A stretch of 64,000 nucleotides of DNA, taken from positions 1 through 64,000 of the forward strand of contig NZ_JAQFWP010000033.1 in the NCBI RefSeq assembly GCF_027706745.1. Direction: 5' to 3'. How positions within the stretch are numbered: the first letter of the stretch is position 1; every line of letters starts with the position of its first letter. The translations under genes and the position numbers were made by a program. Under the pieces are notes generated by a model. It ran no database searches. It saw only the letters and a list, made by a program, of their open reading frames with translations, and was not told the origin of the DNA. The stretch comes from Nocardiopsis suaedae. GTDB taxonomy: Bacteria; Actinomycetota; Actinomycetes; Streptosporangiales; Streptosporangiaceae. Positions 1 through 64,000 of the stretch are shown here, in pieces.

Positions 1-16
1 GGCCGACAACGCACCA

Positions 17-36
17 GGGAGGGCCGCCGCCCTCCC
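17..36. terminator. GC-rich hairpin near the window edge
   Basis: GGGAGGGC and GCCCTCCC form a perfect 8-bp stem around the loop CGCC. It has no T tract, which is usual for actinomycete terminators. It probably ends a gene lying to the left of the window. Between here and the first gene at 348 I see no convincing coding region, only a possible TAATCT hexamer at 285-290 and a small hairpin (CCGCCGCA/TGCGGCGG) at 302-322. Confidence 0.45.
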
Positions 37-347
37 TCGTCGCCGCCCTCCACCTGACACCCCGGCGGCCCGCCGCCCGGCCGGAGTCCATGAGCTGGGG
101 TACCTGCCGAGCCGCCTGCCCACATGGACCGAGAGGAACCCGGCGCCCGGCACTACCGCCGAGAAGAACGGACCCCGCCCCCTGGCCCCACTCCCCCGCG
201 CCTATCGGCCTGCCGGGGCGGACCCCGCGACCACCCGACATCCCCTCACCACATGCTCGGTGGGTCCTCCGAACGGGGATTGCGTAATCTTCACCGTGAA
301 ACCGCCGCACGGCATGCGGCGGGGACGGACACGAAACACGGGGGACC

Positions 348-1181
348 ATGTCGACCGGCGCCGACGGCGGATTCCGCACGCACACCGAACTCGTCCGGGA
401 CGCCGACCGCCCGGACTCCTGGCTGCTCGTCGTCGACGGCACGCCGCAGTCGCACGTCGACCTCTCCGACCCCACCCACCTGGACTTCGAGTACGTCCGC
501 CGCCTCGGGCACGTCGCCGACCTCCTCGCGCCCGCCGGGCAGCCGATCGACGTCTTCCACCTCGGCGCCGGGGCGCTCACCCTCGCCCGCTACATCGCCG
601 CCACCCGCCCCGGATCGCGGCAGCGGGCCGTCGACATCGACGCCGACCTGGTCGCCGCCGTCCGCTCCACGCTCCCCCTGGACCGCCGGTCCGGGATCCG
701 GGTCGGCATCGGCGACGCCCGCTCCTGGCTCGCCGAGCGGCACGACGCCCGGGCCGACCTGATCGTGTCCGACGTCTTCGCCGGGGCCCGCACCCCCGCC
801 GCCCTGACCAGCACCGAGTTCTTCACCGACGCCGCCCGGGTGCTGCGCCCCGGCGGCGTCCTCGCGGTGAACGTCGCCGACGGCGGCCGCCTGCTGCACG
901 CCCGCCGCCAGCTCGCCACCGCCGCCGAGGTGTTCGCCCACGCCGGTGTGGTGGCCGAACCCGGTGTGCTGCGCGGGCGCCGGTTCGGCAACCTCGTGCT
1001 GGTCGCCTCGGACCGGCCGCTGCCCGCCGACGAGCTGGCCCACCGGGCCCACCGCGACCCGGACATGGCCCGCCTCGTGCACGGAGACGACCTGGAGCGC
1101 TTCATCTCCGGTGCCCGTCCCGTCCGCGACGCCGACGCCGAGGACTCCCCCGCCCCGCCGAGCGGCACCTTCGTGCGCTGA
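348..1181 (+). CDS. Spermidine-synthase-like (aminopropyltransferase-fold) protein
   Basis: This 277-residue protein has the SAM-binding Rossmann fold of the polyamine aminopropyltransferase family. It shows the glycine loop HLGAGALTLA (71-80), the acidic strand end DIDADL (96-101), a DARSWL segment (123-128), DLIVSDVF (137-144) where family members carry the catalytic Asp region, and LRPGGVLAVNV (166-176). Stand-alone actinobacterial relatives are usually annotated only as spermidine-synthase-like, and many probably do not make spermidine. It is cytosolic, with no signal or membrane segment. The ATG follows a GGGGGA ribosome site. It stands alone between intergenic regions. The fold is secure; the substrate is unknown, and a methyltransferase role is possible. 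Confidence 0.75.
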   Translation: MSTGADGGFRTHTELVRDADRPDSWLLVVDGTPQSHVDLSDPTHLDFEYVRRLGHVADLLAPAGQPIDVFHLGAGALTLARYIAATRPGSRQRAVDIDADLVAAVRSTLPLDRRSGIRVGIGDARSWLAERHDARADLIVSDVFAGARTPAALTSTEFFTDAARVLRPGGVLAVNVADGGRLLHARRQLATAAEVFAHAGVVAEPGVLRGRRFGNLVLVASDRPLPADELAHRAHRDPDMARLVHGDDLERFISGARPVRDADAEDSPAPPSGTFVR

Positions 1182-1272
1182 CCGGCGCGACCGGGCAAGG
1201 GGGCCGCCATTCATCGGGTCACCCCAGGTGCGCTAGTGTCGGCCCCGGACCACCACCCACGCGAGGACACCG

Positions 1273-1320
1273 ATGGGCGACCCGACCACTCTCTTCGTCA
1301 CTCCTCCCCCGGACGCCTGA
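1273..1320 (+). CDS. Candidate leader peptide upstream of the EamA transporter
   Basis: A 15-codon frame reads MGDPTTLFVTPPPDA and is preceded by GAGGA at 1263-1267, five bases from the ATG. It ends 84 bases before the transporter start. The next sequence can fold: GGAGCG (1323-1328) pairs with CGCTCC (1359-1364) around a CGCG/CGCG inner stem. A short well-initiated frame with three consecutive prolines followed by a hairpin is the arrangement expected for ribosome-mediated attenuation, because PPP slows elongation. This is inference; expression is not shown. Confidence 0.35.
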   Translation: MGDPTTLFVTPPPDA

Positions 1321-1404
1321 CAGGAGCGTCCGCGGCTCCGCGGTACGGACACCGCCGGCGCTCCGTGATGCGGCCGAATCCCCATCGACGGAGGAGTCCT
1401 CGTC

Positions 1405-2352
1405 GTGCCTTCCACCTCTCCCGACGCGTCCGCGCACGCCGCGTCGTCCGCCGCGCCCGCGCGGCGCGGCCTCGCCCTGCTCGCCACCGCCGGTGTGCTC
1501 TGGGGCATGGGCGGCCCCGCCGGCCACCTGCTGCAGTCCGCCGGGGTCGCCCCCTTGGCCGTGGCCACCTACCGCCTGCTCATCGCCGGGCTGCTGATCA
1601 CCGCGTTCCTCGCCGCCACCGGAGCCCTGCGGCGCCTGCCCCGCTCCCGGGCGTTCGCGGTGCGCCTGGCCGCCAACGCCGTCCTGCACGCCGTCTTCCA
1701 GCTCCTGTACTTCGCCTCGCTCGCCCTCATCCCGGTGGGCCTGGCGACGCTGGTGAAGATCGGCAGCGTTCCGGTGTTCGTGGCCGCCGGGGTCTGCCTG
1801 CTCGCCCGGCGCCGCCCCGGCGCGCGGCTCGCGGTGTCCGTGGTGCCCGCCCTCGCCGGGCTGGCGCTGCTGGCCGGGTTCCCCTCGGTCGGCGCCTCCC
1901 CGGCCCACCTGGCGGCCGGGCTGGCCTGCGCCCTGGGGGCGGGGCTGGCGTTCTCGGCGATGACGCTGGTCAACCGGCGACCCGTGGAAGGGCTGCCGCC
2001 GCTGGTCAACGTCGGCCTGGGCATGCTCGCGGGGGCCGTGCTCCTGCTGCCCGCGGGCCTGGCCGCCGGGATGGCCGTCCCCGCCCGGCCGGACACGCTC
2101 GCCCTGCTGGCCTTCCTGGGCCTGGTCCCCACGGTCCTCGCCTACCTGGCCTACTTCCGGGGCCTGCAGTCGGCCTCGGACGCGGGGGCCGCCGTCGGCA
2201 CGCTCGCCGAGCCGATGACCGCCGCCGTTCTGTCGGCCCTGTTCCTCGGTGAGCGGATGACGGTGCCGGGACTGGTCGGTACGGCGCTGCTGGCGGTGTC
2301 CATGTCGGCCGAACCGGTCGCGGACGCCGTGCGGCGGCGCCTACGGCGCTGA
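1405..2352 (+). CDS. EamA/DMT-family transporter
   Basis: This 315-residue, highly hydrophobic protein has two tandem EamA units of about five membrane segments each. The first covers roughly 14-150 and includes LWGMGGPAGHLL and TYRLLIAGLLI. The second covers roughly 160-305 and includes VNVGLGMLAG, PTVLAYLAYFRGL and TLAEPMTAAVLSALFLGE, which is typical of the second repeat in this superfamily. Members export or import amino acids and other small metabolites across the cytoplasmic membrane; the substrate cannot be read from sequence. The GTG start follows a GGAGGAG ribosome site at 1389-1395. A candidate leader peptide lies upstream and a perfect palindrome downstream. Confidence 0.85.
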   Translation: MPSTSPDASAHAASSAAPARRGLALLATAGVLWGMGGPAGHLLQSAGVAPLAVATYRLLIAGLLITAFLAATGALRRLPRSRAFAVRLAANAVLHAVFQLLYFASLALIPVGLATLVKIGSVPVFVAAGVCLLARRRPGARLAVSVVPALAGLALLAGFPSVGASPAHLAAGLACALGAGLAFSAMTLVNRRPVEGLPPLVNVGLGMLAGAVLLLPAGLAAGMAVPARPDTLALLAFLGLVPTVLAYLAYFRGLQSASDAGAAVGTLAEPMTAAVLSALFLGERMTVPGLVGTALLAVSMSAEPVADAVRRRLRR

Positions 2353-2370
2353 TCCGGCCCCCGGACGCCC

Positions 2371-2402
2371 GGGGCGTGTACTCCCCGGGGAGTACACGCC
2401 CC
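2371..2402. terminator. 32-bp perfect palindrome after the EamA gene
   Basis: GGGGCGTGTACTCCCC is followed immediately by its exact reverse complement. It lies 18 bases after the transporter stop and 63 bases before the histidine kinase start. It could end the transporter transcript, or it could be an operator for the two-component genes. A second hairpin, CCTCCC/GGGAGG, follows at about 2411-2426. Confidence 0.5.
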
Positions 2403-2465
2403 GGCCGGATCCTCCCCTCCGGGAGGACGCGCCGCCCCCTGGGGCGCTGCGTACCGTTGGGTGCC

Positions 2466-3683
2466 ATGACCGTCTCCCGCTGGCGCCCCACGACGGGCGA
2501 CACGGTGCTCGCCGCCGCGCTCGCGGCCGTCGTGTTCGTCGTCTCCATCGGGCTCGACCTCTACCACGCTCCGCCCTTCGAGCGCGGCCTGGACCCGCTC
2601 GGCTACACGCTGCTGGGCCTGGCGGTGTTCCCCCTGTTCTGGCGCAGGCGGGCCCCCCTGCCCGTCGCGCTCACGACCGTCCCCGCCACCACGCTGTACT
2701 ACCCGCTGGGCTTCCCCGACGGCCCGGTGCTCCTGTGCGGCGCGGTCGCGCTGTTCACCGTCGTCGCCCAGGGGTACCGCTGGCAGGGGTGGTCCCTGGG
2801 TCTGGCGCAGTGGCTCGTCGTCCACGGCTGGGAGGCCTACGCCTTCGGGACGCCGCTCATTCTGGGCCCCGCCCTCGGCGTCCTCGCGTGGACCCTGGTG
2901 GTCATGTGCACCGCCGAAGTGACGCGGTGGCGCCGCGAGTACCAGGCGGTGCTGGAACAGCGCCGCGCCGACGCCGCTCGCACCCGCGAGGAGGAGATCC
3001 TGCGCCGCACCGCCGACGAGCGGCTGCGCCTGGCCCGGGAGGTGCACGACACCGTCGCGCACAGCATCTCCCTGATCAACGTCCAGGCCGGGACGGCGCT
3101 CTACCTCATCGAGGCCGAGCCCGAGCGCGCCGCGCAGGCGCTGGCCACCATCAAGCGGACCAGCAAGGAGACCCTGCGCGACCTGCGCGCCACCCTCGAC
3201 GTGCTGCGGGCCGTGGACGAGGAGGCGCCACGCGCCCCCACACCGGGCCTGGACCGGCTGGAACGCCTGGTCGAGGACACCCGGGGCGCCGGGATCGGCG
3301 TCGCTCTGGAGGTCCGCGGCGAGCGCCGGCGCCTCCCGCCGGGCACCGAGGCCGCCGCCTTCCGGATCGTCCAGGAGGCGCTGACCAACGTCGTCCGGCA
3401 CAGCGGCGCCGGGCACGCGGCGGTGGAGGTCGGCTACCGCCCCGAGGGGGTGGAGCTGCGGGTGCGCGACGACGGCCGCGGCCCGGCGCCCGCGCACCGG
3501 GCCGGCAACGGCCTGACCGGGATGCGCGAGCGCGCCGAGGCGCTCGGCGGCGCGTTCGGCGCGGGACCGGGCGGGGACGGGGGGTTCGAGGTGTGGGCCC
3601 ACCTCCCGGCCTCCTCGGGAGAACCCTCGGCGGCACGGGATACTGGCCCGGACGGTGCGGGCGTTCGAGGGGAGCACGGGTGA
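2466..3683 (+). CDS. Sensor histidine kinase (HPK7/NarX-like)
   Basis: This 405-residue two-component sensor has a membrane N-terminus (about residues 15-160, four or five hydrophobic segments), a short coiled region rich in Arg and Glu, and the HisKA_3 dimerisation box LAREVHDTVAHSISLINVQ carrying the phospho-accepting His. A HATPase_c domain follows, with ALTNVVRHS (N box), DDGRG (G1) and NGLTGMRER (G2). Its stop overlaps the response regulator start (GTGA), so the pair is translationally coupled. I chose ATG 2466 because upstream in-frame codons run into the palindrome. No clear ribosome site is visible, and a TACCGT hexamer at 2452-2457 suggests a leaderless or nearly leaderless transcript. 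The signal is unknown. Confidence 0.88.
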   Translation: MTVSRWRPTTGDTVLAAALAAVVFVVSIGLDLYHAPPFERGLDPLGYTLLGLAVFPLFWRRRAPLPVALTTVPATTLYYPLGFPDGPVLLCGAVALFTVVAQGYRWQGWSLGLAQWLVVHGWEAYAFGTPLILGPALGVLAWTLVVMCTAEVTRWRREYQAVLEQRRADAARTREEEILRRTADERLRLAREVHDTVAHSISLINVQAGTALYLIEAEPERAAQALATIKRTSKETLRDLRATLDVLRAVDEEAPRAPTPGLDRLERLVEDTRGAGIGVALEVRGERRRLPPGTEAAAFRIVQEALTNVVRHSGAGHAAVEVGYRPEGVELRVRDDGRGPAPAHRAGNGLTGMRERAEALGGAFGAGPGGDGGFEVWAHLPASSGEPSAARDTGPDGAGVRGEHG

Positions 3684-4348
3684 TCCGGGTGCTGCTGGCC
3701 GACGACCAGTCCCTGGTGCGGGCGGGTTTCGCGGCGCTGCTGAACAGCGCGCCCGACATCGAGGTGGCCGCGGAGGCCGCGGACGGCGAGGAGGCCGTGC
3801 GGCTGGCCGCCGCCGAGCGGCCGAACGTGGTGCTGATGGACATCCGCATGCCGGGCACCGACGGCCTGGCCGCCACCGGGCGCATCCTGGCCGACCCGGC
3901 GCTGTCCGCCACCAAGGTGATCATCCTGACCACCTTCGACCTGGACGAGTACATCTTCGAGGCGCTGCGGGCGGGCGCCAGCGGCTTCCTGGTCAAGGAC
4001 ACCGAGCCGGAGGAGCTGCTGCAGGGGGTGCGGGTGGTGGCGCGCGGGGACGCGCTGCTGTCGCCGACGGTGACCCGGCGCCTGGTCGCCGACTACGCCG
4101 CCCGGCCGTCCCGCCGCGCGGCCCCGACGGAGCGGCTGGCCGAGCTGACCGACCGGGAGCGCGAGGTGCTGGCCCTGGTCGGTGCGGGGCTGTCGAACGA
4201 TGAGATCGCCGAGCGGCTGGTACTGAGCCCGGCGACGGCGAAGACGCACGTCAGCCGGGCGATGGTGAAGCTCCGGGTGCGCGACCGGGCGCAACTGGTC
4301 GTGATCGCCTACGAGACGTCCCTCGTGACGCCGGGCTGGCTGGACTGA
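3680..4348 (+). CDS. NarL/FixJ-family response regulator
   Basis: This 222-residue partner of the kinase has a receiver domain with the acidic pair at residues 8-9, the phospho-acceptor in VVLMDIRMPG (Asp54) and the conserved Lys in FLVKD near 104. The C-terminal LuxR helix-turn-helix begins at LTDREREVLALVGAGLSNDEIAERL and ends in KTHVSRAMVKLRVRDR. GTG 3680 overlaps the kinase stop by four bases. Targets are not visible; autoregulation through the palindrome at 2371 is possible but untested. Confidence 0.9.
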   Translation: MIRVLLADDQSLVRAGFAALLNSAPDIEVAAEAADGEEAVRLAAAERPNVVLMDIRMPGTDGLAATGRILADPALSATKVIILTTFDLDEYIFEALRAGASGFLVKDTEPEELLQGVRVVARGDALLSPTVTRRLVADYAARPSRRAAPTERLAELTDREREVLALVGAGLSNDEIAERLVLSPATAKTHVSRAMVKLRVRDRAQLVVIAYETSLVTPGWLD

Positions 4349-4693
4349 CACCCGGCGCTCCCGCCCGCGCCGAGCCGTACGCCGCGCAGCGGACGGGCGC
4401 GCACTAGCGGGCCATGGGGGTACCCGCACCACCGAGACGGGTCCGGCCGCCTCTGGCCTGACCCGCACGACGCGCCCCGCCCGCCGATCCGCCGTCCGCG
4501 GCGCGTCTGGGCCCCCGCATCCCCCCTAAGGGCACCGCGGGTTCCCCCTTACACCCGGGGGAGTACCCGGCCCGCCTCCCCCACGCCCAGCGCCGTAGGG
4601 GGATTGCCTTCCCCCGGTCGATGCCCCGCGGCCGACCGTGGGCCCACCATCGTCGCCGTCACTGATTCGGCCCCGACGGTTAAGGCGCACGGC
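4349..4693. other. 345-bp intergenic region before cydA
   Basis: I find no gene here. The stretch is GC-rich with clustered C tracts and the related segments CCCCCTAAGGG and CCCCCTTACACCCGGGGGAG near 4525-4565, which may fold. There is no Rex-type TGTGA-N6-TCACA operator of the kind that controls cydAB in other actinobacteria, and no clear promoter. Confidence 0.4.
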
Positions 4694-5947
4694 ATGCTCG
4701 ACGACCCCCTGGCTCTGGCGCGGCTCCAGTTCGCGTTCACGGCGGCGACGCACTACATGTTCGTCGCGCTCACCCTCGGCCTCGCCCCCTACATCCTGTT
4801 CAACCAGCTCGCGGCCGTGCGCAAGCGCGACGAGGCGCGGATGCGCGCCGTCCGGTTCTGGGGCGGCCTCTATGTCGTCAACTACGCGATGGGCGTGCTC
4901 TCCGGCCTGGTGATGGAGCTGCAGCTGGCGTTGAACTGGAGCGGGCTGAGCGGCATGTTCGGCTACGCCTTCGGCGCCCCGCTCGCGGTGGAGACGATGG
5001 GCGCGTTCTTCGTCGAGTCCACCTTCCTCGGCCTGTGGATCTTCGGCTGGGACCGGATGGGCCGGTGGGCGCACTGGGCGTGCTTCCTGGTGGTGACCGC
5101 GACCGCCTACGCCTCGGCCTACTGGGTGCTGGTGGCCAACGGGTTCCTCAAGTGGCCGGCCGGGTTCCGCATCGAGGACGGGACGGCGGTGCTGGACAGC
5201 CCCTGGGCACTGATGGGCAACCCGTCGGCGCTGCTGGCCTTCGCCCACGTGGCCACCTCCGCCCTGCTCGTCGGCGCCGCGGTGATCGGCGCGGTCAGCG
5301 CCTCCCACCTGCGGCGGGGCCACGACCCGGACCGGATGTTCCACCGCGGGGTGCGGCACGCGGTCGCGATCATGCTGGTGGCGGTCTTCCCGGTGGTCGC
5401 GTTCGGGGGCACCCAGTTCGCCATGATCGGGCAGGACCCGCCCACCAGCGGCGCCACCTACACCGCCGAGGAGATCGCCGCGATCGAGGCGGCCGCGTCC
5501 CCGGCGGTGGAGGCCGTCGGCAGGATCGGCGGCGACGTGGTCATGATGACGTCCTGGCTGCTGATCACCCTGGTGGCCGGGACCGGGGCGCTGGTGTGGC
5601 TGGTGCGGCGGCTGGACCGGTGGCGCTGGTTCCACTGGGTGCTGATCGCCCTGCCCGCCCTGCCCTACCTCGCCAGCATCGGCGGGTGGACGTTCCGCGA
5701 GACCATGCGCCAGCCGTGGGTCGTCCGCCACCACCTGACCACCGCCGACGCCATGACCGACCTGTCGCCCGCGATGGCGGTGGCCTCCTTCGCCTTCTTC
5801 ACCGCCGCCTTCACCGCGCTGGCCGCGGTCACCTTCTGGCTGCTGGTCCGCTTCGCCCGGCGCGGCCCCGAGGGCGGGCCGCTCGCCCCGGCGCCCGCCG
5901 GACCGGACCGGGAGGGCGGGGAGCCGGTGCCCGCCCGGACCCTGTGA
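4694..5947 (+). CDS. cydA: Cytochrome bd ubiquinol/menaquinol oxidase subunit I
   Basis: This is the haem-carrying subunit of the high-affinity terminal oxidase that reduces oxygen at the cytoplasmic membrane. The start MLDDPLALARLQFAFTAATH matches the family N-terminus, including the ARLQFA motif and the His used as haem ligand. Later marks are a long series of membrane helices and the ETMRQPWVV segment, equivalent to the family GRQPW motif. At 417 residues it is a short-Q-loop form, like many actinobacterial CydA proteins and unlike the about 520-residue E. coli protein. ATG 4694 was preferred to upstream TTG 4604 because homology begins there and TAAGG lies 8 bases upstream. cydB follows; cydDC are not in the window. 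Confidence 0.9.
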   Translation: MLDDPLALARLQFAFTAATHYMFVALTLGLAPYILFNQLAAVRKRDEARMRAVRFWGGLYVVNYAMGVLSGLVMELQLALNWSGLSGMFGYAFGAPLAVETMGAFFVESTFLGLWIFGWDRMGRWAHWACFLVVTATAYASAYWVLVANGFLKWPAGFRIEDGTAVLDSPWALMGNPSALLAFAHVATSALLVGAAVIGAVSASHLRRGHDPDRMFHRGVRHAVAIMLVAVFPVVAFGGTQFAMIGQDPPTSGATYTAEEIAAIEAAASPAVEAVGRIGGDVVMMTSWLLITLVAGTGALVWLVRRLDRWRWFHWVLIALPALPYLASIGGWTFRETMRQPWVVRHHLTTADAMTDLSPAMAVASFAFFTAAFTALAAVTFWLLVRFARRGPEGGPLAPAPAGPDREGGEPVPARTL

Positions 5948-5991
5948 CCCCGGAGACCCCGTGACCCCCCACGACGACGCTGGAGACCCCG

Positions 5992-7017
5992 ATGGAGCTC
6001 GTACCCGTCCTGTTCCTCACCGCACTGCTGGTGGGCTACTTCGTCCTCGCGGGCTGCGACGTCGGGCTGGGCATGCTGGTGCCCTACCTGGCCCGCACCC
6101 GCGGTGAGCGGCGGCGCGCCGTCTCCGCGGCCGCCCCCTACTTCCTGGGCACCGAGGTGTGGCTGGTCGGCGCGATCGGCGTCGTCGCGGGCCTGTTCCC
6201 GGAGCTGAAGACCACCGTGGTCACCGGGCTGTGGCCGGTGTTCTCGGCCCTGCTGGCCGGGTGGCTGCTGCGCGACGCCGGGCTGTGGTTCCGGGCCCGG
6301 GCCGAGGCGCCGGCCTGGCACGGGCTGTGGGACGCGGCGATCGTCGGCGGAAGCTGGACGGTGGCGGTGTGCTGGGGCCTGGTCGGCGGAGCGCTTCTGG
6401 CGGGCGGGTCGCCCGCCTCCCCGTTCGCGCTGGCCGTCGCCGCTCTCGTGGTGGTGCTCTTCCTGCTGCGCGGGGCGGCCTTCGGCGCCGAGCGCCTGGT
6501 GCCGCCGGGCCGCGAGGCCGACGGTTCGGAGGCCGCGGACGCGGCGGACGCGGCGGCGCGGCTGACCCGGGTGCTGGCGCGGGTCGGGCTCGCGGTGCTG
6601 GCGGTCGCGGCGGTGCTGGGCGCCCTCCCCGGCGCCCTGGACGGCGGTCGGCCGCTCGCGGCGGGCGCCGGGGCCGCGCTGGTCGCGGTGGCCCTGGCGG
6701 CCACCGCCGGGACGGAGGGCCCCGGGCGCTCCCGGCACGCCTCGGCCGTGGCGATGGGGGTACTGGCCCCGGCGGTGGCGGTGGGTGCGGCGCTGCCGGT
6801 GGAGCCGGTGCCCGGAGCGGTGCTGACTCTGGTGGCGGTGGCGCTGGCCCCGGTGGTGCCGCTCATGGTGCTGGGCCAGGTGGCGCTGTACCGGATGCTG
6901 CGCCGTCCCGCGTCGGCGACCGGCTTCTTCGCCCAGGCGGCGCTCGGGTCGCCGACGGGCCGGTTGCGGCCGACGGCGGTTGGCGGCCCCCGGGTTCGGG
7001 AATCCTCCGGAGGATGA
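5992..7017 (+). CDS. cydB: Cytochrome bd oxidase subunit II
   Basis: This 341-residue integral membrane partner of CydA starts MELVPVLFLTALLVGYFVLAG, followed by CDVGLGMLVPYL, the equivalent of the family GFDFGVGML motif. GTEVWLVGAIG is also typical. It lacks haem ligands of its own and completes the CydAB heterodimer. It lies 44 bases after cydA, almost certainly in the same transcript. The C-terminal tail beyond about residue 310 is Arg/Pro-rich and cytosolic. Confidence 0.87.
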   Translation: MELVPVLFLTALLVGYFVLAGCDVGLGMLVPYLARTRGERRRAVSAAAPYFLGTEVWLVGAIGVVAGLFPELKTTVVTGLWPVFSALLAGWLLRDAGLWFRARAEAPAWHGLWDAAIVGGSWTVAVCWGLVGGALLAGGSPASPFALAVAALVVVLFLLRGAAFGAERLVPPGREADGSEAADAADAAARLTRVLARVGLAVLAVAAVLGALPGALDGGRPLAAGAGAALVAVALAATAGTEGPGRSRHASAVAMGVLAPAVAVGAALPVEPVPGAVLTLVAVALAPVVPLMVLGQVALYRMLRRPASATGFFAQAALGSPTGRLRPTAVGGPRVRESSGG

Positions 7018-7187
7018 CCGGGCGGCGCCGCGTCTCCGGCCACCACGGAGCACGGGTCACCCCACGCCCCCGGGGCGGCCCGTGCGGTGGACCGGCGCGG
7101 CAGGATGTTTTCCCCTCTCTTTGTTGCCACACTCTGTGACATTGCCAATACGCTTGGTCGCAAGGCGGGACCGGGGGGAAGGGTCCG

Positions 7188-7556
7188 ATGTCGATCTCCG
7201 ATCTGTTCGCTTCCGCGGAGGACCAGCTCGACCTGCACGAGCGGCTCCGGCTCTATATCGAAGGGGTGCGCGAGCGCGCCGACCGGGCGGTGCCCTGGGG
7301 GCCCGACACCGTCGGCGTCCCCCGCCAGAGCTGTGACAGCGGGCTGCTGCGCATCAACGACGTGGCGTTCTACGCCAACGCCCGGCACGAGATCTCCACC
7401 TTCGCCGGGCTGTGCCTGAACCTGCTGTCCCTGCACCGCCCGCGCGACGGCGGCGGCATCAGCAGCGCCCAGGCCCCGGCGGTGCAGCGGTGCCGCTGCT
7501 GCATGCTCCGCTGGCCCTGCCCGACCATCCGGGAGATGGCCGAACTGCTCGGCTGA
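7188..7556 (+). CDS. Small conserved actinobacterial protein with Cys-rich C-terminus
   Basis: This 122-residue soluble protein does not match a function I can name. The N-terminal half is helical and charged (FASAEDQLDLHERLRLYIEG), the middle contains RINDVAFYANARHE, and the end carries the cluster RCRCCMLRWPCPT before a helix IREMAELL. Four cysteines in nine residues could bind zinc or another metal. The ATG follows GGGGGAAGG. Upstream at 7121-7152 is a moderately AT-rich stretch, and CGCTTGGT at 7151-7158 resembles one half of the palindromes described at 11.7 and 51.4 kb. It lies directly before the KstR2-like gene. Confidence 0.6.
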   Translation: MSISDLFASAEDQLDLHERLRLYIEGVRERADRAVPWGPDTVGVPRQSCDSGLLRINDVAFYANARHEISTFAGLCLNLLSLHRPRDGGGISSAQAPAVQRCRCCMLRWPCPTIREMAELLG

Positions 7557-7611
7557 CCGGGGCACCGCGCCGGGACGCCCGTGCGCGAGGACGCGCGGCC
7601 CGGCGTTATCG

Positions 7612-7640
7612 AGCAAGCGATTGGACAGCGGAAGCATAAT
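7612..7640 (+). promoter_or_regulatory. Promoter and candidate autoregulatory operator of the TetR gene
   Basis: AGCAAGCGATTGGA (7612-7625) fits the published KstR2 consensus AnCAAGnnCTTGnT with two mismatches. It occupies the place where a -35 element would lie relative to CATAAT at 7635-7640. The -10 ends seven bases before the chosen GTG at 7647, so the mRNA would be leaderless. An operator covering the -35 region upstream of a TetR gene implies autorepression. Confidence 0.5.
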
Positions 7641-7646
7641 GGGGGC

Positions 7647-8384
7647 GTGAACACCCGCAGCCGAGACGCCTCGGGCGCCTCCACCACCGACGACGCCACT
7701 GACGACGCCACCTCCCCGGTGACCGGCGGCGCGCCCCGCGGGCGCGGGCGCGGCCGGCGCTCCTCCTCCGCCGCCGCCTCGGAGCGGCGCGGGAACCTGG
7801 TGCGGCTGGCCGCCGACCTGTTCGCCCGCAAGGGCTTCCAGGCCACCACCGTGCGGGAGATCGCCGACGAGGCGGGCATCCTCTCCGGCAGCCTCTACCA
7901 CCACTTCGACTCCAAGGAGTCGATCGTGGACGAGGTGCTCTCCTCCTACCTCGAGGACCTGCTCGGCCGCTACCGCGCGGCCGTGGAGGCGGACGGCGGG
8001 CCGCGGGAGGTGCTCTCCCGCCTGATCCAGGAGGCCTACCGGTCGCTGGAGCCGCACCGGGCGGCGATCACGGTGGTCCAGAACGACTGGAACTACCTGC
8101 AGCAGTTCCCGCGGTTCGGCTACCTGGCCGAGGCCGAGGGCGAGATCCAGGACATCTGGGTCGGCGTGATCGGCGACGGCCAGCGCGAAGGGGTGTTCCG
8201 CCACGACATCGACCCGAAGCTGACCTACCGGATGATCCGCGACACCATCTGGGTCGCGGTGCGCTGGTACCGCCCGGAGGGGACCCTGGGCACCGCCGAG
8301 CTGGCGGAGCACTTCATGACGGTGCTGTTCGACGGGATCAGCGTCGGCCGCCGCGACTCCCAGCCCGCACCGGCCGGGGGCTGA
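7647..8384 (+). CDS. TetR-family repressor, KstR2-like
   Basis: This 245-residue regulator has a low-complexity N-terminal extension of about 46 residues and then a TetR helix-turn-helix (GFQATTVREIADEAGILSGS, then LYHHFDSKE). The ligand domain contains PRFGYLAE, DIWVGV, REGVFRHDIDP and TYRMIRDTIWVAVRWYRPEG. Several of these stretches closely resemble what I know of mycobacterial KstR2, the repressor of the HIP (steroid ring C/D) genes, which responds to a CoA thioester. GTG 7647 was chosen over GTG 7581 because the promoter and operator lie between them. It heads a block of CoA-dependent catabolic genes and plausibly controls some of them. The family call is good; the ligand is inferred. Confidence 0.85.
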   Translation: MNTRSRDASGASTTDDATDDATSPVTGGAPRGRGRGRRSSSAAASERRGNLVRLAADLFARKGFQATTVREIADEAGILSGSLYHHFDSKESIVDEVLSSYLEDLLGRYRAAVEADGGPREVLSRLIQEAYRSLEPHRAAITVVQNDWNYLQQFPRFGYLAEAEGEIQDIWVGVIGDGQREGVFRHDIDPKLTYRMIRDTIWVAVRWYRPEGTLGTAELAEHFMTVLFDGISVGRRDSQPAPAGG

Positions 8385-8392
8385 GCCCAGGG

Positions 8393-8421
8393 CCCGGGGG
8401 CGCCCGCTCGGCGCCCCCGGG
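8393..8421. terminator. Bidirectional terminator hairpin
   Basis: CCCGGGGGCGCC and GGCGCCCCCGGG form a perfect 12-bp stem around a five-base loop. It lies between the convergent TetR gene and the small minus-strand gene that ends at 8434. Confidence 0.75.
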
Positions 8422-8433
8422 CGGCGGGCGGGG

Positions 8434-8607
8434 TCACGGCCCGCCGACGAGCGCGGGGCTCAGCCCGACGTCGATGGCGGCCAGCGGCAGGCCGCCCTGC
8501 GCACCGGGCCCATCCGGCACGGGCAGGACCCCGGCCATGACCAGCCCTCCGACCAGCAGCGCACCGGCCACCAGCACCAGGACGCCTCGTGCGGTCCTCT
8601 CCGTCAT
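8434..8607 (-). CDS. Small single-pass membrane or secreted peptide
   Basis: A 57-residue frame begins MTERTARGVLVLVAGALLVG. It has two N-terminal arginines, one hydrophobic helix of about 20 residues (8-27) and a Gly/Pro/Leu-rich outside tail ending LSPALVGGP. The ATG follows a strong GAGGAGA ribosome site, and the stop lies next to a bidirectional terminator shared with the TetR gene. Codons are strongly GC3-biased, like real genes here. There is no lipobox. I do not recognise a family; a membrane microprotein or a weak signal anchor are the options. Confidence 0.55.
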   Translation of the reverse strand: MTERTARGVLVLVAGALLVGGLVMAGVLPVPDGPGAQGGLPLAAIDVGLSPALVGGP

Positions 8608-8882
8608 CGGCTTCTCCTCACGTGGTTCAGGGGTATGTGCTCGGGGGGTACCGCAGCCTTGATAACGGTGACCGGATCACGGCTGGGGGACGGTCCGGAA
8701 CCCGCCGGACCGCCCGTGTCGCCGCCCTTCGCCCGCTTCCGACCGGGTCCGTCCGGCCCATCCGCCACACGCCGGGCACGGGCCCTGCTTCCCGCGCGGA
8801 CCCCGGGTTAGCCTGACGGGCGAGGCGGGCCGCGCCCACGCGGGTCGGCCGCCGACGGCCGCCCCACATCCCGGAGAGCGAC

Positions 8883-9869
8883 ATGGCCCTGTACTTCCGC
8901 TCCGCCGCGCCCCGCCGGGAGCACGACTACCGCTCCACCCCGGAGGGGCGGCGGCACAGCTGGTACGGCACCAAGAGGCACGTCAAGCGCGTCCTCGGAA
9001 CGCGCCTGCCCCACCTGGCGATGCGCGGCGCGGTCCGGGTCGCCGCACCCGGGCTCCGCGCGTCGGGCCGCCTGCCCGCCCCCGCACGGCTGCCCGAGGT
9101 CGTCGGACACGCCGACGGCGCGCGCTTCGTGATGCTGCGCCCGGCCGACTGCGTCATCGCCAAGGAGCTGTACTGGGGCGGCGGACGCCGCCCGCGGCCC
9201 GCCGACGACCTGGCGGTGCGGATGTTCGCGGCGCTGGCCCGGGACGCCTCGCACCTGCTCGACATCGGCGCCTACACCGGCCTGTTCACCCTGGTCGGCA
9301 CCGCCGCCAACGAGGACCTGGAGGCGCACGCCTTCGAGATGGTGCCGGAGGTCTACCGCGCCCTGTTCGACAACTGCGTGCGCAACCGGGTGCTGCACCG
9401 CACGACCCTGCACCACGTGGGGGTGGGGCCGCCGGACACGACCGTGGCCATGCCCGCCCGCTCCGGCGACGCCGCCCTGCCCTGCTACTACTCCAGCGGC
9501 ATGGAGTTCGCCGACGGCGTCCCGGTGCGCACCGTCGCCCTGGACTCCTTCGCCGGGCTGCCCGGCGACGGGCGGGTCCTGCTCAAGGTCGACGTGGAGG
9601 GGACCGAGGCCGAGGTGTTCGCGCACGGGCGGGCGTTCATGGCCGGGCACCGGCCCGACGTGCTGTGCGAGGTCCTGCCGGACGCCGACGCCGAGCGCCT
9701 GTCGTCCCTGCTCGAACCGCTCGGGTACCGGTTCCACCTGGTGGGCACGCGCGCCCTGGCCCCCGCCGGGGAGCTGGTGCCCGACCCGCGGTTCCGCGAC
9801 TGGCTGTTCACCCCCCGGACGGCGGCGGAGCTCAGAGCACTCGGCGTACCGGTCGCGGGGCCTACCTGA
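8883..9869 (+). CDS. FkbM-family SAM-dependent methyltransferase
   Basis: This 328-residue protein has the FkbM methyltransferase core: LLDIGAYTGLFTLVGTAA as the SAM-binding loop, FEMVPEVYRALFDN after strand 2, and VPVRTVALDSF followed by LLKVDVEGTEAEVFAHG, the diagnostic FkbM motif near the end of the domain. Relatives O-methylate sugars, polyketides and other secondary metabolites in the cytosol. The first 100 residues are basic and family-variable. The ATG follows CCGGAGAG. The gene is alone, and its 3' end overlaps the convergent thiolase gene by eight bases. The substrate cannot be inferred. Confidence 0.85.
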   Translation: MALYFRSAAPRREHDYRSTPEGRRHSWYGTKRHVKRVLGTRLPHLAMRGAVRVAAPGLRASGRLPAPARLPEVVGHADGARFVMLRPADCVIAKELYWGGGRRPRPADDLAVRMFAALARDASHLLDIGAYTGLFTLVGTAANEDLEAHAFEMVPEVYRALFDNCVRNRVLHRTTLHHVGVGPPDTTVAMPARSGDAALPCYYSSGMEFADGVPVRTVALDSFAGLPGDGRVLLKVDVEGTEAEVFAHGRAFMAGHRPDVLCEVLPDADAERLSSLLEPLGYRFHLVGTRALAPAGELVPDPRFRDWLFTPRTAAELRALGVPVAGPT

Positions 9870-11022
9870 CCAGCAGCGCGGCGCTGCCGTAGGCGCCGCC
9901 GAAGCCGGTGCACAGGGCCGCGGAAGCCCCGGCCAGGCGGCCGACGCCGTCGCCGCGCAGTTCCCGCACCGCCTCGGCGACGTTGTTCAGGCCGTGCACG
10001 TACCCCTCCGACAGCAGCCCGCCGTGCGGGTTGACGGGCACTCCCCCGGCGGCGGACGCGCCCTGCGCGGTGATGCCGCCGGACCGCAGGACCCGTGCCA
10101 TCTCCCCCGGCTCCACGAGGCCGAAGTCGGCGAGCTGGCGCGGCACCAGGAAGGAGTAGGCGTCGTAGAGGAACGCCGCGTCCACGTCCCCGGGGCGCAT
10201 GCCCGCCGCGGCGTACAGGCGCGGGGCGACCTCCTCCGAGAAGACGGCGCCCGGGTCCGGTGACCGGTCCAGCCGGGACAGGTCGGGGCGTCCTCCGCGC
10301 ACCACGGCCCGGATGCGCGGCGCCCCCTCCGCGGCCGGCCGCCGCGCGCCGGTGACCACCAGGGCGCACGCCCCGTCGGCCTCCTGGCAGCAGTCGGCGC
10401 GGCGCAGCGGCGCGGCGATGACCGGCTCGCGGAGGTAGTCCTCCCACGGCAGCGGCTCCCGGCGCATCGCGCGCGGGTTGTCGGCGGCCTGGGCGCGGGA
10501 CGAGGCGACCACGGCGGCCAGGTCGCGCTCGCCGAGCCCGGCGTCGTACAGGTAGCGGCGGGCGACGAGGGCGAAGTGGGCGACCGGCCCGGCGAGCCCG
10601 TAGGGCAGGGTGAACTGTTCCTCGACGCCTTCGCCCTGGCGCAGGCCGAGCCCGGTCATGCGGCGGCCGGAGCGGCCGTTGAGGGAGCGGTGCACCAGCA
10701 CGGTGGAGGCCTGCCCGGTGGCCACGAGCATCGCGGCGTCCCCGAGGACGGAGGCGCACTGGGTGCCGCCGCCGTGCATGTCGTTGTGCCAGCCCAGGCG
10801 GGCCAGGCCCAGTTCGCGGGCCAGGTCGGTGGCGGGCGCGGAGTCGCCGAGGTGGTAGGAGAGGATCGCGTCGACCTCGTCGGGGGCCGTACCGGCGTCG
10901 TCGAGGGCGGTCCGGGCGGCTTCGGCGGCGAGGGCGAGCGGGGTGCGGCCGGAGGACCGGGTGAGGGGGGTCGCCCCGACGCCGACGACCGCGGCGCGCT
11001 CGGCGATTCCGGATGCGCCCAT
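9862..11022 (-). CDS. Thiolase-fold lipid-transfer/aldolase-type protein
   Basis: This 386-residue protein belongs to the SCP-x-like/nondecarboxylating thiolase superfamily, which includes the Ltp2-type retro-aldolases of steroid side-chain degradation. It keeps the superfamily GGTQCASVLGDAAML segment, with Cys at the nucleophile-like position, the YDAYS motif with two tyrosines, NPHGGLLSEGYVHGLNN, and a glycine-rich C-terminus (CTGFGGAYGSAALL). Ltp2 enzymes work with a DUF35 Zn-ribbon partner, and such a gene is at 17903. ATG 11022 was chosen because GGGAGG lies six bases upstream. A KstR-type box sits in its promoter. True thiolase and aldolase activity cannot be separated by eye. Confidence 0.78.
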   Translation of the reverse strand: MGASGIAERAAVVGVGATPLTRSSGRTPLALAAEAARTALDDAGTAPDEVDAILSYHLGDSAPATDLARELGLARLGWHNDMHGGGTQCASVLGDAAMLVATGQASTVLVHRSLNGRSGRRMTGLGLRQGEGVEEQFTLPYGLAGPVAHFALVARRYLYDAGLGERDLAAVVASSRAQAADNPRAMRREPLPWEDYLREPVIAAPLRRADCCQEADGACALVVTGARRPAAEGAPRIRAVVRGGRPDLSRLDRSPDPGAVFSEEVAPRLYAAAGMRPGDVDAAFLYDAYSFLVPRQLADFGLVEPGEMARVLRSGGITAQGASAAGGVPVNPHGGLLSEGYVHGLNNVAEAVRELRGDGVGRLAGASAALCTGFGGAYGSAALLVR

Positions 11023-11176
11023 GCGGCCTCCCGGGGGCCGGGGAGGGGCCGGACGCCGCCCGCCGGGGACGGGGCGCGATCCATCCCCGACAGGCGACGC
11101 GTTCTCATGCCTGCCGTCCGGCACGCCTGGCGGGGTGGGCCCACCGGGCGCCCTCACCGGGCTCGGCTCGCAACCG

Positions 11177-11206
11177 AAGCTAGCTTTGAAACACGTTCTA
11201 ACGCAA
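11177..11206 (-). promoter_or_regulatory. Thiolase promoter with embedded KstR-type box
   Basis: On the minus strand, TTGCGT (11206-11201) and TAGCTT (11182-11177) are 18 bases apart. The spacer holds TAGAACGTGTTTCA, whose plus-strand form TGAAACACGTTCTA (11187-11200) matches the mycobacterial KstR consensus TnnAACnnGTTnnA exactly. The position between -35 and -10 is what a repressor site would show. A related box is at 54322. Confidence 0.55.
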
Positions 11207-11256
11207 GGGCCGCAATCGATTCGATATGACGCGCGCCACACGGCCCGGTGCGCGCT

Positions 11257-11562
11257 CTACCCGCGGTCGGGCACGGCGATCTGCACGGAGGCGCGGTCGG
11301 CCAGCAGGGGGCGGATCAGCGCGAGCGCCGCCTGGTGGTCGGGATGGTCGCGGTAGGCCTCCAGCCCGGCCTCGTCGTCGACGTCGGCGGCCACGCCGAA
11401 GTCGTAGGTGCCCTCGGAGATGCCGAGGTCGGGGCCGAAGGTGTAGGCCCGCAGCTCCGGGATGCGCCCGGGGAGCCGGGCGAGCGCGTCGCGGATCCGG
11501 TCCACCTTCTCGGGGGTCGCCTCGCCGTTCCAGCGGAACAGCGCGATGTGCCTGATCGCCAT
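11257..11562 (-). CDS. Dabb-family (stress-responsive A/B barrel) protein
   Basis: This 101-residue protein has the dimeric alpha-beta barrel pattern of Dabb proteins: IRHIALFRWNGEATPEKVDRI at the start, then ELRAYTFGPDLGIS, TYDFGVAADVDDEAGLEAYRDHPDHQ and a final strand RASVQIAV. The family includes small cyclases and unknown proteins that often lie beside CoA-dependent or polyketide catabolic genes. It probably belongs with the thiolase gene downstream on the same strand, though 234 bases and the KstR-type promoter separate them. It lies divergently from the LLM gene. Confidence 0.8.
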   Translation of the reverse strand: MAIRHIALFRWNGEATPEKVDRIRDALARLPGRIPELRAYTFGPDLGISEGTYDFGVAADVDDEAGLEAYRDHPDHQAALALIRPLLADRASVQIAVPDRG

Positions 11563-11669
11563 GGTGCCGAACCTACCGTCCGGGGCACGGGAGGCCTCGC
11601 TCCGCCCCGCCCGGACGCCGCCCGAGCCGCCGGGACGGCGTCTGGCCGCGCCCCGGCCGCCCTGCTAGG

Positions 11670-11691
11670 CTACCAAGCGAACGCTTGGTAG
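11670..11691. promoter_or_regulatory. 22-bp perfect inverted repeat, candidate TetR operator
   Basis: The core ACCAAGCGAACGCTTGGT (11672-11689) extends by two matched bases on each side. It lies between the divergent Dabb and LLM genes, 41 bases before the LLM start. TAGGCT directly before it (11666-11671) could be a -10 element, so binding would block the start site. Near copies occur at 43384 and 51428. Confidence 0.6.
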
Positions 11692-11731
11692 ATATCCGGT
11701 CCGCGGTCCGTCCGCGAGGAAGGATGCGGCC

Positions 11732-12802
11732 TTGAAGTTCTCCACCTTCCACCTCTTCCACCGCTTCCCCGGCCAGTCCGTCCAAGAGGTGTACGACCAC
11801 CACGCCGAGCTCATCGAGCTCGCCGAGGAGCTCGGCTTCCACGGCGCACGCGTCGCCGAGCACCACTTCCGCGACTACGGCACGGTCCCCTCCGGCCTGG
11901 CGTTCCTCGCCCACATGGCCGGGCGGACCGAGCGCCTGCGCCTGGGCACCGGCATCGTCGTGCTGCCCCTGTACGACCCCGTGCACGTGGCCGAGCAGGC
12001 CGCCATGGTCGACGTGCTCTCCGGCGGACGGCTCGACCTCGGCGTCGGGCGCGGCTACCAGAGCTACGAGTTCGACGGGTTCGGCGTCGACCTGTCCCAG
12101 GCCCGCGCGCGCTTCGACGAGGCCCTGGAGACGGTGCTGGCCCTGTGGGGCGGAGAGCCCGTGCGCCGTGAGGGCGCGTTCTCCTCGGTCGCCCCGGCCC
12201 TGGACGAGGGCGTCGCCCTGGTGCCGCTCCCCCTGCAGTCCCCGCACCCCCCGGTTCACGTGGCCGCCGTCAGCCCGGAGACCGTCGAACGGTATGCGGC
12301 GCGCGGCCTGCCCATCCTGGCCGACCCGGCCGCCCCCTTCTCCCGTGTGGCCCGCGCCGCCGAGGCGTGGCGCTCGACCGCCGCCGCCCACGGGCACGAC
12401 CCCGACACCGCCGAGCTGGTGGTCGGGCGCTCCGTCTACGTGGCCCCCTCGGCCGGGCAGGCCCGTGAGGACCTGGAGCGGTTCGAGGCGTCCTTCGACC
12501 GCACCCGCATCTTCAACGAGCGCAGCGCCCCGCTCGACCGGCGCACCGGCGAGGTCGCCCAGGGCTTCGAGTACTGGCAGAACCGGTACATGAAGGGCGC
12601 CGAGGTCGGCACCGACGACCGTTGGGAGCGCCTGGAGGTGGTCGGCGACCCCGATCGGGTGGTCGGTCAGGTGCGGATGCTCCAGGAGATGGGCTTCGGC
12701 CACCTGCTGTGCGACTTCGGCAGCACCCGGCGGATGCCGCTGGAGGAGATGAAGAAGGTGCTGAAGTTCTTCGCGGCCGAGGTCATGCCCGCCTTCGCCT
12801 GA
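11732..12802 (+). CDS. LLM-class (luciferase-like) flavin-dependent oxidoreductase
   Basis: This 356-residue protein has the bacterial luciferase TIM-barrel family marks: FHGARVAEHHFRDYG near residue 45, LRLGTGIVVLPLYDPVHVAEQAAMVDVLSGGRLDLGVGRGYQ near 70-112, and GDPDRVVGQVRMLQEMGF near 307. It should use FMNH2 or F420, with a separate reductase, for a monooxygenation or hydride-transfer step. The TTG start follows GAGGAAGGA with eight-base spacing; no ATG or GTG is better placed. The operator upstream and an acyl-CoA ligase downstream (34-base gap) mark it as the first gene of a catabolic operon. Confidence 0.88.
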   Translation: MKFSTFHLFHRFPGQSVQEVYDHHAELIELAEELGFHGARVAEHHFRDYGTVPSGLAFLAHMAGRTERLRLGTGIVVLPLYDPVHVAEQAAMVDVLSGGRLDLGVGRGYQSYEFDGFGVDLSQARARFDEALETVLALWGGEPVRREGAFSSVAPALDEGVALVPLPLQSPHPPVHVAAVSPETVERYAARGLPILADPAAPFSRVARAAEAWRSTAAAHGHDPDTAELVVGRSVYVAPSAGQAREDLERFEASFDRTRIFNERSAPLDRRTGEVAQGFEYWQNRYMKGAEVGTDDRWERLEVVGDPDRVVGQVRMLQEMGFGHLLCDFGSTRRMPLEEMKKVLKFFAAEVMPAFA

Positions 12803-12836
12803 CACCCGAACCGCGCCGCGCCCCCACGGAGGCCCG

Positions 12837-14411
12837 ATGTCCGCCGTCCACACCCTCACCCTCGCCGACGTCCTGCGCGAGCACCGCCGCTCGCGGCCCG
12901 CGACCACCGCCGCCGTCGACGGGCCGGTCCGCCTCACCTACCCCGGCCTCGACGCCCGCACCTGCCGCCTGGCCCGCGCGCTGGCCGACGCGGGGACCGG
13001 GCCCGGAGACCGTCTCCTGTACATCGGCCGGAACTCCGTCCGGCTCCAGGAGGGCCTGCTGGCGGCGGCGCGGCTCGGGGCGGTGTTCGTGCCCGCCAAC
13101 TGGCGCCAGAGCGCCGAGGAGCTGGCGTTCGTCCTGCGCGACCTCGCCCCCTCGGCGGTCCTCTGGCAGGGCGGCGACCTGGAGCCTGCGGTGCGCGCCG
13201 CCCGTGAAGCCGTGGCCGGTGACCCCGGGCGGCGCGAGTGCCTGTGGATCCGGTGCGACGGCCCCGCCGACGGGGACACCGCGGCAGCGGACCCCTACGA
13301 GGAACTGATCGCCTCAGCGCCCGAAGACGACCCCGGGGGCGACACCGACGCCTCCCTCCCCGTCCTGGGCCTGTACACCGCCGCGTTCGACGGGCGGCCG
13401 GTGTGCGCGCTGCTCAGCCACGCCGCCCTCATCGCGCACGACGCCGCCCTCTTCCAGGTGCGCAGGATCGGCCCCGGTTTCACCTTCCTGAACAGCGGGC
13501 CGCTCTTCCACGTCGGCACCATGATGTTCAACCTGGCGACGTTCCACGCCGGGGGCACCAACGTGTACATGCCCGCCTTCGACGCCGCCGAGGCCGCCCG
13601 GCTCATCGAAGCCGAGCGGGTGGACCACATGTTCGGCTTCGGCCCCATGCTCGACGCCGTCGCCGAGGCCAACCGGGACGGGGACGGCGCCCTCAGGCAC
13701 GACCTGTCGAGCCTGCACTTCGCGTCGCACTCCCCCGAATGGGACGCCCAAGTCACCGTCGGCACCGACCCGTGGAGCGCCTCGGGCATGGGCGGCTACG
13801 GGCAGACGCAGGCGTGCGGCATGCTCACCTACCTGGCGCTGGGGCCGGGCGGCGAGGGGGCGGCCGGGCGCCCCTCCCCCATGGTGCAGGTGCGTATCAC
13901 CGGGTCCGGCGGCGAGGAGCTGCCCGCCGGGGAGACCGGGGAGATCACAGCGCGCGGGCCGAGCCTGTTCAGCGGGTACCACGCCCGCCCCGAGCTGACC
14001 GCGCGCACGCTGTCCGGGGGCTGGCACCGCACCGGCGACCTGGGGCGCCGGGAGGCCGACGGCACGATCACCTTCATCGGCCCGCGGCTGCGCATGATCA
14101 AGACGGGCAACGAGAACGTCTACCCCGCCGAGGTCGAGCGCGCGCTCAAGGCGCACCCGGGGATCGCGGACGCGGCGGTGATCGGCGTCCCGGACGACAC
14201 GTGGGGGCAGCGCGTGGCGGCCGTGGTGCAGTGCGAACCGGGGGCACGGCCGACCGAGGAGGAGGTCGTGGAGCACGTGCGCGGCCTACTGGCCTCGTAC
14301 AAGAAGCCGAGCCGGGTGGTGTTCACCGACGCCCTGCCCAAGGACGGCCATCTGCCCGACTACGCGAAGCTGGACGCCGCGTACGGCGGGGGCGGGTACC
14401 CGGGCGGGTGA
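12837..14411 (+). CDS. AMP-binding acyl-CoA synthetase with variant A3 loop
   Basis: This 524-residue member of the ANL superfamily keeps WHRTGDLGRREADGTITFIG (A7/A8 region), RLRMIKTGNENVYPAEVE and GYGQTQACG. The phosphate-binding A3 loop, normally YTSGTTGxPK, reads YTAAFDGRP at 180-188. The C-terminal catalytic-lysine segment reads PKDGHLPDYAK instead of the usual TGK form. I believe related actinobacterial ligases share a YTAAxDGRP loop, so this may be a divergent active subfamily rather than a dead enzyme. It follows the LLM gene by 34 bases in the same operon and would activate a carboxylic acid substrate as its CoA thioester. Confidence 0.8.
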   Translation: MSAVHTLTLADVLREHRRSRPATTAAVDGPVRLTYPGLDARTCRLARALADAGTGPGDRLLYIGRNSVRLQEGLLAAARLGAVFVPANWRQSAEELAFVLRDLAPSAVLWQGGDLEPAVRAAREAVAGDPGRRECLWIRCDGPADGDTAAADPYEELIASAPEDDPGGDTDASLPVLGLYTAAFDGRPVCALLSHAALIAHDAALFQVRRIGPGFTFLNSGPLFHVGTMMFNLATFHAGGTNVYMPAFDAAEAARLIEAERVDHMFGFGPMLDAVAEANRDGDGALRHDLSSLHFASHSPEWDAQVTVGTDPWSASGMGGYGQTQACGMLTYLALGPGGEGAAGRPSPMVQVRITGSGGEELPAGETGEITARGPSLFSGYHARPELTARTLSGGWHRTGDLGRREADGTITFIGPRLRMIKTGNENVYPAEVERALKAHPGIADAAVIGVPDDTWGQRVAAVVQCEPGARPTEEEVVEHVRGLLASYKKPSRVVFTDALPKDGHLPDYAKLDAAYGGGGYPGG

Positions 14412-14470
14412 TCTGCGCCGTTGAGGGTGGTGGGTGACGGGAGGGCCACAGGCGCCGGGGGAGGGTGCCG

Positions 14471-14541
14471 GGCCCAGGGGCGGGGGACAGCCCCTGGGGC
14501 CGGCCGCGGGGGAAATCCGCGGCCGTCATGGCTTCCATGAC
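14471..14541. terminator. Three hairpins in tandem after the ligase gene
   Basis: GGCCCAGGGGC/GCCCCTGGGGCC (14471-14481 with 14490-14501, one bulge), GGCCGCGG/CCGCGGCC (14502-14509 with 14517-14524) and GTCATGG/CCATGAC (14525-14531 with 14535-14541) follow with no gap. They lie 60 bases after the ligase stop and probably end the LLM-ligase operon. Confidence 0.6.
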
Positions 14542-14788
14542 GGACGTGGGGTCCTGGAAGCCCGGCCGGGTGCGGTTCTCGGGATTCGGCGCCCTGGGGG
14601 GCGGGGCCGCACCGCCGAGAAGAACCTAACGGCGCTCCGGTCACGCATCCGAACTATTCCGGTAACCGGAATGTCTCGATTCCTCCTCACCGGCGTCGCC
14701 TGTGGCCCACATGAGCAGTCACGATAAATGCGGGATAAGCGGCCCGCCAGGGGGACCCGGCGTCCGGATCCGGCCGCGCGCGGACGGT
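14542..14788. other. Intergenic stretch with an odd palindrome
   Basis: I see no gene in these 247 bases. ATTCCGGT-A-ACCGGAAT is a perfect 17-base inverted repeat at 14656-14672, and a GATAAA hexamer lies near 14723. Base composition drops below the surrounding genes here. The palindrome may be an operator or a terminator; nothing flanking decides it. Confidence 0.35.
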
Positions 14789-15742
14789 TCACAGCGCCGC
14801 GAGGGGGTTGATAGGGCTGCCCGTCCCGCCTCCGACCGGCAGCGGCGCCACCGCGAGCAGGAAGTCGGCGCGGCCCGCTTCCGCCAGCGCCGAGCCGAGC
14901 TCCTCCAGCCGCGCCATCTCCATCAGCGGGACCCCGTGCCGCCACAGCAGCACCAGGTGCGCGTCGTCCTCGGGGGCGTCCACCGGGCCGCCGTCGGCCC
15001 CCAGCGCCTGCACCGCGGTGTTGTCGCACACCACCACCGCCGTGTCGCGGGCGGCCAGCCACCGCACCGCCGACCCGTCCAGGCCCGGCTGGGCGCCCTG
15101 GTACAGGCCGGGGTCCTCCTCCCAGGCCAGGGGCCAGCCCGTGCGCACGACGGCGGCGTCCCCCGGGGCCAGCAGGCGTGCGCCGGGCATGGCCTCCAGG
15201 TCCGCGGCGCCGACGCGGTCGCCGGGGCCGAGGCGGGCGGCGCCGCGGTGCCGGGCGGCGTCGAAGAGCACCCCCCGGGTCAGCACGCCGCGCGCGGCCG
15301 CGTGCTCGACGCCCAGCCGGGAGGCCCCGCGGCTGCCCACCCGGGCGGCGGGGTGGCCGTTGTACATGCGCTCCCCGGCCCACATGTGGCACAGCGCGTC
15401 CATGTGGGTGGTGGTGCCGTGCGGGGAGAGCACGAGCGCGTCGTCGGCGACCCGGCGCCCGCCGGGCAGGGGCGGGGCCCCGGCCGCCTGGTCGGCCCCG
15501 TCGACGGCCATGTAGTGCTGCGGCAGCGGCCGCCCGGCCATGTGCGGGACGCGGGCGGGGCGGCCGCTCGCGGTGGCGCCCTCGACCGGCTGGGCGAGGC
15601 TGAGCACCCGGCCGTCCCGGACGGCGGCCAGGCCGCGCAGCACGGCCTCGGGGGTGAGCAGGTTGAGGGCGCCGAGCTGGTCCTCCGGCCCCCAGCGGCC
15701 CCAGTTGTGCGGCCCGTCCGGCGCGCGGTCGCCGACGTCCAC
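14789..15742 (-). CDS. Cyclase-family (kynurenine-formamidase-like) metal hydrolase
   Basis: This 317-residue protein opens with NWGRWGPEDQLGALNLLTPE, a signature of the actinobacterial cyclase family. It carries the metal-binding segment HGTTTHMDALCHMW (the HxxTHxDxxxH pattern of the family) near 110-123, and later DTAVVVCDNTAVQAL and DDAHLVLLWRHGVPLMEM. Members hydrolyse amides or esters and some open rings; isatin hydrolase and formamidases are related. The GTG start follows GGAGAGGAGA. It is divergent from the serine esterase gene with 92 bases between. The substrate is unknown, but a lactone or ring opening would suit the block. Confidence 0.83.
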   Translation of the reverse strand: MDVGDRAPDGPHNWGRWGPEDQLGALNLLTPEAVLRGLAAVRDGRVLSLAQPVEGATASGRPARVPHMAGRPLPQHYMAVDGADQAAGAPPLPGGRRVADDALVLSPHGTTTHMDALCHMWAGERMYNGHPAARVGSRGASRLGVEHAAARGVLTRGVLFDAARHRGAARLGPGDRVGAADLEAMPGARLLAPGDAAVVRTGWPLAWEEDPGLYQGAQPGLDGSAVRWLAARDTAVVVCDNTAVQALGADGGPVDAPEDDAHLVLLWRHGVPLMEMARLEELGSALAEAGRADFLLAVAPLPVGGGTGSPINPLAAL

Positions 15743-15834
15743 GGCTTCTCCTCTCCTAGAGGTCGGGTGATCACATGCGAGGGGGCGGCCGGTAGCATGC
15801 GCGGGTCGCCCGAGATCGGGAAAGGCAGGGGGCA

Positions 15835-17028
15835 GTGTCCGAGGAGACCGAGGTCCACGGCGTGTGCGCGCCCGGGTTCGAGCGGGTGCGCCGCGTCTTC
15901 GAGAACAACTTCGCCCGCGGGCTGGAGGTCGGCGCCGCCGTCACCGTCTTCGCGGGCGACGAGCGGGTCGTCGAGCTGTGGGGCGGCTGGGCCGACCGCC
16001 GCGCGGAGCGCCCGTGGCGGCGGGACACCCCCTGCTTCGCCTTCTCCTGCACCAAGGCGGTGACGGCGGCGGCCGCGCTGCGGGTGGCCGAGCGGGGCGG
16101 GCACGACCTGTCGGCGCCGGTGGCCTCCTGGTGGCCGGGGTACGACGCGCACGGCAAGGGCAAGACCACCGGCGAGCACCTGCTGTCCCACCAGGCGGGG
16201 CTGCCCGCCTTCGACACCCCGGTGAGCGCGGAGGAGGCGGCCGATCCGGCGGCCATGGCCGACCTGCTGGCCGCCCAGGCCCCCGCGTGGGAGCCGGGGA
16301 CGGGCCACGGCTACCACGCCTTCACCTACGGATGGCTGGCCGGGGAGATCGTGCGGCGGCTGGACGGGCGCACCGTCGGGGCCTACACGGCGGACGAGAT
16401 CGCCGGGCCGCTCGGGCTGGACCTGTGGGTGGGCGCGCCGGACGGCGTCGCCGCCCGGGCCGCCCGGCTGACCCGCAAGGCGGGGTCTGGGCCCTCCCGG
16501 TCCGCCGACATCGCCGATGGGCCCTCCGACGACCCCATCGCGCGGATGGCGCGGGCCGCCCGCGACCCGGAGAGCCTGTACTCGCGCTCCTTCCGCAACC
16601 CCGACATGGCCCCGGTGCGGGGCGGGTTCAACGACCGCGGCGTGATGGCGGCGGGCTGGCCGGCCGCGGGACTGACCACCACCGCCACCGGACTGGCCGG
16701 GTTCTACCGGGACCTGCTGGCCGGGCGGATCGTCTCCCCGGACACGCTGCGGGCCGCCGTGGCGCCGCGCGTGGAGGGGGCCGACGCCGTCCTGCACCTG
16801 ACGAGTTCGTTCGGCCTGGGGTTCATGCGCCCGTCGCTGGTGTTCGCGGTGCCGCGGGCGGCTCAGGCCGGGGCGTTCGGCCATACGGGATCGGGCGGCT
16901 CGATCGGGTTGGCCGACCTGGACCACGGCATCTCCATCGGGTACGTGATGAACGGCCTGGGCGCTGAGCTGTCGGGGGGAATGCGGTCGATGCGCCTGGT
17001 GAAGGCGGTCTACGACAGCCTCCGCTGA
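15835..17028 (+). CDS. Serine hydrolase, beta-lactamase/EstB-type esterase
   Basis: This 397-residue class C beta-lactamase-like protein has SCTK at 71-74 (SxxK), the tyrosine element YHAFTYGWLAGE in place of YxN, and GHTGSGGS in place of KTG. Those variants are typical of EstB-like esterases rather than penicillin-hydrolysing enzymes. No signal peptide is seen, so it should be cytosolic. The GTG start is 92 bases from the divergent cyclase start. It would hydrolyse an ester or lactone, which fits the neighbouring ligases and cyclase. Confidence 0.87.
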   Translation: MSEETEVHGVCAPGFERVRRVFENNFARGLEVGAAVTVFAGDERVVELWGGWADRRAERPWRRDTPCFAFSCTKAVTAAAALRVAERGGHDLSAPVASWWPGYDAHGKGKTTGEHLLSHQAGLPAFDTPVSAEEAADPAAMADLLAAQAPAWEPGTGHGYHAFTYGWLAGEIVRRLDGRTVGAYTADEIAGPLGLDLWVGAPDGVAARAARLTRKAGSGPSRSADIADGPSDDPIARMARAARDPESLYSRSFRNPDMAPVRGGFNDRGVMAAGWPAAGLTTTATGLAGFYRDLLAGRIVSPDTLRAAVAPRVEGADAVLHLTSSFGLGFMRPSLVFAVPRAAQAGAFGHTGSGGSIGLADLDHGISIGYVMNGLGAELSGGMRSMRLVKAVYDSLR

Positions 17029-17045
17029 GGGGGCGGGCGCCGCGG

Positions 17046-17804
17046 TCAGTGCATCGTGACGCCTCCGCTCACCGACAGGGTCTGGCCGGTGATGTAGGAC
17101 GCCGCCGGGTCGGCGAGGAAGGCCACCGCCGCGGCGATATCGGCGGCCTCGCCCAGCCGGCCCACCGGGATCCTCCGCGCCAGCGCCTCCACCATGCCCG
17201 GGTGCTCCTCGGCGACGCGGCGCAGCATCGGGGTGTCGGTCGGCCCCGGGCAGACCGTGTTGCAGGTGACGCCCTGCCGCGCGTACTCCCGCGCCAGCGA
17301 CTTGGCCAGGCCGAGCAGCGCCGCCTTGGTGGCCGAGTAGGCGGCCTCGCCTCCGGCGCCGGCGCGTGCCCCGTCGGAGGACACGAAGACCACCCTGCCG
17401 AAGCCGCGCCCGGCCATGCCCGGCAGCAGGTCCCGGGTGAGCAGCATCGGCGCGCGGGCGTTCACGCGCCACATCAGGTCCCAGTCGGCGGGGTCGCCGC
17501 GGGCGAACGGGCCGACGGTGCTCACCCCGGCGCCGTGCACCAGCACGTCCACCGCGCCCCCGGCCGCGTCGCGCGCCCTCCCGGCGGCGGCCGCGGCACC
17601 GTCCGGGTCGGCCAGGTCGACACCGATCGCCGACGCGCCGGGCAGGGCGGCGACGGCCCCCTGTGCGGCGGCCGCGTCCAGGTCGGCCGCCACCACCTGG
17701 GCCCCGGCCCGGGCGAGGGCGGCGCACACCGCCCGGCCGATCCCTCCGGCGGCGCCCGTGACCAGCGCGCTCCGCCCGTCGAGGCCGTCGGTCCGGTACT
17801 CCAC
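17046..17804 (-). CDS. Short-chain dehydrogenase/reductase
   Basis: This 252-residue classical SDR has the cofactor motif TGAAGGIG (16-23), DLADPDG for adenine contacts, LVHGAG, the catalytic Ser in VVFVSSDGA, YSATK as the Tyr/Lys pair, and CPGPTDTPM after the active site. The C-terminus ASYITGQTLSVSGG is typical. The residue after strand 2 is acidic (AADLDA), which suggests NAD(H). The GTG start follows GGAGGGAGG. It is convergent with the esterase and divergent from the DUF35 gene, sharing a palindromic region at 17847. It probably oxidises a hydroxyacyl-CoA or alcohol intermediate. Confidence 0.88.
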   Translation of the reverse strand: MEYRTDGLDGRSALVTGAAGGIGRAVCAALARAGAQVVAADLDAAAAQGAVAALPGASAIGVDLADPDGAAAAAGRARDAAGGAVDVLVHGAGVSTVGPFARGDPADWDLMWRVNARAPMLLTRDLLPGMAGRGFGRVVFVSSDGARAGAGGEAAYSATKAALLGLAKSLAREYARQGVTCNTVCPGPTDTPMLRRVAEEHPGMVEALARRIPVGRLGEAADIAAAVAFLADPAASYITGQTLSVSGGVTMH

Positions 17805-17846
17805 GGGACCTCCCTCCGGGCGGCGCGGGACCACCCTTGCCGGTGA

Positions 17847-17868
17847 ACCAAGCATACGCTAGCTTGAT
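17847..17868. promoter_or_regulatory. Variant of the CAAG/CTTG palindrome between divergent genes
   Basis: ACCAAGCA and AGCTTGAT flank six bases, TACGCT. The half-sites match those at 11672 and 51428, but the gap between CAAG and CTTG is ten rather than six bases. On the minus strand TATGCT lies inside it and could be a -10 element of the SDR gene. Control of both divergent genes is plausible. Confidence 0.45.
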
Positions 17869-17902
17869 TTCACGCGGTCGTCACGGGACCCGGGAGGTCG
17901 CG

Positions 17903-18343
17903 GTGGCCATGGACGCACGCGGCGGGCGCCCGCACCCGGTGCCCACCCCGCTGACCGAGCCCTACTGGCGCGCGTGCCGCCGGGGCGAGCTGGCGATCCA
18001 GCGCTGCGCGGGCTGCCGCCGCTACGTGCACCTGCCCGAGCCCGCCTGCCCCTTCTGCGGCGGCGGCGACCTCGCCTTCGCACCGGTGTCGGGGCGCGGG
18101 CGGGTGGTCACCCACACCACCGTGCACCGCTCGTTCGCCCCCGGGTTCACCGGCGCCGCCCCCTACACCCTGGTGTGGGTGGAGCTCGCCGAGCAGGCGG
18201 GGCTGCGCGCCTTCGGCGGCCTGCGCGGCCGCCCGCCCGGGGGTCCCCGCATCGGCCTGCCGGTCCGCGTCGTCTTCACCGACCTGCCCGGCTTCGGCCC
18301 GATCCCCGACTTCCGACCGGAGACGGAGGACCATGAGCGCTGA
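17903..18343 (+). CDS. DUF35 Zn-ribbon/OB-fold acyl-CoA-associated protein
   Basis: This 146-residue protein has a rubredoxin-like zinc ribbon (C35, C38, C49, C52 in CAGC and CPFC) followed by an OB-fold, with GRGRVVTHTTVHRSFAPGFTGAAPYTLVWVEL as the core. The family partners thiolase-fold enzymes; in steroid side-chain degradation the DUF35 domain of ChsH2 binds Ltp2. The likely partner here is the thiolase at 9862. GTG 17903 lies five bases after GGGAGG; ATG 17909 is an alternative. It diverges from the SDR gene across the palindrome at 17847. Confidence 0.87.
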   Translation: MAMDARGGRPHPVPTPLTEPYWRACRRGELAIQRCAGCRRYVHLPEPACPFCGGGDLAFAPVSGRGRVVTHTTVHRSFAPGFTGAAPYTLVWVELAEQAGLRAFGGLRGRPPGGPRIGLPVRVVFTDLPGFGPIPDFRPETEDHER

Positions 18344-18534
18344 ACCCGCCCGCGGACCCGGCGGGGCCGCGTCGCTGGCCCTGTCTTCCGGCGCGGAGGC
18401 GGTCGTCGAGGAGGGGACGCACAAAGGTCCGGGCCGTGGCGGCCGACCCCGGCGGGCACCCCGTGGTGCTGTACGCGCCCGCCCCCAGACCCGACCGTCA
18501 CCGGCCGCGCGCCGGATCACCCCCAGGAGGCCAG
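18344..18534 (+). other. Open but unassigned stretch before the second ligase
   Basis: ATG 18333 overlaps the DUF35 stop and opens a frame beginning MSAEPARGPGG that looks coding for about 30 codons. At about 18423, near CACAAAGG, plausible coding shifts to the frame reading KVRAVAADPGGHPVVLYAP, which runs open into the ligase. This could be a small gene broken by one base, an N-terminal extension of the ligase, or chance in GC-rich DNA. Confidence 0.3.
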
Positions 18535-20136
18535 GTGGAACAGAACCCGCAGGCGGCCCCGGCCGCCGACCCCTTCGGCAACTACGGATACGCGATCCTG
18601 ACCGCGGGCGCCCTGGCCGCCCCCGACCGCATGGCCCTGACCTACATGGGCGAGCGCCGGTTCACCTACGGCGAGCTGAACCGCGCCGTCGACCGCCGCG
18701 CCCACGCCCTCGCGCGGGCGGGCGCCGCGCCGGGGCGCCGGGTGGCGGCGCTGCTCACCGAGACGGTGGCGGTGGCCGAGGTCTACCTCGCCCTGTTCAA
18801 GTCGGGCGCGGTCACCGCCGCGCTCAACCCCTACTGGGACGCCGACGTGCTGGCCGAGGTGGTGTCCCGCTCGGGCGCCACCGCGTTCGTCTACGACGCC
18901 GGCGCCGAGGAGGCGGTGCGCGCGGTGCGCCCGCGCCTGCCCGGCGTCTCCTCCTGGATCCGGGTGGGCGGCCCGTCCGGGGAGGACGCGGACACGGTGG
19001 ACCTGGACGCGCTCGGCGCCGACGTGCCGGACACCGAGCCGCCGGTCCACGGAAGCGGGGACGACCCGCTGGCGCTGTTCTACACCTCCGGCTCCACCGG
19101 CCTGCCCAAGCCGGTCGTGCACACGCACGCGAGCGCGCTGGCGACCGCCCGGCTGTGGCAGGACATCCCCGGCGGCCCGGACGGCGTCTTCGGCACCGGC
19201 GCGATCATCTGGGGCATCGGCTTCCCCGCGATCGCGGGCCCGGCGCTGTACGGGCGCATGCACCTGGTGCTGGAGCAGGACTGGGGGCCGGAGAACTTCC
19301 TGCGGGCGGTCCCGCGGGAAAGGGTGACGCACGTGAGCCTGATCCCCGGCTTCTTCAGCGCGCTGCTGTCCGAAAGCGGGCACGAGAAGGCCGACCTGTC
19401 GTCGCTGACCACGGTGGTCCTGGGAGGGGAGCCGATCGCCCCGGCGCTGCTCGCGCGGATCAAGGACCGGCTGCCGCAGGCCCGGGTGTACGGGTACTAC
19501 GGGCAGACCGAGGCGCCGTACTCGGTGTCCGGGCGGATCGACGACGGGACGTGGGACCGGCGCTCGTCGGGGCGGGCCCGCACCGGGTTCGCGGTGCGGG
19601 TGACGGACCCGGACGGGCGGCCGGTGGTCGGCGAGGCCGGGGAGATCAACCTGGCGGGGCCGCACCGGATGGCCGGGTACGACGGACTGCCGGAGGCGAC
19701 CGCCGAGGTGCTGCGGGGCGTCTGGTACGTCGGCGGCGACCTGGGGGTGCTGGACGCCGACGGGAACCTGCAGGTGCTCGGGCGGCGGTCGGACGCGATC
19801 CTCAAAGGAGGGGTGTGGACCCAGCCCGCGCGGGTCGAGGAGGCGGCCCAGGAGGTGGAGGGCGTGGCCGACTGCGGGGCGGTGGGGGTGCCGGAGAACC
19901 CGGACGGGGCCGAGGCCGCCGAGCAGCGCATCCTGCTGGCGGTGGTGCCGAAGGCGGGCTCCGCGGTGACCCCGGAGGGGGTGGCGCGGGAGCTGTCCGA
20001 CCGCCTGCCGGAGCACCGGCGCCCGGACGCGGTGGTGGTGGCCGACGGGCTGCCCCGCACCCAGGACGCCTCGGGCGGGCCGGGCAAGCTGCTGCGCAGG
20101 CGGATCAGGGACCTCTACGGGCACCGGGCCGAATGA
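18535..20136 (+). CDS. AMP-binding acyl-CoA synthetase (canonical motifs)
   Basis: This 533-residue ANL enzyme has the standard A3 loop FYTSGSTGLPKPVVHTH, YGYYGQTEAPYS (A5), WYVGGDLGVLDADGNLQVLGRRSDAILKGG (A7/A8) and a C-terminal lysine in GPGKLLRRRI. It should convert a carboxylate to the acyl-CoA with ATP giving AMP and pyrophosphate. ILKGGVWTQPARVEE resembles aryl and short-chain acid ligases, but the substrate is unknown. GTG 18535 lies five bases after AGGAGG and was preferred to the upstream open frame. A strong hairpin follows at 20140. Confidence 0.87.
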   Translation: MEQNPQAAPAADPFGNYGYAILTAGALAAPDRMALTYMGERRFTYGELNRAVDRRAHALARAGAAPGRRVAALLTETVAVAEVYLALFKSGAVTAALNPYWDADVLAEVVSRSGATAFVYDAGAEEAVRAVRPRLPGVSSWIRVGGPSGEDADTVDLDALGADVPDTEPPVHGSGDDPLALFYTSGSTGLPKPVVHTHASALATARLWQDIPGGPDGVFGTGAIIWGIGFPAIAGPALYGRMHLVLEQDWGPENFLRAVPRERVTHVSLIPGFFSALLSESGHEKADLSSLTTVVLGGEPIAPALLARIKDRLPQARVYGYYGQTEAPYSVSGRIDDGTWDRRSSGRARTGFAVRVTDPDGRPVVGEAGEINLAGPHRMAGYDGLPEATAEVLRGVWYVGGDLGVLDADGNLQVLGRRSDAILKGGVWTQPARVEEAAQEVEGVADCGAVGVPENPDGAEAAEQRILLAVVPKAGSAVTPEGVARELSDRLPEHRRPDAVVVADGLPRTQDASGGPGKLLRRRIRDLYGHRAE

Positions 20137-20139
20137 GGG

Positions 20140-20188
20140 GCCAGGGGGCCGCGACGGGCCTCCGTCCTGCCCGCAACGGCCCCCTGGC
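20140..20188 (+). terminator. Long-stem terminator after the ligase
   Basis: GCCAGGGGGCCG (20140-20151) and CGGCCCCCTGGC (20177-20188) pair perfectly over 12 bp around a loop that can itself fold. It starts four bases after the ligase stop. Confidence 0.75.
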
Positions 20189-20223
20189 GCCCGGACGCTC
20201 CGGGTCCGGAGCCGGTTCACCGG

Positions 20224-20262
20224 GGCCCCGCCCTCCCACTGGGGGGTCGGAAGGGCGGGGCC
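20224..20262. terminator. Second hairpin in the 20.1-20.5 kb gap
   Basis: GGCCCCGCCCT (20224-20234) and AGGGCGGGGCC (20252-20262) are perfect complements. It may back up the terminator at 20140. In the rest of the 398-base gap to 20535 I see no gene and no clear promoter. Confidence 0.5.
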
Positions 20263-20534
20263 GAGCGGACCGGCGGCAGGCCGTCGGGGATGGTGGTGCG
20301 CTGTGTCGGCGGCCCGACCGCCGTTCCGGAGCACGGCCGGCGGGGGCCGGGCTCCGGGCCGCTCACCAACGGATTCTCCCGTCCGCGCCACCAGCCCCGG
20401 CAGACCCACCACAGGCCCGGATTCCGATTTGGGCCGTTGGACCCCCTCCCAGGGCCCACAGGCCCAACGCGGAGCCCTGACCGCCGCCCCGGCGAAGGCC
20501 CGCCACCGTCCCGCGCCGATACCGAGGGAGCGCC

Positions 20535-22745
20535 ATGGCACCCGTCGCCGCCACCGAGATGCAGGCCAAGCGCCTCGCCGCGCAGGCAGGCGTCCCCGTC
20601 CCCCGCGGCACCGCGCACCGCACCCCCGAGGAGGCGGCCGCAGGCGCCGCCGCCCTGAGACCGCCGCTGGTCCTCAAGGCGTTCGGGCCCGGACTCCTGC
20701 ACAAGTCCGACGCCGGTGCCGTGCGCCTCGGCCTGGACGGGCCCGGCCGGGTCCGCGCCGCGGCGGAGGCGATGCTGCGCCGCCTGAGGGACCTGGGCCC
20801 GGCCCCTGACGGCTTCCTGGTGGAGGAGCAGTGCCCGCCCGGCGCCGAGGTCATCGTCGGCGCCGTCGCCGACCCGTCCTTCGGCCCTCTCCTGCTGGTG
20901 GGGCTCGGCGGGGTCTGGACCGAGGCCCTCGACGACACCGTGGTCCTCCCCTGCCCGCTGGAGCCCGGCGAGGCCGCCCGCCTGCCGGACCGGCTGCGCG
21001 GCGCCGCCCTGCTCCGCGGCGGGCGCGGCACCCCTCCGGTGGACCGGGCGGCCCTCACGGCGGTGGTCGAAGCGGTCGGCGGCCCCGGCGGGCTGGTGGA
21101 GCGCCTCGGCCCGGCCCTGTCCTCATTCGAGCTGAACCCGGTCATCGCCGGGCCGGAGGGGGCCGTGGCGGCCGACGCCCGGCTGCTGGTCGCCGACGGC
21201 TCCACCGTGCCCGAGGACCTCCCTCCCGCGCCTCCCGCGGAGCCGGGCGGGCGCGTGGGCCGGGACGGCGCCCCTCCGACCGACTTCGCCCGGCTGTCCG
21301 CGCCGCGCGGGGTGGCCGTCGTCGGCGCCTCCACCCGCGGCCGGGGCTTCGGCAGCATGTTCCTGTCCAACTACCGCACGTCGGGCTACCCGGGCACGCT
21401 CGTCGCCGTGCACCCCACCGCCCGCGAGGTGGACGGCGTCCCCGCGGTCCCGTCGCTGGCCGAGGTGCCCCCGGAGACCGACTACGCCCTGGTCGCGGTC
21501 CCCGCCGCCGCCTGCGCCGACGCCGTCCGGCGGGCGCGCGGCATCCCGTTCGTGCAGGTCGTCGGGGACGGCTTCGCCGAGTCCGGGCCCGAGGGCGCGG
21601 CCCTGGAGGCCGAGCTGGTCGCCGCCGCCCGCCGGAGCGGGGCCCGGCTTCTGGGCCCCAACTGCATGGGGGTCTACTCCCCCGCGGGCGGCCAGACCTT
21701 CCTGGGCGGGCCGCCCGGCGAGCCGGGGCGGGTGGGACTGGTCGCGCAGAGCGGGGGCCTGGCGGGCGAGACGGTCCGGGTCGGCGAGCGGCGCGGGCTG
21801 CGCTTCTCCACCGCGGCGACCGTCGGGAACGCGGCCGACGTGGGAGCGGCCGAACTGGTCCGGCACCTGGTCGGCGACCCGGGCACCAGGGTGCTGGGCC
21901 TGTACGTGGAGAGCCCGCCGGACGGCCGCGCCCTGGCCCGGGCCCTGCGCGCCGCGCGGGGCCGGGTGCCGGTGGCGGTCCTGGTCGGCGGGCGCACCCG
22001 GCTGGGGCGGCGCGCCGCCGCCTCGCACACCGGCGCCCTGGCCGGGGACGCGCGGGTCTGGGAGGGCCTGGCCGCCCGGTGCGGCTTCGCGCTGGTGCGG
22101 AGCCAGGAGGAGCTGCTCGCGGTGCTGGAGATGTTCGACCTGCAGGCCGAACGCCCGGCGGGCGGTGGGCCGGAGGTGCTGATCGCGGGCCCGAGCGGCG
22201 GGGCGGGGGTGCTGGCGGCCGACGCCTTCGACACGGCGGGGGCGGCGCTTCCGCCGCTGGGCCCTGAGGCGGAGGAGGCCCTTCGTGCGGCGGTGCCGCG
22301 CGCGGCGCCGGGCAATCCGCTGGAGATCCCGTTGGGACCGCTCGGCCCGATGGGGCTGGCGCGGTCGGCGGTGGCGGCGGTGTGCGGCGCCCACCCGTAC
22401 CCGGATGCGGTGGCGCACGCGAACGTGCAGAGCTTCGCGGCGTTCGCGCCCCCGGCCGGGGGCGCGTCGACGGCCGAGTCGGTGCGCGCCTCTCTGCTGG
22501 AGTACGTGGGCCACCTCGGGCACCTGCAGAAGGAGGTCCCGGCGACCCGGGTATCGCTGGTCCTGCGCAACGTGGAATGCGGTCCGCCCGGCCTGCTCGA
22601 CACCCTGCGCCCGGCCGCGCGGGAGGCGGGCGTCCCGTGTTCCACCTCGATGGAGACGGCGGCGGTGGCGGTCATGGCGGCCAAGGCGTTCGCGACCGCG
22701 CGGGACGGAGAAGAGGAGCAGGCCGAGCCGCGGGAACCGGCCTGA
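20535..22745 (+). CDS. ADP-forming acyl-CoA synthetase (acetate/pimeloyl-CoA ligase type), fused beta-alpha
   Basis: This 736-residue enzyme joins an ATP-grasp_5 (beta) domain at about 1-225, with LVLKAFGPGLLHKSDAGAVRLGL, to a CoA-binding Rossmann and succinyl-CoA-synthetase-like (alpha) region from about 255. The latter shows GVAVVGASTRGRGFGSM, GPNCMGVYSP and VGLVAQSGGLAGE. The phospho-transfer His is in SHTGALAGD (His498). Domain order is beta then alpha, the reverse of many fused members. The enzyme makes acyl-CoA with ATP giving ADP and phosphate. It is the third acyl-CoA ligase of the block and the only reversible type. Start ATG 20535 follows GAGGGAG. Confidence 0.87.
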   Translation: MAPVAATEMQAKRLAAQAGVPVPRGTAHRTPEEAAAGAAALRPPLVLKAFGPGLLHKSDAGAVRLGLDGPGRVRAAAEAMLRRLRDLGPAPDGFLVEEQCPPGAEVIVGAVADPSFGPLLLVGLGGVWTEALDDTVVLPCPLEPGEAARLPDRLRGAALLRGGRGTPPVDRAALTAVVEAVGGPGGLVERLGPALSSFELNPVIAGPEGAVAADARLLVADGSTVPEDLPPAPPAEPGGRVGRDGAPPTDFARLSAPRGVAVVGASTRGRGFGSMFLSNYRTSGYPGTLVAVHPTAREVDGVPAVPSLAEVPPETDYALVAVPAAACADAVRRARGIPFVQVVGDGFAESGPEGAALEAELVAAARRSGARLLGPNCMGVYSPAGGQTFLGGPPGEPGRVGLVAQSGGLAGETVRVGERRGLRFSTAATVGNAADVGAAELVRHLVGDPGTRVLGLYVESPPDGRALARALRAARGRVPVAVLVGGRTRLGRRAAASHTGALAGDARVWEGLAARCGFALVRSQEELLAVLEMFDLQAERPAGGGPEVLIAGPSGGAGVLAADAFDTAGAALPPLGPEAEEALRAAVPRAAPGNPLEIPLGPLGPMGLARSAVAAVCGAHPYPDAVAHANVQSFAAFAPPAGGASTAESVRASLLEYVGHLGHLQKEVPATRVSLVLRNVECGPPGLLDTLRPAAREAGVPCSTSMETAAVAVMAAKAFATARDGEEEQAEPREPA

Positions 22746-22860
22746 GCCCGGTCCGACCAGGGGCGGCGACGGCGGTGACCGACGGGTGGGCGGCGTGTCC
22801 CGGGCGGGCGTGCCGGTGTTCCCCTCTTCCGGCATTCCACGGAAAAACGGGCGCCCCGAA

Positions 22861-23175
22861 TCAGCTCAGACGGACGCACAGAAGATAGGCCTTCGAGGTC
22901 TCCTCTTCACCGATCTCGGTCACTTTCCACGTCTGGCCGCCGACGGTGAAGGTGTCGCCCACGCGCACGACCAGCATTCCGCTGGGACGCCATTCCTCGG
23001 GGCCGCCGATCTTGGCCGTCGGACGTCCATCGTCGTCACGCCAGAACCTCCCTCCGCCGACCGGGCCGCCCTTGAAGCGGTCGTTCCGGCCGTAGGTGAT
23101 CTTCTCCTGCGCCCCGACCTCGTGGATCAAGACCGAACCGTCTCCGTTCCATCGGCGGCCGTTCCCCCCCGACAC
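22861..23175 (-). CDS. Small hypothetical protein (DUF6406-like)
   Basis: This 104-residue soluble protein ends in a beta-rich half, MLVVRVGDTFTVGGQTWKVTEIGEEETSKAYLLCVRL, which resembles a small actinobacterial DUF (possibly DUF6406); I am not certain. The N-terminal half is Gly- and Arg-rich (GRNDRFKGGPVGGG). Base composition is clearly less GC-rich than its neighbours, as is the sequence on either side (for example GGAATGTAAATGCATATG near 23240), which may indicate recent acquisition. GTG 23175 is the most upstream start; later ones are possible. Function unknown. Confidence 0.6.
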   Translation of the reverse strand: MSGGNGRRWNGDGSVLIHEVGAQEKITYGRNDRFKGGPVGGGRFWRDDDGRPTAKIGGPEEWRPSGMLVVRVGDTFTVGGQTWKVTEIGEEETSKAYLLCVRLS

Positions 23176-23335
23176 GACCGAAAAAGCGACGCGGCGCCCC
23201 CTGTCGGCCCCGCGCGGATTCTCCGAACTCTACCCTCCGGGAATGTAAATGCATATGACCGCCGACCCGCATTTGCCGCCCGTTTCGCGAAGTGTCGGAG
23301 TCGGAATCCCGCTGGGGACTTTGGTCCCTGCCGCC

Positions 23336-24010
23336 TCACGCGCTCCGCAGATAGGCCAGAACGGCCATCACCCTGCGGTTGAGCCCGTCGTCCGGCGGCA
23401 GGTCGAGCTTGGCGAGGATGTTCCCGATGTGCTTGCCGACCGCCGCCTCGCTCAGGTGCATCCGCCGCGCGATCGCGGTGTTGGAGTGCCCCCCGGCGAT
23501 CTCGGCCAGCACCTCGCGCTCGCGCTCGGACAGCCGCTCCAGCGGGTCCCGGCGCCGCCGCAGCAGCTGGCGCACCACCTCCGGGTCGACCACGGTCCCG
23601 CCCGCCGCCACCCGCCCGAGCTGCGCGGCGAACTCCTCCACGTCGGCCACCCGCTCCTTGAGCAGGTACCCCACGCCCGCTCCCCCGCCGGAGTCCAGCA
23701 GGTCGGCGGCGTAGCTCTGCTCCACGTACTGGCTGAGCGCGACCACCGCCAGGCCGGGCCGCTCCCGGCGCAGCCGCACGGCCGCGCGCAGCCCCTCGTC
23801 GCTGTAGCCGGGCGGCATCCGGATGTCGGTGACCACCAGGCCGGGGCCGTGCCGGCGCACCGCGTCCTCCAGTGCGGCCGCGTCGCCCACCGCCTCCACG
23901 ACGGCGAACCCGAACCGCTCCAGCAGCCCGGACAGCCCTTCGCGCAGCAGGACCCCGTCCTCGGCCAGGACGGTGCGGACGGTGCCGTTCGGGCGGTCGC
24001 CGGGGTTCAC
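23336..24010 (-). CDS. NarL-family response regulator
   Basis: This 224-residue regulator has a receiver domain with AED at 16-18 and the phospho-acceptor in VVTDIRMPPGYSDEG (Asp62). The MPPGYSDEGL wording is typical of one actinobacterial subgroup. The C-terminus is a LuxR helix-turn-helix (LSEREREVLAEIAGGHSNTAIARRMHLSEAAVGKHIGNILAKL). GTG 24010 overlaps the kinase stop as GTGA, so the pair is coupled. Downstream GGGAC/GTCCC near 23320 may end the transcript. It may bind the inverted repeat before the kinase gene. Confidence 0.9.
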   Translation of the reverse strand: MNPGDRPNGTVRTVLAEDGVLLREGLSGLLERFGFAVVEAVGDAAALEDAVRRHGPGLVVTDIRMPPGYSDEGLRAAVRLRRERPGLAVVALSQYVEQSYAADLLDSGGGAGVGYLLKERVADVEEFAAQLGRVAAGGTVVDPEVVRQLLRRRRDPLERLSEREREVLAEIAGGHSNTAIARRMHLSEAAVGKHIGNILAKLDLPPDDGLNRRVMAVLAYLRSA

Positions 24011-25341
24011 GGGCACGGCAGCTCCAGTCTCAGAAGGGTCGGCCCGCCGGGCGGGCTGGACAGCAGTATCCTCCCGTCGGCCGCCTCCGCCCGGTCGGCG
24101 AGGCCGGTCAGCCCGCCGCCCTCGGCGGCCTGGGCCCCGCCCCGGCCGTCGTCGGAGACCTCCACGACCAGCGTCCGCCCCTCCATCCGCGCGTCCACCC
24201 GGGCACTCGTCGCCCCGCTGTGCTTGGCGGTGTTGGCGAGCGCCTCGGCGACGGCGAAGTAGGCGGTGGCCTCGGTGTGCGCGGGCGGCCGCCGGTCGAT
24301 CCCGACGCGGACCTCGGTGGGCACGGCGCACCGGTCGGCCAGCTCGGGCAGTGCCGCCTCCAGGCCCCGGTCGGTGAGCACCTGCGGGTGGATGCCGTGC
24401 ACCAGCTCGCGCAGTTCCTCCAGCGCGCGCTTGGCCTGCTCCTGGGCCCCGGCGATGCGCTCCCGCGCCGCCGAGCCCTCCGGCAGGTCCAGCCGGGCCA
24501 GCCCGAGCTGCATGGAGAGCGCCACGAGCCGCTGCTGGGCCCCGTCGTGCAGGTCCCGCTCGATCCGGCGGCGCTCGGCTTCGAAGGCGTCCACCAGCCG
24601 TGCCCGGGAGCGCGTCACCTCGGTCAGTTCGGCCCGCAGCGCCTCCTCGCCCCGGTCGCGCTGCATGAACCGGACCAGTTCGGCCTGGGCGGCGACGGCC
24701 AGGCCGCCGATGTAGGCGCCCGCCGCCAGCAGCCCGACGCCCGCAAGGGCGGGGATCCAGGAGGCCGCGAGAGTCTCGATCTCCCACGGCCCCAGGGCGA
24801 CGGGACCCACGGACCCCCAGACGAGGAGCGGGGCCGCGGCCATCGACGCACAGAACACCAGGAGAAGCGCCACGGCGCCGGTCAGCGGGAGGAACAGCAG
24901 CGCGGTGAGGACGAGGACGGCCATCCCCCGCCATGTGGCGCCCTCGGTGTAGCGGGTGGCGAACCAGGCGGCCAGACCGGTCCGGCGCGGCTCCCGGTGC
25001 GGGGTCGGCAGGGGCCGGTCGTCGACCAGGCGCACGCGCAGGCGCTCCAGCGCCGCACCGGGCAGGGCGACCAGGGGCCCCGCCGCGGCGAGCAGCAGCG
25101 CGCCGAGGGCCAGGAGGAGGACCGCGCCCCACGGGGTGGCGGGCACCCCGTGGACGGTGCCCGCGAGCGCGGCGGCCGGAAACACCCACGGCAGGCTCAG
25201 CAGCCCCAGCGGCACCCCCCACAGGAGCGCCGACAGCGGCGTGGTGGCCCCGTACAGCAGGGCGCGCAGCGGCCAGAGGCTCAGCAGGTAGCCGGGCCGG
25301 GCCAAGGCCTGCAGCAGAGTGCGCGGGTGGTCGTCGGGCAC
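24007..25341 (-). CDS. Sensor histidine kinase (HisKA_3) with large membrane sensor
   Basis: This 444-residue kinase has about six hydrophobic segments in residues 20-235 (an actinobacterial sensor-domain type), a helical linker FMQRDRGEEALRAEL, then the phospho-His box RRRIERDLHDGAQQRLVALS. The ATPase domain has ALANTAKHS, SDDGRGG and GGGLTGLADRAEA. GTG 25341 lies seven bases after TAGCTT (minus-strand -10 at 25354-25349), which implies a leaderless mRNA. An 11-bp inverted repeat lies just upstream. It is coupled to the regulator downstream. The signal is unknown. Confidence 0.88.
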   Translation of the reverse strand: MPDDHPRTLLQALARPGYLLSLWPLRALLYGATTPLSALLWGVPLGLLSLPWVFPAAALAGTVHGVPATPWGAVLLLALGALLLAAAGPLVALPGAALERLRVRLVDDRPLPTPHREPRRTGLAAWFATRYTEGATWRGMAVLVLTALLFLPLTGAVALLLVFCASMAAAPLLVWGSVGPVALGPWEIETLAASWIPALAGVGLLAAGAYIGGLAVAAQAELVRFMQRDRGEEALRAELTEVTRSRARLVDAFEAERRRIERDLHDGAQQRLVALSMQLGLARLDLPEGSAARERIAGAQEQAKRALEELRELVHGIHPQVLTDRGLEAALPELADRCAVPTEVRVGIDRRPPAHTEATAYFAVAEALANTAKHSGATSARVDARMEGRTLVVEVSDDGRGGAQAAEGGGLTGLADRAEAADGRILLSSPPGGPTLLRLELPCP

Positions 25342-25373
25342 GGCTCCCAAGCTATGCGGTCCCGGCCGTACAG

Positions 25374-25412
25374 GGGATGGCCCTGCCCATAGCCCCGGGG
25401 TAGGGCCATCCC
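25374..25412. promoter_or_regulatory. Inverted repeat upstream of the kinase gene
   Basis: GGGATGGCCCT (25374-25384) and AGGGCCATCCC (25402-25412) are perfect 11-bp arms around 17 bases. It lies 33-71 bases upstream of the kinase start, just beyond the -10. An operator, possibly for the cognate regulator, is more likely than a terminator, because the SecA2 gene ends 112 bases further right behind another hairpin. Confidence 0.5.
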
Positions 25413-25434
25413 TACCCCGGGAGGCGCCCCTCCC

Positions 25435-25503
25435 GTTGTCGGCCTCGGGGAAAACGACGCTGAAAGCGTGCTCGGCGTCGTCTTCCCCGGGATCATCGGG
25501 GCT
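25435..25503. repeat. Dispersed palindromic repeat, copy A
   Basis: CGGGGAAAACGACGC (25446-25460) pairs with GCGTCGTCTTCCCCG (25475-25489) with one mismatch. Its core CGACGCTGAAAGCG and right flank GGGATCATCGGGG match copy B at 41391 read on the other strand. It lies 21 bases after the SecA2 stop, so it can also act as that gene's terminator. Confidence 0.6.
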
Positions 25504-25523
25504 CCGGAGGCTCCGGACCGGCT

Positions 25524-27833
25524 CTAGTCCGAGGAGCGGCCCTTCAGGCGGCCCACGACCGTCTCGATGTCGGAGGAGAACGGGTGGTCGTGCACCATGT
25601 AGGTCCACGTCATCGACGGGCGCCTGACACCGGCCGCGGCCACGTCGACCGTGCCGTCCTCCACCTCGGCCTCCTCGAACGTCTGGGCGGCCCGCGCCCG
25701 GGCGTCGTCGAGGAACCCCTTGAAGGCCGGGACCGCGTCCCGGTTGAACTCGTCCAGCGGGTCGCGCCGCCCCAGGAAGCGCAGGTGGATGCCTTCGCGC
25801 AGCTCCGCGAGGAAGGCGTTGTGGTCGGTCCACCCGCGGTCCAGGTGGTACAGGGTGATGAGCCGCGCGGCGCGGGCCGTCTCCTCCTCGCCGACCTCCT
25901 CGGCCAGCTCGCCGTGGCGGGCGGCGCAGTCGACCGCGAGCTGCCGGTCGCCGAGCGCCTGGGTGAGGACCGCCTCCCGGTGCTCCAGCACGACCTGGCG
26001 CTGCACGTCGATGATCTTGTTGTAGCGCCAGGTGTTGCGGTGCACCTCCAGCAGGCGCCCCTCGGCGATGCGCTGGGCCCGGTCGACCATGGCCAGCCAG
26101 CCCTCGTCGGCGATCCGCCCGTCGGCGTCGGCGGTGTAGCCGGTGGTCTCCCCGCCGTTGGCGGTGATGAGCTCGTCGTCCAGGCTGACGAAGAACGCCG
26201 ACCCGCCGGGGTCGCCCTGGCGGCCGGCGCGCCCCCGGAGCTGGTCGTCCAGGCGGCTGCTGGGGTAGTGCCCGAAGCCGAGCACGTACAGCCCGCCCGC
26301 CTCCACGACGCGGTCCCGGTCGGCCATGTCGCTGCCGCCGAGCCGGATGTCGGTGCCGCGTCCCGCCATCTGGGTGGAGACGGTGACCGCCCCGTGGGTC
26401 CCGGCCTCGGCGATGACGGCGGCCTCGTCGGCGTCGTTCTTGGCGTTGAGGACCGTGCACTCCAGGCCCTCGTCGGCCAGGCGCTTGGCGAGCAGCTCGG
26501 ACTCGGCCACGTCCTGGGTGCCGATGAGCACCGGGCGCCCCTCGGCGTGCACCCGCGCCACCTCGGCGACGAGGGCGTCCTCCTTCTCCTCCCGGGTGGC
26601 GTAGAGCCGGTTGGGCTCGTCCTCGCGCACGCAGGGCTTGTTGGAGGGGATCTGGGCGACCTCCAGCTCGTAGAACTCGCGGAGCTGCTCGGCCACGGCC
26701 ATGGCGGTGCCGGTCATGCCGCACAGGGTCGGGTAGCGCAGCACCAGCGACTGCACGGTGACCGAGTCCAGCACCTCGCCGGTCTCGGAGACCTCCACCT
26801 TCTCCTTGGCCTCGACGGCGGCCTGGAGCCCGTCCGGCCACCGCTGCAGCAGGGCGATGCGCCCGCGGGACTCGTTGATCAGCCGCACCTGGCCGTCCCG
26901 GACCACGTAGTGCACGTCGCGCTGGAGCAGCACGTGCGCGTGGAGGGCGAGGTTGACCCGGGGCAGCACCGAGGTGTCGTTCTCGTCGTAGAGGTCGACG
27001 CCGCCCAGCGCCTTCTCCACCGCGTCGATGCCGGCGTCGGTGAGCTGGACGTTGCGCCCCTCCTCGTCCACCTCGTAGTGGATGCGGGGCTTGAGGCCGC
27101 GCACGAGGTCGGCCATCTCGGCGTCGGCGTCGGAGGCCTCGGCCGCGCCGGCCAGCACCAGCGGCACCCGCGCCTCGTCGACGAGGACGGAGTCGGCCTC
27201 GTCGACGATGGCGATCTCGGGCTCGGGCAGCACCCGGTCGCCGGCCTCGGTGACCAGCCGGTCGCGCAGCACGTCGAAGCCCAGCTCGCTCACCGAGGCG
27301 TAGGTGATGTCGGCGCTGTAGGCGGTGCGGCGCTCCTCGCCCGTGGAGTCCTCGGCGATCCACGCCGGGGCCACCCCCAGCAGGTCGTACAGGGGGCGCA
27401 TCCACTCGGCGTCGCGCCGCGCCAGGTAGTCGTTGACGCTGAGCACGTGCACCCGCTTGCCGCGCAGGGCGAACCCCGCTGCGGCCAGCGCGCCGGTCAG
27501 CGTCTTGCCCTCACCGGTGGCCATCTCGGCGATGCGCCCGTCCAGCAGGGCCATGGTGCCCACGAGCTGAACGTCGTAGGGGCGCTCGCCCAGGGCGCGG
27601 CGGGCGGCCTCGCGGCCGACCGCGCACAGCTCGACCAGGTCGGGCCGGTCATAGGGGAGCTCGGCGTTGCCGAGGTCGGTGGCCCTGCGGGTGAGCTCCG
27701 CGTCCTCCAGACCGCGCAGCTCCTCCTCGCGGGACTCGATCTGTTCCAGCAGTCTGCTATAGGGCCTGATGTCCACCGCTCCGGGCTTGCCCAGCAGCCT
27801 GCGGACGCCTTCCGCCATTCGTCCGAACACCAC
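25524..27833 (-). CDS. secA2: Accessory preprotein translocase ATPase SecA2
   Basis: This 769-residue SecA paralogue has the DEAD motor MATGEGKTLTGALAA (Walker A), SVNDYLARRDAEWM and IVDEADSVLVDEARVPL (Walker B). It also has the preprotein cross-linking region, YPTLCGMTGTA, MAGRGTDIRLGG, and QLRGRAGRQGDPG with FFVSLDDELI. It lacks the C-terminal zinc-binding tail of SecA1 and is shorter, as actinobacterial SecA2 proteins are. It drives export of a subset of proteins with SecYEG. The start has two GTG codons in a row (27833, 27830) and ATG 27818; no ribosome site is visible, and TAGTCT just upstream suggests a leaderless mRNA. Confidence 0.88.
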   Translation of the reverse strand: MVFGRMAEGVRRLLGKPGAVDIRPYSRLLEQIESREEELRGLEDAELTRRATDLGNAELPYDRPDLVELCAVGREAARRALGERPYDVQLVGTMALLDGRIAEMATGEGKTLTGALAAAGFALRGKRVHVLSVNDYLARRDAEWMRPLYDLLGVAPAWIAEDSTGEERRTAYSADITYASVSELGFDVLRDRLVTEAGDRVLPEPEIAIVDEADSVLVDEARVPLVLAGAAEASDADAEMADLVRGLKPRIHYEVDEEGRNVQLTDAGIDAVEKALGGVDLYDENDTSVLPRVNLALHAHVLLQRDVHYVVRDGQVRLINESRGRIALLQRWPDGLQAAVEAKEKVEVSETGEVLDSVTVQSLVLRYPTLCGMTGTAMAVAEQLREFYELEVAQIPSNKPCVREDEPNRLYATREEKEDALVAEVARVHAEGRPVLIGTQDVAESELLAKRLADEGLECTVLNAKNDADEAAVIAEAGTHGAVTVSTQMAGRGTDIRLGGSDMADRDRVVEAGGLYVLGFGHYPSSRLDDQLRGRAGRQGDPGGSAFFVSLDDELITANGGETTGYTADADGRIADEGWLAMVDRAQRIAEGRLLEVHRNTWRYNKIIDVQRQVVLEHREAVLTQALGDRQLAVDCAARHGELAEEVGEEETARAARLITLYHLDRGWTDHNAFLAELREGIHLRFLGRRDPLDEFNRDAVPAFKGFLDDARARAAQTFEEAEVEDGTVDVAAAGVRRPSMTWTYMVHDHPFSSDIETVVGRLKGRSSD

Positions 27834-27933
27834 GCAAGACTAACGCGCCCGCCCGGATGTGTGTTCCGGCACATTCCGCTCTTCTTCCTTACGCGCCCCG
27901 CCCCCGGGCGCCGGCGGGCCGGAGGAGTGGGAG

Positions 27934-27962
27934 TTGACACACGGCCGCGGCGGGGGCAGTCT
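27934..27962 (+). promoter_or_regulatory. Candidate glpD promoter
   Basis: TTGACA (27934-27939) and CAGTCT (27957-27962) are separated by 17 bases. Downstream, TGTCG and CGACA flank nine bases near 27982-28000 and could be an operator between promoter and gene. Spacing is ideal; the -10 is a weak match. Confidence 0.45.
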
Positions 27963-28023
27963 GGGCGTTGCGTTCGGCATTGTCGTACGCCGGTCGACAT
28001 CAGGAGAGTCAGGAACACCAGCG

Positions 28024-29595
28024 ATGCGCACCTCCACCGTGACCCGCCCCATCTCCCCCGCCCGCGAGCACACCCGCGCCGAACTCACCCGCGGCACCTT
28101 CGACCTGCTGGTCATCGGCGGCGGCATCCTCGGCACCTCGGTCGCCTGGATGGCCACCCAGGCGGGCCTGCGGGTGGCGATGGTGGACGCCGGCGACTTC
28201 GCCGGGGCCACCTCCAGCGCCTCCTCCAAGCTCGTCCACGGCGGCCTGCGCTACCTGCAGACCGGAAACGTGGGCCTGGTCGCCGAGAACCACCGCGAGC
28301 GGCGCGCCCTGTCCGGCTCGGTCGCCCCGCACCTCGTCAACCCGATGCCGTTCCTGGTCCCGGTGTACAAGGGCGGTCCGCACGGCGCCGCCAAGATGGG
28401 CGCCGGGGTGTTCCTGTACTCGGCGCTGTCGGCCTTCGGCGACGGCGTGGGCCGGGTGATGACCCCCGCGCACGCCCGCCGCCTCGTGCCCGACCTGCGC
28501 ACCGACGGCCTCAAGGCGGTCGCCGCCTACCACGACCACCAGATGAACGACAGCCGCGTGGCCGTGATGACCGTGCGCGCCGCCGTCGAGGCCGGCGCCG
28601 TGGTGCTCAACCACGCCCCGGTGCAGGGCCTGCGCACCACGAACGGCCGCGTCAGCGGCGCCGAGGTGCGCGATGGCGTCGACGGCACCGAGTTCGGCAT
28701 CGACGCACGCCTGGTGCTCAACGCGACCGGCCCGTGGATCGACCACCTGCGCCGCATGGAGGACCCCGCGGCCGAGCCGAGCATCCGCCTGTCCAAGGGC
28801 GCGCACCTGGTCGTCAAGCCGAACCGCCCGTGGCACGCGGCGCTGACCGTCCCGGTCGACAAGTACCGCGTCTCCTTCGCCATCCCGTGGGAGGACCACC
28901 TGCTGCTGGGCACCACGGACGAGGAGTTCACCGGCGACCCGGCCGAGGTCGCCCCGAGCCGGGCCGATGTGGACCAGATCCTGGGCGAGGCCGGCACCGC
29001 CGTCGGCACCGACGTGCTCGACCCGGCCGACATCACCTACTCCTTCGCCGGGCTGCGGGTGCTGCCCGGCGGCCCCGGGGGCACCAGCGCCGCCAAGCGC
29101 GAGACCGTGGTGACCCGCGGGCGCGGCGGCATGCTGTCGGTGGCCGGCGGCAAGTGGACCACCTACCGGCACATCGGCCGGACCGTCATCGACCGGCTGC
29201 GCCGCAGCCGCTCGGTGCCGCTGGCCGAGGACATGTCGCCGACGCTGAAGACGGTGCCGCTGCCGGGCATCGCCCGCCCCGAGGCGGTGGCGCACCGGCT
29301 GACCGCCGACGCCGAGCCGCCGCGGCGGATGGACCCGCTGGTCGCCCGGCACCTGGCCACCCACTACGGCAGCGTCGCCCTGGACCTCGCCGACCTGGTG
29401 CGCGAGGACCCGTCGCTGGGCGAGCGGATCCACCCCGACGGCCCGGACATCTGGGCGCAGGCGGTCTTCGCCCGGGACGAGGAGTGGGCCGAGACCGCCG
29501 ACGACGTGCTGCGGCGCCGCACCACCGTCACGGTCCGGGGCCTGGACACCGATGACGTCCGTGCGCGCGTGGAGGCGCTATTGGCCGAGCGCTGA
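28024..29595 (+). CDS. glpD: FAD-dependent glycerol-3-phosphate dehydrogenase
   Basis: This 523-residue flavoprotein oxidises sn-glycerol 3-phosphate to dihydroxyacetone phosphate at the cytoplasmic membrane and passes electrons to quinone. The FAD Rossmann motif LLVIGGGILGTSVAW is at 29-43. The family marks SSASSKLVHGGLRYLQ, PFLVPVYKGG, YHDHQMNDSRVAV, TGPWIDHLR and SVAGGKWTTYRHIG follow, with the DAO_C domain after about 400. ATG 28024 follows AGGAACACCAGCG. It is divergent from secA2. No glycerol kinase or facilitator gene is adjacent. Confidence 0.92.
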   Translation: MRTSTVTRPISPAREHTRAELTRGTFDLLVIGGGILGTSVAWMATQAGLRVAMVDAGDFAGATSSASSKLVHGGLRYLQTGNVGLVAENHRERRALSGSVAPHLVNPMPFLVPVYKGGPHGAAKMGAGVFLYSALSAFGDGVGRVMTPAHARRLVPDLRTDGLKAVAAYHDHQMNDSRVAVMTVRAAVEAGAVVLNHAPVQGLRTTNGRVSGAEVRDGVDGTEFGIDARLVLNATGPWIDHLRRMEDPAAEPSIRLSKGAHLVVKPNRPWHAALTVPVDKYRVSFAIPWEDHLLLGTTDEEFTGDPAEVAPSRADVDQILGEAGTAVGTDVLDPADITYSFAGLRVLPGGPGGTSAAKRETVVTRGRGGMLSVAGGKWTTYRHIGRTVIDRLRRSRSVPLAEDMSPTLKTVPLPGIARPEAVAHRLTADAEPPRRMDPLVARHLATHYGSVALDLADLVREDPSLGERIHPDGPDIWAQAVFARDEEWAETADDVLRRRTTVTVRGLDTDDVRARVEALLAER

Positions 29596-29613
29596 CGGCC
29601 GCACGGAACAGAG

Positions 29614-29651
29614 CGGAGCCCCGCCGGACCACGTGGTCCGGCGGGGCTCCG
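29614..29651. terminator. 38-base perfect palindrome between convergent genes
   Basis: CGGAGCCCCGCCGGACCAC is followed at once by its exact reverse complement. It sits between the stops of glpD (29595) and the minus-strand GTPase (29663) and can end both transcripts. Confidence 0.8.
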
Positions 29652-29662
29652 TCGTCGCGCCC

Positions 29663-30244
29663 TCAGGCGGGCTGGCCCTGGCGGCCCATGGCCTCCACCG
29701 CCATCGCCCGCTTGACCAGGGAGACCAGGACGTTCAGCACGGACTGGCGGTCCCGGGCGTCGCAGTGCACGATCGGCACCCCGGCGCCCAGGTCCAGGGC
29801 GTCGCGCAACTCCTCGTCGGAGTAGCCCGCGGGGTCGTCGAAGTCGTTGACCGCGATCAGGAACGGCAGCCGGTACTGCTTCTCGAAGTAGTCGAGGGCC
29901 TGGAAGGAGTCCTCCAGGCGGCGCACGTCGACCAGGATGACCGCCCCCAGCGCCCCGCGGACCAGGTCGTCCCACATGAACCAGAAGCGCTGCTGGCCGG
30001 GCGTGCCGAAGAGGTAGAGGACCAGGTCGGTGTCGAGCGAGATCCGGCCGAAGTCCATGGCGACCGTGGTGCTGCCCTTGTCCGGCGTCTTGGAGAGGTC
30101 GTCGATGCCCGCGCTCGCCGCGGTGACCGCCGCCTCGGTGCGCACCGGCGGGATCTCCGAGATCGCGCCGACGAACGTCGTCTTGCCGACCCCGAACCCG
30201 CCGGCGACGATGATCTTCGTAGAGAGCTTCGGTGACTCGTTCAC
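29663..30244 (-). CDS. Conservon-type GTP/ATP-binding protein (CvnD-like), solitary
   Basis: This 193-residue small GTPase of the Streptomyces conservon type has the P-loop GGFGVGKTT (15-23), EAAVTAASAGIDDLSKTPDKGSTTVAMDFGRI (the switch region with its TTVAMDFG signature), LFGTPGQQRFWFMWDDLVRGALGAV (switch II) and IAVNDFDD for base recognition. CvnD proteins normally sit last in four-gene conservons with a CvnA kinase, a CvnB roadblock and a CvnC DUF742 protein. None of those genes is adjacent; a permease gene lies upstream. It ends at a shared bidirectional terminator. Confidence 0.88.
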   Translation of the reverse strand: MNESPKLSTKIIVAGGFGVGKTTFVGAISEIPPVRTEAAVTAASAGIDDLSKTPDKGSTTVAMDFGRISLDTDLVLYLFGTPGQQRFWFMWDDLVRGALGAVILVDVRRLEDSFQALDYFEKQYRLPFLIAVNDFDDPAGYSDEELRDALDLGAGVPIVHCDARDRQSVLNVLVSLVKRAMAVEAMGRQGQPA

Positions 30245-30430
30245 TGTCTGTTCAAGTCCTCACGACTCCGGGTTCACGGCGGGCGCCCTGGCGTACCCGG
30301 ACGGCCCGCCGCAAAAGGGATACGGCCCTCACGGCTGCGCCCGGGGACCATGCAGTGAACCTAGCACCGACCGGTCGCGCCGCGTGACCGGTTCGTCGGG
30401 CTCGTGGGGCCCGCGCAGGTCGGCGCGGGG

Positions 30431-31756
30431 TCAGTCGGCGGCCGGATCCGCCCCGCGTCCGCGGCGGGACAGCCGGGCCAGCGTGTGGTACCCGGCCAGG
30501 GTGACGATGGTGCCCAGGGCGATGCCCTCGACCGAGAAGCCCTCCCCGAACTCCAGGCTCACCCCGCCGATCCCGGCGACCAGCCCGGCCGCCAGCGGCA
30601 CCAGCACCACCGGGTCGCCGAAGTCCACCCGGTTCTCCACCCAGATCTTGGCGCCCAGCAGCCCGATCATCCCGTACAGCACCACGGTGACCCCGCCGAG
30701 CACGCCCGCCGGGGTGGCCGCCACCAGCGCCCCGAACTTGGGGCACAGGCCGACCAGCACCGCCACGGCGGCCGCCACCCAGTAGGCCGCCGTGGAGTAG
30801 ACCCGGGTGGCCGCCATGACCCCGATGTTCTCCGCGTAGGTGGTGGTGGGGGCGCCGCCGACCGCGCTGGACAGGGCGGTGGCGATGCCGTCGGCCGCGA
30901 TCGCCCGCCCCATGTAGGGGTCCAGGTCGTCGCCGGTCATCTCCTGCACGGCCTTGACGTGCCCGGCGTTCTCGGCGATGAGGGCGATGACCGCGGGCAG
31001 CACCACCAGGACCGCGGAGGCCTCGAACTGGGGCGCGTGCAGGTCGGGCAGGCCCACCCAGGCCGCCTCGTGCACCGCCGACAGGTCCACCCGCGGCGCG
31101 GCGGAGCCGTCCGGGCCGGCCGCCGGCCCGAGCAGGGCGTCGGCGGCCAGCGACAGGGCGAACCCGAACACCAGGCCCAGCAGGATGGCGATGCGCCCGA
31201 GGAAGCCCTTGAGCAGGACGGTGGCCAGGATCACGAAGACCATCACGGCCAGGCCGGTCCACTGGTCGAAGGGCCAGTAGTTCTCGGCGACGACCGGCGC
31301 CAGGTTGAAGCCGATGAGCAGCACCACCGCGCCGGTGACCGCGGGCGGGAAGGCGGCGGTGATCACCCGGGGGCCGAGCAGGTGCACCGCGAAGCCGGAG
31401 AGCGCCAGCACGATCCCGGCGACGCAGACCGCGCCGGTGAGCACGGCCGGGCCGCCCCCGGCCCCGGCGATGACGGCCGAGGCGCCCACGAAGGAGGCGC
31501 TGGAGCCCAGGTAGCTGGGGACGCGCCCGCCCACGATGAGCAGGAAGAGCATGGTGGCCAGGCCGGACATCATGATCGCCAGGTTCGGGTCCAGGCCCAT
31601 GAGCACCGGGAAGACGAAGGTGGCCCCGAACATGGCCACCACGTGCTGGGCGCCCAGGCCCACGGTGCGGCCCCAGGAGAGCCGCTCGCCCGGGGCCACG
31701 GACGCGCCCGGGGGCGGCGCGCTCCCGTCTCCGTACAGCGTCCAGCCCAGCTTCAT
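30431..31756 (-). CDS. NCS2-family uracil/xanthine permease
   Basis: This 441-residue integral membrane protein has about 12-14 helices and the NCS2 marks GLGAQHVVAMFGATFVFPVL near residue 33, VPSYLGSSASFVGAS, ALIAENAGHVKAV, VGGAPTTTYAENIGVMAATRV (the family signature) and FGDPVVLVP. The wording is closest to UraA/RutG uracil carriers, with proton symport expected. The ATG follows GGGAGGA. No pyrimidine gene is adjacent. Xanthine or another base remains possible. Confidence 0.88.
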   Translation of the reverse strand: MKLGWTLYGDGSAPPPGASVAPGERLSWGRTVGLGAQHVVAMFGATFVFPVLMGLDPNLAIMMSGLATMLFLLIVGGRVPSYLGSSASFVGASAVIAGAGGGPAVLTGAVCVAGIVLALSGFAVHLLGPRVITAAFPPAVTGAVVLLIGFNLAPVVAENYWPFDQWTGLAVMVFVILATVLLKGFLGRIAILLGLVFGFALSLAADALLGPAAGPDGSAAPRVDLSAVHEAAWVGLPDLHAPQFEASAVLVVLPAVIALIAENAGHVKAVQEMTGDDLDPYMGRAIAADGIATALSSAVGGAPTTTYAENIGVMAATRVYSTAAYWVAAAVAVLVGLCPKFGALVAATPAGVLGGVTVVLYGMIGLLGAKIWVENRVDFGDPVVLVPLAAGLVAGIGGVSLEFGEGFSVEGIALGTIVTLAGYHTLARLSRRGRGADPAAD

Positions 31757-32272
31757 GCGTCCTCCCGGGGTTCCGCCCGTTTCGTTCCGAATATCAAGAA
31801 TGCCGGATGTTTAGCGGCCCGTTCCCCGGCGCGGCGGCGAGCGCTGCGGCGGAAGGCCCCGGGCACCACCGGAGCACGCGGACTTTACGACATCGTGAGC
31901 GTCCCATTTCGGCCGCCGGGAACGGTGTCGGCGGTGCGGGGCCGCGGACTACCGTGGAGGGGAGGCCTTCGACGCGGCGGCCGTCTTCGCATTCCTGGCA
32001 CAGCGAACCCGGCGCGGCCGTATAGGAACGGTCCTCACCGACGCGCAGGGGCGCCCGGACGCCCGACGTCCCGGCCCCTGCGGCGCACGGTGGCCCCACC
32101 GGCCCACTCGACCGTCCAGGTGGGCCGGTGGCGGCGTTCCGGGCACCGCGCCCTTCCGGCCGCGTCCGCCGCGCCCCTCCCCCTGCCGCGCGCCCGGCGG
32201 TTCGGTCCGGCACCCCGCCAGGGCCTACCATTGGTCTGATCCCTGTACCGGCTTAAGGAGCCAACCGAACCG
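31757..32272. other. 515-bp intergenic region before hisS
   Basis: I find no convincing gene; the open frames here have poor codon bias. An AT-richer stretch (TTCCGAATATCAAGAATGCC, 31785-31804) lies just upstream of the permease gene and may hold its promoter. TATAGG at 32021-32026 is a possible -10 for hisS. AAGGAG near 32255 is 13 bases before the hisS ATG. Confidence 0.35.
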
Positions 32273-33595
32273 ATGTCCGAACAGCGCGTCATCCGCCCGA
32301 CCCCCATCAGCGGCTTCCCCGAGTGGCTGCCGGAGATTCGGTCCGTGGAGCAGCGCTGGCTGGACCATATCCGCGCCGGCTTCGAGCGGTACGGGTTCGC
32401 CTCGATCGAGACGCCCTCGGTGGAGAACCTGGACGTCCTGATGGCCAAGGGCGAGACCTCCAAGGAGGTCTACACCCTGCACCGGGTGCAGGACGATGAG
32501 GGCGAGGACTCCGAGGCCCGGCTCGGGCTGCACTTCGACCTGACGGTGCCGTTCGCCCGCTATGTCGCCCAGCACTTCAACGAGCTGGCGTTCCCGTTCA
32601 AGCGCTACCAGATCCAGCGGGTCTGGCGCGGCGAGCGCCCGCAGGAGGGCCGCTACCGCGAGTTCACCCAGTGCGACATCGACGTCATCAACGTCGACGG
32701 GGTGCCGCTGCACTTCGACGCCGAGATGCCGCGCGTGGTGCACGAGGTGCTGGCCGGGCTCGACCTGCCCGCCTGGACGCTGAACATCAACAACCGCAAG
32801 GTGCTGCAGGGCTTCTACGAGGGGCTGGGCATCGCCGACCCGCTCGCGGTCATCCGCGCCGTCGACAAGCTGCACAAGATCGGCGACGACGGGGTGCGGG
32901 CGATCCTCGCCGACGAGGGGCTGACGGCCGCCCAGGCCGACTCCTGCCTGGAGCTGGCCCGCGTCAAGGGCGCCGACCGCTCGGTGGTCGACGAGGTCGC
33001 CAAGCTCGGCGCCGAGTCCGACCTGCTCACCGAGGGCCTGGAGGAGCTGGGCTTCGTCCTGGACTCGCTGGCCGACCTGCCCGAGGGCAGCGTGGCCGCG
33101 GACCTGTCCATCGCCCGCGGCCTGGACTACTACACCGGCACCGTCTACGAGGCGGCCTTCGACGACGACCCCGGCTACGGCAGCATCGTCGCGGGCGGCC
33201 GCTACGAGAACCTGGCCGGGCAGTTCATCCGGCGCAACCTGCCCGGCGTGGGCATCTCGGTGGGGCTCACCCGCATCTTCGCCAAGCTGGTGGCCGAGGG
33301 GCGGCTCCCGGCCGGGCGCACCTGCCCCACCGACGTGCTGGTCGCCGTCCCCTCCGCCGAGCGGCGCGAGGAGGCGCTGCGCACCGGTGCGCTGCTGCGC
33401 GGGCGCGGCTTCAACACCGAGGTCTTCCACCAGGCCTCCAAGGTGGGCAAGCAGCTCCAGTACGCGTCCAAGAAGGGCATCCCCTTCGTGTGGTTCCCGC
33501 CGTTCGCCGACGGGCGCCCGCACGAGGTCAAGGACATGGCCACCGGCGAGCAGGCCGAGGCCGACCCCGCGGCCTGGGAGCGCCCGGCCCGCTAG
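32273..33595 (+). CDS. hisS: Histidyl-tRNA synthetase
   Basis: This 440-residue class II aminoacyl-tRNA synthetase charges tRNA-His. Motif 2 is FKRYQIQRVWRGERPQEGRY followed by REFTQCDID (about 109-137). The histidine-binding motif ARGLDYYTGTVYEA lies near 282-295, motif 3 is GVGISVGLTRIFAKL, and the C-terminal anticodon-binding domain starts near PTDVLVAVPS. It stands alone between the permease and the LuxR genes. Whether the genome has a second hisS cannot be told from this window. Confidence 0.93.
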   Translation: MSEQRVIRPTPISGFPEWLPEIRSVEQRWLDHIRAGFERYGFASIETPSVENLDVLMAKGETSKEVYTLHRVQDDEGEDSEARLGLHFDLTVPFARYVAQHFNELAFPFKRYQIQRVWRGERPQEGRYREFTQCDIDVINVDGVPLHFDAEMPRVVHEVLAGLDLPAWTLNINNRKVLQGFYEGLGIADPLAVIRAVDKLHKIGDDGVRAILADEGLTAAQADSCLELARVKGADRSVVDEVAKLGAESDLLTEGLEELGFVLDSLADLPEGSVAADLSIARGLDYYTGTVYEAAFDDDPGYGSIVAGGRYENLAGQFIRRNLPGVGISVGLTRIFAKLVAEGRLPAGRTCPTDVLVAVPSAERREEALRTGALLRGRGFNTEVFHQASKVGKQLQYASKKGIPFVWFPPFADGRPHEVKDMATGEQAEADPAAWERPAR

Positions 33596-33739
33596 GGCGT
33601 GCGCTGCCGGAACCGGCCAGTTTCGCGGACACGGGCCGCCCCGCGTGGAACACTTGAAGACAGGGCTCACGTGTGCCGGTCCCGGGTCGGCACGGCGGAG
33701 CGGCATCCCTCAGTTGCACATCGCCCAGTGAACGAGGCC

Positions 33740-36166
33740 ATGTCAGACCCTCGCCATAACCTGCCGGTGCCCCCCGACGACCTCATCGGCCGCGAACGCG
33801 ACGTCGCCGACCTCCGCCGGATCGTCTCCGGCACACGGATGGTCACCCTCGTCGGCACCGGCGGAATAGGCAAGACCCGGCTGGCCCTGGACGTGGCCGA
33901 CGGCGCCGCCGGCTCCTTCGCCGACGGCGCGCGCTTCGTCGACCTGGGCCAGGTCTTGGCACCCGAGCAGGTGGCCTCGGCGGCCGCCCTGGCGACCGGG
34001 GTGTCCGAGCACGGGCACCGCTCCCCGCTGGAGGCGGTCGCCATGGCCCTGCGCCCGCGCAGCGTCCTGCTGGTGATCGACACCTGCGAGCACGTGGCCG
34101 CGGCGGCCGCCGAACTGTGCGCGCACCTGATCGAGCACTGCCCCGGCGTGCACGTCCTGGCCACCAGCCGCCAGCCGCTGCGGGTCGACCGCGAGGCGGT
34201 GTGGCGGGTGCCCCCGCTGTCGGTGCCGCCCGACCCCGGGGCGCACCAGCGGGCCGGCGCCCCGCCGCTCACCCCCGAGCGGGCCCTGGCCTCCGAGGCG
34301 GTGCGGCTGTTCGTCTCCCGCGCCCTGGCCGCCCGGCCCGGGTTCGAGCTCACCGGCGCCAACACCGCCGCGGTGGCCGCGGTGTGCCGGATGCTCGAAG
34401 GGGTGCCGCTGGCCATCGAGCTCGCCGCCGCGCGCATCCGGGTGCTCTCGGCCCAGCAGGTCCTCGCCCGGCTGGACGACCGGTTCCGGCTGCTGGCCAC
34501 CGACGAGCCGCACGTCCCGGCCCGGCAGCGCACCATGCGGGCCGCCCTGGAGTGGAGCCACGGCCTGCTCAGCCCCGCCGAGCAGCTCCTGCTGCGGCGC
34601 CTGGCGGTGTTCTGCACCTGGAGCCTGGACAAGGCGGTGCACGTGTGCTCCTTCGGCGACCTGGACCCCGCCCAGGCCCGCCGCGCGCACGCCTGGCTGG
34701 TGGACAAGTCGCTGGTGGCCCTGGACGCCGAGGTCGGCTCCGAGCGCCACTACCGGCTCACCGACACGGTGCGCGCCTTCGCCTCCGCCGAGCTGGCCGC
34801 CGCCGGCGAGGAGCAGCGGGTCTGGCGGCGCATGCTGGCCACGGCCGCCGAGTGGTACGAGGCGCTGGCCGAGCGGCTCGCCGACCGCCTGCCCTGGGAG
34901 GAGCGGCTGGAGCACATCCGGGTGCTCGACCACTGCCTGGACAACACCCTGCAGATGCTGGACCACGCGGTGGGCGCCTGCATGGTCGAGGAGGGGCTGC
35001 GCATCTGCGCGGCCCTGCGCAGCTACTGGTACGTGCGCGACCTGCACCAGCCCGCCTGCCGGGCGATCGAGCGGCTGCTGGAGACCGGGGAGGGCGCGGC
35101 GCCGCTGCGCGCCCGCGCCGCCGCCGTCCGCGCCGAGCTGATGCTCGGCCTGCACGGCCCCGAACCGGCCCAGACCGCCGCCCGGGAGGCGCTGGAGGCC
35201 GCCGGGGCGTGCGGGGACGGGGCCGCGGCCGGGATCGCCCGCACCACCCTGGCGATGACCGCGCTGCGCCGCGGGAACGCCGAGGAGGGGCTGCGGCACG
35301 GCCGCGAGGCCCTGCGGCTGGCGATCGCCTCCGGCGAGCGGTTCACCGAGATCTGCTCGCTCGGCGCGCTGTCCCAGCTCGCCCGCTCGCGCGGGGACGA
35401 CGACTCCTCCGAGGTGTTCCTGACCCGCAGCATCGGCATCGGCCAGGACATCGGCGACCGGTGGTGCACGGCCCGGTGCCTGAACGCCCTGGGCATGCTC
35501 TCCACCCGGCGCGGCGACCTGGACGCCGCCGCCCGCCAGCTGCACGAGGCCCTGCAGGTGTTCGTGGAGATGGGCCTGGTGCCCGACATCGCCCGGTGCA
35601 CCGCCGGGCTGGGCTACCTGGACCTGGTGCGCGGCGACGTGTCCGGGGCGCGCAGGCGGCTCTCAGCGGGTCTGCGGATGAGCGTGGCCAGCGGGCGGCG
35701 GCTGTCGGTGGCGCACGCCCTGGAGGCGCTGGGCGACCTGGCGCTGGCCGAGGAGCAGCCCGAGCGGGCCGCCTCGCTGGCCGGGTCCGGCGCGCTGCTG
35801 CGCGCGTCCCTGGGGGTCCCGGCCGAGCACGCCGAGGCGCTGCTGGCCGAGGCGCGGCCGGTGCTGGGCGACGACGCCGCGGAGAAGGCCTGGCATGCCT
35901 GGCGGTCGCTGCCGCTGGAGCAGGCGGTGGAGAACGCGCTGTACTTCCCCGCGCCGCGCAGGGCGCTGCCGTCGCTGCTCACCCGGCGGGAGAAGGAGAT
36001 ATCGGTGCTGGTCAGCCAAGGGTTGTCGAACCGCCAGATCGCCGAGCGGCTGACCATCAGCCAGGCCACCGCCGCCCGGCACATCGCCAACATCTTCCGC
36101 AAGCTGCTGTTCACGTCCCGCTCGCAGCTGGCCGAGTGGGCCCACGAGCACCGCCTCGACCCGTGA
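33740..36166 (+). CDS. Large NB-ARC/TPR transcriptional regulator with LuxR HTH (first of a tandem pair)
   Basis: This 808-residue signalling ATPase-regulator starts with LIGRERDVADLRRIVSG, then Walker A GTGGIGKT (39-46), LLVIDTCEH as Walker B, VLATSRQPLR (sensor), GVPLAIELAAARIRVLS, and MRAALEWSHGLLSPAEQLLLRRL (winged helix). A helical-repeat region at about 370-730 follows. The C-terminus is a LuxR helix-turn-helix (LTRREKEISVLVSQGLSNRQIAERLTIS). Relatives are typical actinobacterial LAL/AfsR-like pathway regulators. ATG 33740 has GAGG only two bases away, so GTG 33728 may be the true start. The next gene is a diverged paralogue. Confidence 0.87.
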   Translation: MSDPRHNLPVPPDDLIGRERDVADLRRIVSGTRMVTLVGTGGIGKTRLALDVADGAAGSFADGARFVDLGQVLAPEQVASAAALATGVSEHGHRSPLEAVAMALRPRSVLLVIDTCEHVAAAAAELCAHLIEHCPGVHVLATSRQPLRVDREAVWRVPPLSVPPDPGAHQRAGAPPLTPERALASEAVRLFVSRALAARPGFELTGANTAAVAAVCRMLEGVPLAIELAAARIRVLSAQQVLARLDDRFRLLATDEPHVPARQRTMRAALEWSHGLLSPAEQLLLRRLAVFCTWSLDKAVHVCSFGDLDPAQARRAHAWLVDKSLVALDAEVGSERHYRLTDTVRAFASAELAAAGEEQRVWRRMLATAAEWYEALAERLADRLPWEERLEHIRVLDHCLDNTLQMLDHAVGACMVEEGLRICAALRSYWYVRDLHQPACRAIERLLETGEGAAPLRARAAAVRAELMLGLHGPEPAQTAAREALEAAGACGDGAAAGIARTTLAMTALRRGNAEEGLRHGREALRLAIASGERFTEICSLGALSQLARSRGDDDSSEVFLTRSIGIGQDIGDRWCTARCLNALGMLSTRRGDLDAAARQLHEALQVFVEMGLVPDIARCTAGLGYLDLVRGDVSGARRRLSAGLRMSVASGRRLSVAHALEALGDLALAEEQPERAASLAGSGALLRASLGVPAEHAEALLAEARPVLGDDAAEKAWHAWRSLPLEQAVENALYFPAPRRALPSLLTRREKEISVLVSQGLSNRQIAERLTISQATAARHIANIFRKLLFTSRSQLAEWAHEHRLDP

Positions 36167-36266
36167 ACCGGGCCGCGCGGAGGCGGACCTCCTCCCGGAC
36201 ACGCCGCGGAGCGGCGCGGGCACACGGCGTTCCGGAAACGGGGCGCCCCCGATTCCCCCGTACCGC

Positions 36267-36295
36267 TTGCACGCGCCGTGCTCACCTACTAAGAA
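36267..36295 (+). promoter_or_regulatory. Candidate promoter of the second LuxR gene
   Basis: TTGCAC (36267-36272) and TAAGAA (36290-36295) are 17 bases apart in a stretch less GC-rich than the flanks. It would give an mRNA with a leader of about 80 bases before ATG 36381. Confidence 0.4.
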
Positions 36296-36380
36296 CAGAG
36301 CCAAACCACGCCCACGACCGCCACACAACGCCCTTACCCCCAGGCAAGGTGAGAGCGACCCCCGACCGCCTGATCGCGTG

Positions 36381-38939
36381 ATGGCCATGGCACCTCGTAC
36401 CGCGCCGGCGCGGCAGAACCTCCCTTTGGAGTCCGACAGCTTCATCGGCCGCGAGCGCGACCTGAGCGACCTGCTCCGCCTCTTGGAGGCCGACCGGGTC
36501 GTCACCCTGTGCGGGGTGGGCGGGATCGGCAAGACCCGGCTGGCGCTGCGGGTGGCGGCGCACGCCACCGGCTCCTTCGCCGACGGCGTCTGGCTGGCCG
36601 AGATGGCGGGGCTGGCCACCGCGCACGAGGTCGCCGCCCGGGTGGCCGCGGCGGTGGGGGTCACCGAGGAGGCCGGGCGGCCGCTGGAGGACACGCTGCG
36701 CGACGCGCTGCGCGCGCGGCGGGTGCTGCTCCTGCTGGACGGCTGCGGGCCCGTGGCCGGGCCGGTGGCCCGGCTGGGCGCCTCGCTGGTGGAGTCCTGC
36801 CCCGATGTCTCCCTGCTGATCACCTCCGAGGATCCGGTGCGCATCCCGGGCGAGGCCATCTGGCGGGTGCCGCCGCTGGCGCTGCCCGGTCCGGACGGCG
36901 AGGCCGACGTCCGCGACTCCGAGGCGGTGCGGCTGTTCCTGGAGCGCGCCCGGGACGCCCGCCCGGACCTGTCGGCCACGCCCGGGACGGTGGCGGCCGC
37001 GGCGGCGGTGTGCCGGGCGGTGGGCGGCATCCCGCTGGCGGTCGAGCTCACCGCGGCCTGGCTGCGCCGCCTCTCCCCAGAGGAGGTCGCCGCTCAGGTC
37101 ACCGCGTGCCTTCGGGCTCAGGCGGGGGCGGCCCCTCCGCCCCGGCGCGGCCGCCCCCGCCCGCCCGCCTCCCGGGAGGCGGTGCTGCGCGCCCTGCTGG
37201 ACCACGTGCACGGCCTGCTGGGCGAGCAGGAGCGGGTGCTGCTGCGGCGGCTGTCGGTCTTCGGCGACTGGGACCTGGAGTCGGCCGAACGGGTCTGCCC
37301 GGGCGGCCCGGTCGATGAGGGGGCGGTTCTGGACCTGGTCTCCTCCCTGGTCGACCGGGGGCTGATCGCGCTCACCGCCGAACTGCAGGAGCGGGTGCGC
37401 TACCGCCTGCCCGGGCCGGTGCGCCGCTACGCCGCGGATCGGCTGGAGGCCTCCGGGGAGCGGGACCGGGTGCTGCTGCGGCACCGGGACCACATGCTCG
37501 CCGCCGTCGAGGACTTGGGCTCGGCCGCGGTGGCCGGGCGGCTGATGCCCTGGGCCGAGCGGTTCGGCCGGTGGCGGCGCGTGTCCATCGAGTACGACAA
37601 CGTGCGCGCGGCGCTGCGCTGGACGGCGCGGCGCGGCGACACCGCGACCGGGCTGCGGTTCTGCGCGGCGCTGCGGGCGTACTGGTTGACCGGCTACCAC
37701 TTCACCGAGGGGGCGCAGTGGAGCGGCTGCTTCCTGAACGGGCCGGAGGGCGACGGCCCGCCCTCCGGTGAGCCCGTTCCCCCCGGCTCGGGTGCGCCCG
37801 CCCCTCCCGTCCCCGGTCCGGACCCCAAGGGCGAGGGCGGTGCCCGCGCGCGGGCGCTGCTGTGCCGGGCCGAGCTGGAGTGGGCCCGGGGCCGCACCGG
37901 GACCTCCCGGCGCCTGGCCGAGGAGGGCCTGGCCCGGTGCCGGGCCGACGAGGACGCCGCCACGGTCGCCATGGGGCTCAACCTGCTGGCCCTGCTGGAC
38001 CTGCGCACCGGGGACCGCGCCGCCGCCGGGGCGCGCCTGTCGGAGGCGCTGGCGCTGGCCCGCTCCTCCGGGGACCTGTGGAACGAGGCGATGGCGATGA
38101 GCGGCCAGGGAGCGCTCGCGGCGCTCCGGGGCGACCCCGCCGCCGCCGACACCCGCTACAGCGCGGCGCTGATGCTCCTGCGCGGGATGGACCACCGCTG
38201 GGGCGTGGGGGTCGTGCTCATCGGGCAGGCCACGGCCGCCGAGCGGCAGGGCGACCTGACCGCCGCCGACCGCTGCTACCGGGAGTCGCTGGACATCCAG
38301 CGCGACATCGGGGCGGCGCCGGATCTGGCCCGGTGCCTGTTCGGAGTGGGCCGGGTCGCCCGCGCCCTCGGGTCGGCCGCCCAGGCCTACGACTACCTGA
38401 GCGAGGGGCTGGTGCTCAGTCAGAGCACCGGCCAGCGCGCGGGCGTGGCGGTGGGGCTGGCCTCCATCGCCCGGGTGGCGGCCGGGGACGGCGACGTCGC
38501 CGAGGCGTGCCGCCTGGCCGGGGCGGGGGCGGCGCTGCGCGAGCGGTCCTCCCCGGACCGCCCGTCCCGGTCCTGGGCGCGCACCGCCGAGGAGCTCGGC
38601 GTGGACGCGGCGGCGCTGGCGGCCTGGTGGCACGAGGGGCGGCGGATGGACCCGGGCGCGGCGGCGGCGCTGGCGCTGCGGGTCGCCGAGACCGGGCGGC
38701 TGCCCCGGCCGCGCACGCCCCGGCGCGAGGCGGTGCCCGAGCGCCGGGACCTGACCGCCCGCGAGCTGGAGGTGGCCCGGCTGGTCAGCCGGGGGCTGGG
38801 CAACCGCGACATCGCCGTGAAGCTGTTCATCGCCCCGGCCACGGTCGCCCGGCACGTCGCCAACATCAACCGCAAGCTCGGATTCCACTCGCGGCGCCAG
38901 ATCGCGGCGTGGGTCGGCGGCCCAGGGCCCACCCGGTGA
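36381..38939 (+). CDS. Large NB-ARC/TPR transcriptional regulator with LuxR HTH (second of a tandem pair)
   Basis: This 852-residue paralogue of the preceding gene has the same order: FIGRERDLSDLLRLL, Walker A GVGGIGKT (45-52), LLLLDGCG, LLITSEDPVR, GGIPLAVELTAAWLRRL, a winged-helix region, helical repeats with a Pro-rich insert (PPSGEPVPPGSGAPAPPVPG) at about 460-480, and a C-terminal LuxR helix-turn-helix (LTARELEVARLVSRGLGNRDIAVKLFI). GTG 36378, ATG 36381 and ATG 36387 compete as starts; no ribosome site is close. The pair arose by duplication and may regulate nearby genes or distant clusters. Confidence 0.87.
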   Translation: MAMAPRTAPARQNLPLESDSFIGRERDLSDLLRLLEADRVVTLCGVGGIGKTRLALRVAAHATGSFADGVWLAEMAGLATAHEVAARVAAAVGVTEEAGRPLEDTLRDALRARRVLLLLDGCGPVAGPVARLGASLVESCPDVSLLITSEDPVRIPGEAIWRVPPLALPGPDGEADVRDSEAVRLFLERARDARPDLSATPGTVAAAAAVCRAVGGIPLAVELTAAWLRRLSPEEVAAQVTACLRAQAGAAPPPRRGRPRPPASREAVLRALLDHVHGLLGEQERVLLRRLSVFGDWDLESAERVCPGGPVDEGAVLDLVSSLVDRGLIALTAELQERVRYRLPGPVRRYAADRLEASGERDRVLLRHRDHMLAAVEDLGSAAVAGRLMPWAERFGRWRRVSIEYDNVRAALRWTARRGDTATGLRFCAALRAYWLTGYHFTEGAQWSGCFLNGPEGDGPPSGEPVPPGSGAPAPPVPGPDPKGEGGARARALLCRAELEWARGRTGTSRRLAEEGLARCRADEDAATVAMGLNLLALLDLRTGDRAAAGARLSEALALARSSGDLWNEAMAMSGQGALAALRGDPAAADTRYSAALMLLRGMDHRWGVGVVLIGQATAAERQGDLTAADRCYRESLDIQRDIGAAPDLARCLFGVGRVARALGSAAQAYDYLSEGLVLSQSTGQRAGVAVGLASIARVAAGDGDVAEACRLAGAGAALRERSSPDRPSRSWARTAEELGVDAAALAAWWHEGRRMDPGAAAALALRVAETGRLPRPRTPRREAVPERRDLTARELEVARLVSRGLGNRDIAVKLFIAPATVARHVANINRKLGFHSRRQIAAWVGGPGPTR

Positions 38940-39356
38940 GCCGCGGTACCCCCTCCGCCGGGGCTCCGCTGAGATAACCGCTACGACCTGCTATTTCAGG
39001 ATCACGACGCCCCTGTGTACAGAAAATACATATGCAGGTGCACACGTGAATGCATGTGCAAACGCCGATTCGCGCGCTAGTGTCGTGGACATGAGGAGGC
39101 CGAGCCCCACCGACGTCAGGCGGAGGGACGAGGACCCTCGGACGTCCTGGAGGTGCGAGTCTCCAGGGCACCGCGGAGCGGCCGTGCGGAGCATCCGCCC
39201 GGCGGGCCCGCTCCGTCCCCTCGGGGGCGACGGAGCGGGGGTCCGGCGGCGGCACCGCGGAATCGCTGGAGGACCGTGCGGCCGCGGGTGCGGAGAGGGG
39301 AGGCACCCGCGGCGCCGCCGGGCACGGCGCTACCGGGCTCGCCACGTGGAGGGGGC
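38940..39356. other. 417-bp intergenic region with AT-richer islet
   Basis: No gene is convincing; a frame from ATG 39091 is rich in AGG and CGG arginine codons and I leave it out. The AT-richer part at about 38990-39065 holds four TGCA units in two pairs (39033-39036 with 39039-39042, and 39051-39054 with 39057-39060) and a CTGTGTACAG segment just before. The arrangement resembles an operator region. Confidence 0.35.
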
Positions 39357-40217
39357 GTGACGAGCCCGGCAAGCGATGCGCCGCCGGGCGCGCCGGTGGC
39401 CGATCGAGGCGATGTGGGGGTCGGGATGAGGGATCTGCCCGCGCACGGCGGCCCGGTCGGCTCGCTCACCGGAGGGCTGCTGGAGCGGCTGCAGAACTCG
39501 GCGCGCACCCCCGCGGTCACCGCGGCCGACGGCGCGCGCACCCCGGCGATCGTCTTCGCGGCCACCGCCGAGCGGGCCGCCGCGGGGCTGGCCCGCCGGG
39601 GCGTCCACCCGGGCGACGTGGTGGCGGTCCTGGTACCGCCCTCCCCCGAGCGGCTGCTGGCGGTGTTCACCTCGATGGCGGCGGGGGCGGTGGTGCTGCC
39701 GCTGGAGGGGGCCGACCCCGTGGCCGCGGCCGAGGTGCTCACCTCCACCGACACCCGGATGCTGCTGGCCGCCGAGGCGCTGGCCCCGGACGCGCTGGCG
39801 CTGGCCGACCGGTCCCGGGTGCGCCAGGTGGTGGCCTTCGGCCAGGCCCCCGAGACCACGCCGTTCGACGAGCTGCTGCTGCCCGGGCCCGAGGGGGCAG
39901 AGCCGGACCGGGCCGCCGGGGAGGCCGAGGGCGGGCTGCTGACCTACGGCGCCGACGCCCGGTCGGTGCGCACCGTGGTGCACGGGCAGGAGGAACTGCT
40001 GGCCCGGTTCCGCGCGCTGGACGCCGAGCTCGTCCTGACCCCGGAGGACACGGTGGCCCTGGACGCCGCCATGCCCGAGCACGACCAGGTGGTGCTGGCC
40101 GCGGTGGCGCTGTGGCGCGGGGCCTCCGTGGTGGCCTCCCCCGGTGCGCAGCCCTCGGAGCTGGCCGCCCTGGGGGTGACGGTGCAGGGGTCGCCGACCC
40201 CGGCGCGCATCGGCTGA
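39357..40217 (+). CDS. Truncated AMP-binding-domain protein, probably inactive
   Basis: This 286-residue protein resembles the N-terminal part of acyl-CoA or amino-acid adenylating enzymes: LLERLQNSARTPAVTAADG, then VFAATAERAAAGLARRGVHPGDVVAVLVPPSPERLLAVFTSMAAGAVVLPLEGADP. Where the A3 phosphate loop should be it reads GGLLTYGADARSVRTVVHG, with no TSGTTGxPK. No core A4-A10 motifs or C-terminal lysine domain follow. It ends before a strong terminator and shows no frameshift, so it is a stable short form rather than a fresh pseudogene. GTG 39357 follows GGAGGGGG; ATG 39426 is an alternative. Confidence 0.65.
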   Translation: MTSPASDAPPGAPVADRGDVGVGMRDLPAHGGPVGSLTGGLLERLQNSARTPAVTAADGARTPAIVFAATAERAAAGLARRGVHPGDVVAVLVPPSPERLLAVFTSMAAGAVVLPLEGADPVAAAEVLTSTDTRMLLAAEALAPDALALADRSRVRQVVAFGQAPETTPFDELLLPGPEGAEPDRAAGEAEGGLLTYGADARSVRTVVHGQEELLARFRALDAELVLTPEDTVALDAAMPEHDQVVLAAVALWRGASVVASPGAQPSELAALGVTVQGSPTPARIG

Positions 40218-40234
40218 TGCGCCCGCCCGGACCA

Positions 40235-40280
40235 GGGGAGGTGCGCCGGCTCCCGTCCGATCCCGCCGGTGCACCTCCCC
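40235..40280. terminator. Bidirectional terminator
   Basis: GGGGAGGTGCGCCGGC (40235-40250) pairs with GCCGGTGCACCTCCCC (40265-40280) over 16 bp with one G-U pair. It lies between the convergent truncated AMP-binding gene and the esterase gene. Confidence 0.75.
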
Positions 40281-40299
40281 GTTCCGCCTCGGCCGCGCC

Positions 40300-41247
40300 T
40301 CAGCCGTGCAGCGCCCTGCGCATCGCGTCGTAGAAGGGCTGGGCCGACCGCCGCGCCGCCGGGACCGCGTGCATCCAGCGCAGGAAGCTGTGCACCATGC
40401 CGGGGGCGTCCCAGGCCTCGACCGGGACCCCGGCCTGTTCCAGGCGCTTCGCGAAGGCGGTGCCGTCCTCCTTGAGCGGGTCGTGCTCGGCGGTGAGGAT
40501 GAACGCGGGCGGGAGGACCGTCAGGTCGCGGGCGCGCGCCGGGGGCACGTAGTGCGGCAGCTCGGACAGCGGGAAGCCGCCGAGGAAGGTCCGCATGTAC
40601 CAGCCGAGCTCGTCGGCGCTCATGCCGCCGGACGCGTCGGCGCCGTCCCCGCCCGGTCCGGCGAAGCCCTCCCCCGAGGCGGCCCCGGTGCCCGGATAGA
40701 CCAGGCCCAGGTGGACCGGTCCGGGCACGCCGCGCTCGGCGGCCATGAAGGCCGTGCTCAGGGAGAGGAAGCCGCCCGCACTGTCCCCGGCGACCGCGAT
40801 GCGGGCGGGGTCGGCGCCCAGGGGCCCGGCCTCGTCCCGCAGCCAGGTGTAGGCCGCGAAGCAGTCCTCCAGGGCGGCGGGGAAGGGGTGCTCGGGCGCC
40901 ATCCGGTAGTCGACCGCGACCACGAGCGCCCCGGCCTGCTCGGCCAGCAGCCGCACGGCGTTGTCGTGGGTGTCCAGGCCGCCGACGACGAAGCCGCCGC
41001 CGTGCAGGTAGAGCACCGCGGGCAGCCCCTCGCCGGGGGTGGGCCGGTAGACGCGCACGGGGATCCCGGGGGCGCCTTCGGGGCCGGGGACCGTGCGGTC
41101 CTCGACGGAGTGGAGCCGTGCCAGGCGGGGCGCCTCCAGCGCCTCCTCGCGCTCGCGGGCCCGCTCGGCCGGGACGTCCAGCGCGTCGTCGAAGACCACC
41201 TCGGTGAGGGTGTCGATGTAGGCCTGCAGTTCGGGGTCGACCGCCAT
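40300..41247 (-). CDS. Alpha/beta hydrolase, hormone-sensitive-lipase family
   Basis: This 315-residue carboxylesterase has the oxyanion motif YLHGGGFVVGG, the nucleophile elbow IAVAGDSAGGFLS, the acid in TAEHDPLKEDG and the catalytic His in GMVHSFLRW. These are the marks of bacterial family IV esterases, which act on short acyl esters in the cytosol. A cap segment of about 45 residues lies at the N-terminus. ATG 41247 follows AGGAGA. It is alone on its strand. Confidence 0.9.
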   Translation of the reverse strand: MAVDPELQAYIDTLTEVVFDDALDVPAERAREREEALEAPRLARLHSVEDRTVPGPEGAPGIPVRVYRPTPGEGLPAVLYLHGGGFVVGGLDTHDNAVRLLAEQAGALVVAVDYRMAPEHPFPAALEDCFAAYTWLRDEAGPLGADPARIAVAGDSAGGFLSLSTAFMAAERGVPGPVHLGLVYPGTGAASGEGFAGPGGDGADASGGMSADELGWYMRTFLGGFPLSELPHYVPPARARDLTVLPPAFILTAEHDPLKEDGTAFAKRLEQAGVPVEAWDAPGMVHSFLRWMHAVPAARRSAQPFYDAMRRALHG

Positions 41248-41390
41248 GCCGCCCGTCTCCTGTTCCGCTCGCCGGGCGCCGGGGGCGGCGCCGCCGGGGA
41301 CGCCCCGGCCGGGAGCGAACCTACCCGCTCCCCGAGCGATCCTCACATCACCAAAGAAACAGGAACATAACGGACATCACCCTGCCCGCT

Positions 41391-41460
41391 CCTCGTTGAT
41401 CTCGGGAAAAACGCCCCTACAAGCGCGCTTTCAGCGTCGCTTTTCCCGAGATCAACGAGG
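41391..41460. repeat. Dispersed palindromic repeat, copy B
   Basis: Twenty-base perfect arms (41391-41410 and 41441-41460, starting CCTCGTTGATCTCGG) enclose a 30-base core that reads AGCGCGCTTTCAGCGTCG on this strand. The other strand gives CGACGCTGAAAGCGCGCT, matching the core of copy A. It abuts the stop codon of the anti-sigma-type gene and may end its mRNA. With copies A and C it defines an interspersed repeat. Confidence 0.65.
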
Positions 41461-41973
41461 TCAGGACTCCGGGAGGTCGATCTCGAACCAGGCGACGTGG
41501 GTGCCCTCGCCGCGGTACTCGCCGCTGCGCGAGGTGCAGCTCTCGATGATGAGTTTGCCGCGGCCGTAGTCCCCGTCGGCGTCGCGCAGCTCGCCGTCGG
41601 ACCCGGCCTCCGCACTCTTCTCGCCCTGGTCGGCCACGGCGACCCGGACCAGGCCGCGCTCCGTGCGGATGGACAGCGTCATCACCCCGCCCACCTGGCC
41701 GGAGCGCGAGTGCAGCAGCGCGTTGGTGGCCAGTTCGCTGGCGGCCAGCTCGGCGTCGTCGATGGAGCCGGCCGGGACCGGGCCGCCGGGGAGTCGGACC
41801 CCCTCCAGGACGTCGCGCACGCGCGCGCGGATCGAGCGCACGGCGGTCAGGTTGCCCACACAGCTCCACACGGTGTGGTCGGTGGCGGCCTCCGTGAACT
41901 CCTCCTCGGCCAGGCCGGGCGCGGCGACGGGGTCGGCAGCGGCGTACTCCTGGAGTCGCTGCGATTCGGTCAT
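41461..41973 (-). CDS. Anti-sigma-type ATP-binding protein (HATPase_c_2, RsbW/SpoIIAB-like)
   Basis: This 170-residue protein has a short acidic N-terminus and then the Bergerat ATP fold of the actinobacterial serine/threonine kinase-like anti-sigma family. It shows LTAVRSIRARVRDVLEG, DDAELAASELATNALLHSRSG (N box) and VRVAVADQGEKSA, ending GRGKLIIESCTSRSGEYRGEGTHVAWFEI. Many such proteins are regulators of development or stress with no adjacent sigma factor, as here. The initiator is likely ATG 41973. Its stop touches repeat copy B. Confidence 0.8.
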   Translation of the reverse strand: MTESQRLQEYAAADPVAAPGLAEEEFTEAATDHTVWSCVGNLTAVRSIRARVRDVLEGVRLPGGPVPAGSIDDAELAASELATNALLHSRSGQVGGVMTLSIRTERGLVRVAVADQGEKSAEAGSDGELRDADGDYGRGKLIIESCTSRSGEYRGEGTHVAWFEIDLPES

Positions 41974-42191
41974 CCCCGTGTCACTCCCATCACCGGCCGA
42001 CGGTAGCCGCCGACCTCACCTTAGACAAAGGCGCACCATGACCAGGACAGCACATCCGGGCGCGCGGGGCGGCGGCAACCCCACAAAACGCGGCTCCGTG
42101 TCCGGTCCCGATACGACAAAGGACGCGCCCGGACGTCAACACCCCCGCCGACCTGGGGATTCCCGACCCCGCCCGCACACCGCGAGGGGCC

Positions 42192-42221
42192 GGGGCGCCC
42201 GGCCCGCGGGCCGGGCGCCCC
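42192..42221. other. 30-base perfect palindrome in a divergent promoter region
   Basis: GGGGCGCCCGGCCCG is followed at once by its reverse complement. It lies between the divergent anti-sigma-type and CooC-like genes, where neither needs a terminator. No gene is convincing in the 383-base gap, so it may be regulatory or may end a small unseen transcript. Confidence 0.4.
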
Positions 42222-42279
42222 CGCGACGCGCCGGGGATGCGGCCAGGGTGAAATCCCCGACACCGCCTCCCTTCGGAAC

Positions 42280-42292
42280 GATAATCGTTATC
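42280..42292. promoter_or_regulatory. Fur-family-like box upstream of the CooC-like gene
   Basis: GATAATCGTTATC has perfect GATAA/TTATC arms around TCG, inside AACGATAATCGTTATCATC. It stands out as AT-rich in GC-rich surroundings, 65 bases before the ATPase start. Fur, Zur and related repressors bind GATAAT-type palindromes, so metal control of the downstream gene is a reasonable inference. Confidence 0.5.
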
Positions 42293-42356
42293 ATCACGGA
42301 CACCCCGCACCTCTCGGGGCCCACACACTCCAGGGACCACGTTCGGAAGGCACCAG

Positions 42357-43373
42357 ATGAAGATCGCGTTCGCGGGCAAGGGCGGAAGCGGCAAGACCAC
42401 CCTGTCCGCCCTGTTCACCCGCTTTCTCGCGGAGTCGGGCCACACGGTGGCCGCCATCGACGCCGACATCAACCAGAACCTCGGCGCGGCACTGGGCGTG
42501 CCCGCCGCCGAGCTCGCCGCCCTCCCGCCGCTGGGCGGCCGCCTGGCCGAGCTCAAGGAGCTGCTGCGCGGAGACAACCCGCGCATCCCCTCGGCCGGGG
42601 ACATGGTCAAGACCACCCCTCCGGGGCGCGGCTCGCGCCTGCTCGGCCTGGACGGGGACAACCCCGTGCACCGCCGGTTCGGCCTGCGCGCCCCCGGGGG
42701 CGCCGTGCTCATGGCCACCGGCCCGTTCACCTCCGAGGACCTGGGGGTGGCCTGCTACCACTCCAAGGTCGGCGCGGCCGAGCTGTACCTGAACCACCTG
42801 GTGGACGGGGCGGGGGAGTACGCGGTGGCGGACCTGACCGCCGGGGCCGACTCCTTCGCCTCCGGCCTGTTCACCCGGTTCGACGTCACCTTCCTGGTCG
42901 CCGAGCCGACACTGCGCGGGGTGGGGGTGTACCGCCAGTACGCGGACTACGCGCGCGAGCACGACGTGCGGATCATGGTGGTCGGCAACAAGGTGGAGGA
43001 CGAGGCCGACCTGGAGTTCCTCCACGAGCACGTCGGGGACGCGCTGGTCGCCTCGTTCGGCCACTCGCGCTTCGTCCGCGCCATGGAGAAGGGCCGCCAC
43101 CCGGCCCTCTCCGAGCTGGAGGGGGCCAACCTCAAGACGCTCGCCTGGATGCGCGACACCGTGGACGCCGTCCCCAAGGACTGGGAGAAGTTCACCCGGC
43201 AGGGGGTGGAGTTCCACCTGCGCAACGCCGAGGCGTGGGCCGAGGCGGCCACCGGGCGCGACCTGCGGGGGCAGGTGGACCACGGTTTCACGGTCGGCCC
43301 CGAGGCGCTGGCCGAGAGCCGCCGTGCCCTGGCGGACGACCCGGCGGCCGACCCGGCGGTGGGGCCGCGCTGA
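42357..43373 (+). CDS. CooC-like P-loop ATPase (SIMIBI class, metal-centre maturation type)
   Basis: This 338-residue MinD/CooC-type ATPase starts MKIAFAGKGGSGKTTLSAL, with the deviant Walker A KGGSGKTT at 8-15. AAIDADINQNLGAALG follows, the A' motif with the DADxNxNL wording of CooC, which loads nickel into CO dehydrogenase. YAVADLTAGADSFASGLFTRFD is the Walker B region, and MVVGNKVEDEADLEFLHE is the base-recognition strand. No CO dehydrogenase or hydrogenase genes are adjacent. The Fur-like box upstream supports a role in metal handling. The target protein is unknown. Confidence 0.8.
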   Translation: MKIAFAGKGGSGKTTLSALFTRFLAESGHTVAAIDADINQNLGAALGVPAAELAALPPLGGRLAELKELLRGDNPRIPSAGDMVKTTPPGRGSRLLGLDGDNPVHRRFGLRAPGGAVLMATGPFTSEDLGVACYHSKVGAAELYLNHLVDGAGEYAVADLTAGADSFASGLFTRFDVTFLVAEPTLRGVGVYRQYADYAREHDVRIMVVGNKVEDEADLEFLHEHVGDALVASFGHSRFVRAMEKGRHPALSELEGANLKTLAWMRDTVDAVPKDWEKFTRQGVEFHLRNAEAWAEAATGRDLRGQVDHGFTVGPEALAESRRALADDPAADPAVGPR

Positions 43374-43383
43374 CCCCATCTTT

Positions 43384-43401
43384 ACCAAGCGTGCGCTTGA
43401 T
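43384..43401. promoter_or_regulatory. CAAG/CTTG palindrome, third copy
   Basis: ACCAAGCGTGCGCTTGAT has the same half-sites and six-base CAAG-CTTG gap as the sites at 11672 and 51428. It lies 10 bases after the CooC-like gene and about 400 bases before the ABC operon, so its target is less clear. AACACGTT at 43434-43441, the core of a KstR-type box, lies nearby. Confidence 0.45.
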
Positions 43402-43478
43402 ATAACCCAAATCGGGCGAAATCAACCTCAAACAACACGTTTTCACGTATCGCCCGCATCGATTCGGTCACGACCTCA

Positions 43479-43505
43479 CGGCCCCGGAGGCGCTTTCCGG
43501 GGCCG
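43479..43505 (+). terminator. Terminator of the CooC-like gene
   Basis: CGGCCCCGGA and TCCGGGGCCG are perfect 10-bp arms with a seven-base loop. It follows the ATPase stop by about 105 bases. Confidence 0.55.
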
Positions 43506-43551
43506 TGGCACCCGCTCGCACCATCCGGACGGCGGTGCGCCTGACGCAACT

Positions 43552-43620
43552 TGCGATAATCGCATCATTGCTGGTCACCCCCATTTTAATTACATGCTGT
43601 GACGAAATGCCATCGGGTGT
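43552..43620 (+). promoter_or_regulatory. Likely promoter/operator region of the ABC operon
   Basis: This is the AT-richest stretch nearby. TGCGAT-A-ATCGCA (43552-43564) is a perfect 13-base palindrome. TTGCTG followed after 17 bases by TACATG could be -35 and -10 elements. Further on, TGTGA and TCACA flank about 20 bases near 43601. The binding proteins are unknown. Confidence 0.4.
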
Positions 43621-43802
43621 CCATCACAGTCCGATTTCACCCTGTGTGAGCGCTCGACCACGGTTTGACGTGCATCTTCGTGGTGATGACTATCGGTCAG
43701 GTCGGCGCATGCGTGCGCCGCGGGTGCCCCCTCGCTTCGCGCCTCCCCGACCCGGCGCCGAAGCGCACCCTGTCCTGACCCCAGCGCGAACCGAGGTGCC
43801 AC

Positions 43803-45395
43803 GTGTCGTCCCTGCCCACCGATTCCGACCATCAGCCCGCCTCCGGGGACGCGAAGGCGGCGCCCAGCCGCCGCACCGTCCTGATGGCGGGTGCGGCCGG
43901 CGCCGTCGTCGTCCCCGCCCTGTCCGCCTGCGGCTCCGGCTCCGGCGGCGGGAGCGGCGCGGGCGGCGGCCGTCTGCGGGTCGGCGTGGCCGGCGGATCG
44001 TCCAACGACACCGTGGACGCCCACAACCCCACCGACAACCCCGACATCGCCCGCGTCTACAACCTCTACGCCGGACTGTGCCGCTTCGCCGCTGACTTCT
44101 CCATCGAGATGGCGCTGGCCGAGTCGCTGGAGCCCAACGACAAGGCCGACGTGTGGACCGCCACCCTCAAGGAGGGCCTGACCTTCCACGACGGCTCCCC
44201 GGTCGACGCCGACGCGCTCATCTTCACCCTCAAGCGCATCACCGACCCGGACAAGCCGGGCACCAGCGCCCAGCAGCTGGCCACCATGAAGCGCGACGAG
44301 CTCAAGAAGGTCGACGACCGCACCGTCGAGATCCCCTTCGAAGAGGGCTACGTCACCTTCAAGGAGCTGTGCTCCGAGTACGCCATGGGCCTGGTCCCCG
44401 AGGGCTACGACCCGGAGAACCCGGTCGGCGCCGGCCCGTTCGCCTTCTCGGAGTTCACCAAGGGCGAGCGCAGCCTGTTCACCTCCTTCGACGACTTCTG
44501 GGACGGCCGCCCCAAGATCGACGAGGTGGAGATCATCAACTTCGCCGACGAGAGCGCCCGGGTCAACGCCCTGGTCAGCGGCGAGGTCGACGCCATCGCG
44601 CAGGTCCCGCACTCCCAGATCGAGGTCATCGAGTCCAACGAGTCCCTCCAGATCATGGAGTCGGAGTCGGGCATGTGGCTGCCGTTCACCATGCGGGTGG
44701 ACTCCGAGCCCTTCGACGACGAGAAGGTGCGCCAGGCCTTCCGGCTCATCGTCGACCGCCAGGGGATGATCGACCAGGCCCTCAACGGCCACGGGCTCAT
44801 CGGCAACGACGTCTACGGCCGGTTCGACCCCTTCTACGACGAGGAGCTGCCCCAGCGCGAGCAGGACATCAAGCAGGCCCGCAAGCTCCTCAAGGAGGCC
44901 GGCTACGAGGACGACCTGGAGGTCGAGCTGGTCACCGGCCCGATCAACGCCGGCGCCGAGGCCGCCGCCCAGGTCTTCAAGGAGCAGGCCAAACAGGCCG
45001 GGGTCACCGTCAAGCTCAAGCGGGTGACCAGCGAGGAGTTCTACGGCGACAACTACCTCAAGTGGACCTTCGCCCAGGACTTCTGGAGCGCCCGCCACTA
45101 CCTCTCCCAGACCGCCCAGGGGTCCTACCCCGGTGCGCCGTTCAACGAGACGCACTGGGAGGACGAGGAGTGGATCGAGGTGGTCGACAAGGCGCGCGCC
45201 GAGACCGACGACGCCGAGCGCGAGAAGCTCGTCCAGCAGGCGATGAAGATCGAGTACGAGCGCGGCGGCTACATCATCTGGGGCTTCCCCAGCATGATCG
45301 ACGGGGTCAGCAAGAAGGTGAAGGGCTTCGAGCCCTCCGTGGTCGGCCATCCGCTGGGCGGCTACAACTTCCGCTCGGTGACCATCGAGGCGTGA
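43803..45395 (+). CDS. Peptide/nickel-type ABC transporter substrate-binding lipoprotein (SBP_bac_5), Tat-type signal
   Basis: This 530-residue extracytoplasmic binding protein has SRRTVLMAGAAGAVVVPALSAC at the N-terminus. The twin arginines at 23-24 suggest Tat export, and LSAC with Cys43 is the lipobox. The mature part has the family 5 marks: LKEGLTFHDGSPVDADALIFTLKRI, NPVGAGPFAFSEF, VRQAFRLIVDRQGMIDQAL, and a C-terminal ERGGYIIWGFPSMIDGVSKKVKG. Ligands of the family are oligopeptides, nickel chelates, opines or sugars; sequence alone does not choose. GTG 43803 follows GAGGTGCCAC. It is the first gene of a complete four-gene operon. Confidence 0.9.
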   Translation: MSSLPTDSDHQPASGDAKAAPSRRTVLMAGAAGAVVVPALSACGSGSGGGSGAGGGRLRVGVAGGSSNDTVDAHNPTDNPDIARVYNLYAGLCRFAADFSIEMALAESLEPNDKADVWTATLKEGLTFHDGSPVDADALIFTLKRITDPDKPGTSAQQLATMKRDELKKVDDRTVEIPFEEGYVTFKELCSEYAMGLVPEGYDPENPVGAGPFAFSEFTKGERSLFTSFDDFWDGRPKIDEVEIINFADESARVNALVSGEVDAIAQVPHSQIEVIESNESLQIMESESGMWLPFTMRVDSEPFDDEKVRQAFRLIVDRQGMIDQALNGHGLIGNDVYGRFDPFYDEELPQREQDIKQARKLLKEAGYEDDLEVELVTGPINAGAEAAAQVFKEQAKQAGVTVKLKRVTSEEFYGDNYLKWTFAQDFWSARHYLSQTAQGSYPGAPFNETHWEDEEWIEVVDKARAETDDAEREKLVQQAMKIEYERGGYIIWGFPSMIDGVSKKVKGFEPSVVGHPLGGYNFRSVTIEA

Positions 45396-45493
45396 CCGTC
45401 GAGGACTGACCGACGGGGGCGGCGCGCCGGAGTACCGGCACCGGGGCGCGCCGCCCTCCCGAACGCCCGCTCCCGCCGACTCCGAAGGTCACC

Positions 45494-46447
45494 ATGCTTC
45501 GACTCATCCTGTACCGCCTGTTCTACGGGCTGCTGACCCTGTTCGTGGTCTCGCTCGTGGTCTTCGCGGCCACCCAGGCGCTGCCCAGCGACCCGGCCCA
45601 GGCCATCCTCGGGCGCGAGGCCGCGGACCCGGCCCGCCTGGCGGCGCTGCGCGAACAGCTCAACCTCGACCAGCCGCTGGCCCTGCAGTACTGGAGCTGG
45701 CTCAGCGGCGTCGCGGTGCTCGACTTCGGCACCTCGCTGTCGGGCGGCATGCCCGTGTCCGAGCTGCTCGGCCCGCGCGTCCAGGCCAGCCTGACCCTGA
45801 TGCTGGTCACCGCGGTGATCGCCGCCCCGATCGCGATGGCCATCGGCGCCTTCGCCGCGCTGCGCCGCGACCGCCGCTTCGACCACACCTCCTCGATGGC
45901 CACCCTGGTGCTGGCCGCCGTGCCCGAGTTCGCGGTCGGCATCGCCGGAATCCTGCTGCTGTCCACCGGCGGCCTCAAGCTGCTGCCGGCCGTCTACGCC
46001 GGAAGCTCCACCGAGGTGCTGGCCAACCCCGACCAGCTGGTGCTGCCGGTGCTGACGCTGGCGATCGCGGTCAGCCCGCCCATCATCCGGATGATGCGCG
46101 CCTCCATGATCGAGGTCCTGGAGAGCGAGTACGTGCAGCAGGCCCGGCTCAAGGGCCTGCCCGAGCGCACCGTCATCTGGCGCCACGCCGCCCCGAACGC
46201 GATCGGGCCGGTGGCCCAGGTGATCGCGCTGCAGCTGGGCTGGCTGGCCGGAGGCGTGGTCGCGATCGAGTTCCTGTTCAACTTCCCGGGGATCGGCAAG
46301 GCGCTGATGGACGCGATCGAGGCCCGCAACCTCCCGGTCATCCAGGCCGTCGCGCTGCTGATCGCCGCCGTGTACGTGCTGGTCAACCTGATCGCCGACG
46401 TCGTCGGGCTGGCCGCCAACCCGAAGGTGAGGGTGTCGTCCCGATGA
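45494..46447 (+). CDS. ABC transporter permease (DppB/OppB type)
   Basis: This 317-residue membrane protein has six helices. It starts MLRLILYRLFYGLLTLFVVS with the DppB-type LPSDPAQAILG periplasmic loop, and the BPD_transp_1 coupling motif reads EYVQQARLKGLPERTVIWRHAAPNAIGPV. LAGGVVAIEFLFNFPGIGKALMDAI is the usual ending region. It pairs with the next permease to form the channel. The next ATG overlaps its stop (ATGA). Confidence 0.9.
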   Translation: MLRLILYRLFYGLLTLFVVSLVVFAATQALPSDPAQAILGREAADPARLAALREQLNLDQPLALQYWSWLSGVAVLDFGTSLSGGMPVSELLGPRVQASLTLMLVTAVIAAPIAMAIGAFAALRRDRRFDHTSSMATLVLAAVPEFAVGIAGILLLSTGGLKLLPAVYAGSSTEVLANPDQLVLPVLTLAIAVSPPIIRMMRASMIEVLESEYVQQARLKGLPERTVIWRHAAPNAIGPVAQVIALQLGWLAGGVVAIEFLFNFPGIGKALMDAIEARNLPVIQAVALLIAAVYVLVNLIADVVGLAANPKVRVSSR

Positions 46448-47331
46448 GCACCGCCGACACCGCATCCGGCGCGGCGCCCGCCGCGCCCGTCCGCCGCCCC
46501 GGCCTGCTGCGCACCGCCTGGCGCTTCCACCGCACCAAGATCGGCGTGGTGCTGGCCGGCGCCGTACTGCTGGTCGCCGCGGCCGGCCCGTTCCTCAGCC
46601 CGTTCTCCCCGACCGAGGGGGCCGGGATGCCCAACAGCGCCTCGGCCGCGGGGACCCTGTTCGGCACCGACGAGGTCGGCCGGGACGTGTTCAGCCGGTT
46701 CCTGCACGGCGGCTACACGCTGGTGACCATCGCCGTGGCCTCGGCCCTGGCCGGGGTCGCCGCCGGCGCCGTGTTCGGCATCGTCGCCGGGTACCTGCGC
46801 AACTGGGCCGACGAGCTGATCATGCGCACCAACGACATGCTGCTGGCCTTCCCGCAGCTGGTGCTGGCCCTGCTGCTGCTGTCCATCCTGGGCCCGAAGG
46901 TGTGGCTGATCGTCGCCATCATCGCGCTCTCGCACGCCAACCGGGTGGCGCGGGTGACCCGCGAGGCCACGCTGAAGGTGGTCGAGCAGGACTTCGTCAA
47001 GTCCGCCGAGGCGATCGGCGTGCCGCGGTGGCGGATCATGGCCGCCGAGATCCTGCCCAACATCACCAGCCCGCTGCTGGTCGAGCTGGGGCTGCGGATC
47101 ACCTACTCGGTCGGCACCATCGCCACGCTGAGCTTCCTGGGCATGGGCCTGCAGCCGCCCCAGGCCGACTGGGGCCTGATGATCAACGAGGGCCGCACCG
47201 CCATCACCATCCAGCCGTGGGCGGTCGTGCTGCCGGTCACGGCGGTCGCGGTGCTCACCATCGGCGCGAACCTCATCACCGACGGGCTCTCCCGGGCCTC
47301 CATCGGGATCGACCGGGGGGTGGAGAAGTAA
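46444..47331 (+). CDS. ABC transporter permease (DppC/OppC type)
   Basis: This 295-residue second permease has a cytosolic N-terminus, one separate helix (KIGVVLAGAVLLVAAAGPFL), the LFGTDEVGRDVFSRFLHGG segment typical of DppC, five further helices and the coupling motif DFVKSAEAIGVPRWRIMAAEILPNI. LSFLGMGLQPPQADWGLMINEGR is a family signature. It overlaps the upstream gene by four bases and the ATPase gene by one (TAATG), so the operon is tightly coupled. Confidence 0.9.
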   Translation: MSTADTASGAAPAAPVRRPGLLRTAWRFHRTKIGVVLAGAVLLVAAAGPFLSPFSPTEGAGMPNSASAAGTLFGTDEVGRDVFSRFLHGGYTLVTIAVASALAGVAAGAVFGIVAGYLRNWADELIMRTNDMLLAFPQLVLALLLLSILGPKVWLIVAIIALSHANRVARVTREATLKVVEQDFVKSAEAIGVPRWRIMAAEILPNITSPLLVELGLRITYSVGTIATLSFLGMGLQPPQADWGLMINEGRTAITIQPWAVVLPVTAVAVLTIGANLITDGLSRASIGIDRGVEK

Positions 47332-48995
47332 TGACCGGCTCCGAAGAGAACGCGGACACGGGCGCGGCCGCCGGGCGCGGCGGCACCGCGCTGCGCGTCG
47401 ACGACCTGGCCGTGGTGGGCCACCCCTCCGAGGTGGAGATCATCTCCGGGGTGTCGCTCACCCTGGAGCGCGGGCACATCCTCGGCCTGGTCGGCGAGTC
47501 CGGATCGGGCAAGACCACCCTGGGGCTGTCCCTGCTGGCGCACTGCAAGCGCGCCACCGAGGTCTCCCACGGGACCATCGAGGTGTCCGGCAACGCTCTG
47601 ACCGGGCTCGGCGAGAAGGAGGTGCGACGGCTGCGCGGCCGCGCCGTCGCCTACATCCCGCAGTCCCCGGCCTCGGCGCTCAACCCGGCGCTGCGGCTGC
47701 GCACCCAGCTCACCGAGGCGCTGCACGAGTGGGACGAGCAGGAGCGCGGGCCGCGCGCCGACCGCGTGCGCGAGGTCCTGCGGGAGGTGGCGCTGCCCGA
47801 CGACGACGCGTTCCTGGCGCGCTACCCGCACCAGCTCTCCGGCGGCCAGCAGCAGCGGGTCGCCATCGCCATGGCCTTCGCCGGGTACCCCGACGTGATC
47901 GTCATGGACGAGCCCACCACCGGGCTGGACGTGACCACGCAGGCCCACGTGCTGCAGACCATCCGGTCCATGACCCGCGACTACGGCACCGCCGGGGTGT
48001 ACATCAGCCACGACATGGCGGTCGTCGCCGACCTGGCCGACGACATCGCGGTGATGTACAAGGGCGAGGTCGTCGAGCGCGGCGCGGCGGCCCGGGTGCT
48101 CGCCGAGCCCGAGCACCCGTACACGCGGCGGCTGCTGCGCGCGGTGCCGCTGCTGCGCACCGAGGGGCACCCCGAGCCGGAGGAGCTGCCCGAGGCGCCG
48201 GTGCTGGAGCTGAGCGGGGTGCAGGCCGGGTACGGGCGCACCATCGTGCTGCGCGACATCGACCTGGAGGTGCGGCGCGGGGAGTGCGTGGCGCTGCTGG
48301 GCGAGTCCGGATCGGGCAAGACCACGCTGTCGCGGTCGGTGGCCGGGCTGCACACGCAGTTCTCCGGGGGGATGGTCTTCGACGGGGAGGTGCTGGCGCG
48401 CAGCAGCTACCGGCGCACCCCCGAGCAGCGGCGCCGGGTGCAGTACATCTTCCAGAACCCCTACGAGGCGCTGAACCCGCGCAAGCGGGTGCGGGAACTG
48501 ATCCTCGCGCCGTACACGCACCTGGCGGGCAAGCCGAAGGACCCCGACGCGGTGGTGGCGCGCGCGCTGGAGCGCGCGGCGCTCCCGGCGTCGTACGCGG
48601 CGCGCTACCCCGAGCAGCTGAGCGGGGGCGAGCGGCAGCGGGTGAGCATCGCCCGCGCCATCTCCACCAGCCCCGACCTGCTGATCTGCGACGAGATCAC
48701 CTCGGCGCTGGACGTGTCGGTGCAGGCCGAGATCGTGGAGCTGCTGCGCAACCTGCAGGACGGGGGGATGGCGCTGCTGTTCGTCACCCACAACATCGCC
48801 CTGGTGTCCAACATCGCGCAGAAGGTCGCGGTGCTGAACAAGGGAGAGATCGTGGAGCACGGGCACGTGGGCGAGGTGATGGCGCGGCCGCGGCACGGGT
48901 ACACGCGCGCGCTCATCGCGGACACGCCCGACTTCGAGCTGTCCCTGCCGCCGTCCGACGCCGACCTCCAGGCCCCGGAGGCGGCCGGGCAGTAG
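47331..48995 (+). CDS. Fused two-domain ABC ATPase (DppD-DppF type)
   Basis: This 554-residue protein carries both nucleotide-binding domains. Domain 1 (about 15-270) has GESGSGKTT, the Q-loop region YIPQSPASALNPAL, LSGGQQQRVAIAMAF and VIVMDEPTTGLD. Domain 2 (about 290-550) has a second GESGSGKTT, YIFQNPYEALNP, LSGGERQRVSIARAI and LLICDEITSALD. Each half ends in the HPYTRRLL/HGYTRALI segment of oligopeptide ATPases. The second Walker B has DEITS instead of DEPTS, a common mild variant. It powers import with the two permeases. A strong terminator follows. Confidence 0.92.
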   Translation: MTGSEENADTGAAAGRGGTALRVDDLAVVGHPSEVEIISGVSLTLERGHILGLVGESGSGKTTLGLSLLAHCKRATEVSHGTIEVSGNALTGLGEKEVRRLRGRAVAYIPQSPASALNPALRLRTQLTEALHEWDEQERGPRADRVREVLREVALPDDDAFLARYPHQLSGGQQQRVAIAMAFAGYPDVIVMDEPTTGLDVTTQAHVLQTIRSMTRDYGTAGVYISHDMAVVADLADDIAVMYKGEVVERGAAARVLAEPEHPYTRRLLRAVPLLRTEGHPEPEELPEAPVLELSGVQAGYGRTIVLRDIDLEVRRGECVALLGESGSGKTTLSRSVAGLHTQFSGGMVFDGEVLARSSYRRTPEQRRRVQYIFQNPYEALNPRKRVRELILAPYTHLAGKPKDPDAVVARALERAALPASYAARYPEQLSGGERQRVSIARAISTSPDLLICDEITSALDVSVQAEIVELLRNLQDGGMALLFVTHNIALVSNIAQKVAVLNKGEIVEHGHVGEVMARPRHGYTRALIADTPDFELSLPPSDADLQAPEAAGQ

Positions 48996-49011
48996 TCCGG
49001 CGGTTCGAGTA

Positions 49012-49038
49012 GGGGGCGGCGGGCTTCCCGCCGCCCCC
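49012..49038. terminator. Bidirectional terminator between the ABC operon and pta
   Basis: GGGGGCGGCGGG and CCCGCCGCCCCC form a perfect 12-bp stem with a three-base loop. CTTCTCGTTGG follows on the plus strand. It serves the ABC operon and possibly the convergent pta gene ending at 49059. Confidence 0.8.
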
Positions 49039-49058
49039 CTTCTCGTTGGCCCCCGAGG

Positions 49059-51116
49059 TCAACGGGCATCCTCGTCGGCCTGTTGCGCCTGGACCGCGGT
49101 GATGGCGACGGTGTTGACGATGTCGTCCACCAGCGCGCCGCGCGACAGGTCGTTGACCGGGCGGCGCAGCCCCTGCAGGACCGGGCCGACCGCCACCGCG
49201 CCCGCGCTGCGCTGCACCCCCTTGTAGAGGATGTTGCCGGTGTTCAGGTCCGGCACGATGAACACGGTGGCGCGCCCGGCGACCTCGCTGTCGGGCAGCT
49301 TGGTGCGGGCGACCCCCGGGTCGATGGCCGCGTCGTACTGGATGGGCCCCTCCACGGCCAGCTCCGGGGCGCGCTCACGGACCAGCTCGGTGGCCCGGCG
49401 CACCTTGTCCACGTCGGCCCCGGTGCCCGAGGCGCCCGTGGAGTAGGACAGCATGGCCACCCGCGGATCCACGCCGAAGCCGCGCGCGGTGCGGGCCGAG
49501 TCGACGGCGATGGCGGCGAGCTGCTCGGCGTCCGGGTCGGGGTTGACCGCGCAGTCGCCGTAGACCAGAACGCGGTCGGCCAGGCACATGAAGAACACGC
49601 TGGAGACCAGGGAGCTGCGGAGCAGCTCGAAGGAGGGGCGGATGGTCTGGGCGGTGGTGTGCACCGCGCCGGAGACCATGCCGTCGGCCAGTCCGCACTG
49701 CACCATCAGGGTGCCGAAGTAGGAGAGCTCGCGGACGGTGTCGCGGGCCAGCCCGACGGAGACGCCCTTGTGGGAGCGCAGCCGGGCGTACTCCTCGGCG
49801 AACCGCTCCACCAGGTCCGGGGAGGCGTCGGGGTCGACGACCTCGGCGGCGCCCACGTCCAGGCCCAGGTCGGCGGCGCGGGCCGCCACGTCCCGGGGCG
49901 AGCCGAGCAGCACCAGGTCGGCGGCGTCGCGGCGGAGCAGCAGGTCGGCGGCGCGCAGCACCCGCTCCTCGGTGCCCTCGGGCAGCACGATGCGGCGGCG
50001 GTCGGCGCGCGCCCGCTGCAGCAGGGTGTGCTCGAACATGAGCGGGGTGACCGCGGTGGAGCGGGCCACCTGGAGGCGCTCGACGATGTCGCGGCCGTCG
50101 ACGGACTCGGCGAAGGCCCGCAGCGCCGTCTCGATCTTGGGTCCGGCCCCGGGGGCGATGCGGCCGCGGGTGCGGGCCGCCCGGGTGGCGGTGGGGAAGG
50201 TGTCCAGGTCGGTGGCGAGCACCGGCAGCCGGATGTCCATCCCGGTGAGCAGCCGCCACACCGGTTCGGGCAGGTCGGCGCCGCCGGTGAGGACCACCCC
50301 GGCCAGCGGCGGGAAGTCGGGCGAGGTGTGGGCGGCGTTGACCGCCGGGAGCAGGGCGCTGGCGCGGTCGGCGGCCATGATGACCGCGTTCTCGGGTTCG
50401 AGCCGGTCCAGGATGCTCGGCAGCGACATGGCGGCCACCAGCACGCCGGACACCTCCCGGCCGAGCCGCTTCTCCTCGCCGAAGAGCAGCCGGGCCTCAC
50501 AGGCCCGCTGCAGGTCGCGCAGGGTGGGGGCGCGCAGCCGGGGCACCTCGGGCAGCACGTACCCCTCCCCGGCCAGCTCCCGGCGCAGCAGCGGGGCCTG
50601 GTCGGGGTCGACCCGGTCGACGACGGTGCCCAGCAGGGAGGCGTGCTCGCGGTCGAGCTCCTGGCGGGCGATGGCGATGACGTCGCGCACCTCCGGCTCG
50701 CCCCGCCCGGCGCCGGAGACCACCAGCAGCACGGGGGTGCCGAGGTTGGCGGCGACGCGGGCGTTGAAGGAGAACTCGGTGGCCGAGCCGACGTCGGTGT
50801 AGCCGGAGCCGACGACGACCATGGCGGCGTGCCGGGCGGCGGCCGCGTGGTAGGCGTCGACGATGCGCGACAAGGCCTGGTCGGGGTCGGTGCGCACGTC
50901 GCCGTAGGTGGCGCCGACGCAGTCCTCGTAGTCGTCGCCCAGGTCGAAGCGGGTGCGCAGGGTCTCCACGATGGGGTCGCGCCCGCGCCCGTCGACGACG
51001 GGGCGCAGCACCCCGACGGAGTGGACGGTGCTGGACAGCTGCTCGGCGGTCCCGAGCGCGACGACGGCCTGCTGGCTATCGGCATCGGTGGCCGCGATGT
51101 AGACGCCCCGCGTCAT
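49059..51116 (-). CDS. pta: Phosphate acetyltransferase (long form)
   Basis: This 685-residue enzyme interconverts acetyl-CoA and acetyl phosphate. The N-terminal BioD-like and DRTGG regulatory region (about 1-350, with VLTGGADLPEPVWRLLTGMDIRLPVLATDL) precedes the PTA catalytic domain from about 370. The latter shows RRIVLPEGTEERVLRAADLLLRR, LADGMVSGAVHTTAQTIRPSFE, SVFFMCLADRVLVYGDCAVNPDPDAEQLAAIA, MLSYSTGASGTGADVDKVRRAT and VFIVPDLNTGNILYKGVQRSAG. ATG 51116 follows AAGGCGGGGG. An acetate kinase gene often lies next to actinobacterial pta; none is adjacent here. Confidence 0.92.
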   Translation of the reverse strand: MTRGVYIAATDADSQQAVVALGTAEQLSSTVHSVGVLRPVVDGRGRDPIVETLRTRFDLGDDYEDCVGATYGDVRTDPDQALSRIVDAYHAAAARHAAMVVVGSGYTDVGSATEFSFNARVAANLGTPVLLVVSGAGRGEPEVRDVIAIARQELDREHASLLGTVVDRVDPDQAPLLRRELAGEGYVLPEVPRLRAPTLRDLQRACEARLLFGEEKRLGREVSGVLVAAMSLPSILDRLEPENAVIMAADRASALLPAVNAAHTSPDFPPLAGVVLTGGADLPEPVWRLLTGMDIRLPVLATDLDTFPTATRAARTRGRIAPGAGPKIETALRAFAESVDGRDIVERLQVARSTAVTPLMFEHTLLQRARADRRRIVLPEGTEERVLRAADLLLRRDAADLVLLGSPRDVAARAADLGLDVGAAEVVDPDASPDLVERFAEEYARLRSHKGVSVGLARDTVRELSYFGTLMVQCGLADGMVSGAVHTTAQTIRPSFELLRSSLVSSVFFMCLADRVLVYGDCAVNPDPDAEQLAAIAVDSARTARGFGVDPRVAMLSYSTGASGTGADVDKVRRATELVRERAPELAVEGPIQYDAAIDPGVARTKLPDSEVAGRATVFIVPDLNTGNILYKGVQRSAGAVAVGPVLQGLRRPVNDLSRGALVDDIVNTVAITAVQAQQADEDAR

Positions 51117-51342
51117 GCCCCCGCCTTTCGCGAAGTCCGGGCGCCCCCTCAGGCGCGCCCCGTGCACCGGGCGGCCCCGCCCCGGAATGCGGGGCGGGGG
51201 TCCCCGCTCCACCGTAGACCCCGGTGGCGGACGGCCCCGGAGGGGCGTGCCGCGGGCGGCGGCATCCGGGTGGCAAAGCCTCCGCCAAGCCGCCGCGCGT
51301 CACCGAAGGAGCCGCGCGACTCGGCCGCCGACCCGGCCCCTT

Positions 51343-51370
51343 CCGTCGTTCCTCCCGAGATCATCGGAGG
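51343..51370. repeat. Dispersed palindromic repeat, partial copy C
   Basis: CGTCGTTCCTCCCGAGATCATCGGAGG resembles the right half of copies A and B (CGAGATCAACGAGG type). The left half and the AAGCG core are missing. It lies in the 415-base gap between divergent pta and the aldehyde dehydrogenase gene, where I see no other gene. Confidence 0.4.
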
Positions 51371-51427
51371 TCGCCACCCCCGGTCACCGCACGCCCCCAC
51401 CGCCGGGAAGGGGCGGCGACCACCCGC

Positions 51428-51458
51428 ACCTAGCGCTCGCTTGGTATGCGGGTTACGA
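51428..51458 (+). promoter_or_regulatory. Operator and promoter of the aldehyde dehydrogenase gene
   Basis: ACCTAGCGCTCGCTTGGT (51428-51445) is the CAAG/CTTG-type palindrome with one half-site change. TACGAT (51453-51458) just after it is a good -10, so the operator covers the -35 region. This matches the layout before the LLM gene at 11.7 kb and implies control by the same repressor. Confidence 0.6.
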
Positions 51459-51531
51459 TGCGCGCACGACTCCCCCGACGCCCTTCCCTCCCGCGCCCCG
51501 GGCGGCAGGGCGGCCGTGAAAGGACCCCCCG

Positions 51532-53001
51532 ATGACGCCGCCCACCTACCCCAACCACATCGATGGTGAGTCCCGGCCCGCGATCGGCGGCGGGTGGCTG
51601 GACAGCACCGACCCCTCGACCGGCCGGGTCTGGGCGCGCGTGCCCGACTCCGGCCCCGACGACATCGCCGAGGCGGTGGACGCCGCCCGGCGGGCCGCAC
51701 CCGGGTGGGCGGCCGTCCCGCCCGCCCGGCGCGCCGCCGTGCTGCGCCGCTGGGCCCAGACCGTCACCGAGCACGCCGATGACCTCGCCCGCACCGAGAG
51801 CCGCGACAACGGGCGGGTGCTGCGCGAGACGCGCGGCGCCGACCTGCCCGGCGGCGCCATGCACATCGCGTACAACGCGGGCCTCGCCGACACGGTCACC
51901 GGGGACACCCTCCACCTGGGCGGCACGGCCTCGGTCTCCACCCTCCTGGAGCCCTACGGGGTCGTCGGGGTGATCCTGCCCTGGAACGCCCCGCTGGCCA
52001 TGTTCTTCGCCAAGGTGTCCGGCGCCCTGGCGGCGGGCAACGCGGTCGTGGTCAAGCCCGCCGAGCAGGCCTGCTGCTCGGTGCTGGCCGGGTGCGCCCT
52101 GCTGGAGGAGGCGGGGCTGCCGCCCGGCGCGGTCAACGTGGTCGCGGGCACCGGGGAGCGCGCCGGGGAGGCGCTGGTGGCCCACCCCGGCGTCGCCAAG
52201 GTGCACGTCACCGGCTCCACCGCCACCGGGCGGCGGGTGACCGAGCTGTCGGCCGCCGGCATCACCGACCTCTCGCTGGAGCTGGGCGGCAAGTCGGCCT
52301 GCATCGTCTTCGACGACGCCGACCTGGACGCGGCCGCCGCGGGGGCCGCCGGGGCGGTCTACACCGGCGGCGCGGGCCAGTCGTGCGTGGCCGCCTCCCG
52401 GTTCGTCGTCCAGGACACCGTCTTCGAGGCGTTCACCGAGCGGGTGCGCGCGCACGCACGGGCGCTGCGCGTGGGCGCCCCCGGCGCGCCCGACACCGAC
52501 ATGGGGCCCATCGCCTCCGAGGAGCAGTACCGCAAGGTGCTCTCCTACCTGGAGCTGGGCCCCAAGGAGGGCGCGGAGCTCCTGTTCGGCGGCGGCTCCG
52601 GCCCGGACGCGCTCACCGGGCCCGACCCCGCCCTGGACGGGGGCTACTGGGTGGAGCCGACCCTGTTCCGGGCCGACGACGGCGGCCTGAGGCTCTGCCA
52701 GGAGGAGATCTTCGGACCGGTGGCCGTGGCGCTGCCCTTCGCCACCGAAGAGGAGGCCTACGCCATCGCCAACGGCACCGGGTACGGGCTGGCCGGGGGC
52801 GCGTGGACGCGCGACCTGGCGCGCGCCCGGCGGGCGGTCTCCGCCATCGACGCCGGGACGGTGTGGATCAACACCTTCCGGCGCATCCACTGGGCGGTCC
52901 CCTTCGGCGGCCGCAAGCAGAGCGGCAACCTGCCCTCCAACGGCCCGGACGCCCTGCGCGAGTGGCTCACCCTCAAGGCCGCGTGGATCGAGCCGGCCTG
53001 A
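51532..53001 (+). CDS. NAD(P)-dependent aldehyde dehydrogenase
   Basis: This 489-residue ALDH has PWNAPLAMFFAKVSGALAAGNAVVVKPAEQA for cofactor binding, VTGSTATGRRVTE, the general base in LSLELGGKSACIVF, the catalytic Cys in GAGQSCVAASR (Cys285) and EEIFGPVAVALPF. It oxidises an aldehyde to the acid and is not of the CoA-acylating type. The ATG follows AAAGGACCCCCCG. With the alcohol dehydrogenase 28 bases downstream it can take an alcohol to an acid, ready for the acyl-CoA ligases of the first block. Confidence 0.9.
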   Translation: MTPPTYPNHIDGESRPAIGGGWLDSTDPSTGRVWARVPDSGPDDIAEAVDAARRAAPGWAAVPPARRAAVLRRWAQTVTEHADDLARTESRDNGRVLRETRGADLPGGAMHIAYNAGLADTVTGDTLHLGGTASVSTLLEPYGVVGVILPWNAPLAMFFAKVSGALAAGNAVVVKPAEQACCSVLAGCALLEEAGLPPGAVNVVAGTGERAGEALVAHPGVAKVHVTGSTATGRRVTELSAAGITDLSLELGGKSACIVFDDADLDAAAAGAAGAVYTGGAGQSCVAASRFVVQDTVFEAFTERVRAHARALRVGAPGAPDTDMGPIASEEQYRKVLSYLELGPKEGAELLFGGGSGPDALTGPDPALDGGYWVEPTLFRADDGGLRLCQEEIFGPVAVALPFATEEEAYAIANGTGYGLAGGAWTRDLARARRAVSAIDAGTVWINTFRRIHWAVPFGGRKQSGNLPSNGPDALREWLTLKAAWIEPA

Positions 53002-53029
53002 GGCGGCCCGGACGGGAAGGACGTGACGG

Positions 53030-54139
53030 ATGCTGATGCGTGCGGCGGTGCTGACCGCCTTCGACGCTCCGCTGGAGGTCCGCGGGGTGGAGGCGGGCGA
53101 CCCCGGGCCCGGCGAGGCGCGGGTCCGGATCGCCGCGTCCGGCGTGTGCGGGTCGGACCTCAAGGCGATCGACGGCCACAGCCCGGTGGTGCCGCGGCTT
53201 CCGGTGGTGTGCGGGCACGAGAGCGCGGGGACCGTGGACGCGGTCGGGCCCGGGGCGGAGGCCGTGGCCCCCGGCGATCCGGTGCTCATCGCGATGAACC
53301 GCCCGTGCGGGCGGTGCCGGATGTGCGCCGGGGCCCAGGCGCACCTGTGCACGGACGACGCGCGCCTCAAGGCGGTCATGGGGCTGATGCCCGACGGCGG
53401 CACGCGCCTGCGCATGGACGGCGCCGAGGTGCGCCCCTACCTGGGCATCGGGTCCTTCGCCGAGTACACGGTGGTCTCCGAGCGCGCGCTCGTGCCGCTT
53501 CCCCGCGACGTCCCGCTCGCCCCGATGGCCCTGCTGAGCTGCGCGGTCGTCACCGGCGTGGGGGCGGTGCTGACCACCGCGCGGGTGGAGCCCGGCTCCT
53601 CGGTGCTGGTGGTGGGCTGCGGGGGCGTGGGGCTGAACGCGGTGCAGGGGGCGGCGGTGGCGGGCGCCGCCCGGATCGTCGCCGCCGACCTGGTGGAGGC
53701 CAAGGCCCAGGCGGCGGGGCGGTTCGGCGCCACCGACACCGTCACGGCCGGCGACGGCCTGGAGGAGCGGGTGCGGGACCTGGTGCCGGGCGGGGTGGAC
53801 TACGCCATCGAGGCCACCGGGGCGCCGGCGGCGCTGGCCGGGGCGTTCGCGGCGACCCGGCCGGGCGGCACCACGGTGATGGTGGGCAGCCCGCCGCCGG
53901 GGGCCGAGGCGGCGGTGCCGGCCGGGACCCTGTTCGCCTCCCGGCGCCTGATGGGCTGCCAGGGCGGGGACGCGTCCCCGCACACGGACCTGCCGCGCCT
54001 GGTCGACCTGTACCGGGCGGGACGGCTGCGCCTGGAGGAGCTGATCACCGAGCGCGTGGACCTGGAGGACGTGAACGGCGCCGTCGAGCGCGTCCGAAAG
54101 GGGGAGACCGCCCGCGCCCTCGTCGTCCCGCAGGGATGA
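53030..54139 (+). CDS. Zinc-dependent alcohol dehydrogenase (MDR family)
   Basis: This 369-residue medium-chain dehydrogenase has catalytic zinc ligands Cys40 (ASGVCGSD) and His63/Glu64 (CGHES). The structural zinc is held by Cys93, Cys96, Cys99 and Cys107 (CGRCRMCAGAQAHLC). The cofactor motif is LVVGCGGVGLNAVQGA, and the strand-2 end AADLVEAK is acidic, favouring NAD. TLFASRRLMGCQGGDASPHTDLPRLVDLYRAGRL is typical of the class III/Rxyl3153 group. ATG 53030 follows GGGAAGGA. It is in an operon with the aldehyde dehydrogenase. Confidence 0.9.
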   Translation: MLMRAAVLTAFDAPLEVRGVEAGDPGPGEARVRIAASGVCGSDLKAIDGHSPVVPRLPVVCGHESAGTVDAVGPGAEAVAPGDPVLIAMNRPCGRCRMCAGAQAHLCTDDARLKAVMGLMPDGGTRLRMDGAEVRPYLGIGSFAEYTVVSERALVPLPRDVPLAPMALLSCAVVTGVGAVLTTARVEPGSSVLVVGCGGVGLNAVQGAAVAGAARIVAADLVEAKAQAAGRFGATDTVTAGDGLEERVRDLVPGGVDYAIEATGAPAALAGAFAATRPGGTTVMVGSPPPGAEAAVPAGTLFASRRLMGCQGGDASPHTDLPRLVDLYRAGRLRLEELITERVDLEDVNGAVERVRKGETARALVVPQG

Positions 54140-54321
54140 GCAACGGACCGGCAGGCGCCCCGCTCCCCGGGGCCCATGCGCACCGTGGGGACGGCGAGGG
54201 GGGCGGTTCCGCCACACGGCCAGCCCCGGGATGGTCCTTTCACCACGCTGGATGCGCGAACCGGCCTGGGGCGATTGATCGGGCCGATGGGGACGGGTTA
54301 CCGTGAACGGGACCGAAAAAC

Positions 54322-54335
54322 TGAAACATGTTCTG
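54322..54335. promoter_or_regulatory. KstR-type box upstream of the hydrolase/LLM pair
   Basis: TGAAACATGTTCTG differs from the box at 11187 (TGAAACACGTTCTA) at two positions and fits TnnAACnnGTTnnA except for the last base. It lies 40 bases before the chosen hydrolase start. TTGATC (54275-54280) with TTACCG 17 bases on could be the promoter. The surrounding gap from 54140 holds no gene. Confidence 0.5.
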
Positions 54336-54374
54336 CTTTTCGACCGCCCGCACCCCTCCCCCGCGGGAGCGTCC

Positions 54375-55187
54375 ATGGCCTTCACCGACCTCTCCGACGT
54401 GCGGCTCTTCCACACCGACGACGGCCCGGCCGACCCCGGGCGCGCCCGTACCCTGCTGCTCGTGCACGGCTGGGGGTCGGACTCCCACGAGTGGGTGCAC
54501 CACATCGGCCCGCTGGCCGAGCGGTACCGGGTGCTCGCCCCCGACCTGCGGGGACACGGGGCCTCCTCGGTCCCCGACACCCCCTGCACCCCCGCCGCCA
54601 TGGCCGCCGACCTCGCCCGCCTCGTCGAGGACGCCGGCGCCGCACCGGTCGCCGCGGTCGGCCACTCCATGGGCGGGCAGGTGGTCAGCCTGCTCGCCGC
54701 CGACCGGCCGGACCTGGTCGGTGCGGTGGTGACCGTCGACCCCGGCTACGGCTTCGGCCCCGCCGAGACCGACCCGCTGCCCGCCGCCGTGCGCGCCCTG
54801 AACGGGCCCGACCCGGTCGGCACCGCCCTGGCCCTGGACGCCTGGAGCACCACCCCCGCCACCCCCGGCTGGATCCGCACCTGGCACGAGCGGCGGCTGC
54901 GGGCCGCCCGGCCCCGCGTGCTGGCCGAGGCCTTCGCCGGGATGTTCACCGACCCCGGGGCGATCGGGCCGCGCCCCGCCGCCCAGCGGCACCTGGCGCG
55001 GCGCCCCCAGCCCGCGCTGTCGCTGTGGCACCACCCCGGGCGGGCCGCCTGGGAGCGCCCGCTGCTCCCGCCCGGCTCCCGGGTGGAGTGCTGGGAGGGC
55101 GCGGGGCACCGGCTGCACGAGGAGCGGCCCGCCGAGTTCCTCCGGGCGCTGGAGGGCTGGCTGGCCGGAACCGACCACGAGAGGTGA
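54375..55187 (+). CDS. Alpha/beta-fold hydrolase
   Basis: This 270-residue hydrolase has the oxyanion region LLVHGWGSDSHEW, LAPDLRGHGASS, the nucleophile elbow AVGHSMGGQVVSLLA and the final His in WEGAGHRLHEERPAEFLRAL. Relatives include esterases, C-C bond hydrolases and lactonases; its size fits the MhpC/HsaD-like group, but the sequence does not prove that role. ATG 54375 was chosen because GGGAG lies seven bases upstream; GTG 54303 would run through the KstR-type box. The LLM gene starts one base after its stop. Confidence 0.85.
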   Translation: MAFTDLSDVRLFHTDDGPADPGRARTLLLVHGWGSDSHEWVHHIGPLAERYRVLAPDLRGHGASSVPDTPCTPAAMAADLARLVEDAGAAPVAAVGHSMGGQVVSLLAADRPDLVGAVVTVDPGYGFGPAETDPLPAAVRALNGPDPVGTALALDAWSTTPATPGWIRTWHERRLRAARPRVLAEAFAGMFTDPGAIGPRPAAQRHLARRPQPALSLWHHPGRAAWERPLLPPGSRVECWEGAGHRLHEERPAEFLRALEGWLAGTDHER

Positions 55188-55188
55188 G

Positions 55189-56445
55189 ATGGCCGTGAAG
55201 TTCAGCCTGTTCATGAACCCCCAGATCCCCGGGTCCGGCTACGCCGCCGAGGAGAACGCCCGCGCCCTGCGCCCCATCGGCCGCGACCCCGCCTCCTACC
55301 AGGCCCTGCTGCACGAGGTGCGGGAGATCGCGGTGCACGCCGACCGGATCGGCTTCGACGCGCTGATGCTGACCGAGCACCACTTCCACTCCGAGGGCTT
55401 CGAGTTCTCGGTCAACCCGCTGATGGTGCTGGCCGACCTGGCGGCGCGCACCGAGCGCATCCTGCTGGCCCCCCTGGGGCTGGTGCTGCCCGCCTGGGAC
55501 CCGATCCGCGCCGCCGAGGACGTGGCCCTGCTCGACCACTTCTGCCAGGGGCGGCTGCGCCTGGGGGTGGCCCGCGGGTACCAGTCGCGCTGGGCGGACG
55601 TGCTGGGCCAGCGGTGGAAGTCGCGGGCCGCGCGCAGCGACGGCTCGCGCACCGACGACCGCAACTTCGACGTCTTCGGCGAGCTGCTGAAGATCATGAA
55701 GATGGCCTGGACGCAGGAGACGCTGCGCTACCGCAGCGACGTGCTGGACTACCAGGTGCCCGACCCCTACGAGGGCATCGAGGGCTGGCCCGCCCAGGAG
55801 TGGACGCGCACCTTCGGGGCCCCGGGCGAGCTGGATGAACAGGGCCGCGTCCAGCGGGTGAGCGTGGTGCCGCGCCCCTACCAGGACCCGCACCCGGAGC
55901 TGTGGCAGCCCTTCACCGTCAGCGACCGGTCGGTGGTGCGGGCGGCGCAGGAGGACATCCTGCCGTGGATGTTCACCCCGCTGCCGGGCGAGCACCGCAA
56001 GAAGGCCGAGCTGTACCGGAGCGTGGCCGCCGAGCACGGGCGCGACTACCGGCTGGGCGAGCACACCGGCATCCTCAAGATCGTGGGCATGGCCGACACC
56101 CGCGAGGAGGCGATCGCGACCTACGGGGCCAAGATGCACAAGGACTTCGCCTCGTTCTTCGGCCCCTTCGGGTACCTGGAGGTGCTGCGCACCGAGGACG
56201 ACGACGCGGCCGCCCCCATCAGCCCGGAGAAGGGCGACTTCACGCGGATGGCCGACGTGCAGATGGCGCTGATCGGCGGCCCGGACGACGTCAAGCGCGG
56301 CATCGAGGCGATGCTCAAGGAGATCCCCGACCTGGAGTGGTTCGGCCTGTTCATGCAGGGGCAGCAGGGCGTGCTTCCGCTGGACACGGTGAAGCGCAAC
56401 CTTGAGATGTTCGCCGAGCACGTGATCCCGGAGTTCCGGGACTGA
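55189..56445 (+). CDS. LLM-class flavin-dependent oxidoreductase
   Basis: This 418-residue luciferase-like protein has IGFDALMLTEHHFHSEGF, RTERILLAPLGLVLPAWDPIRAAEDVALLDHFCQGRLRLGVARGYQSR and GGPDDVKRGIEAMLKEIPDLEWFGL. It is longer than the LLM protein at 11.7 kb, with an insert at about 145-235 (WKSRAARSDGSRTDD onward), so the two are not recent duplicates. It needs reduced flavin from elsewhere. It is translationally linked to the upstream hydrolase, an oxygenase-hydrolase pairing seen in ring-cleavage routes. Substrate unknown. Confidence 0.88.
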   Translation: MAVKFSLFMNPQIPGSGYAAEENARALRPIGRDPASYQALLHEVREIAVHADRIGFDALMLTEHHFHSEGFEFSVNPLMVLADLAARTERILLAPLGLVLPAWDPIRAAEDVALLDHFCQGRLRLGVARGYQSRWADVLGQRWKSRAARSDGSRTDDRNFDVFGELLKIMKMAWTQETLRYRSDVLDYQVPDPYEGIEGWPAQEWTRTFGAPGELDEQGRVQRVSVVPRPYQDPHPELWQPFTVSDRSVVRAAQEDILPWMFTPLPGEHRKKAELYRSVAAEHGRDYRLGEHTGILKIVGMADTREEAIATYGAKMHKDFASFFGPFGYLEVLRTEDDDAAAPISPEKGDFTRMADVQMALIGGPDDVKRGIEAMLKEIPDLEWFGLFMQGQQGVLPLDTVKRNLEMFAEHVIPEFRD

Positions 56446-56454
56446 GCCCGGATC

Positions 56455-56488
56455 CCGGTGGGGCGGCCGGAACCGGCCGCCCCACCGG
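56455..56488 (+). terminator. Terminator after the LLM gene
   Basis: CCGGTGGGGCGGCCGG (56455-56470) and CCGGCCGCCCCACCGG (56473-56488) are perfect 16-bp arms. The rest of the gap to 56777 holds no gene; GATAAT at 56700-56705 is a good -10 for the next operon. Confidence 0.8.
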
Positions 56489-56776
56489 ACGCACCACCGG
56501 ACGGCCCGCCCGCCTCCGCACGCCGCGCGGGCACGCAGGGCAGCGCTGGGCCGCTGGGCAAGGCGGTCACCGTTGGTCCGAATCGCCCCGTTCCCGTCCT
56601 TCTTCCCCTCGGGAGTGAGCCGTACGGCCTCCTGCGACCCGGGGACACCCATGCCGGAAATGGGCCCTCTTCCCCCTGTTTTCGGGGGTTTCTGCGGGCG
56701 ATAATCGACTGCCCCGACCGCCGGGCCCGCCCGGCAGGGAGCCGCCCGGACGGCCGGACAACTGAAGAGGAGCGGC

Positions 56777-57523
56777 ATGGAGCTGGAACGCGTCGTCATC
56801 GGACTCGTCGCCGCGCTGCTGCTCCCCTACTCCCTCCCGGCCGTCCGCCCCCGGCCGCTGCTCGCGGTCCCCCTGACCGTCCTGTACGCGGCCTACGCAC
56901 TGGCTCCGGCGCTGCTCTCCCCCGCCGCCGCCGTGCTGCTGCCGCTGACGGCGGCCGCGTCCTGGGGCCTGTGGCGGCTGGCCCGCACCGACGCCCACAT
57001 GCAGGGCTCCCCCCGCATCCTCATCTCGCGCTCGGTGGCCGGGACCATCTTCGCGCCGCTGGGGCTGACCCTCGCCCTGGCGGGCACGGCCGCGGCGTTG
57101 CACACGGGGACGAAGGTCCTCACCGGGGCGCGTGATCTTATCCTGGACGATAGAACGGCGATCGCGGTGTCGGGGCTGCTGATCGCCACGTTCATCGGAG
57201 GGGAGGTCGTCACGCACACGCTCCATCCGTTCTACGCCGAACTGAAGAAGGCGGAGGCGGGGGAGATGGAGCCCCTGAAAGGGGCGGGAACCGCCATCGG
57301 ATGGCTGGAGCGGTCCATGACCTACGCCCTCACCGTCGCGGGACGGCCGGAGGCCATCGCGGTGGTCGTCGGCATCAAGGCGCTTGCGCGCTTCCCCGAA
57401 CTGCAGAGCAACCAGAAGCGGTTCGCCGAGTACTTCCTCATCGGCTCGATGAGCAGTATCGGCCTGGCCCTCCTGATCGCCGCGGTGATCCGCATCGTCT
57501 TAGGAGAGAAGGCACTCGGGTGA
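56777..57523 (+). CDS. Membrane protein with DUF3307-like C-terminal half
   Basis: This 248-residue protein has about five or six hydrophobic segments. The C-terminal part reads AIGWLERSMTYALTVAGRPEAIAVVVGIKALARFPEL, then EYFLIGSMSSIGLALLIAAVI. That is the pattern of the DUF3307 C-terminal region (LER..., gqweaigfllaaKs..RF, EYvlIGTLlS). Its function is not known in any organism I can name. The ATG follows GAAGAGGAGCGGC. The next gene starts inside its stop (GTGA), so the two make a coupled pair. Confidence 0.7.
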   Translation: MELERVVIGLVAALLLPYSLPAVRPRPLLAVPLTVLYAAYALAPALLSPAAAVLLPLTAAASWGLWRLARTDAHMQGSPRILISRSVAGTIFAPLGLTLALAGTAAALHTGTKVLTGARDLILDDRTAIAVSGLLIATFIGGEVVTHTLHPFYAELKKAEAGEMEPLKGAGTAIGWLERSMTYALTVAGRPEAIAVVVGIKALARFPELQSNQKRFAEYFLIGSMSSIGLALLIAAVIRIVLGEKALG

Positions 57524-58002
57524 CACGGCAGCACGCACTCCTGCACAGCCATCCCCTCTTCGTCGACCTCGCCCGCCTCGGCCTGCCGGCCGACGACTAC
57601 ATCATCGCGGGCAGCGGGCCGCTCCTGGCGCGCGGCATCCGCACCGACATCACCGACCTGGACGTGGTGGTGCGCGGGCGCGCCTGGGACATCGCGCGGA
57701 TGCTGGGCCCGGTGGTCACCGCCCCCTGGGAGGGGGTACAGCGCGTGGTGCTCCACGGCGGCCGCCTGGACGTGCTCAACGGCTGGTTCCCGTCCATGTG
57801 GGACCTGGACGAGTTCATCGAGACCCGCGAGTACATCGACGGCCTGCCCTTCGCGCCCCTCGACCGGGTCCTGCGCTGGAAGCGCCGCCTGGGCCGGGCC
57901 AAGGACATCGCCGACATCAACGCGCTGATGGAGTACTTCGACCCGGAGGTGGGCACCGTCGCCCGCGCCCCCGTCCCGGCCGAAGGGCCCTCCGCCCCGT
58001 GA
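57520..58002 (+). CDS. Nucleotidyltransferase-fold protein (AbiEii/MNT-like)
   Basis: This 160-residue soluble protein has the minimal nucleotidyltransferase pattern: a GSGPLLARGIR loop (GSx-type) followed by DITDLDVVVRG, in which the aspartates sit where the metal-binding DxD lies. Near the end RAKDIADINALMEYF matches the KDxxDIxxL helix of many AbiEii-like and other stand-alone transferases. No HEPN or AbiEi partner is present; its coupled partner is the membrane protein upstream. Catalysis, if any, could be NMP transfer to a protein or RNA. Confidence 0.65.
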   Translation: MTRQHALLHSHPLFVDLARLGLPADDYIIAGSGPLLARGIRTDITDLDVVVRGRAWDIARMLGPVVTAPWEGVQRVVLHGGRLDVLNGWFPSMWDLDEFIETREYIDGLPFAPLDRVLRWKRRLGRAKDIADINALMEYFDPEVGTVARAPVPAEGPSAP

Positions 58003-58137
58003 GACCGGTGAGCTCCAGGTCTCTTCCGAATTGCCGATAAACCCGCCATTCGTCCCCGGCCTTCCGCCCATAGTTGCCTCCGAGAACCGCGAATCGGCTT
58101 CCGGTTCAGGAACAACGTGGGGAAAGGACGGGACGGA

Positions 58138-58905
58138 ATGGGCGGAAGGCTCCCCGAACGCACGCGTCGGCTCATCATCGCCACCGACGCCGAGGCCTAC
58201 AGCGCACGGGACTACACCGGGCAGGTGCGCCTCCAAGAGGACCTCCACAGGGTCCTGGAGGAGGCCTGCACCAACGGCGGCCTGGACCGGGCGTCCTGGG
58301 ACCTGCAGGAGCAGGGCGACGGGGAGATCGCGGTGCTCCCCGTCGGAACGCCGGAGGACGCCACCCTCTCGGCCTTCCTCGACGGCCTGGCCCAGGCGCT
58401 GCACCACCACAACCGGCCGCTCAACGACGCCTACCGCGTGCGCCTGCGCGTCGCCGTCCACCAGGGGCTCGTCGCCGACGGCCGGAACGGGTTCGTCGGC
58501 GCGCCGGTCAACGAGGCCTGCCGGCTGCGCGACTGCGACCTGGTCCGGGACGCCCTCGCCGACGCCCCCGGCGCCGACTTCGTCACCGTGCTGTCGCGCT
58601 CCCTGTACGAGGACGCCGTCGCCGACGGCACGGTGGGCCTGTACCGGTGGCCCTTCAAGCGGGTCGACATCGAGATCCCGGCCAAGGCGTTCCGCGCCGA
58701 GGCCTGGCTGTGCGTCTCCTCCGACCCCCCGGCCCCCGAGGGCTCCGCGCCCCCGGCGGACTCCCCCGGGAAGGCGCCGGACACCGAAGCGGGGCCGGGG
58801 CGCGCCGCCCCGCCCCGCTCCTCCCCGACGTTCAGCGTCACCGGAGGCGACATGACCTTCGGCGACCACCACGGCGACAAGACCAGCATCAACAACATCC
58901 GCTGA
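58138..58905 (+). CDS. Class III nucleotide-cyclase-like protein with C-terminal GDHHGDK tag
   Basis: This 255-residue protein has a cyclase homology fold: RRLIIATDAEAYSARD (first metal Asp position), WDLQEQGDGEIAVLP (GDG, second metal Asp), RLRVAVHQGLVADGRNGFVGAPVNEACRLRD (the substrate and dimer arm) and a closing VDIEIPAKAFRAEAWLCVS. A Pro/Ala/Ser linker (about 195-230) then leads to the tag SVTGGDMTFGDHHGDK within residues 232-255. The tag recurs at 87-109 of the next protein, seven bases downstream. ATG 58138 has AGGACGGGACGG just before it. Whether it makes a cyclic nucleotide is unknown. Confidence 0.7.
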   Translation: MGGRLPERTRRLIIATDAEAYSARDYTGQVRLQEDLHRVLEEACTNGGLDRASWDLQEQGDGEIAVLPVGTPEDATLSAFLDGLAQALHHHNRPLNDAYRVRLRVAVHQGLVADGRNGFVGAPVNEACRLRDCDLVRDALADAPGADFVTVLSRSLYEDAVADGTVGLYRWPFKRVDIEIPAKAFRAEAWLCVSSDPPAPEGSAPPADSPGKAPDTEAGPGRAAPPRSSPTFSVTGGDMTFGDHHGDKTSINNIR

Positions 58906-58912
58906 GCGCGCC

Positions 58913-61396
58913 ATGGCACAGGACGCCGACGAGCACCCCCGCCAGCCGCCTCCAGAGTCCCCGCGCCCAGAGGGGACCCCGCCCGCCGGAGACACGGGCG
59001 ACGCCACCGGCCCCCCTGCCCCCCGCCGATCCGAGCAGACCGAGGATCCGGGGGCAGGAGCCGGACCGGCCGACGAGCGGCACACCGATCCGGCCGAGGA
59101 GGAGTTCCGGGCCTCCGCAGCCGAGCAGCGGCGCCGCGACAGCAGGTACGCCCGCACGAGCGGCGGGGCGTTCACCGTCACCGGCGGCGACATCACGCAC
59201 GGCGACCACCACGGCGACAAGTTCACCTACAACGTCTTCGCCCAGCGGGAGGGCTCATCGGCCCGGATGGGCGCCGTCGGCAAGGTCGGCGCGGCGCTCG
59301 CCCTGCGGGTCGAAGCGGCGAGCGACGCCGAGCTGTCGCGCTGCCTGAATCGGGACCGGATCGTCCTCCTGCGCGGCCCCGAGGATTCCGGTCGGACGAC
59401 CTCCGCGGTGTGCGCACTGGCGCAGCAGTGCGCCCCCGCCTCGGAGCGGCCGATCCGCACCGTCCCCCGCTCCACGGACCTGCGCCGCCTCGCCGACATG
59501 CTGGGGGACTCGGAGAACGCGGCCTGCGGGTACGTGCTCGACGCCTCGGACGCCCCCTGGCTCGCCGACGCCACCGCCGCCGAGCTGTCAGCGCTCTCCT
59601 CCGCCCTCGAAGGGCACGACGCGCGCCTGTGCGTGCTGGTCGACCGGGACGACCCCGTCGGGCACCTGCGGTACCGGCCCGTCGAGCACACCCCCGCGGA
59701 CCTGCGGGGCGTCCTGGAGCGGACCCTCGCCACCGCCCTGCTCACCGGCGGGGCGGCGCCGCCGCAGGACCGGGGGGCCGTCGACGCCGCCGTCGCCGAG
59801 CGCGCCCGGCCCGTGCTGGAGGAGGCCGAGAAGCGCTCCTCCTCGGTCCGGATCTGGGCCGAGACCGCCGACACCCCCGAGGACGCCGCCGCCCTGGGCG
59901 GCTTCCTCGCGGCGCTCGCCGACCCCGGGGACGCCCTCCCCGAGGACACCGACCGCCGCGTCGGCGAGGTGCGGGCGCGGCGGCTCGCCGACCGCGCCCG
60001 CGCCCTGCTGCGCAGGACCTCCCGCCGCCGCTCCCCCGTCGACCAGGCCTACGTGATCACCACCGCCGTCCTGGACGGCTGCCCCCTCGCCAAGGTCATC
60101 ACCGCGGCCGAAGACCTGGCGGCACGGCTCCACCGTGCCGAGCGCCCGAACGGCCCCTGGCGGCGCGAGGCCTTCTCCCTGCCGCTCAACCACCGGCTCC
60201 GCCACGTCGACCTGATCGCCGACGACGGCGGCGGCCCCGGCGACGCGGCCGACCCGCCGGGCGACACCACCGTCCGCCTCAAGCAGCCCGACCTGTGGAC
60301 GGCCGTCGTCGACCTGGTGTGGATCGACCATGAGGCGGCCCGCAGGCCCCTGCTGGAGTGGCTCGCCCGGCTCTGCGAGACCTCCGGGGACGAGGACGTC
60401 GGCATCCAGAACGGGGTCGAGCTGGCCCTGGCGCGGCTCGCCGCCGAGGACTTCGACGAGATCTCCCGCACGGTCCTGGAGCCGTGGGCACGGCGCCGTC
60501 CCGCGTTCAGCACGGGCGGTGCCGGGTCCGACGCGTACACCCACTGCCGCCGCGTGGCGGCCTGGGTGCTGGAGCGCCTCGTCGTCGAGACCCGGCAGAA
60601 GTCCCGCGCGCTGGGCCTCCTGGACCGGTGGATGCGGTCGAACGACATCCCGCTGCGCCGCACCGCCGTACTCGCCTACGGGTCCCGGGTGGCGTGCAGG
60701 GTTCCGGACACCGTGTTCGCGACCGTCAAGACGGAGCTCGCCCGCATCGCCGCGGACACGCGCCGCGGCAGGGACCCCTTCGGGACCCTGATGCGCACCG
60801 TGCTGGTCGCCGAAGCGCTGGAGGGCGCCTACGACGCGGGGATGCGCGCGAGCACCGTGGAGCTCGTCGCCGACGAGGCCGGCGCGGCGCGCCCGGGTGC
60901 GGCCAAGGCGGCGCTCATCGCCCTCATGCGCATCTGCCAGCTCCGCGGGCGCCTGCCGGGGGCCGAGGCCGGAGCCGCTCGCGGCCCCCACCCCGACCTG
61001 CTCATGTGGTTGGACGCCCCCTGGCCGGACCCGCCTTCGGACACGTCGGCGCCCGCCCGGCCGAACGACCGCCCCGACCCGTCGAAGCCGCTGGCCGGGA
61101 TCGCCCGGCTGTGGGCCGCGGCGCTGCTCGACGACATCCACGGGCCCACCGCCTGGCGGATCCTCCTGCAGTGGGACACGGCCGCGGGCCCCGCCGCCGG
61201 AGACGGGACGGCCGTGACCGCCCCGGGGCGGCGGGCGCGCATGGACGAACTCCTGGCCCACCTGCGCAGGGTCCCCGACCTGCGCGAACTCATCGACCGC
61301 TATGAGCGGGTCCGCGCCCGCACCGCCCGCACGCGTCGGCCCCGCGGCGGGCCGGACGCGTCCCCCGGAGAGGAGGCCACCGATGGGCCGACCTGA
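58913..61396 (+). CDS. STAND-like NTPase with N-terminal GDHHGDK tag and helical repeats
   Basis: This 827-residue protein has a disordered Pro/Glu-rich first 80 residues, then TVTGGDITHGDHHGDK (within 87-109). A P-loop-like segment RIVLLRGPEDSGRTTSA follows at about 150, in which Arg replaces the Walker A lysine. AACGYVLDASDAP is a weak Walker B, and the rest is a long helical region (about 330-800) with no repeat I can name. The architecture, a short motif then an NTPase then a helical sensor, is that of NLR/STAND proteins. The altered P-loop suggests weak or no hydrolysis. The start has no ribosome site and probably relies on coupling to the upstream gene. Confidence 0.65.
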   Translation: MAQDADEHPRQPPPESPRPEGTPPAGDTGDATGPPAPRRSEQTEDPGAGAGPADERHTDPAEEEFRASAAEQRRRDSRYARTSGGAFTVTGGDITHGDHHGDKFTYNVFAQREGSSARMGAVGKVGAALALRVEAASDAELSRCLNRDRIVLLRGPEDSGRTTSAVCALAQQCAPASERPIRTVPRSTDLRRLADMLGDSENAACGYVLDASDAPWLADATAAELSALSSALEGHDARLCVLVDRDDPVGHLRYRPVEHTPADLRGVLERTLATALLTGGAAPPQDRGAVDAAVAERARPVLEEAEKRSSSVRIWAETADTPEDAAALGGFLAALADPGDALPEDTDRRVGEVRARRLADRARALLRRTSRRRSPVDQAYVITTAVLDGCPLAKVITAAEDLAARLHRAERPNGPWRREAFSLPLNHRLRHVDLIADDGGGPGDAADPPGDTTVRLKQPDLWTAVVDLVWIDHEAARRPLLEWLARLCETSGDEDVGIQNGVELALARLAAEDFDEISRTVLEPWARRRPAFSTGGAGSDAYTHCRRVAAWVLERLVVETRQKSRALGLLDRWMRSNDIPLRRTAVLAYGSRVACRVPDTVFATVKTELARIAADTRRGRDPFGTLMRTVLVAEALEGAYDAGMRASTVELVADEAGAARPGAAKAALIALMRICQLRGRLPGAEAGAARGPHPDLLMWLDAPWPDPPSDTSAPARPNDRPDPSKPLAGIARLWAAALLDDIHGPTAWRILLQWDTAAGPAAGDGTAVTAPGRRARMDELLAHLRRVPDLRELIDRYERVRARTARTRRPRGGPDASPGEEATDGPT

Positions 61397-62426
61397 CCAG
61401 CCGCGCGACCCGGCCACCGGCCGCTACACGTTCGGACGCGCCCGCCCCGACGAGGGGCCGGGCCTGTTCCGCCGCCTGATGGACCGCCTGTTCGGCGGCG
61501 GAGAGCCCGACGACCGCCCCGGCTGGTTCCCCGACGAGCCGGAGGAGCCCGAGACGGTCCACCTGGAGATCTCCGACGATCTCGAACAGTTCGCCACACC
61601 GGCCCGGGACGACGCCTTCACCTTCGACGTGCGGATCAGGGTCGCCTGGAGCGCGAGCGTGACGTGCGCCGACCCCGGGGAGCGTCGGGAGATCGAGCGG
61701 GCCGTGGAGGCCTTCGTCGACGAGCGCAAGGCCTCGGTGCGCGGCGAACTGATGAGCAGGGTCCGGCCCCTCGGACGGCGGCTGGCCCCCTACCAGGCGG
61801 CCGATCTGGAGCGGCTGATCAACGAGGACAACGCGCGCGAGCACTTCCTGATCCCCCGGCGGCCCGAACCGCCCCGCCACGGACCGGCCGCGCGCCCCGG
61901 GCGCGACCGCGCGCTCCTGGACGCCCCCTACGAACTCGTCGACGCACAGGTGCACGCCTGGGTCGACCCTTGCGACGCGGTGCGCCGACTCGTGCAGGAC
62001 CAGTGGGTCGAGCAGACACGGCGGGCCGGCCGCCAGGCCCTCGCCGTGCAGGAGGTCGCCCGGCTCGCCGAACGCCAGGAGTACTGGCACGACCTGTTCC
62101 TCCGGACCCTGCAGCGGATGGGCCGTGTGGACGGGGCCCAGGCCGACTGGGTGGCCGTCGACGCCCTGCGGATGGCCACCGATGCCGACGCCTCCCCCGG
62201 CGGCGCCGAGGCGGTGCTCCGGGACGCGCTGGACCGCCGCACCCGGGAGGGGTCGCAACTGGCACAGCAGCTCGCGGGGATGATCGACGCCGCCCGGCGG
62301 GACGAAGCGGGCCTGCTGGAGTTCGCCTTCGCCAGTGACACGGCCCTGCGCGCGGTCCTCGAACACCTCGGTGTGCCCGTGGAGCAGATCGAGCGGGCCC
62401 GGGAGAAGGGGGACCTGGAGGGATGA
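61383..62426 (+). CDS. Unrecognised cytosolic protein, possibly SPFH/band-7-like core
   Basis: This 347-residue protein has no signal or membrane segment. Residues 57-150 read as beta strands then a long helix (DAFTFDVRIRVAWSASVTC, then EIERAVEAFVDERKASVRGELMSRVRPLGRRLAPYQAADLERLINEDN). That is a little like the band-7/SPFH order, but I am not sure. A charged helical C-terminus follows (VQDQWVEQTRRAGRQALAVQEVARLAERQEYWH). ATG 61383 follows GGAGAGGAGG and overlaps the STAND stop by 14 bases. The next gene overlaps its own stop, so it belongs firmly to this operon. Confidence 0.55.
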   Translation: MGRPDQPRDPATGRYTFGRARPDEGPGLFRRLMDRLFGGGEPDDRPGWFPDEPEEPETVHLEISDDLEQFATPARDDAFTFDVRIRVAWSASVTCADPGERREIERAVEAFVDERKASVRGELMSRVRPLGRRLAPYQAADLERLINEDNAREHFLIPRRPEPPRHGPAARPGRDRALLDAPYELVDAQVHAWVDPCDAVRRLVQDQWVEQTRRAGRQALAVQEVARLAERQEYWHDLFLRTLQRMGRVDGAQADWVAVDALRMATDADASPGGAEAVLRDALDRRTREGSQLAQQLAGMIDAARRDEAGLLEFAFASDTALRAVLEHLGVPVEQIERAREKGDLEG

Positions 62427-63721
62427 ACACCACGAGCGTGCGGGCCACCGCACTGGACCGCCTGGTCCCGGCCGCCGCGGCCGCCCTCCTCCTGCCCGCG
62501 GCGTCGGCGTGCTTCCCCGACCCGGTTCCGGCCGCGGGCGCCGTGCAGTGCGACTCGGTCTTCTCCTCCGGCGGGGCCTCCGATGCACCGGTGACCGCGG
62601 AGGTGGTCGTCCTGATCGACGTCAGCGCCTCGATGTGGACCGATCAGGGGTACCCCGGCCTCGCCGAGCGGATCGCCGCCGACGCCGTGGACGCCGACGT
62701 CTTCGGGGCGGCCGACCAGCGGCGGCTGTCGGTCGGCCTGTTCGGCGGCCCCGGTGCGCCCGCCTTTCCGCTCGACCGGGTCCCGCTGCCCGAGGCCGTC
62801 GGCCTGGCCGACGGACGGCAGGCCACGGACCGGCAGGCGGTCACCGAATGCCTGGAGAAGGAGCTCGGAGAGCGGGTCCCGGGCGAGGGGGCGCAGCGCC
62901 CGGGGAGCGACATCCTGCGCGCGCTGACCGCCGGGGCCGGACGGTTGGAGGGGAACACGGAGGACGGGAAGGACGGAGAGGACGGGGAGGACGCCGACCG
63001 GCGGCTCCTGGTCTACACCGACGGCCTCGCCAACACCGGGTGCCTGGACATGGAGCGCTACTTCGGCGACGGCCTCGGCTCCGAAGAGGTGGCGGCCGAC
63101 TGCGCGGCCTCCGGCGAGGACCGGGGGCTGGACCTGTCCGGCATCGACGTGCGGCTGCACCTGCAGGACACCGGGGCCGAGGCGCGCGACTCCTCTCAGG
63201 ACGCGGCGGTGCGGAGCTACTGGGAGCAGGTGTGCGCGGCGTTCGGCGGGACGGAATGCCTGGAGCAGGCGCAGGCGCCGGGAGGTTACGTGGACGCCGC
63301 GGAACCGGGCGCGGAAGACCCGGAGGTCGCCCTGCCCAGTGCCGAGTTCCCCGACCGGGGGACCGTCTCCCTTCCGTCCCAGCTCCTGTTCGCCTTCGAC
63401 TCGGCGGTCCTGAGGGACGAGGCCGAGGAGCTGCTCGACGAGGCCGCCGCGCACCTGCGCGGGGACGGGGCCGAGGCGCCGAGTGTGACGGTCACCGGCC
63501 ATACCGACAGCAAGGGCGGCGACGACTACAACGAGGACCTCTCCCTGCGGCGCGCAGAGGCCGTCGCGGACTACCTGGAATCCGCCGGATTCGCCGAGGT
63601 GAGCGTGGTCGGCGAAGGCGAGCGGGACCCGGTGTGCGAGGGCGACTACCAGGACGGCGAGCTGCTGGACGGCGCGTGCGCCCAGGAGAACCGCCGGGTC
63701 GACATCGAGATCGCGGACTGA
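62423..63721 (+). CDS. Lipoprotein with vWA-like and OmpA-like domains
   Basis: This 432-residue protein has a signal peptide ending in the lipobox PAASAC (Cys30). A vWA-like domain with the MIDAS motif VVVLIDVSASM (Asp66, Ser68, Ser70) and LLVYTDGLANTGC follows, with an acidic insert (EDGKDGEDGEDAD) between them. The C-terminal OmpA-like peptidoglycan-binding domain starts at about 320: LLFAFDSAVLRDEAEELLDEAA, VTVTGHTDSKGGDDYNEDLSLRRAEAVADYLE and ENRRVDIEIAD. It would be anchored outside the cell membrane and bound to the wall. It overlaps the upstream gene by four bases (ATGA). A wall-bound sensor or scaffold is a fair inference. Confidence 0.75.
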   Translation: MNTTSVRATALDRLVPAAAAALLLPAASACFPDPVPAAGAVQCDSVFSSGGASDAPVTAEVVVLIDVSASMWTDQGYPGLAERIAADAVDADVFGAADQRRLSVGLFGGPGAPAFPLDRVPLPEAVGLADGRQATDRQAVTECLEKELGERVPGEGAQRPGSDILRALTAGAGRLEGNTEDGKDGEDGEDADRRLLVYTDGLANTGCLDMERYFGDGLGSEEVAADCAASGEDRGLDLSGIDVRLHLQDTGAEARDSSQDAAVRSYWEQVCAAFGGTECLEQAQAPGGYVDAAEPGAEDPEVALPSAEFPDRGTVSLPSQLLFAFDSAVLRDEAEELLDEAAAHLRGDGAEAPSVTVTGHTDSKGGDDYNEDLSLRRAEAVADYLESAGFAEVSVVGEGERDPVCEGDYQDGELLDGACAQENRRVDIEIAD

Positions 63722-63730
63722 GGGGGCACG

Positions 63731-64000
63731 ATGCCCGGAAACGACGACTTCCCCGGCGGGTGGGGGCCGAACGGCCCGAGAGACCCCGGCGGCCCGGACG
63801 GCGGCGGGAGCCCGCAAGGGGACTTCCCCGCACTGCCCGGCGACGGGTTCATCCCGCTCTCCTTCCACCAAGGGGCATGCGGGTGCCCGCTGGAAGACGC
63901 GGTGTCGGGGCGGGGCCACTTCCCGCCCGCCGACGCGCCGCACCTGGTGGCCAACCACGAGATGGCGCACCAGTTCAGCGCCTCGTTCAACGCCACGCGC
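63731..64000 (+). CDS. Start of a gene cut by the window edge; carries HEMAH
   Basis: An open frame of 90 codons starts at ATG 63731, nine bases after the lipoprotein stop, with GGGGGC before it, and runs off the window. The first 35 residues are Gly/Pro/Asp-rich. Then come FIPLSFHQGACGCPLED and LVANHEMAHQFSASFN, in which HEMAH (76-80) fits the HExxH zinc-protease pattern. Five residues can match by chance, and no downstream ligand is visible, so I do not call a protease. It is probably the next gene of the same operon. Confidence 0.5.
   Translation, partial: MPGNDDFPGGWGPNGPRDPGGPDGGGSPQGDFPALPGDGFIPLSFHQGACGCPLEDAVSGRGHFPPADAPHLVANHEMAHQFSASFNATR

What the first reader, a model, noticed from the sequence alone, without database searches (positions are those of the whole stretch)
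58138..64000. Candidate undescribed signalling or conflict cassette: cyclase-like protein, STAND-like protein, unknown protein, wall-linked vWA-OmpA lipoprotein
Five same-strand genes overlap or lie within nine bases of each other. The order is cyclase-like, STAND-like, unknown 347-aa protein, surface lipoprotein, and a truncated gene with HEMAH. STAND proteins are sensors in bacterial conflict systems, and cyclase-like proteins can make second messengers (as in Pycsar). A surface vWA-OmpA lipoprotein in the same operon is not part of any defence system I know. The set could link an envelope sensor to an internal switch. Seen: gene order, overlaps and motifs. Inferred: function.
Basis: partly seen in the sequence, partly recalled or inferred. 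Interest (0 to 1): 0.82.

Follow-up and report, generated by a model that had tools for sequence, protein, structure and literature searches.

The report
Receptor-gated cyclase defence cassette in actinomycetes
Seven genes that move as one block in soil actinomycetes look like an immune circuit in which a receptor and a second-messenger enzyme share a matching short 'plug' sequence and a membrane effector of the known anti-phage Pycsar family sits at the end, which could show how such enzymes are switched on.

Summary
The five genes are real, and the operon continues 3 kb past the window. The last gene (C33:66357-66959) is a PycTM Pycsar effector (Pfam E 9e-10). The whole seven-gene block, and nothing else, is missing at the same site in four congeneric genomes, so it is one gained or lost unit. 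Homologous operons occur in 13 of 299 sampled genomes of the bacterial family, and rarely beyond. B-C-D-E (STAND/HEAT protein, unknown protein, vWA-OmpA lipoprotein, membrane protein) is constant. The first gene is usually a class III cyclase behind a Crp regulator; in single loci it is a TIR or a SARP protein. It differs between loci but matches within them (20 non-redundant pairs, 0 of 200,000 permutations), down to 44/45 identical nucleotides. Paired motifs of this layout define bacterial NLR amyloid signalling, where Bell, CHAT and TIR effectors are reported; I found no report of a cyclase. Best model: an envelope-linked STAND receptor templates assembly of a cyclase, whose cyclic nucleotide opens PycTM and acts on Crp. 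Amyloid formation, messenger identity and phage defence are untested.

The parts
58117..58905 (+). Gene A: class III nucleotide cyclase-like protein (ATG start 58138, 255 aa; upstream GTG 58117), cyclase core plus Pro/Ala-rich linker plus C-terminal motif
   Evidence: Family profile hits in PDB are all class III cyclases (E 0.02-0.67). A weak AF2 model (pLDDT 41.6) still gives class III nucleotide cyclases as all 19 best Foldseek hits (best 7.9e-4). Metal Asp residues invariant in 12 of 12.
58186..58524 (+). Cyclase active-site residues: D17 (58186-58188), D61 in QGDGE (58318-58320), N125 and R129 as N-x3-R (58510-58524), ATG numbering
   Evidence: Both Asp and the Arg are invariant across 12 homologues; the Asn is kept in the window and its sister but not in the others.
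58831..58893 (+). Motif copy 1, C-terminus of A: FSVTGGDMTFGDHHGDKTSIN
   Evidence: 52/63 nt identical to copy 2.
58913..61396 (+). Gene B: STAND/NLR-like protein, 827 aa: disordered N-terminus with motif, P-loop-like NTPase, C-terminal HEAT-like helical repeats
   Evidence: Relatives hit HEAT_2 (5/12, best 1.9e-6) and nSTAND3 (4/12, best 0.003); the window protein itself has no Pfam hit.
59171..59233 (+). Motif copy 2, N-terminus of B: FTVTGGDITHGDHHGDKFTYN
59375..59401 (+). P-loop GPEDSGRTT of B (GxxxxGR: Walker A Lys replaced by Arg)
   Evidence: G155, G160 and R161 invariant in 12 homologues.
61383..62426 (+). Gene C: 347-aa cytosolic protein of unknown fold, always with B, D and E in the full loci
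   Evidence: Conserved in all 14 E-defined loci; no Pfam family; AF2 model too poor to search.
62423..63721 (+). Gene D: secreted lipoprotein (Cys30), vWA domain with MIDAS (D66-x-S68-x-S70, T199-D200), C-terminal OmpA peptidoglycan-binding domain
   Evidence: OmpA E 1.1e-17; OmpA in 11/11 and VWA_2 in 5/11 relatives; MIDAS residues invariant.
63731..64000 (+). Gene E: membrane protein, continues to contig position 65269 (512 aa), about 3-4 TM helices, N-terminal Cys/His-rich motif. Beyond the window on the same contig: gene F 65266-66360 (364-aa membrane protein, optional in relatives) and gene G 66357-66959 (PycTM Pycsar effector, 200 aa)
   Evidence: E. F. G: PF18967 E 9e-10, 39.4 bits against a cut-off of 27.2; PADLOC PycTM 1.8e-10.

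Best explanation
A mobile seven-gene signalling cassette in which a STAND/NLR-like receptor switches on a nucleotide cyclase. (1) D, tied to the wall by its OmpA domain and to the membrane by lipid, with E (and F) in the membrane and C in the cytosol, senses or relays an envelope or phage signal [inferred]. (2) B, a P-loop plus HEAT-repeat protein, oligomerises and exposes its N-terminal motif [inferred from architecture]. (3) The exposed motif templates the near-identical C-terminal motif of A in an amyloid-like or other homotypic beta assembly, which brings cyclase protomers together [matched motifs shown; assembly inferred]. (4) Active cyclase makes a cyclic mononucleotide [catalytic residues shown; activity and base inferred]. 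(5) The messenger activates PycTM (G), which damages the inner membrane and stops growth, and in most relatives also acts on a neighbouring Crp-type regulator [gene presence shown; action inferred from Pycsar]. It works like Pycsar with an NLR front end.
For: PycTM ends the operon and is found in 9 of 14 E-defined loci, none chosen for PycTM. A is cyclase-like with metal Asp residues conserved. Adjacent A/B pairs carry matched motifs: 20 non-redundant pairs, own partner best in 13, permutations reaching the observed sum 0 of 200,000; control regions of the same proteins show nothing. Motif copies of one locus resemble each other more than their orthologues (44/45 nt within L010; 36/45 and 33/45 between the window and L010). 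The motif appears to survive change of the attached domain: SARP in L038 and a TPR-type P-loop protein on a Streptomyces plasmid that has Crp, PycTM and cyclase side by side. The block is one gain/loss unit. Crp with cNMP-binding domain upstream in most relatives.
Against: No activity, amyloid or phage test. STAND assignment is weak (nSTAND3 below Pfam cut-off, Walker A Lys missing). 5 of 20 pairs show no detectable motif match (L031, L034, L036, L108, L111). PycTM is absent from 5 of 14 loci and from the Crp-A-B-only loci, where the output must be something else. PADLOC PycC models do not hit A (1 of 12 relatives, E 0.0066). The window locus and its sister lack the adjacent Crp gene. Not shown to lie in a defence island.
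Confidence: 0.6

Rival explanations
1. The matched motifs are a specific but non-amyloid docking element (for example an intermolecular beta-hairpin or short beta-solenoid pairing) that holds cyclase and STAND in a stable complex; activation is allosteric, not by templated polymerisation.
For: The sequence evidence shows matching, not fibre formation. In other systems a cNMP cyclase is joined to a folded adaptor domain matched to the adaptor on iSTAND2 (PMC8195603).
Against: Both proteins carry the same sequence, not complementary ones, which favours homotypic stacking. C-terminus of effector / N-terminus of NLR in adjacent genes is the layout used to define bacterial amyloid signalling motifs (PMC7889193), and the tested BASS3 and BASS3-like peptides of this class aggregated (PMC8086366).
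Confidence: 0.25
2. A regulatory or developmental circuit rather than immunity: the cyclase makes a messenger for the adjacent Crp regulator, and STAND plus envelope proteins sense cell-wall state during growth or sporulation.
For: Crp is the commonest neighbour and several Crp-A-B loci have no PycTM. One locus swaps the cyclase for a SARP transcription regulator. Hosts are filamentous actinomycetes.
Against: PycTM, known as a toxic Pycsar effector, in 9 of 14 full loci and in the window. Patchy presence as a removable block, plasmid carriage beside an integrase, fast motif divergence and effector swapping (TIR) all fit conflict systems.
Confidence: 0.25
3. The cyclase-like protein is a catalytically dead nucleotide sensor or scaffold and PycTM is activated some other way.
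For: Most relatives lack the transition-state Asn; inactive cNMP cyclases are reported in ternary conflict systems (PMC7159879).
Against: Both metal Asp residues and the Arg are invariant in 12 of 12, and the window copy keeps the full N-x3-R motif. The cyclase-PycTM pairing recurs in three different operon layouts.
Confidence: 0.1
4. The motif similarity is a neutral by-product of recent gene conversion or duplication inside the locus.
For: Near-identical DNA within some loci (44/45 in L010, 84/87 in L094).
Against: Similarity persists as protein similarity where the DNA has diverged (35/51 in L026 and L029), extends to different attached domains and different P-loop receptor types, and is confined to the A tail and B head.
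Confidence: 0.07

Closest known systems
Pycsar (PycC cyclase + PycTM or PycTIR effector)
   Same: Class III cyclase-like enzyme and a PycTM effector in one operon; messenger-activated membrane damage is the simplest output.
   Different: Cyclase is not hit by PADLOC PycC models; five further genes, including a STAND-like protein and envelope proteins; cyclase carries a paired motif; Crp partner in most relatives. Classical Pycsar is a two-component system with only a proposed sensing step (PMC11224242).
Bacterial NLR-associated amyloid signalling motifs (BASS, Dyrka et al. 2020, as described in PMC7889193)
   Same: Effector C-terminus and receptor N-terminus, in adjacent genes, share a short Gly/Asn/Asp-rich, beta-prone motif; filamentous actinobacteria.
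   Different: The attached domain is a nucleotide cyclase (or SARP), while the review names Bell, CHAT and TIR. Membership in BASS1-10 not tested.
iSTAND / iSTAND2 and vWA-MoxR ternary conflict systems (PMC7159879, PMC8195603)
   Same: STAND NTPase, vWA and OmpA domains, and cNMP cyclases occur; cyclase linked to STAND through matched adaptor domains.
   Different: No MoxR gene; the vWA is in a secreted lipoprotein; the adaptor is a short motif rather than a folded domain.
Zorya
   Same: OmpA-type peptidoglycan-binding protein in a multi-gene cassette with a membrane protein (D hits ZorB models, best 7.1e-11).
   Different: Similarity is confined to the OmpA domain region; no MotA/ZorA, ZorC, ZorD or ZorE match.

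Membership tests
Pycsar | Class III cyclase with catalytic Asp residues | tested here: met
   Invariant D/D/R; PDB profile hits all cyclases; Foldseek best hits all cyclases.
Pycsar | Cyclase belongs to known PycC clades | tested here: not met
   PADLOC PycC: no hit for A, 1 of 12 relatives at E 0.0066.
Pycsar | PycTM or PycTIR effector in the operon | tested here: met
   PF18967 above gathering score; PADLOC PycTM.
Pycsar | Product is cUMP or cCMP | not testable with these tools
   Needs biochemistry.
Pycsar | Phage defence by growth arrest | not testable with these tools
   Needs phage challenge.
NLR-associated amyloid signalling (BASS-type) | Same short motif at effector C-terminus and receptor N-terminus, adjacent genes | tested here: met
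   20 pairs, 0 of 200,000 permutations; 15 of 20 individually convincing or suggestive.
NLR-associated amyloid signalling (BASS-type) | Receptor is an NLR (NTPase plus repeats) | tested here: inconclusive
   HEAT repeats clear in relatives, nSTAND3 sub-threshold, Walker A Lys replaced by Arg.
NLR-associated amyloid signalling (BASS-type) | Motif belongs to BASS1-10 families | not tested
   BASS profiles not held; the BASS3 example peptide has a VQVG core that the window motif lacks.
NLR-associated amyloid signalling (BASS-type) | Motif forms cross-beta fibres | not testable with these tools
   Needs peptides.
STAND NTPase | Canonical Walker A GxxxxGK[ST] | tested here: not met
   GxxxxGR in 12 of 12.
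Zorya | ZorA (MotA-like) with ZorB | tested here: not met
   Only the OmpA part of D matches; E has no Pfam or PADLOC hit.
vWA-MoxR ternary systems | MoxR AAA+ ATPase gene in the operon | tested here: not met
   No such gene among A-G or their immediate flanks.

The most novel reading that the evidence does not exclude
An envelope-spanning immune receptor (wall-anchored vWA lipoprotein, membrane proteins, cytosolic STAND) that turns on interchangeable output proteins (cyclase, TIR, transcription factor) by prion-like templating through a locus-specific motif, so that amyloid signalling controls a second messenger.
Probability: 0.35. Interest if true: 0.92.

Novelty: new variant of a known kind. 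Interest (0 to 1): 0.78.

Why it matters
How Pycsar cyclases are switched on by infection is still only proposed (direct phage contact or pH; PMC11224242). Here the cyclase carries a sequence tag shared with a receptor-like protein next door, so the activation step becomes directly testable by motif swaps. It would also extend bacterial NLR motif signalling from membrane killers, proteases and TIRs to second-messenger enzymes. The B-C-D-E core with swapped outputs would be a modular sensor unit that PADLOC's models do not contain.

Tried and rejected
HEMAH as a zinc peptidase in E: not conserved. C as an SPFH/Band-7 protein: no Pfam support in 13 members and a poor AF2 model, so dropped. Zorya and vWA-MoxR membership: defining parts missing. 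Crp-binding palindrome between Crp and cyclase: no common inverted repeat. Searching whole-genome sets with P0002 or the E profile failed three times on the server. A single-sequence search for C across the phylum found only this genome (1 of 247), so wide distribution beyond the family is not shown. E gives no match in the plasmid collection by tblastn. No held paper combines Pycsar and NLR amyloid signalling in bacteria. AF2 models were limited to the window plus one relative and are low confidence; Foldseek on A is used only as agreement with the profile result.
Full report
Observation. The contig (G000:C33, 74,028 b) continues: E is complete at 63731-65269, F lies at 65266-66360 and G at 66357-66959, F and G each overlapping the gene before by four bases. 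G is a PycTM protein, the membrane effector of the Pycsar anti-phage system (PF18967 E 9e-10 above its cut-off; PADLOC PycTM 1.8e-10).

One unit. In four other genomes of the same genus (G302, G354, G380, G400) the genes that flank the cassette in the window, a nucleotidyltransferase-like gene and a GNAT gene, lie next to each other. By BLAST the alignable ends in G400 are 46 bp apart, against about 9.0 kb in the window (L009 3027 to 12009). The seven genes A-G, and no others, fill that interval. The sister genome L010 (Nocardiopsis endophytica) has the full block at the same place. Gain and loss cannot be told apart, but the block behaves as one unit.

Conservation. Searching with E alone gave 13 of 299 genomes in the bacterial family (8 of 68 genera) and 3 of 297 in a class sample, 14 loci in all including the window. 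All 14 keep B-C-D-E in order and 13 start with the cyclase; L037 and L036 needed six-frame reading. A Crp-type regulator (cNMP_binding plus HTH_Crp_2) lies directly upstream in most loci, but not in the window or L010. PycTM is present in 9 of 14. The first gene can be exchanged: in L038 it is a SARP regulator (BTAD 6e-13). A Streptomyces plasmid locus, L108, has a TIR protein in that place and a different 140-aa protein with TM-like stretches in PycTM's place, while B-C-D-E stay. Smaller Crp-A-B loci without C-G are common in the family, and the window's own genome holds two further cyclases with Crp, one of them with a STAND partner. Streptomyces plasmid L110 carries Crp, PycTM, cyclase and a TPR-type P-loop protein within 8 kb, near an integrase. 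Thus cyclase and PycTM recur together in different layouts.

What A is. No Pfam family recognises it, but the family profile matches only class III cyclases in the PDB (nine sequences, E 0.02-0.67), aligning both metal Asp residues with 3mr7. A low-confidence model (pLDDT 41.6) still returns class III cyclases as the 19 best PDB hits. D, D and R are invariant in 12 of 12; the window copy also keeps the Asn of N-x3-R.

What B is. Relatives hit HEAT repeats (1.9e-6) and, below threshold, nSTAND3 (0.003). The P-loop is GxxxxGR in all. I call it STAND/NLR-like, not a proven STAND NTPase.

The link. A ends in FSVTGGDMTFGDHHGDKTSIN (followed by NIR) and B carries FTVTGGDITHGDHHGDKFTYN ahead of its P-loop. 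Every cyclase tail was compared with every receptor head. Over 20 non-redundant adjacent pairs the own partner scores 63 on average against 33 for others, is best in 13, and none of 200,000 permutations reaches the observed sum. Other parts of the same proteins show no such effect. Five pairs (L031, L034, L036, L108, L111) show no convincing match. At DNA level the copies within a locus are closer than orthologous copies: L010 44/45, window 52/63; window against L010 36/45 for A and 33/45 for B. So the two copies are kept alike, probably by gene conversion plus selection, while the sequence itself drifts. Even when the first gene is a SARP regulator its tail matches its receptor (GTIHVTGERARVNQ / GTHVSGDRARVFQ; 12 of 500 shuffles reach the score), and the TPR-type receptor of L110 also carries a head matching its cyclase tail (3 of 500 shuffles).

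Meaning. Matching short motifs at an effector C-terminus and a receptor N-terminus in adjacent genes is the layout by which bacterial NLR amyloid signalling motifs were recognised; reported effectors are Bell, CHAT and TIR (PMC7889193), and peptides of that class aggregate (PMC8086366). No held paper that I found describes a cyclase in this role. Cyclases joined to STANDs by folded adaptors are known (PMC8195603). That the present motif is an amyloid is inference.

The envelope part. D has a signal peptide with lipobox Cys, a MIDAS and an OmpA domain. E has a conserved CHxGCxC head and TM segments. C is unassigned. As B-C-D-E stay together while the first and last genes change, I infer that they form the sensing core and that A and G are the output. 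That is the weakest part of the model.

Verdict. A conserved, mobile, Pycsar-like cassette with a receptor-like front end tied to the cyclase by a locus-specific motif. New variant of known kinds; mechanism untested.

Noticed in passing
L038:14054-15010 (-): The cyclase is replaced by a SARP-type transcription regulator (BTAD plus Trans_reg_C) that carries a matched C-terminal motif, suggesting an NLR-gated transcription factor.
   Followed up: partly
L108:7247-14503: Streptomyces angustmyceticus plasmid variant: TIR protein in place of the cyclase and a 140-aa protein with TM-like stretches in place of PycTM, with B-C-D-E kept.
   Followed up: partly
L044:6938-9124; L092; L097; L099: Crp plus A-type cyclase with a conserved C-terminal motif (NNNAxGNSGxVYQMGDVxGG) but no STAND gene next door, only a small protein downstream; the partner may be elsewhere in the genome.
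   Followed up: no
G313 and G307: Genomes with 17 and 11 matches to the A-type cyclase profile, some in long fusion proteins: a large unexplored cyclase family.
   Followed up: no
L111:9013-14912: Nonomuraea variant Crp-A-B followed by a 540-aa coiled-coil-like protein, a DUF4407 membrane protein and a PycTM, instead of C-D-E-F-G; no detectable motif match between A and B.
   Followed up: partly
L110:6402-14011 and L109:6497-11890: Streptomyces plasmids with Crp, divergent PycTM, cyclase and a TPR-type or NACHT-like P-loop protein: a second layout of the same idea.
   Followed up: partly
window 57520-58002: Nucleotidyltransferase-like 160-aa gene directly upstream; it is the stable flank of the empty site, not part of the cassette.
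   Followed up: yes
L046:4753-5178: A second, weak PycTM-like protein elsewhere in the window's genome (E 2.6e-4), without a nearby cyclase.
   Followed up: no
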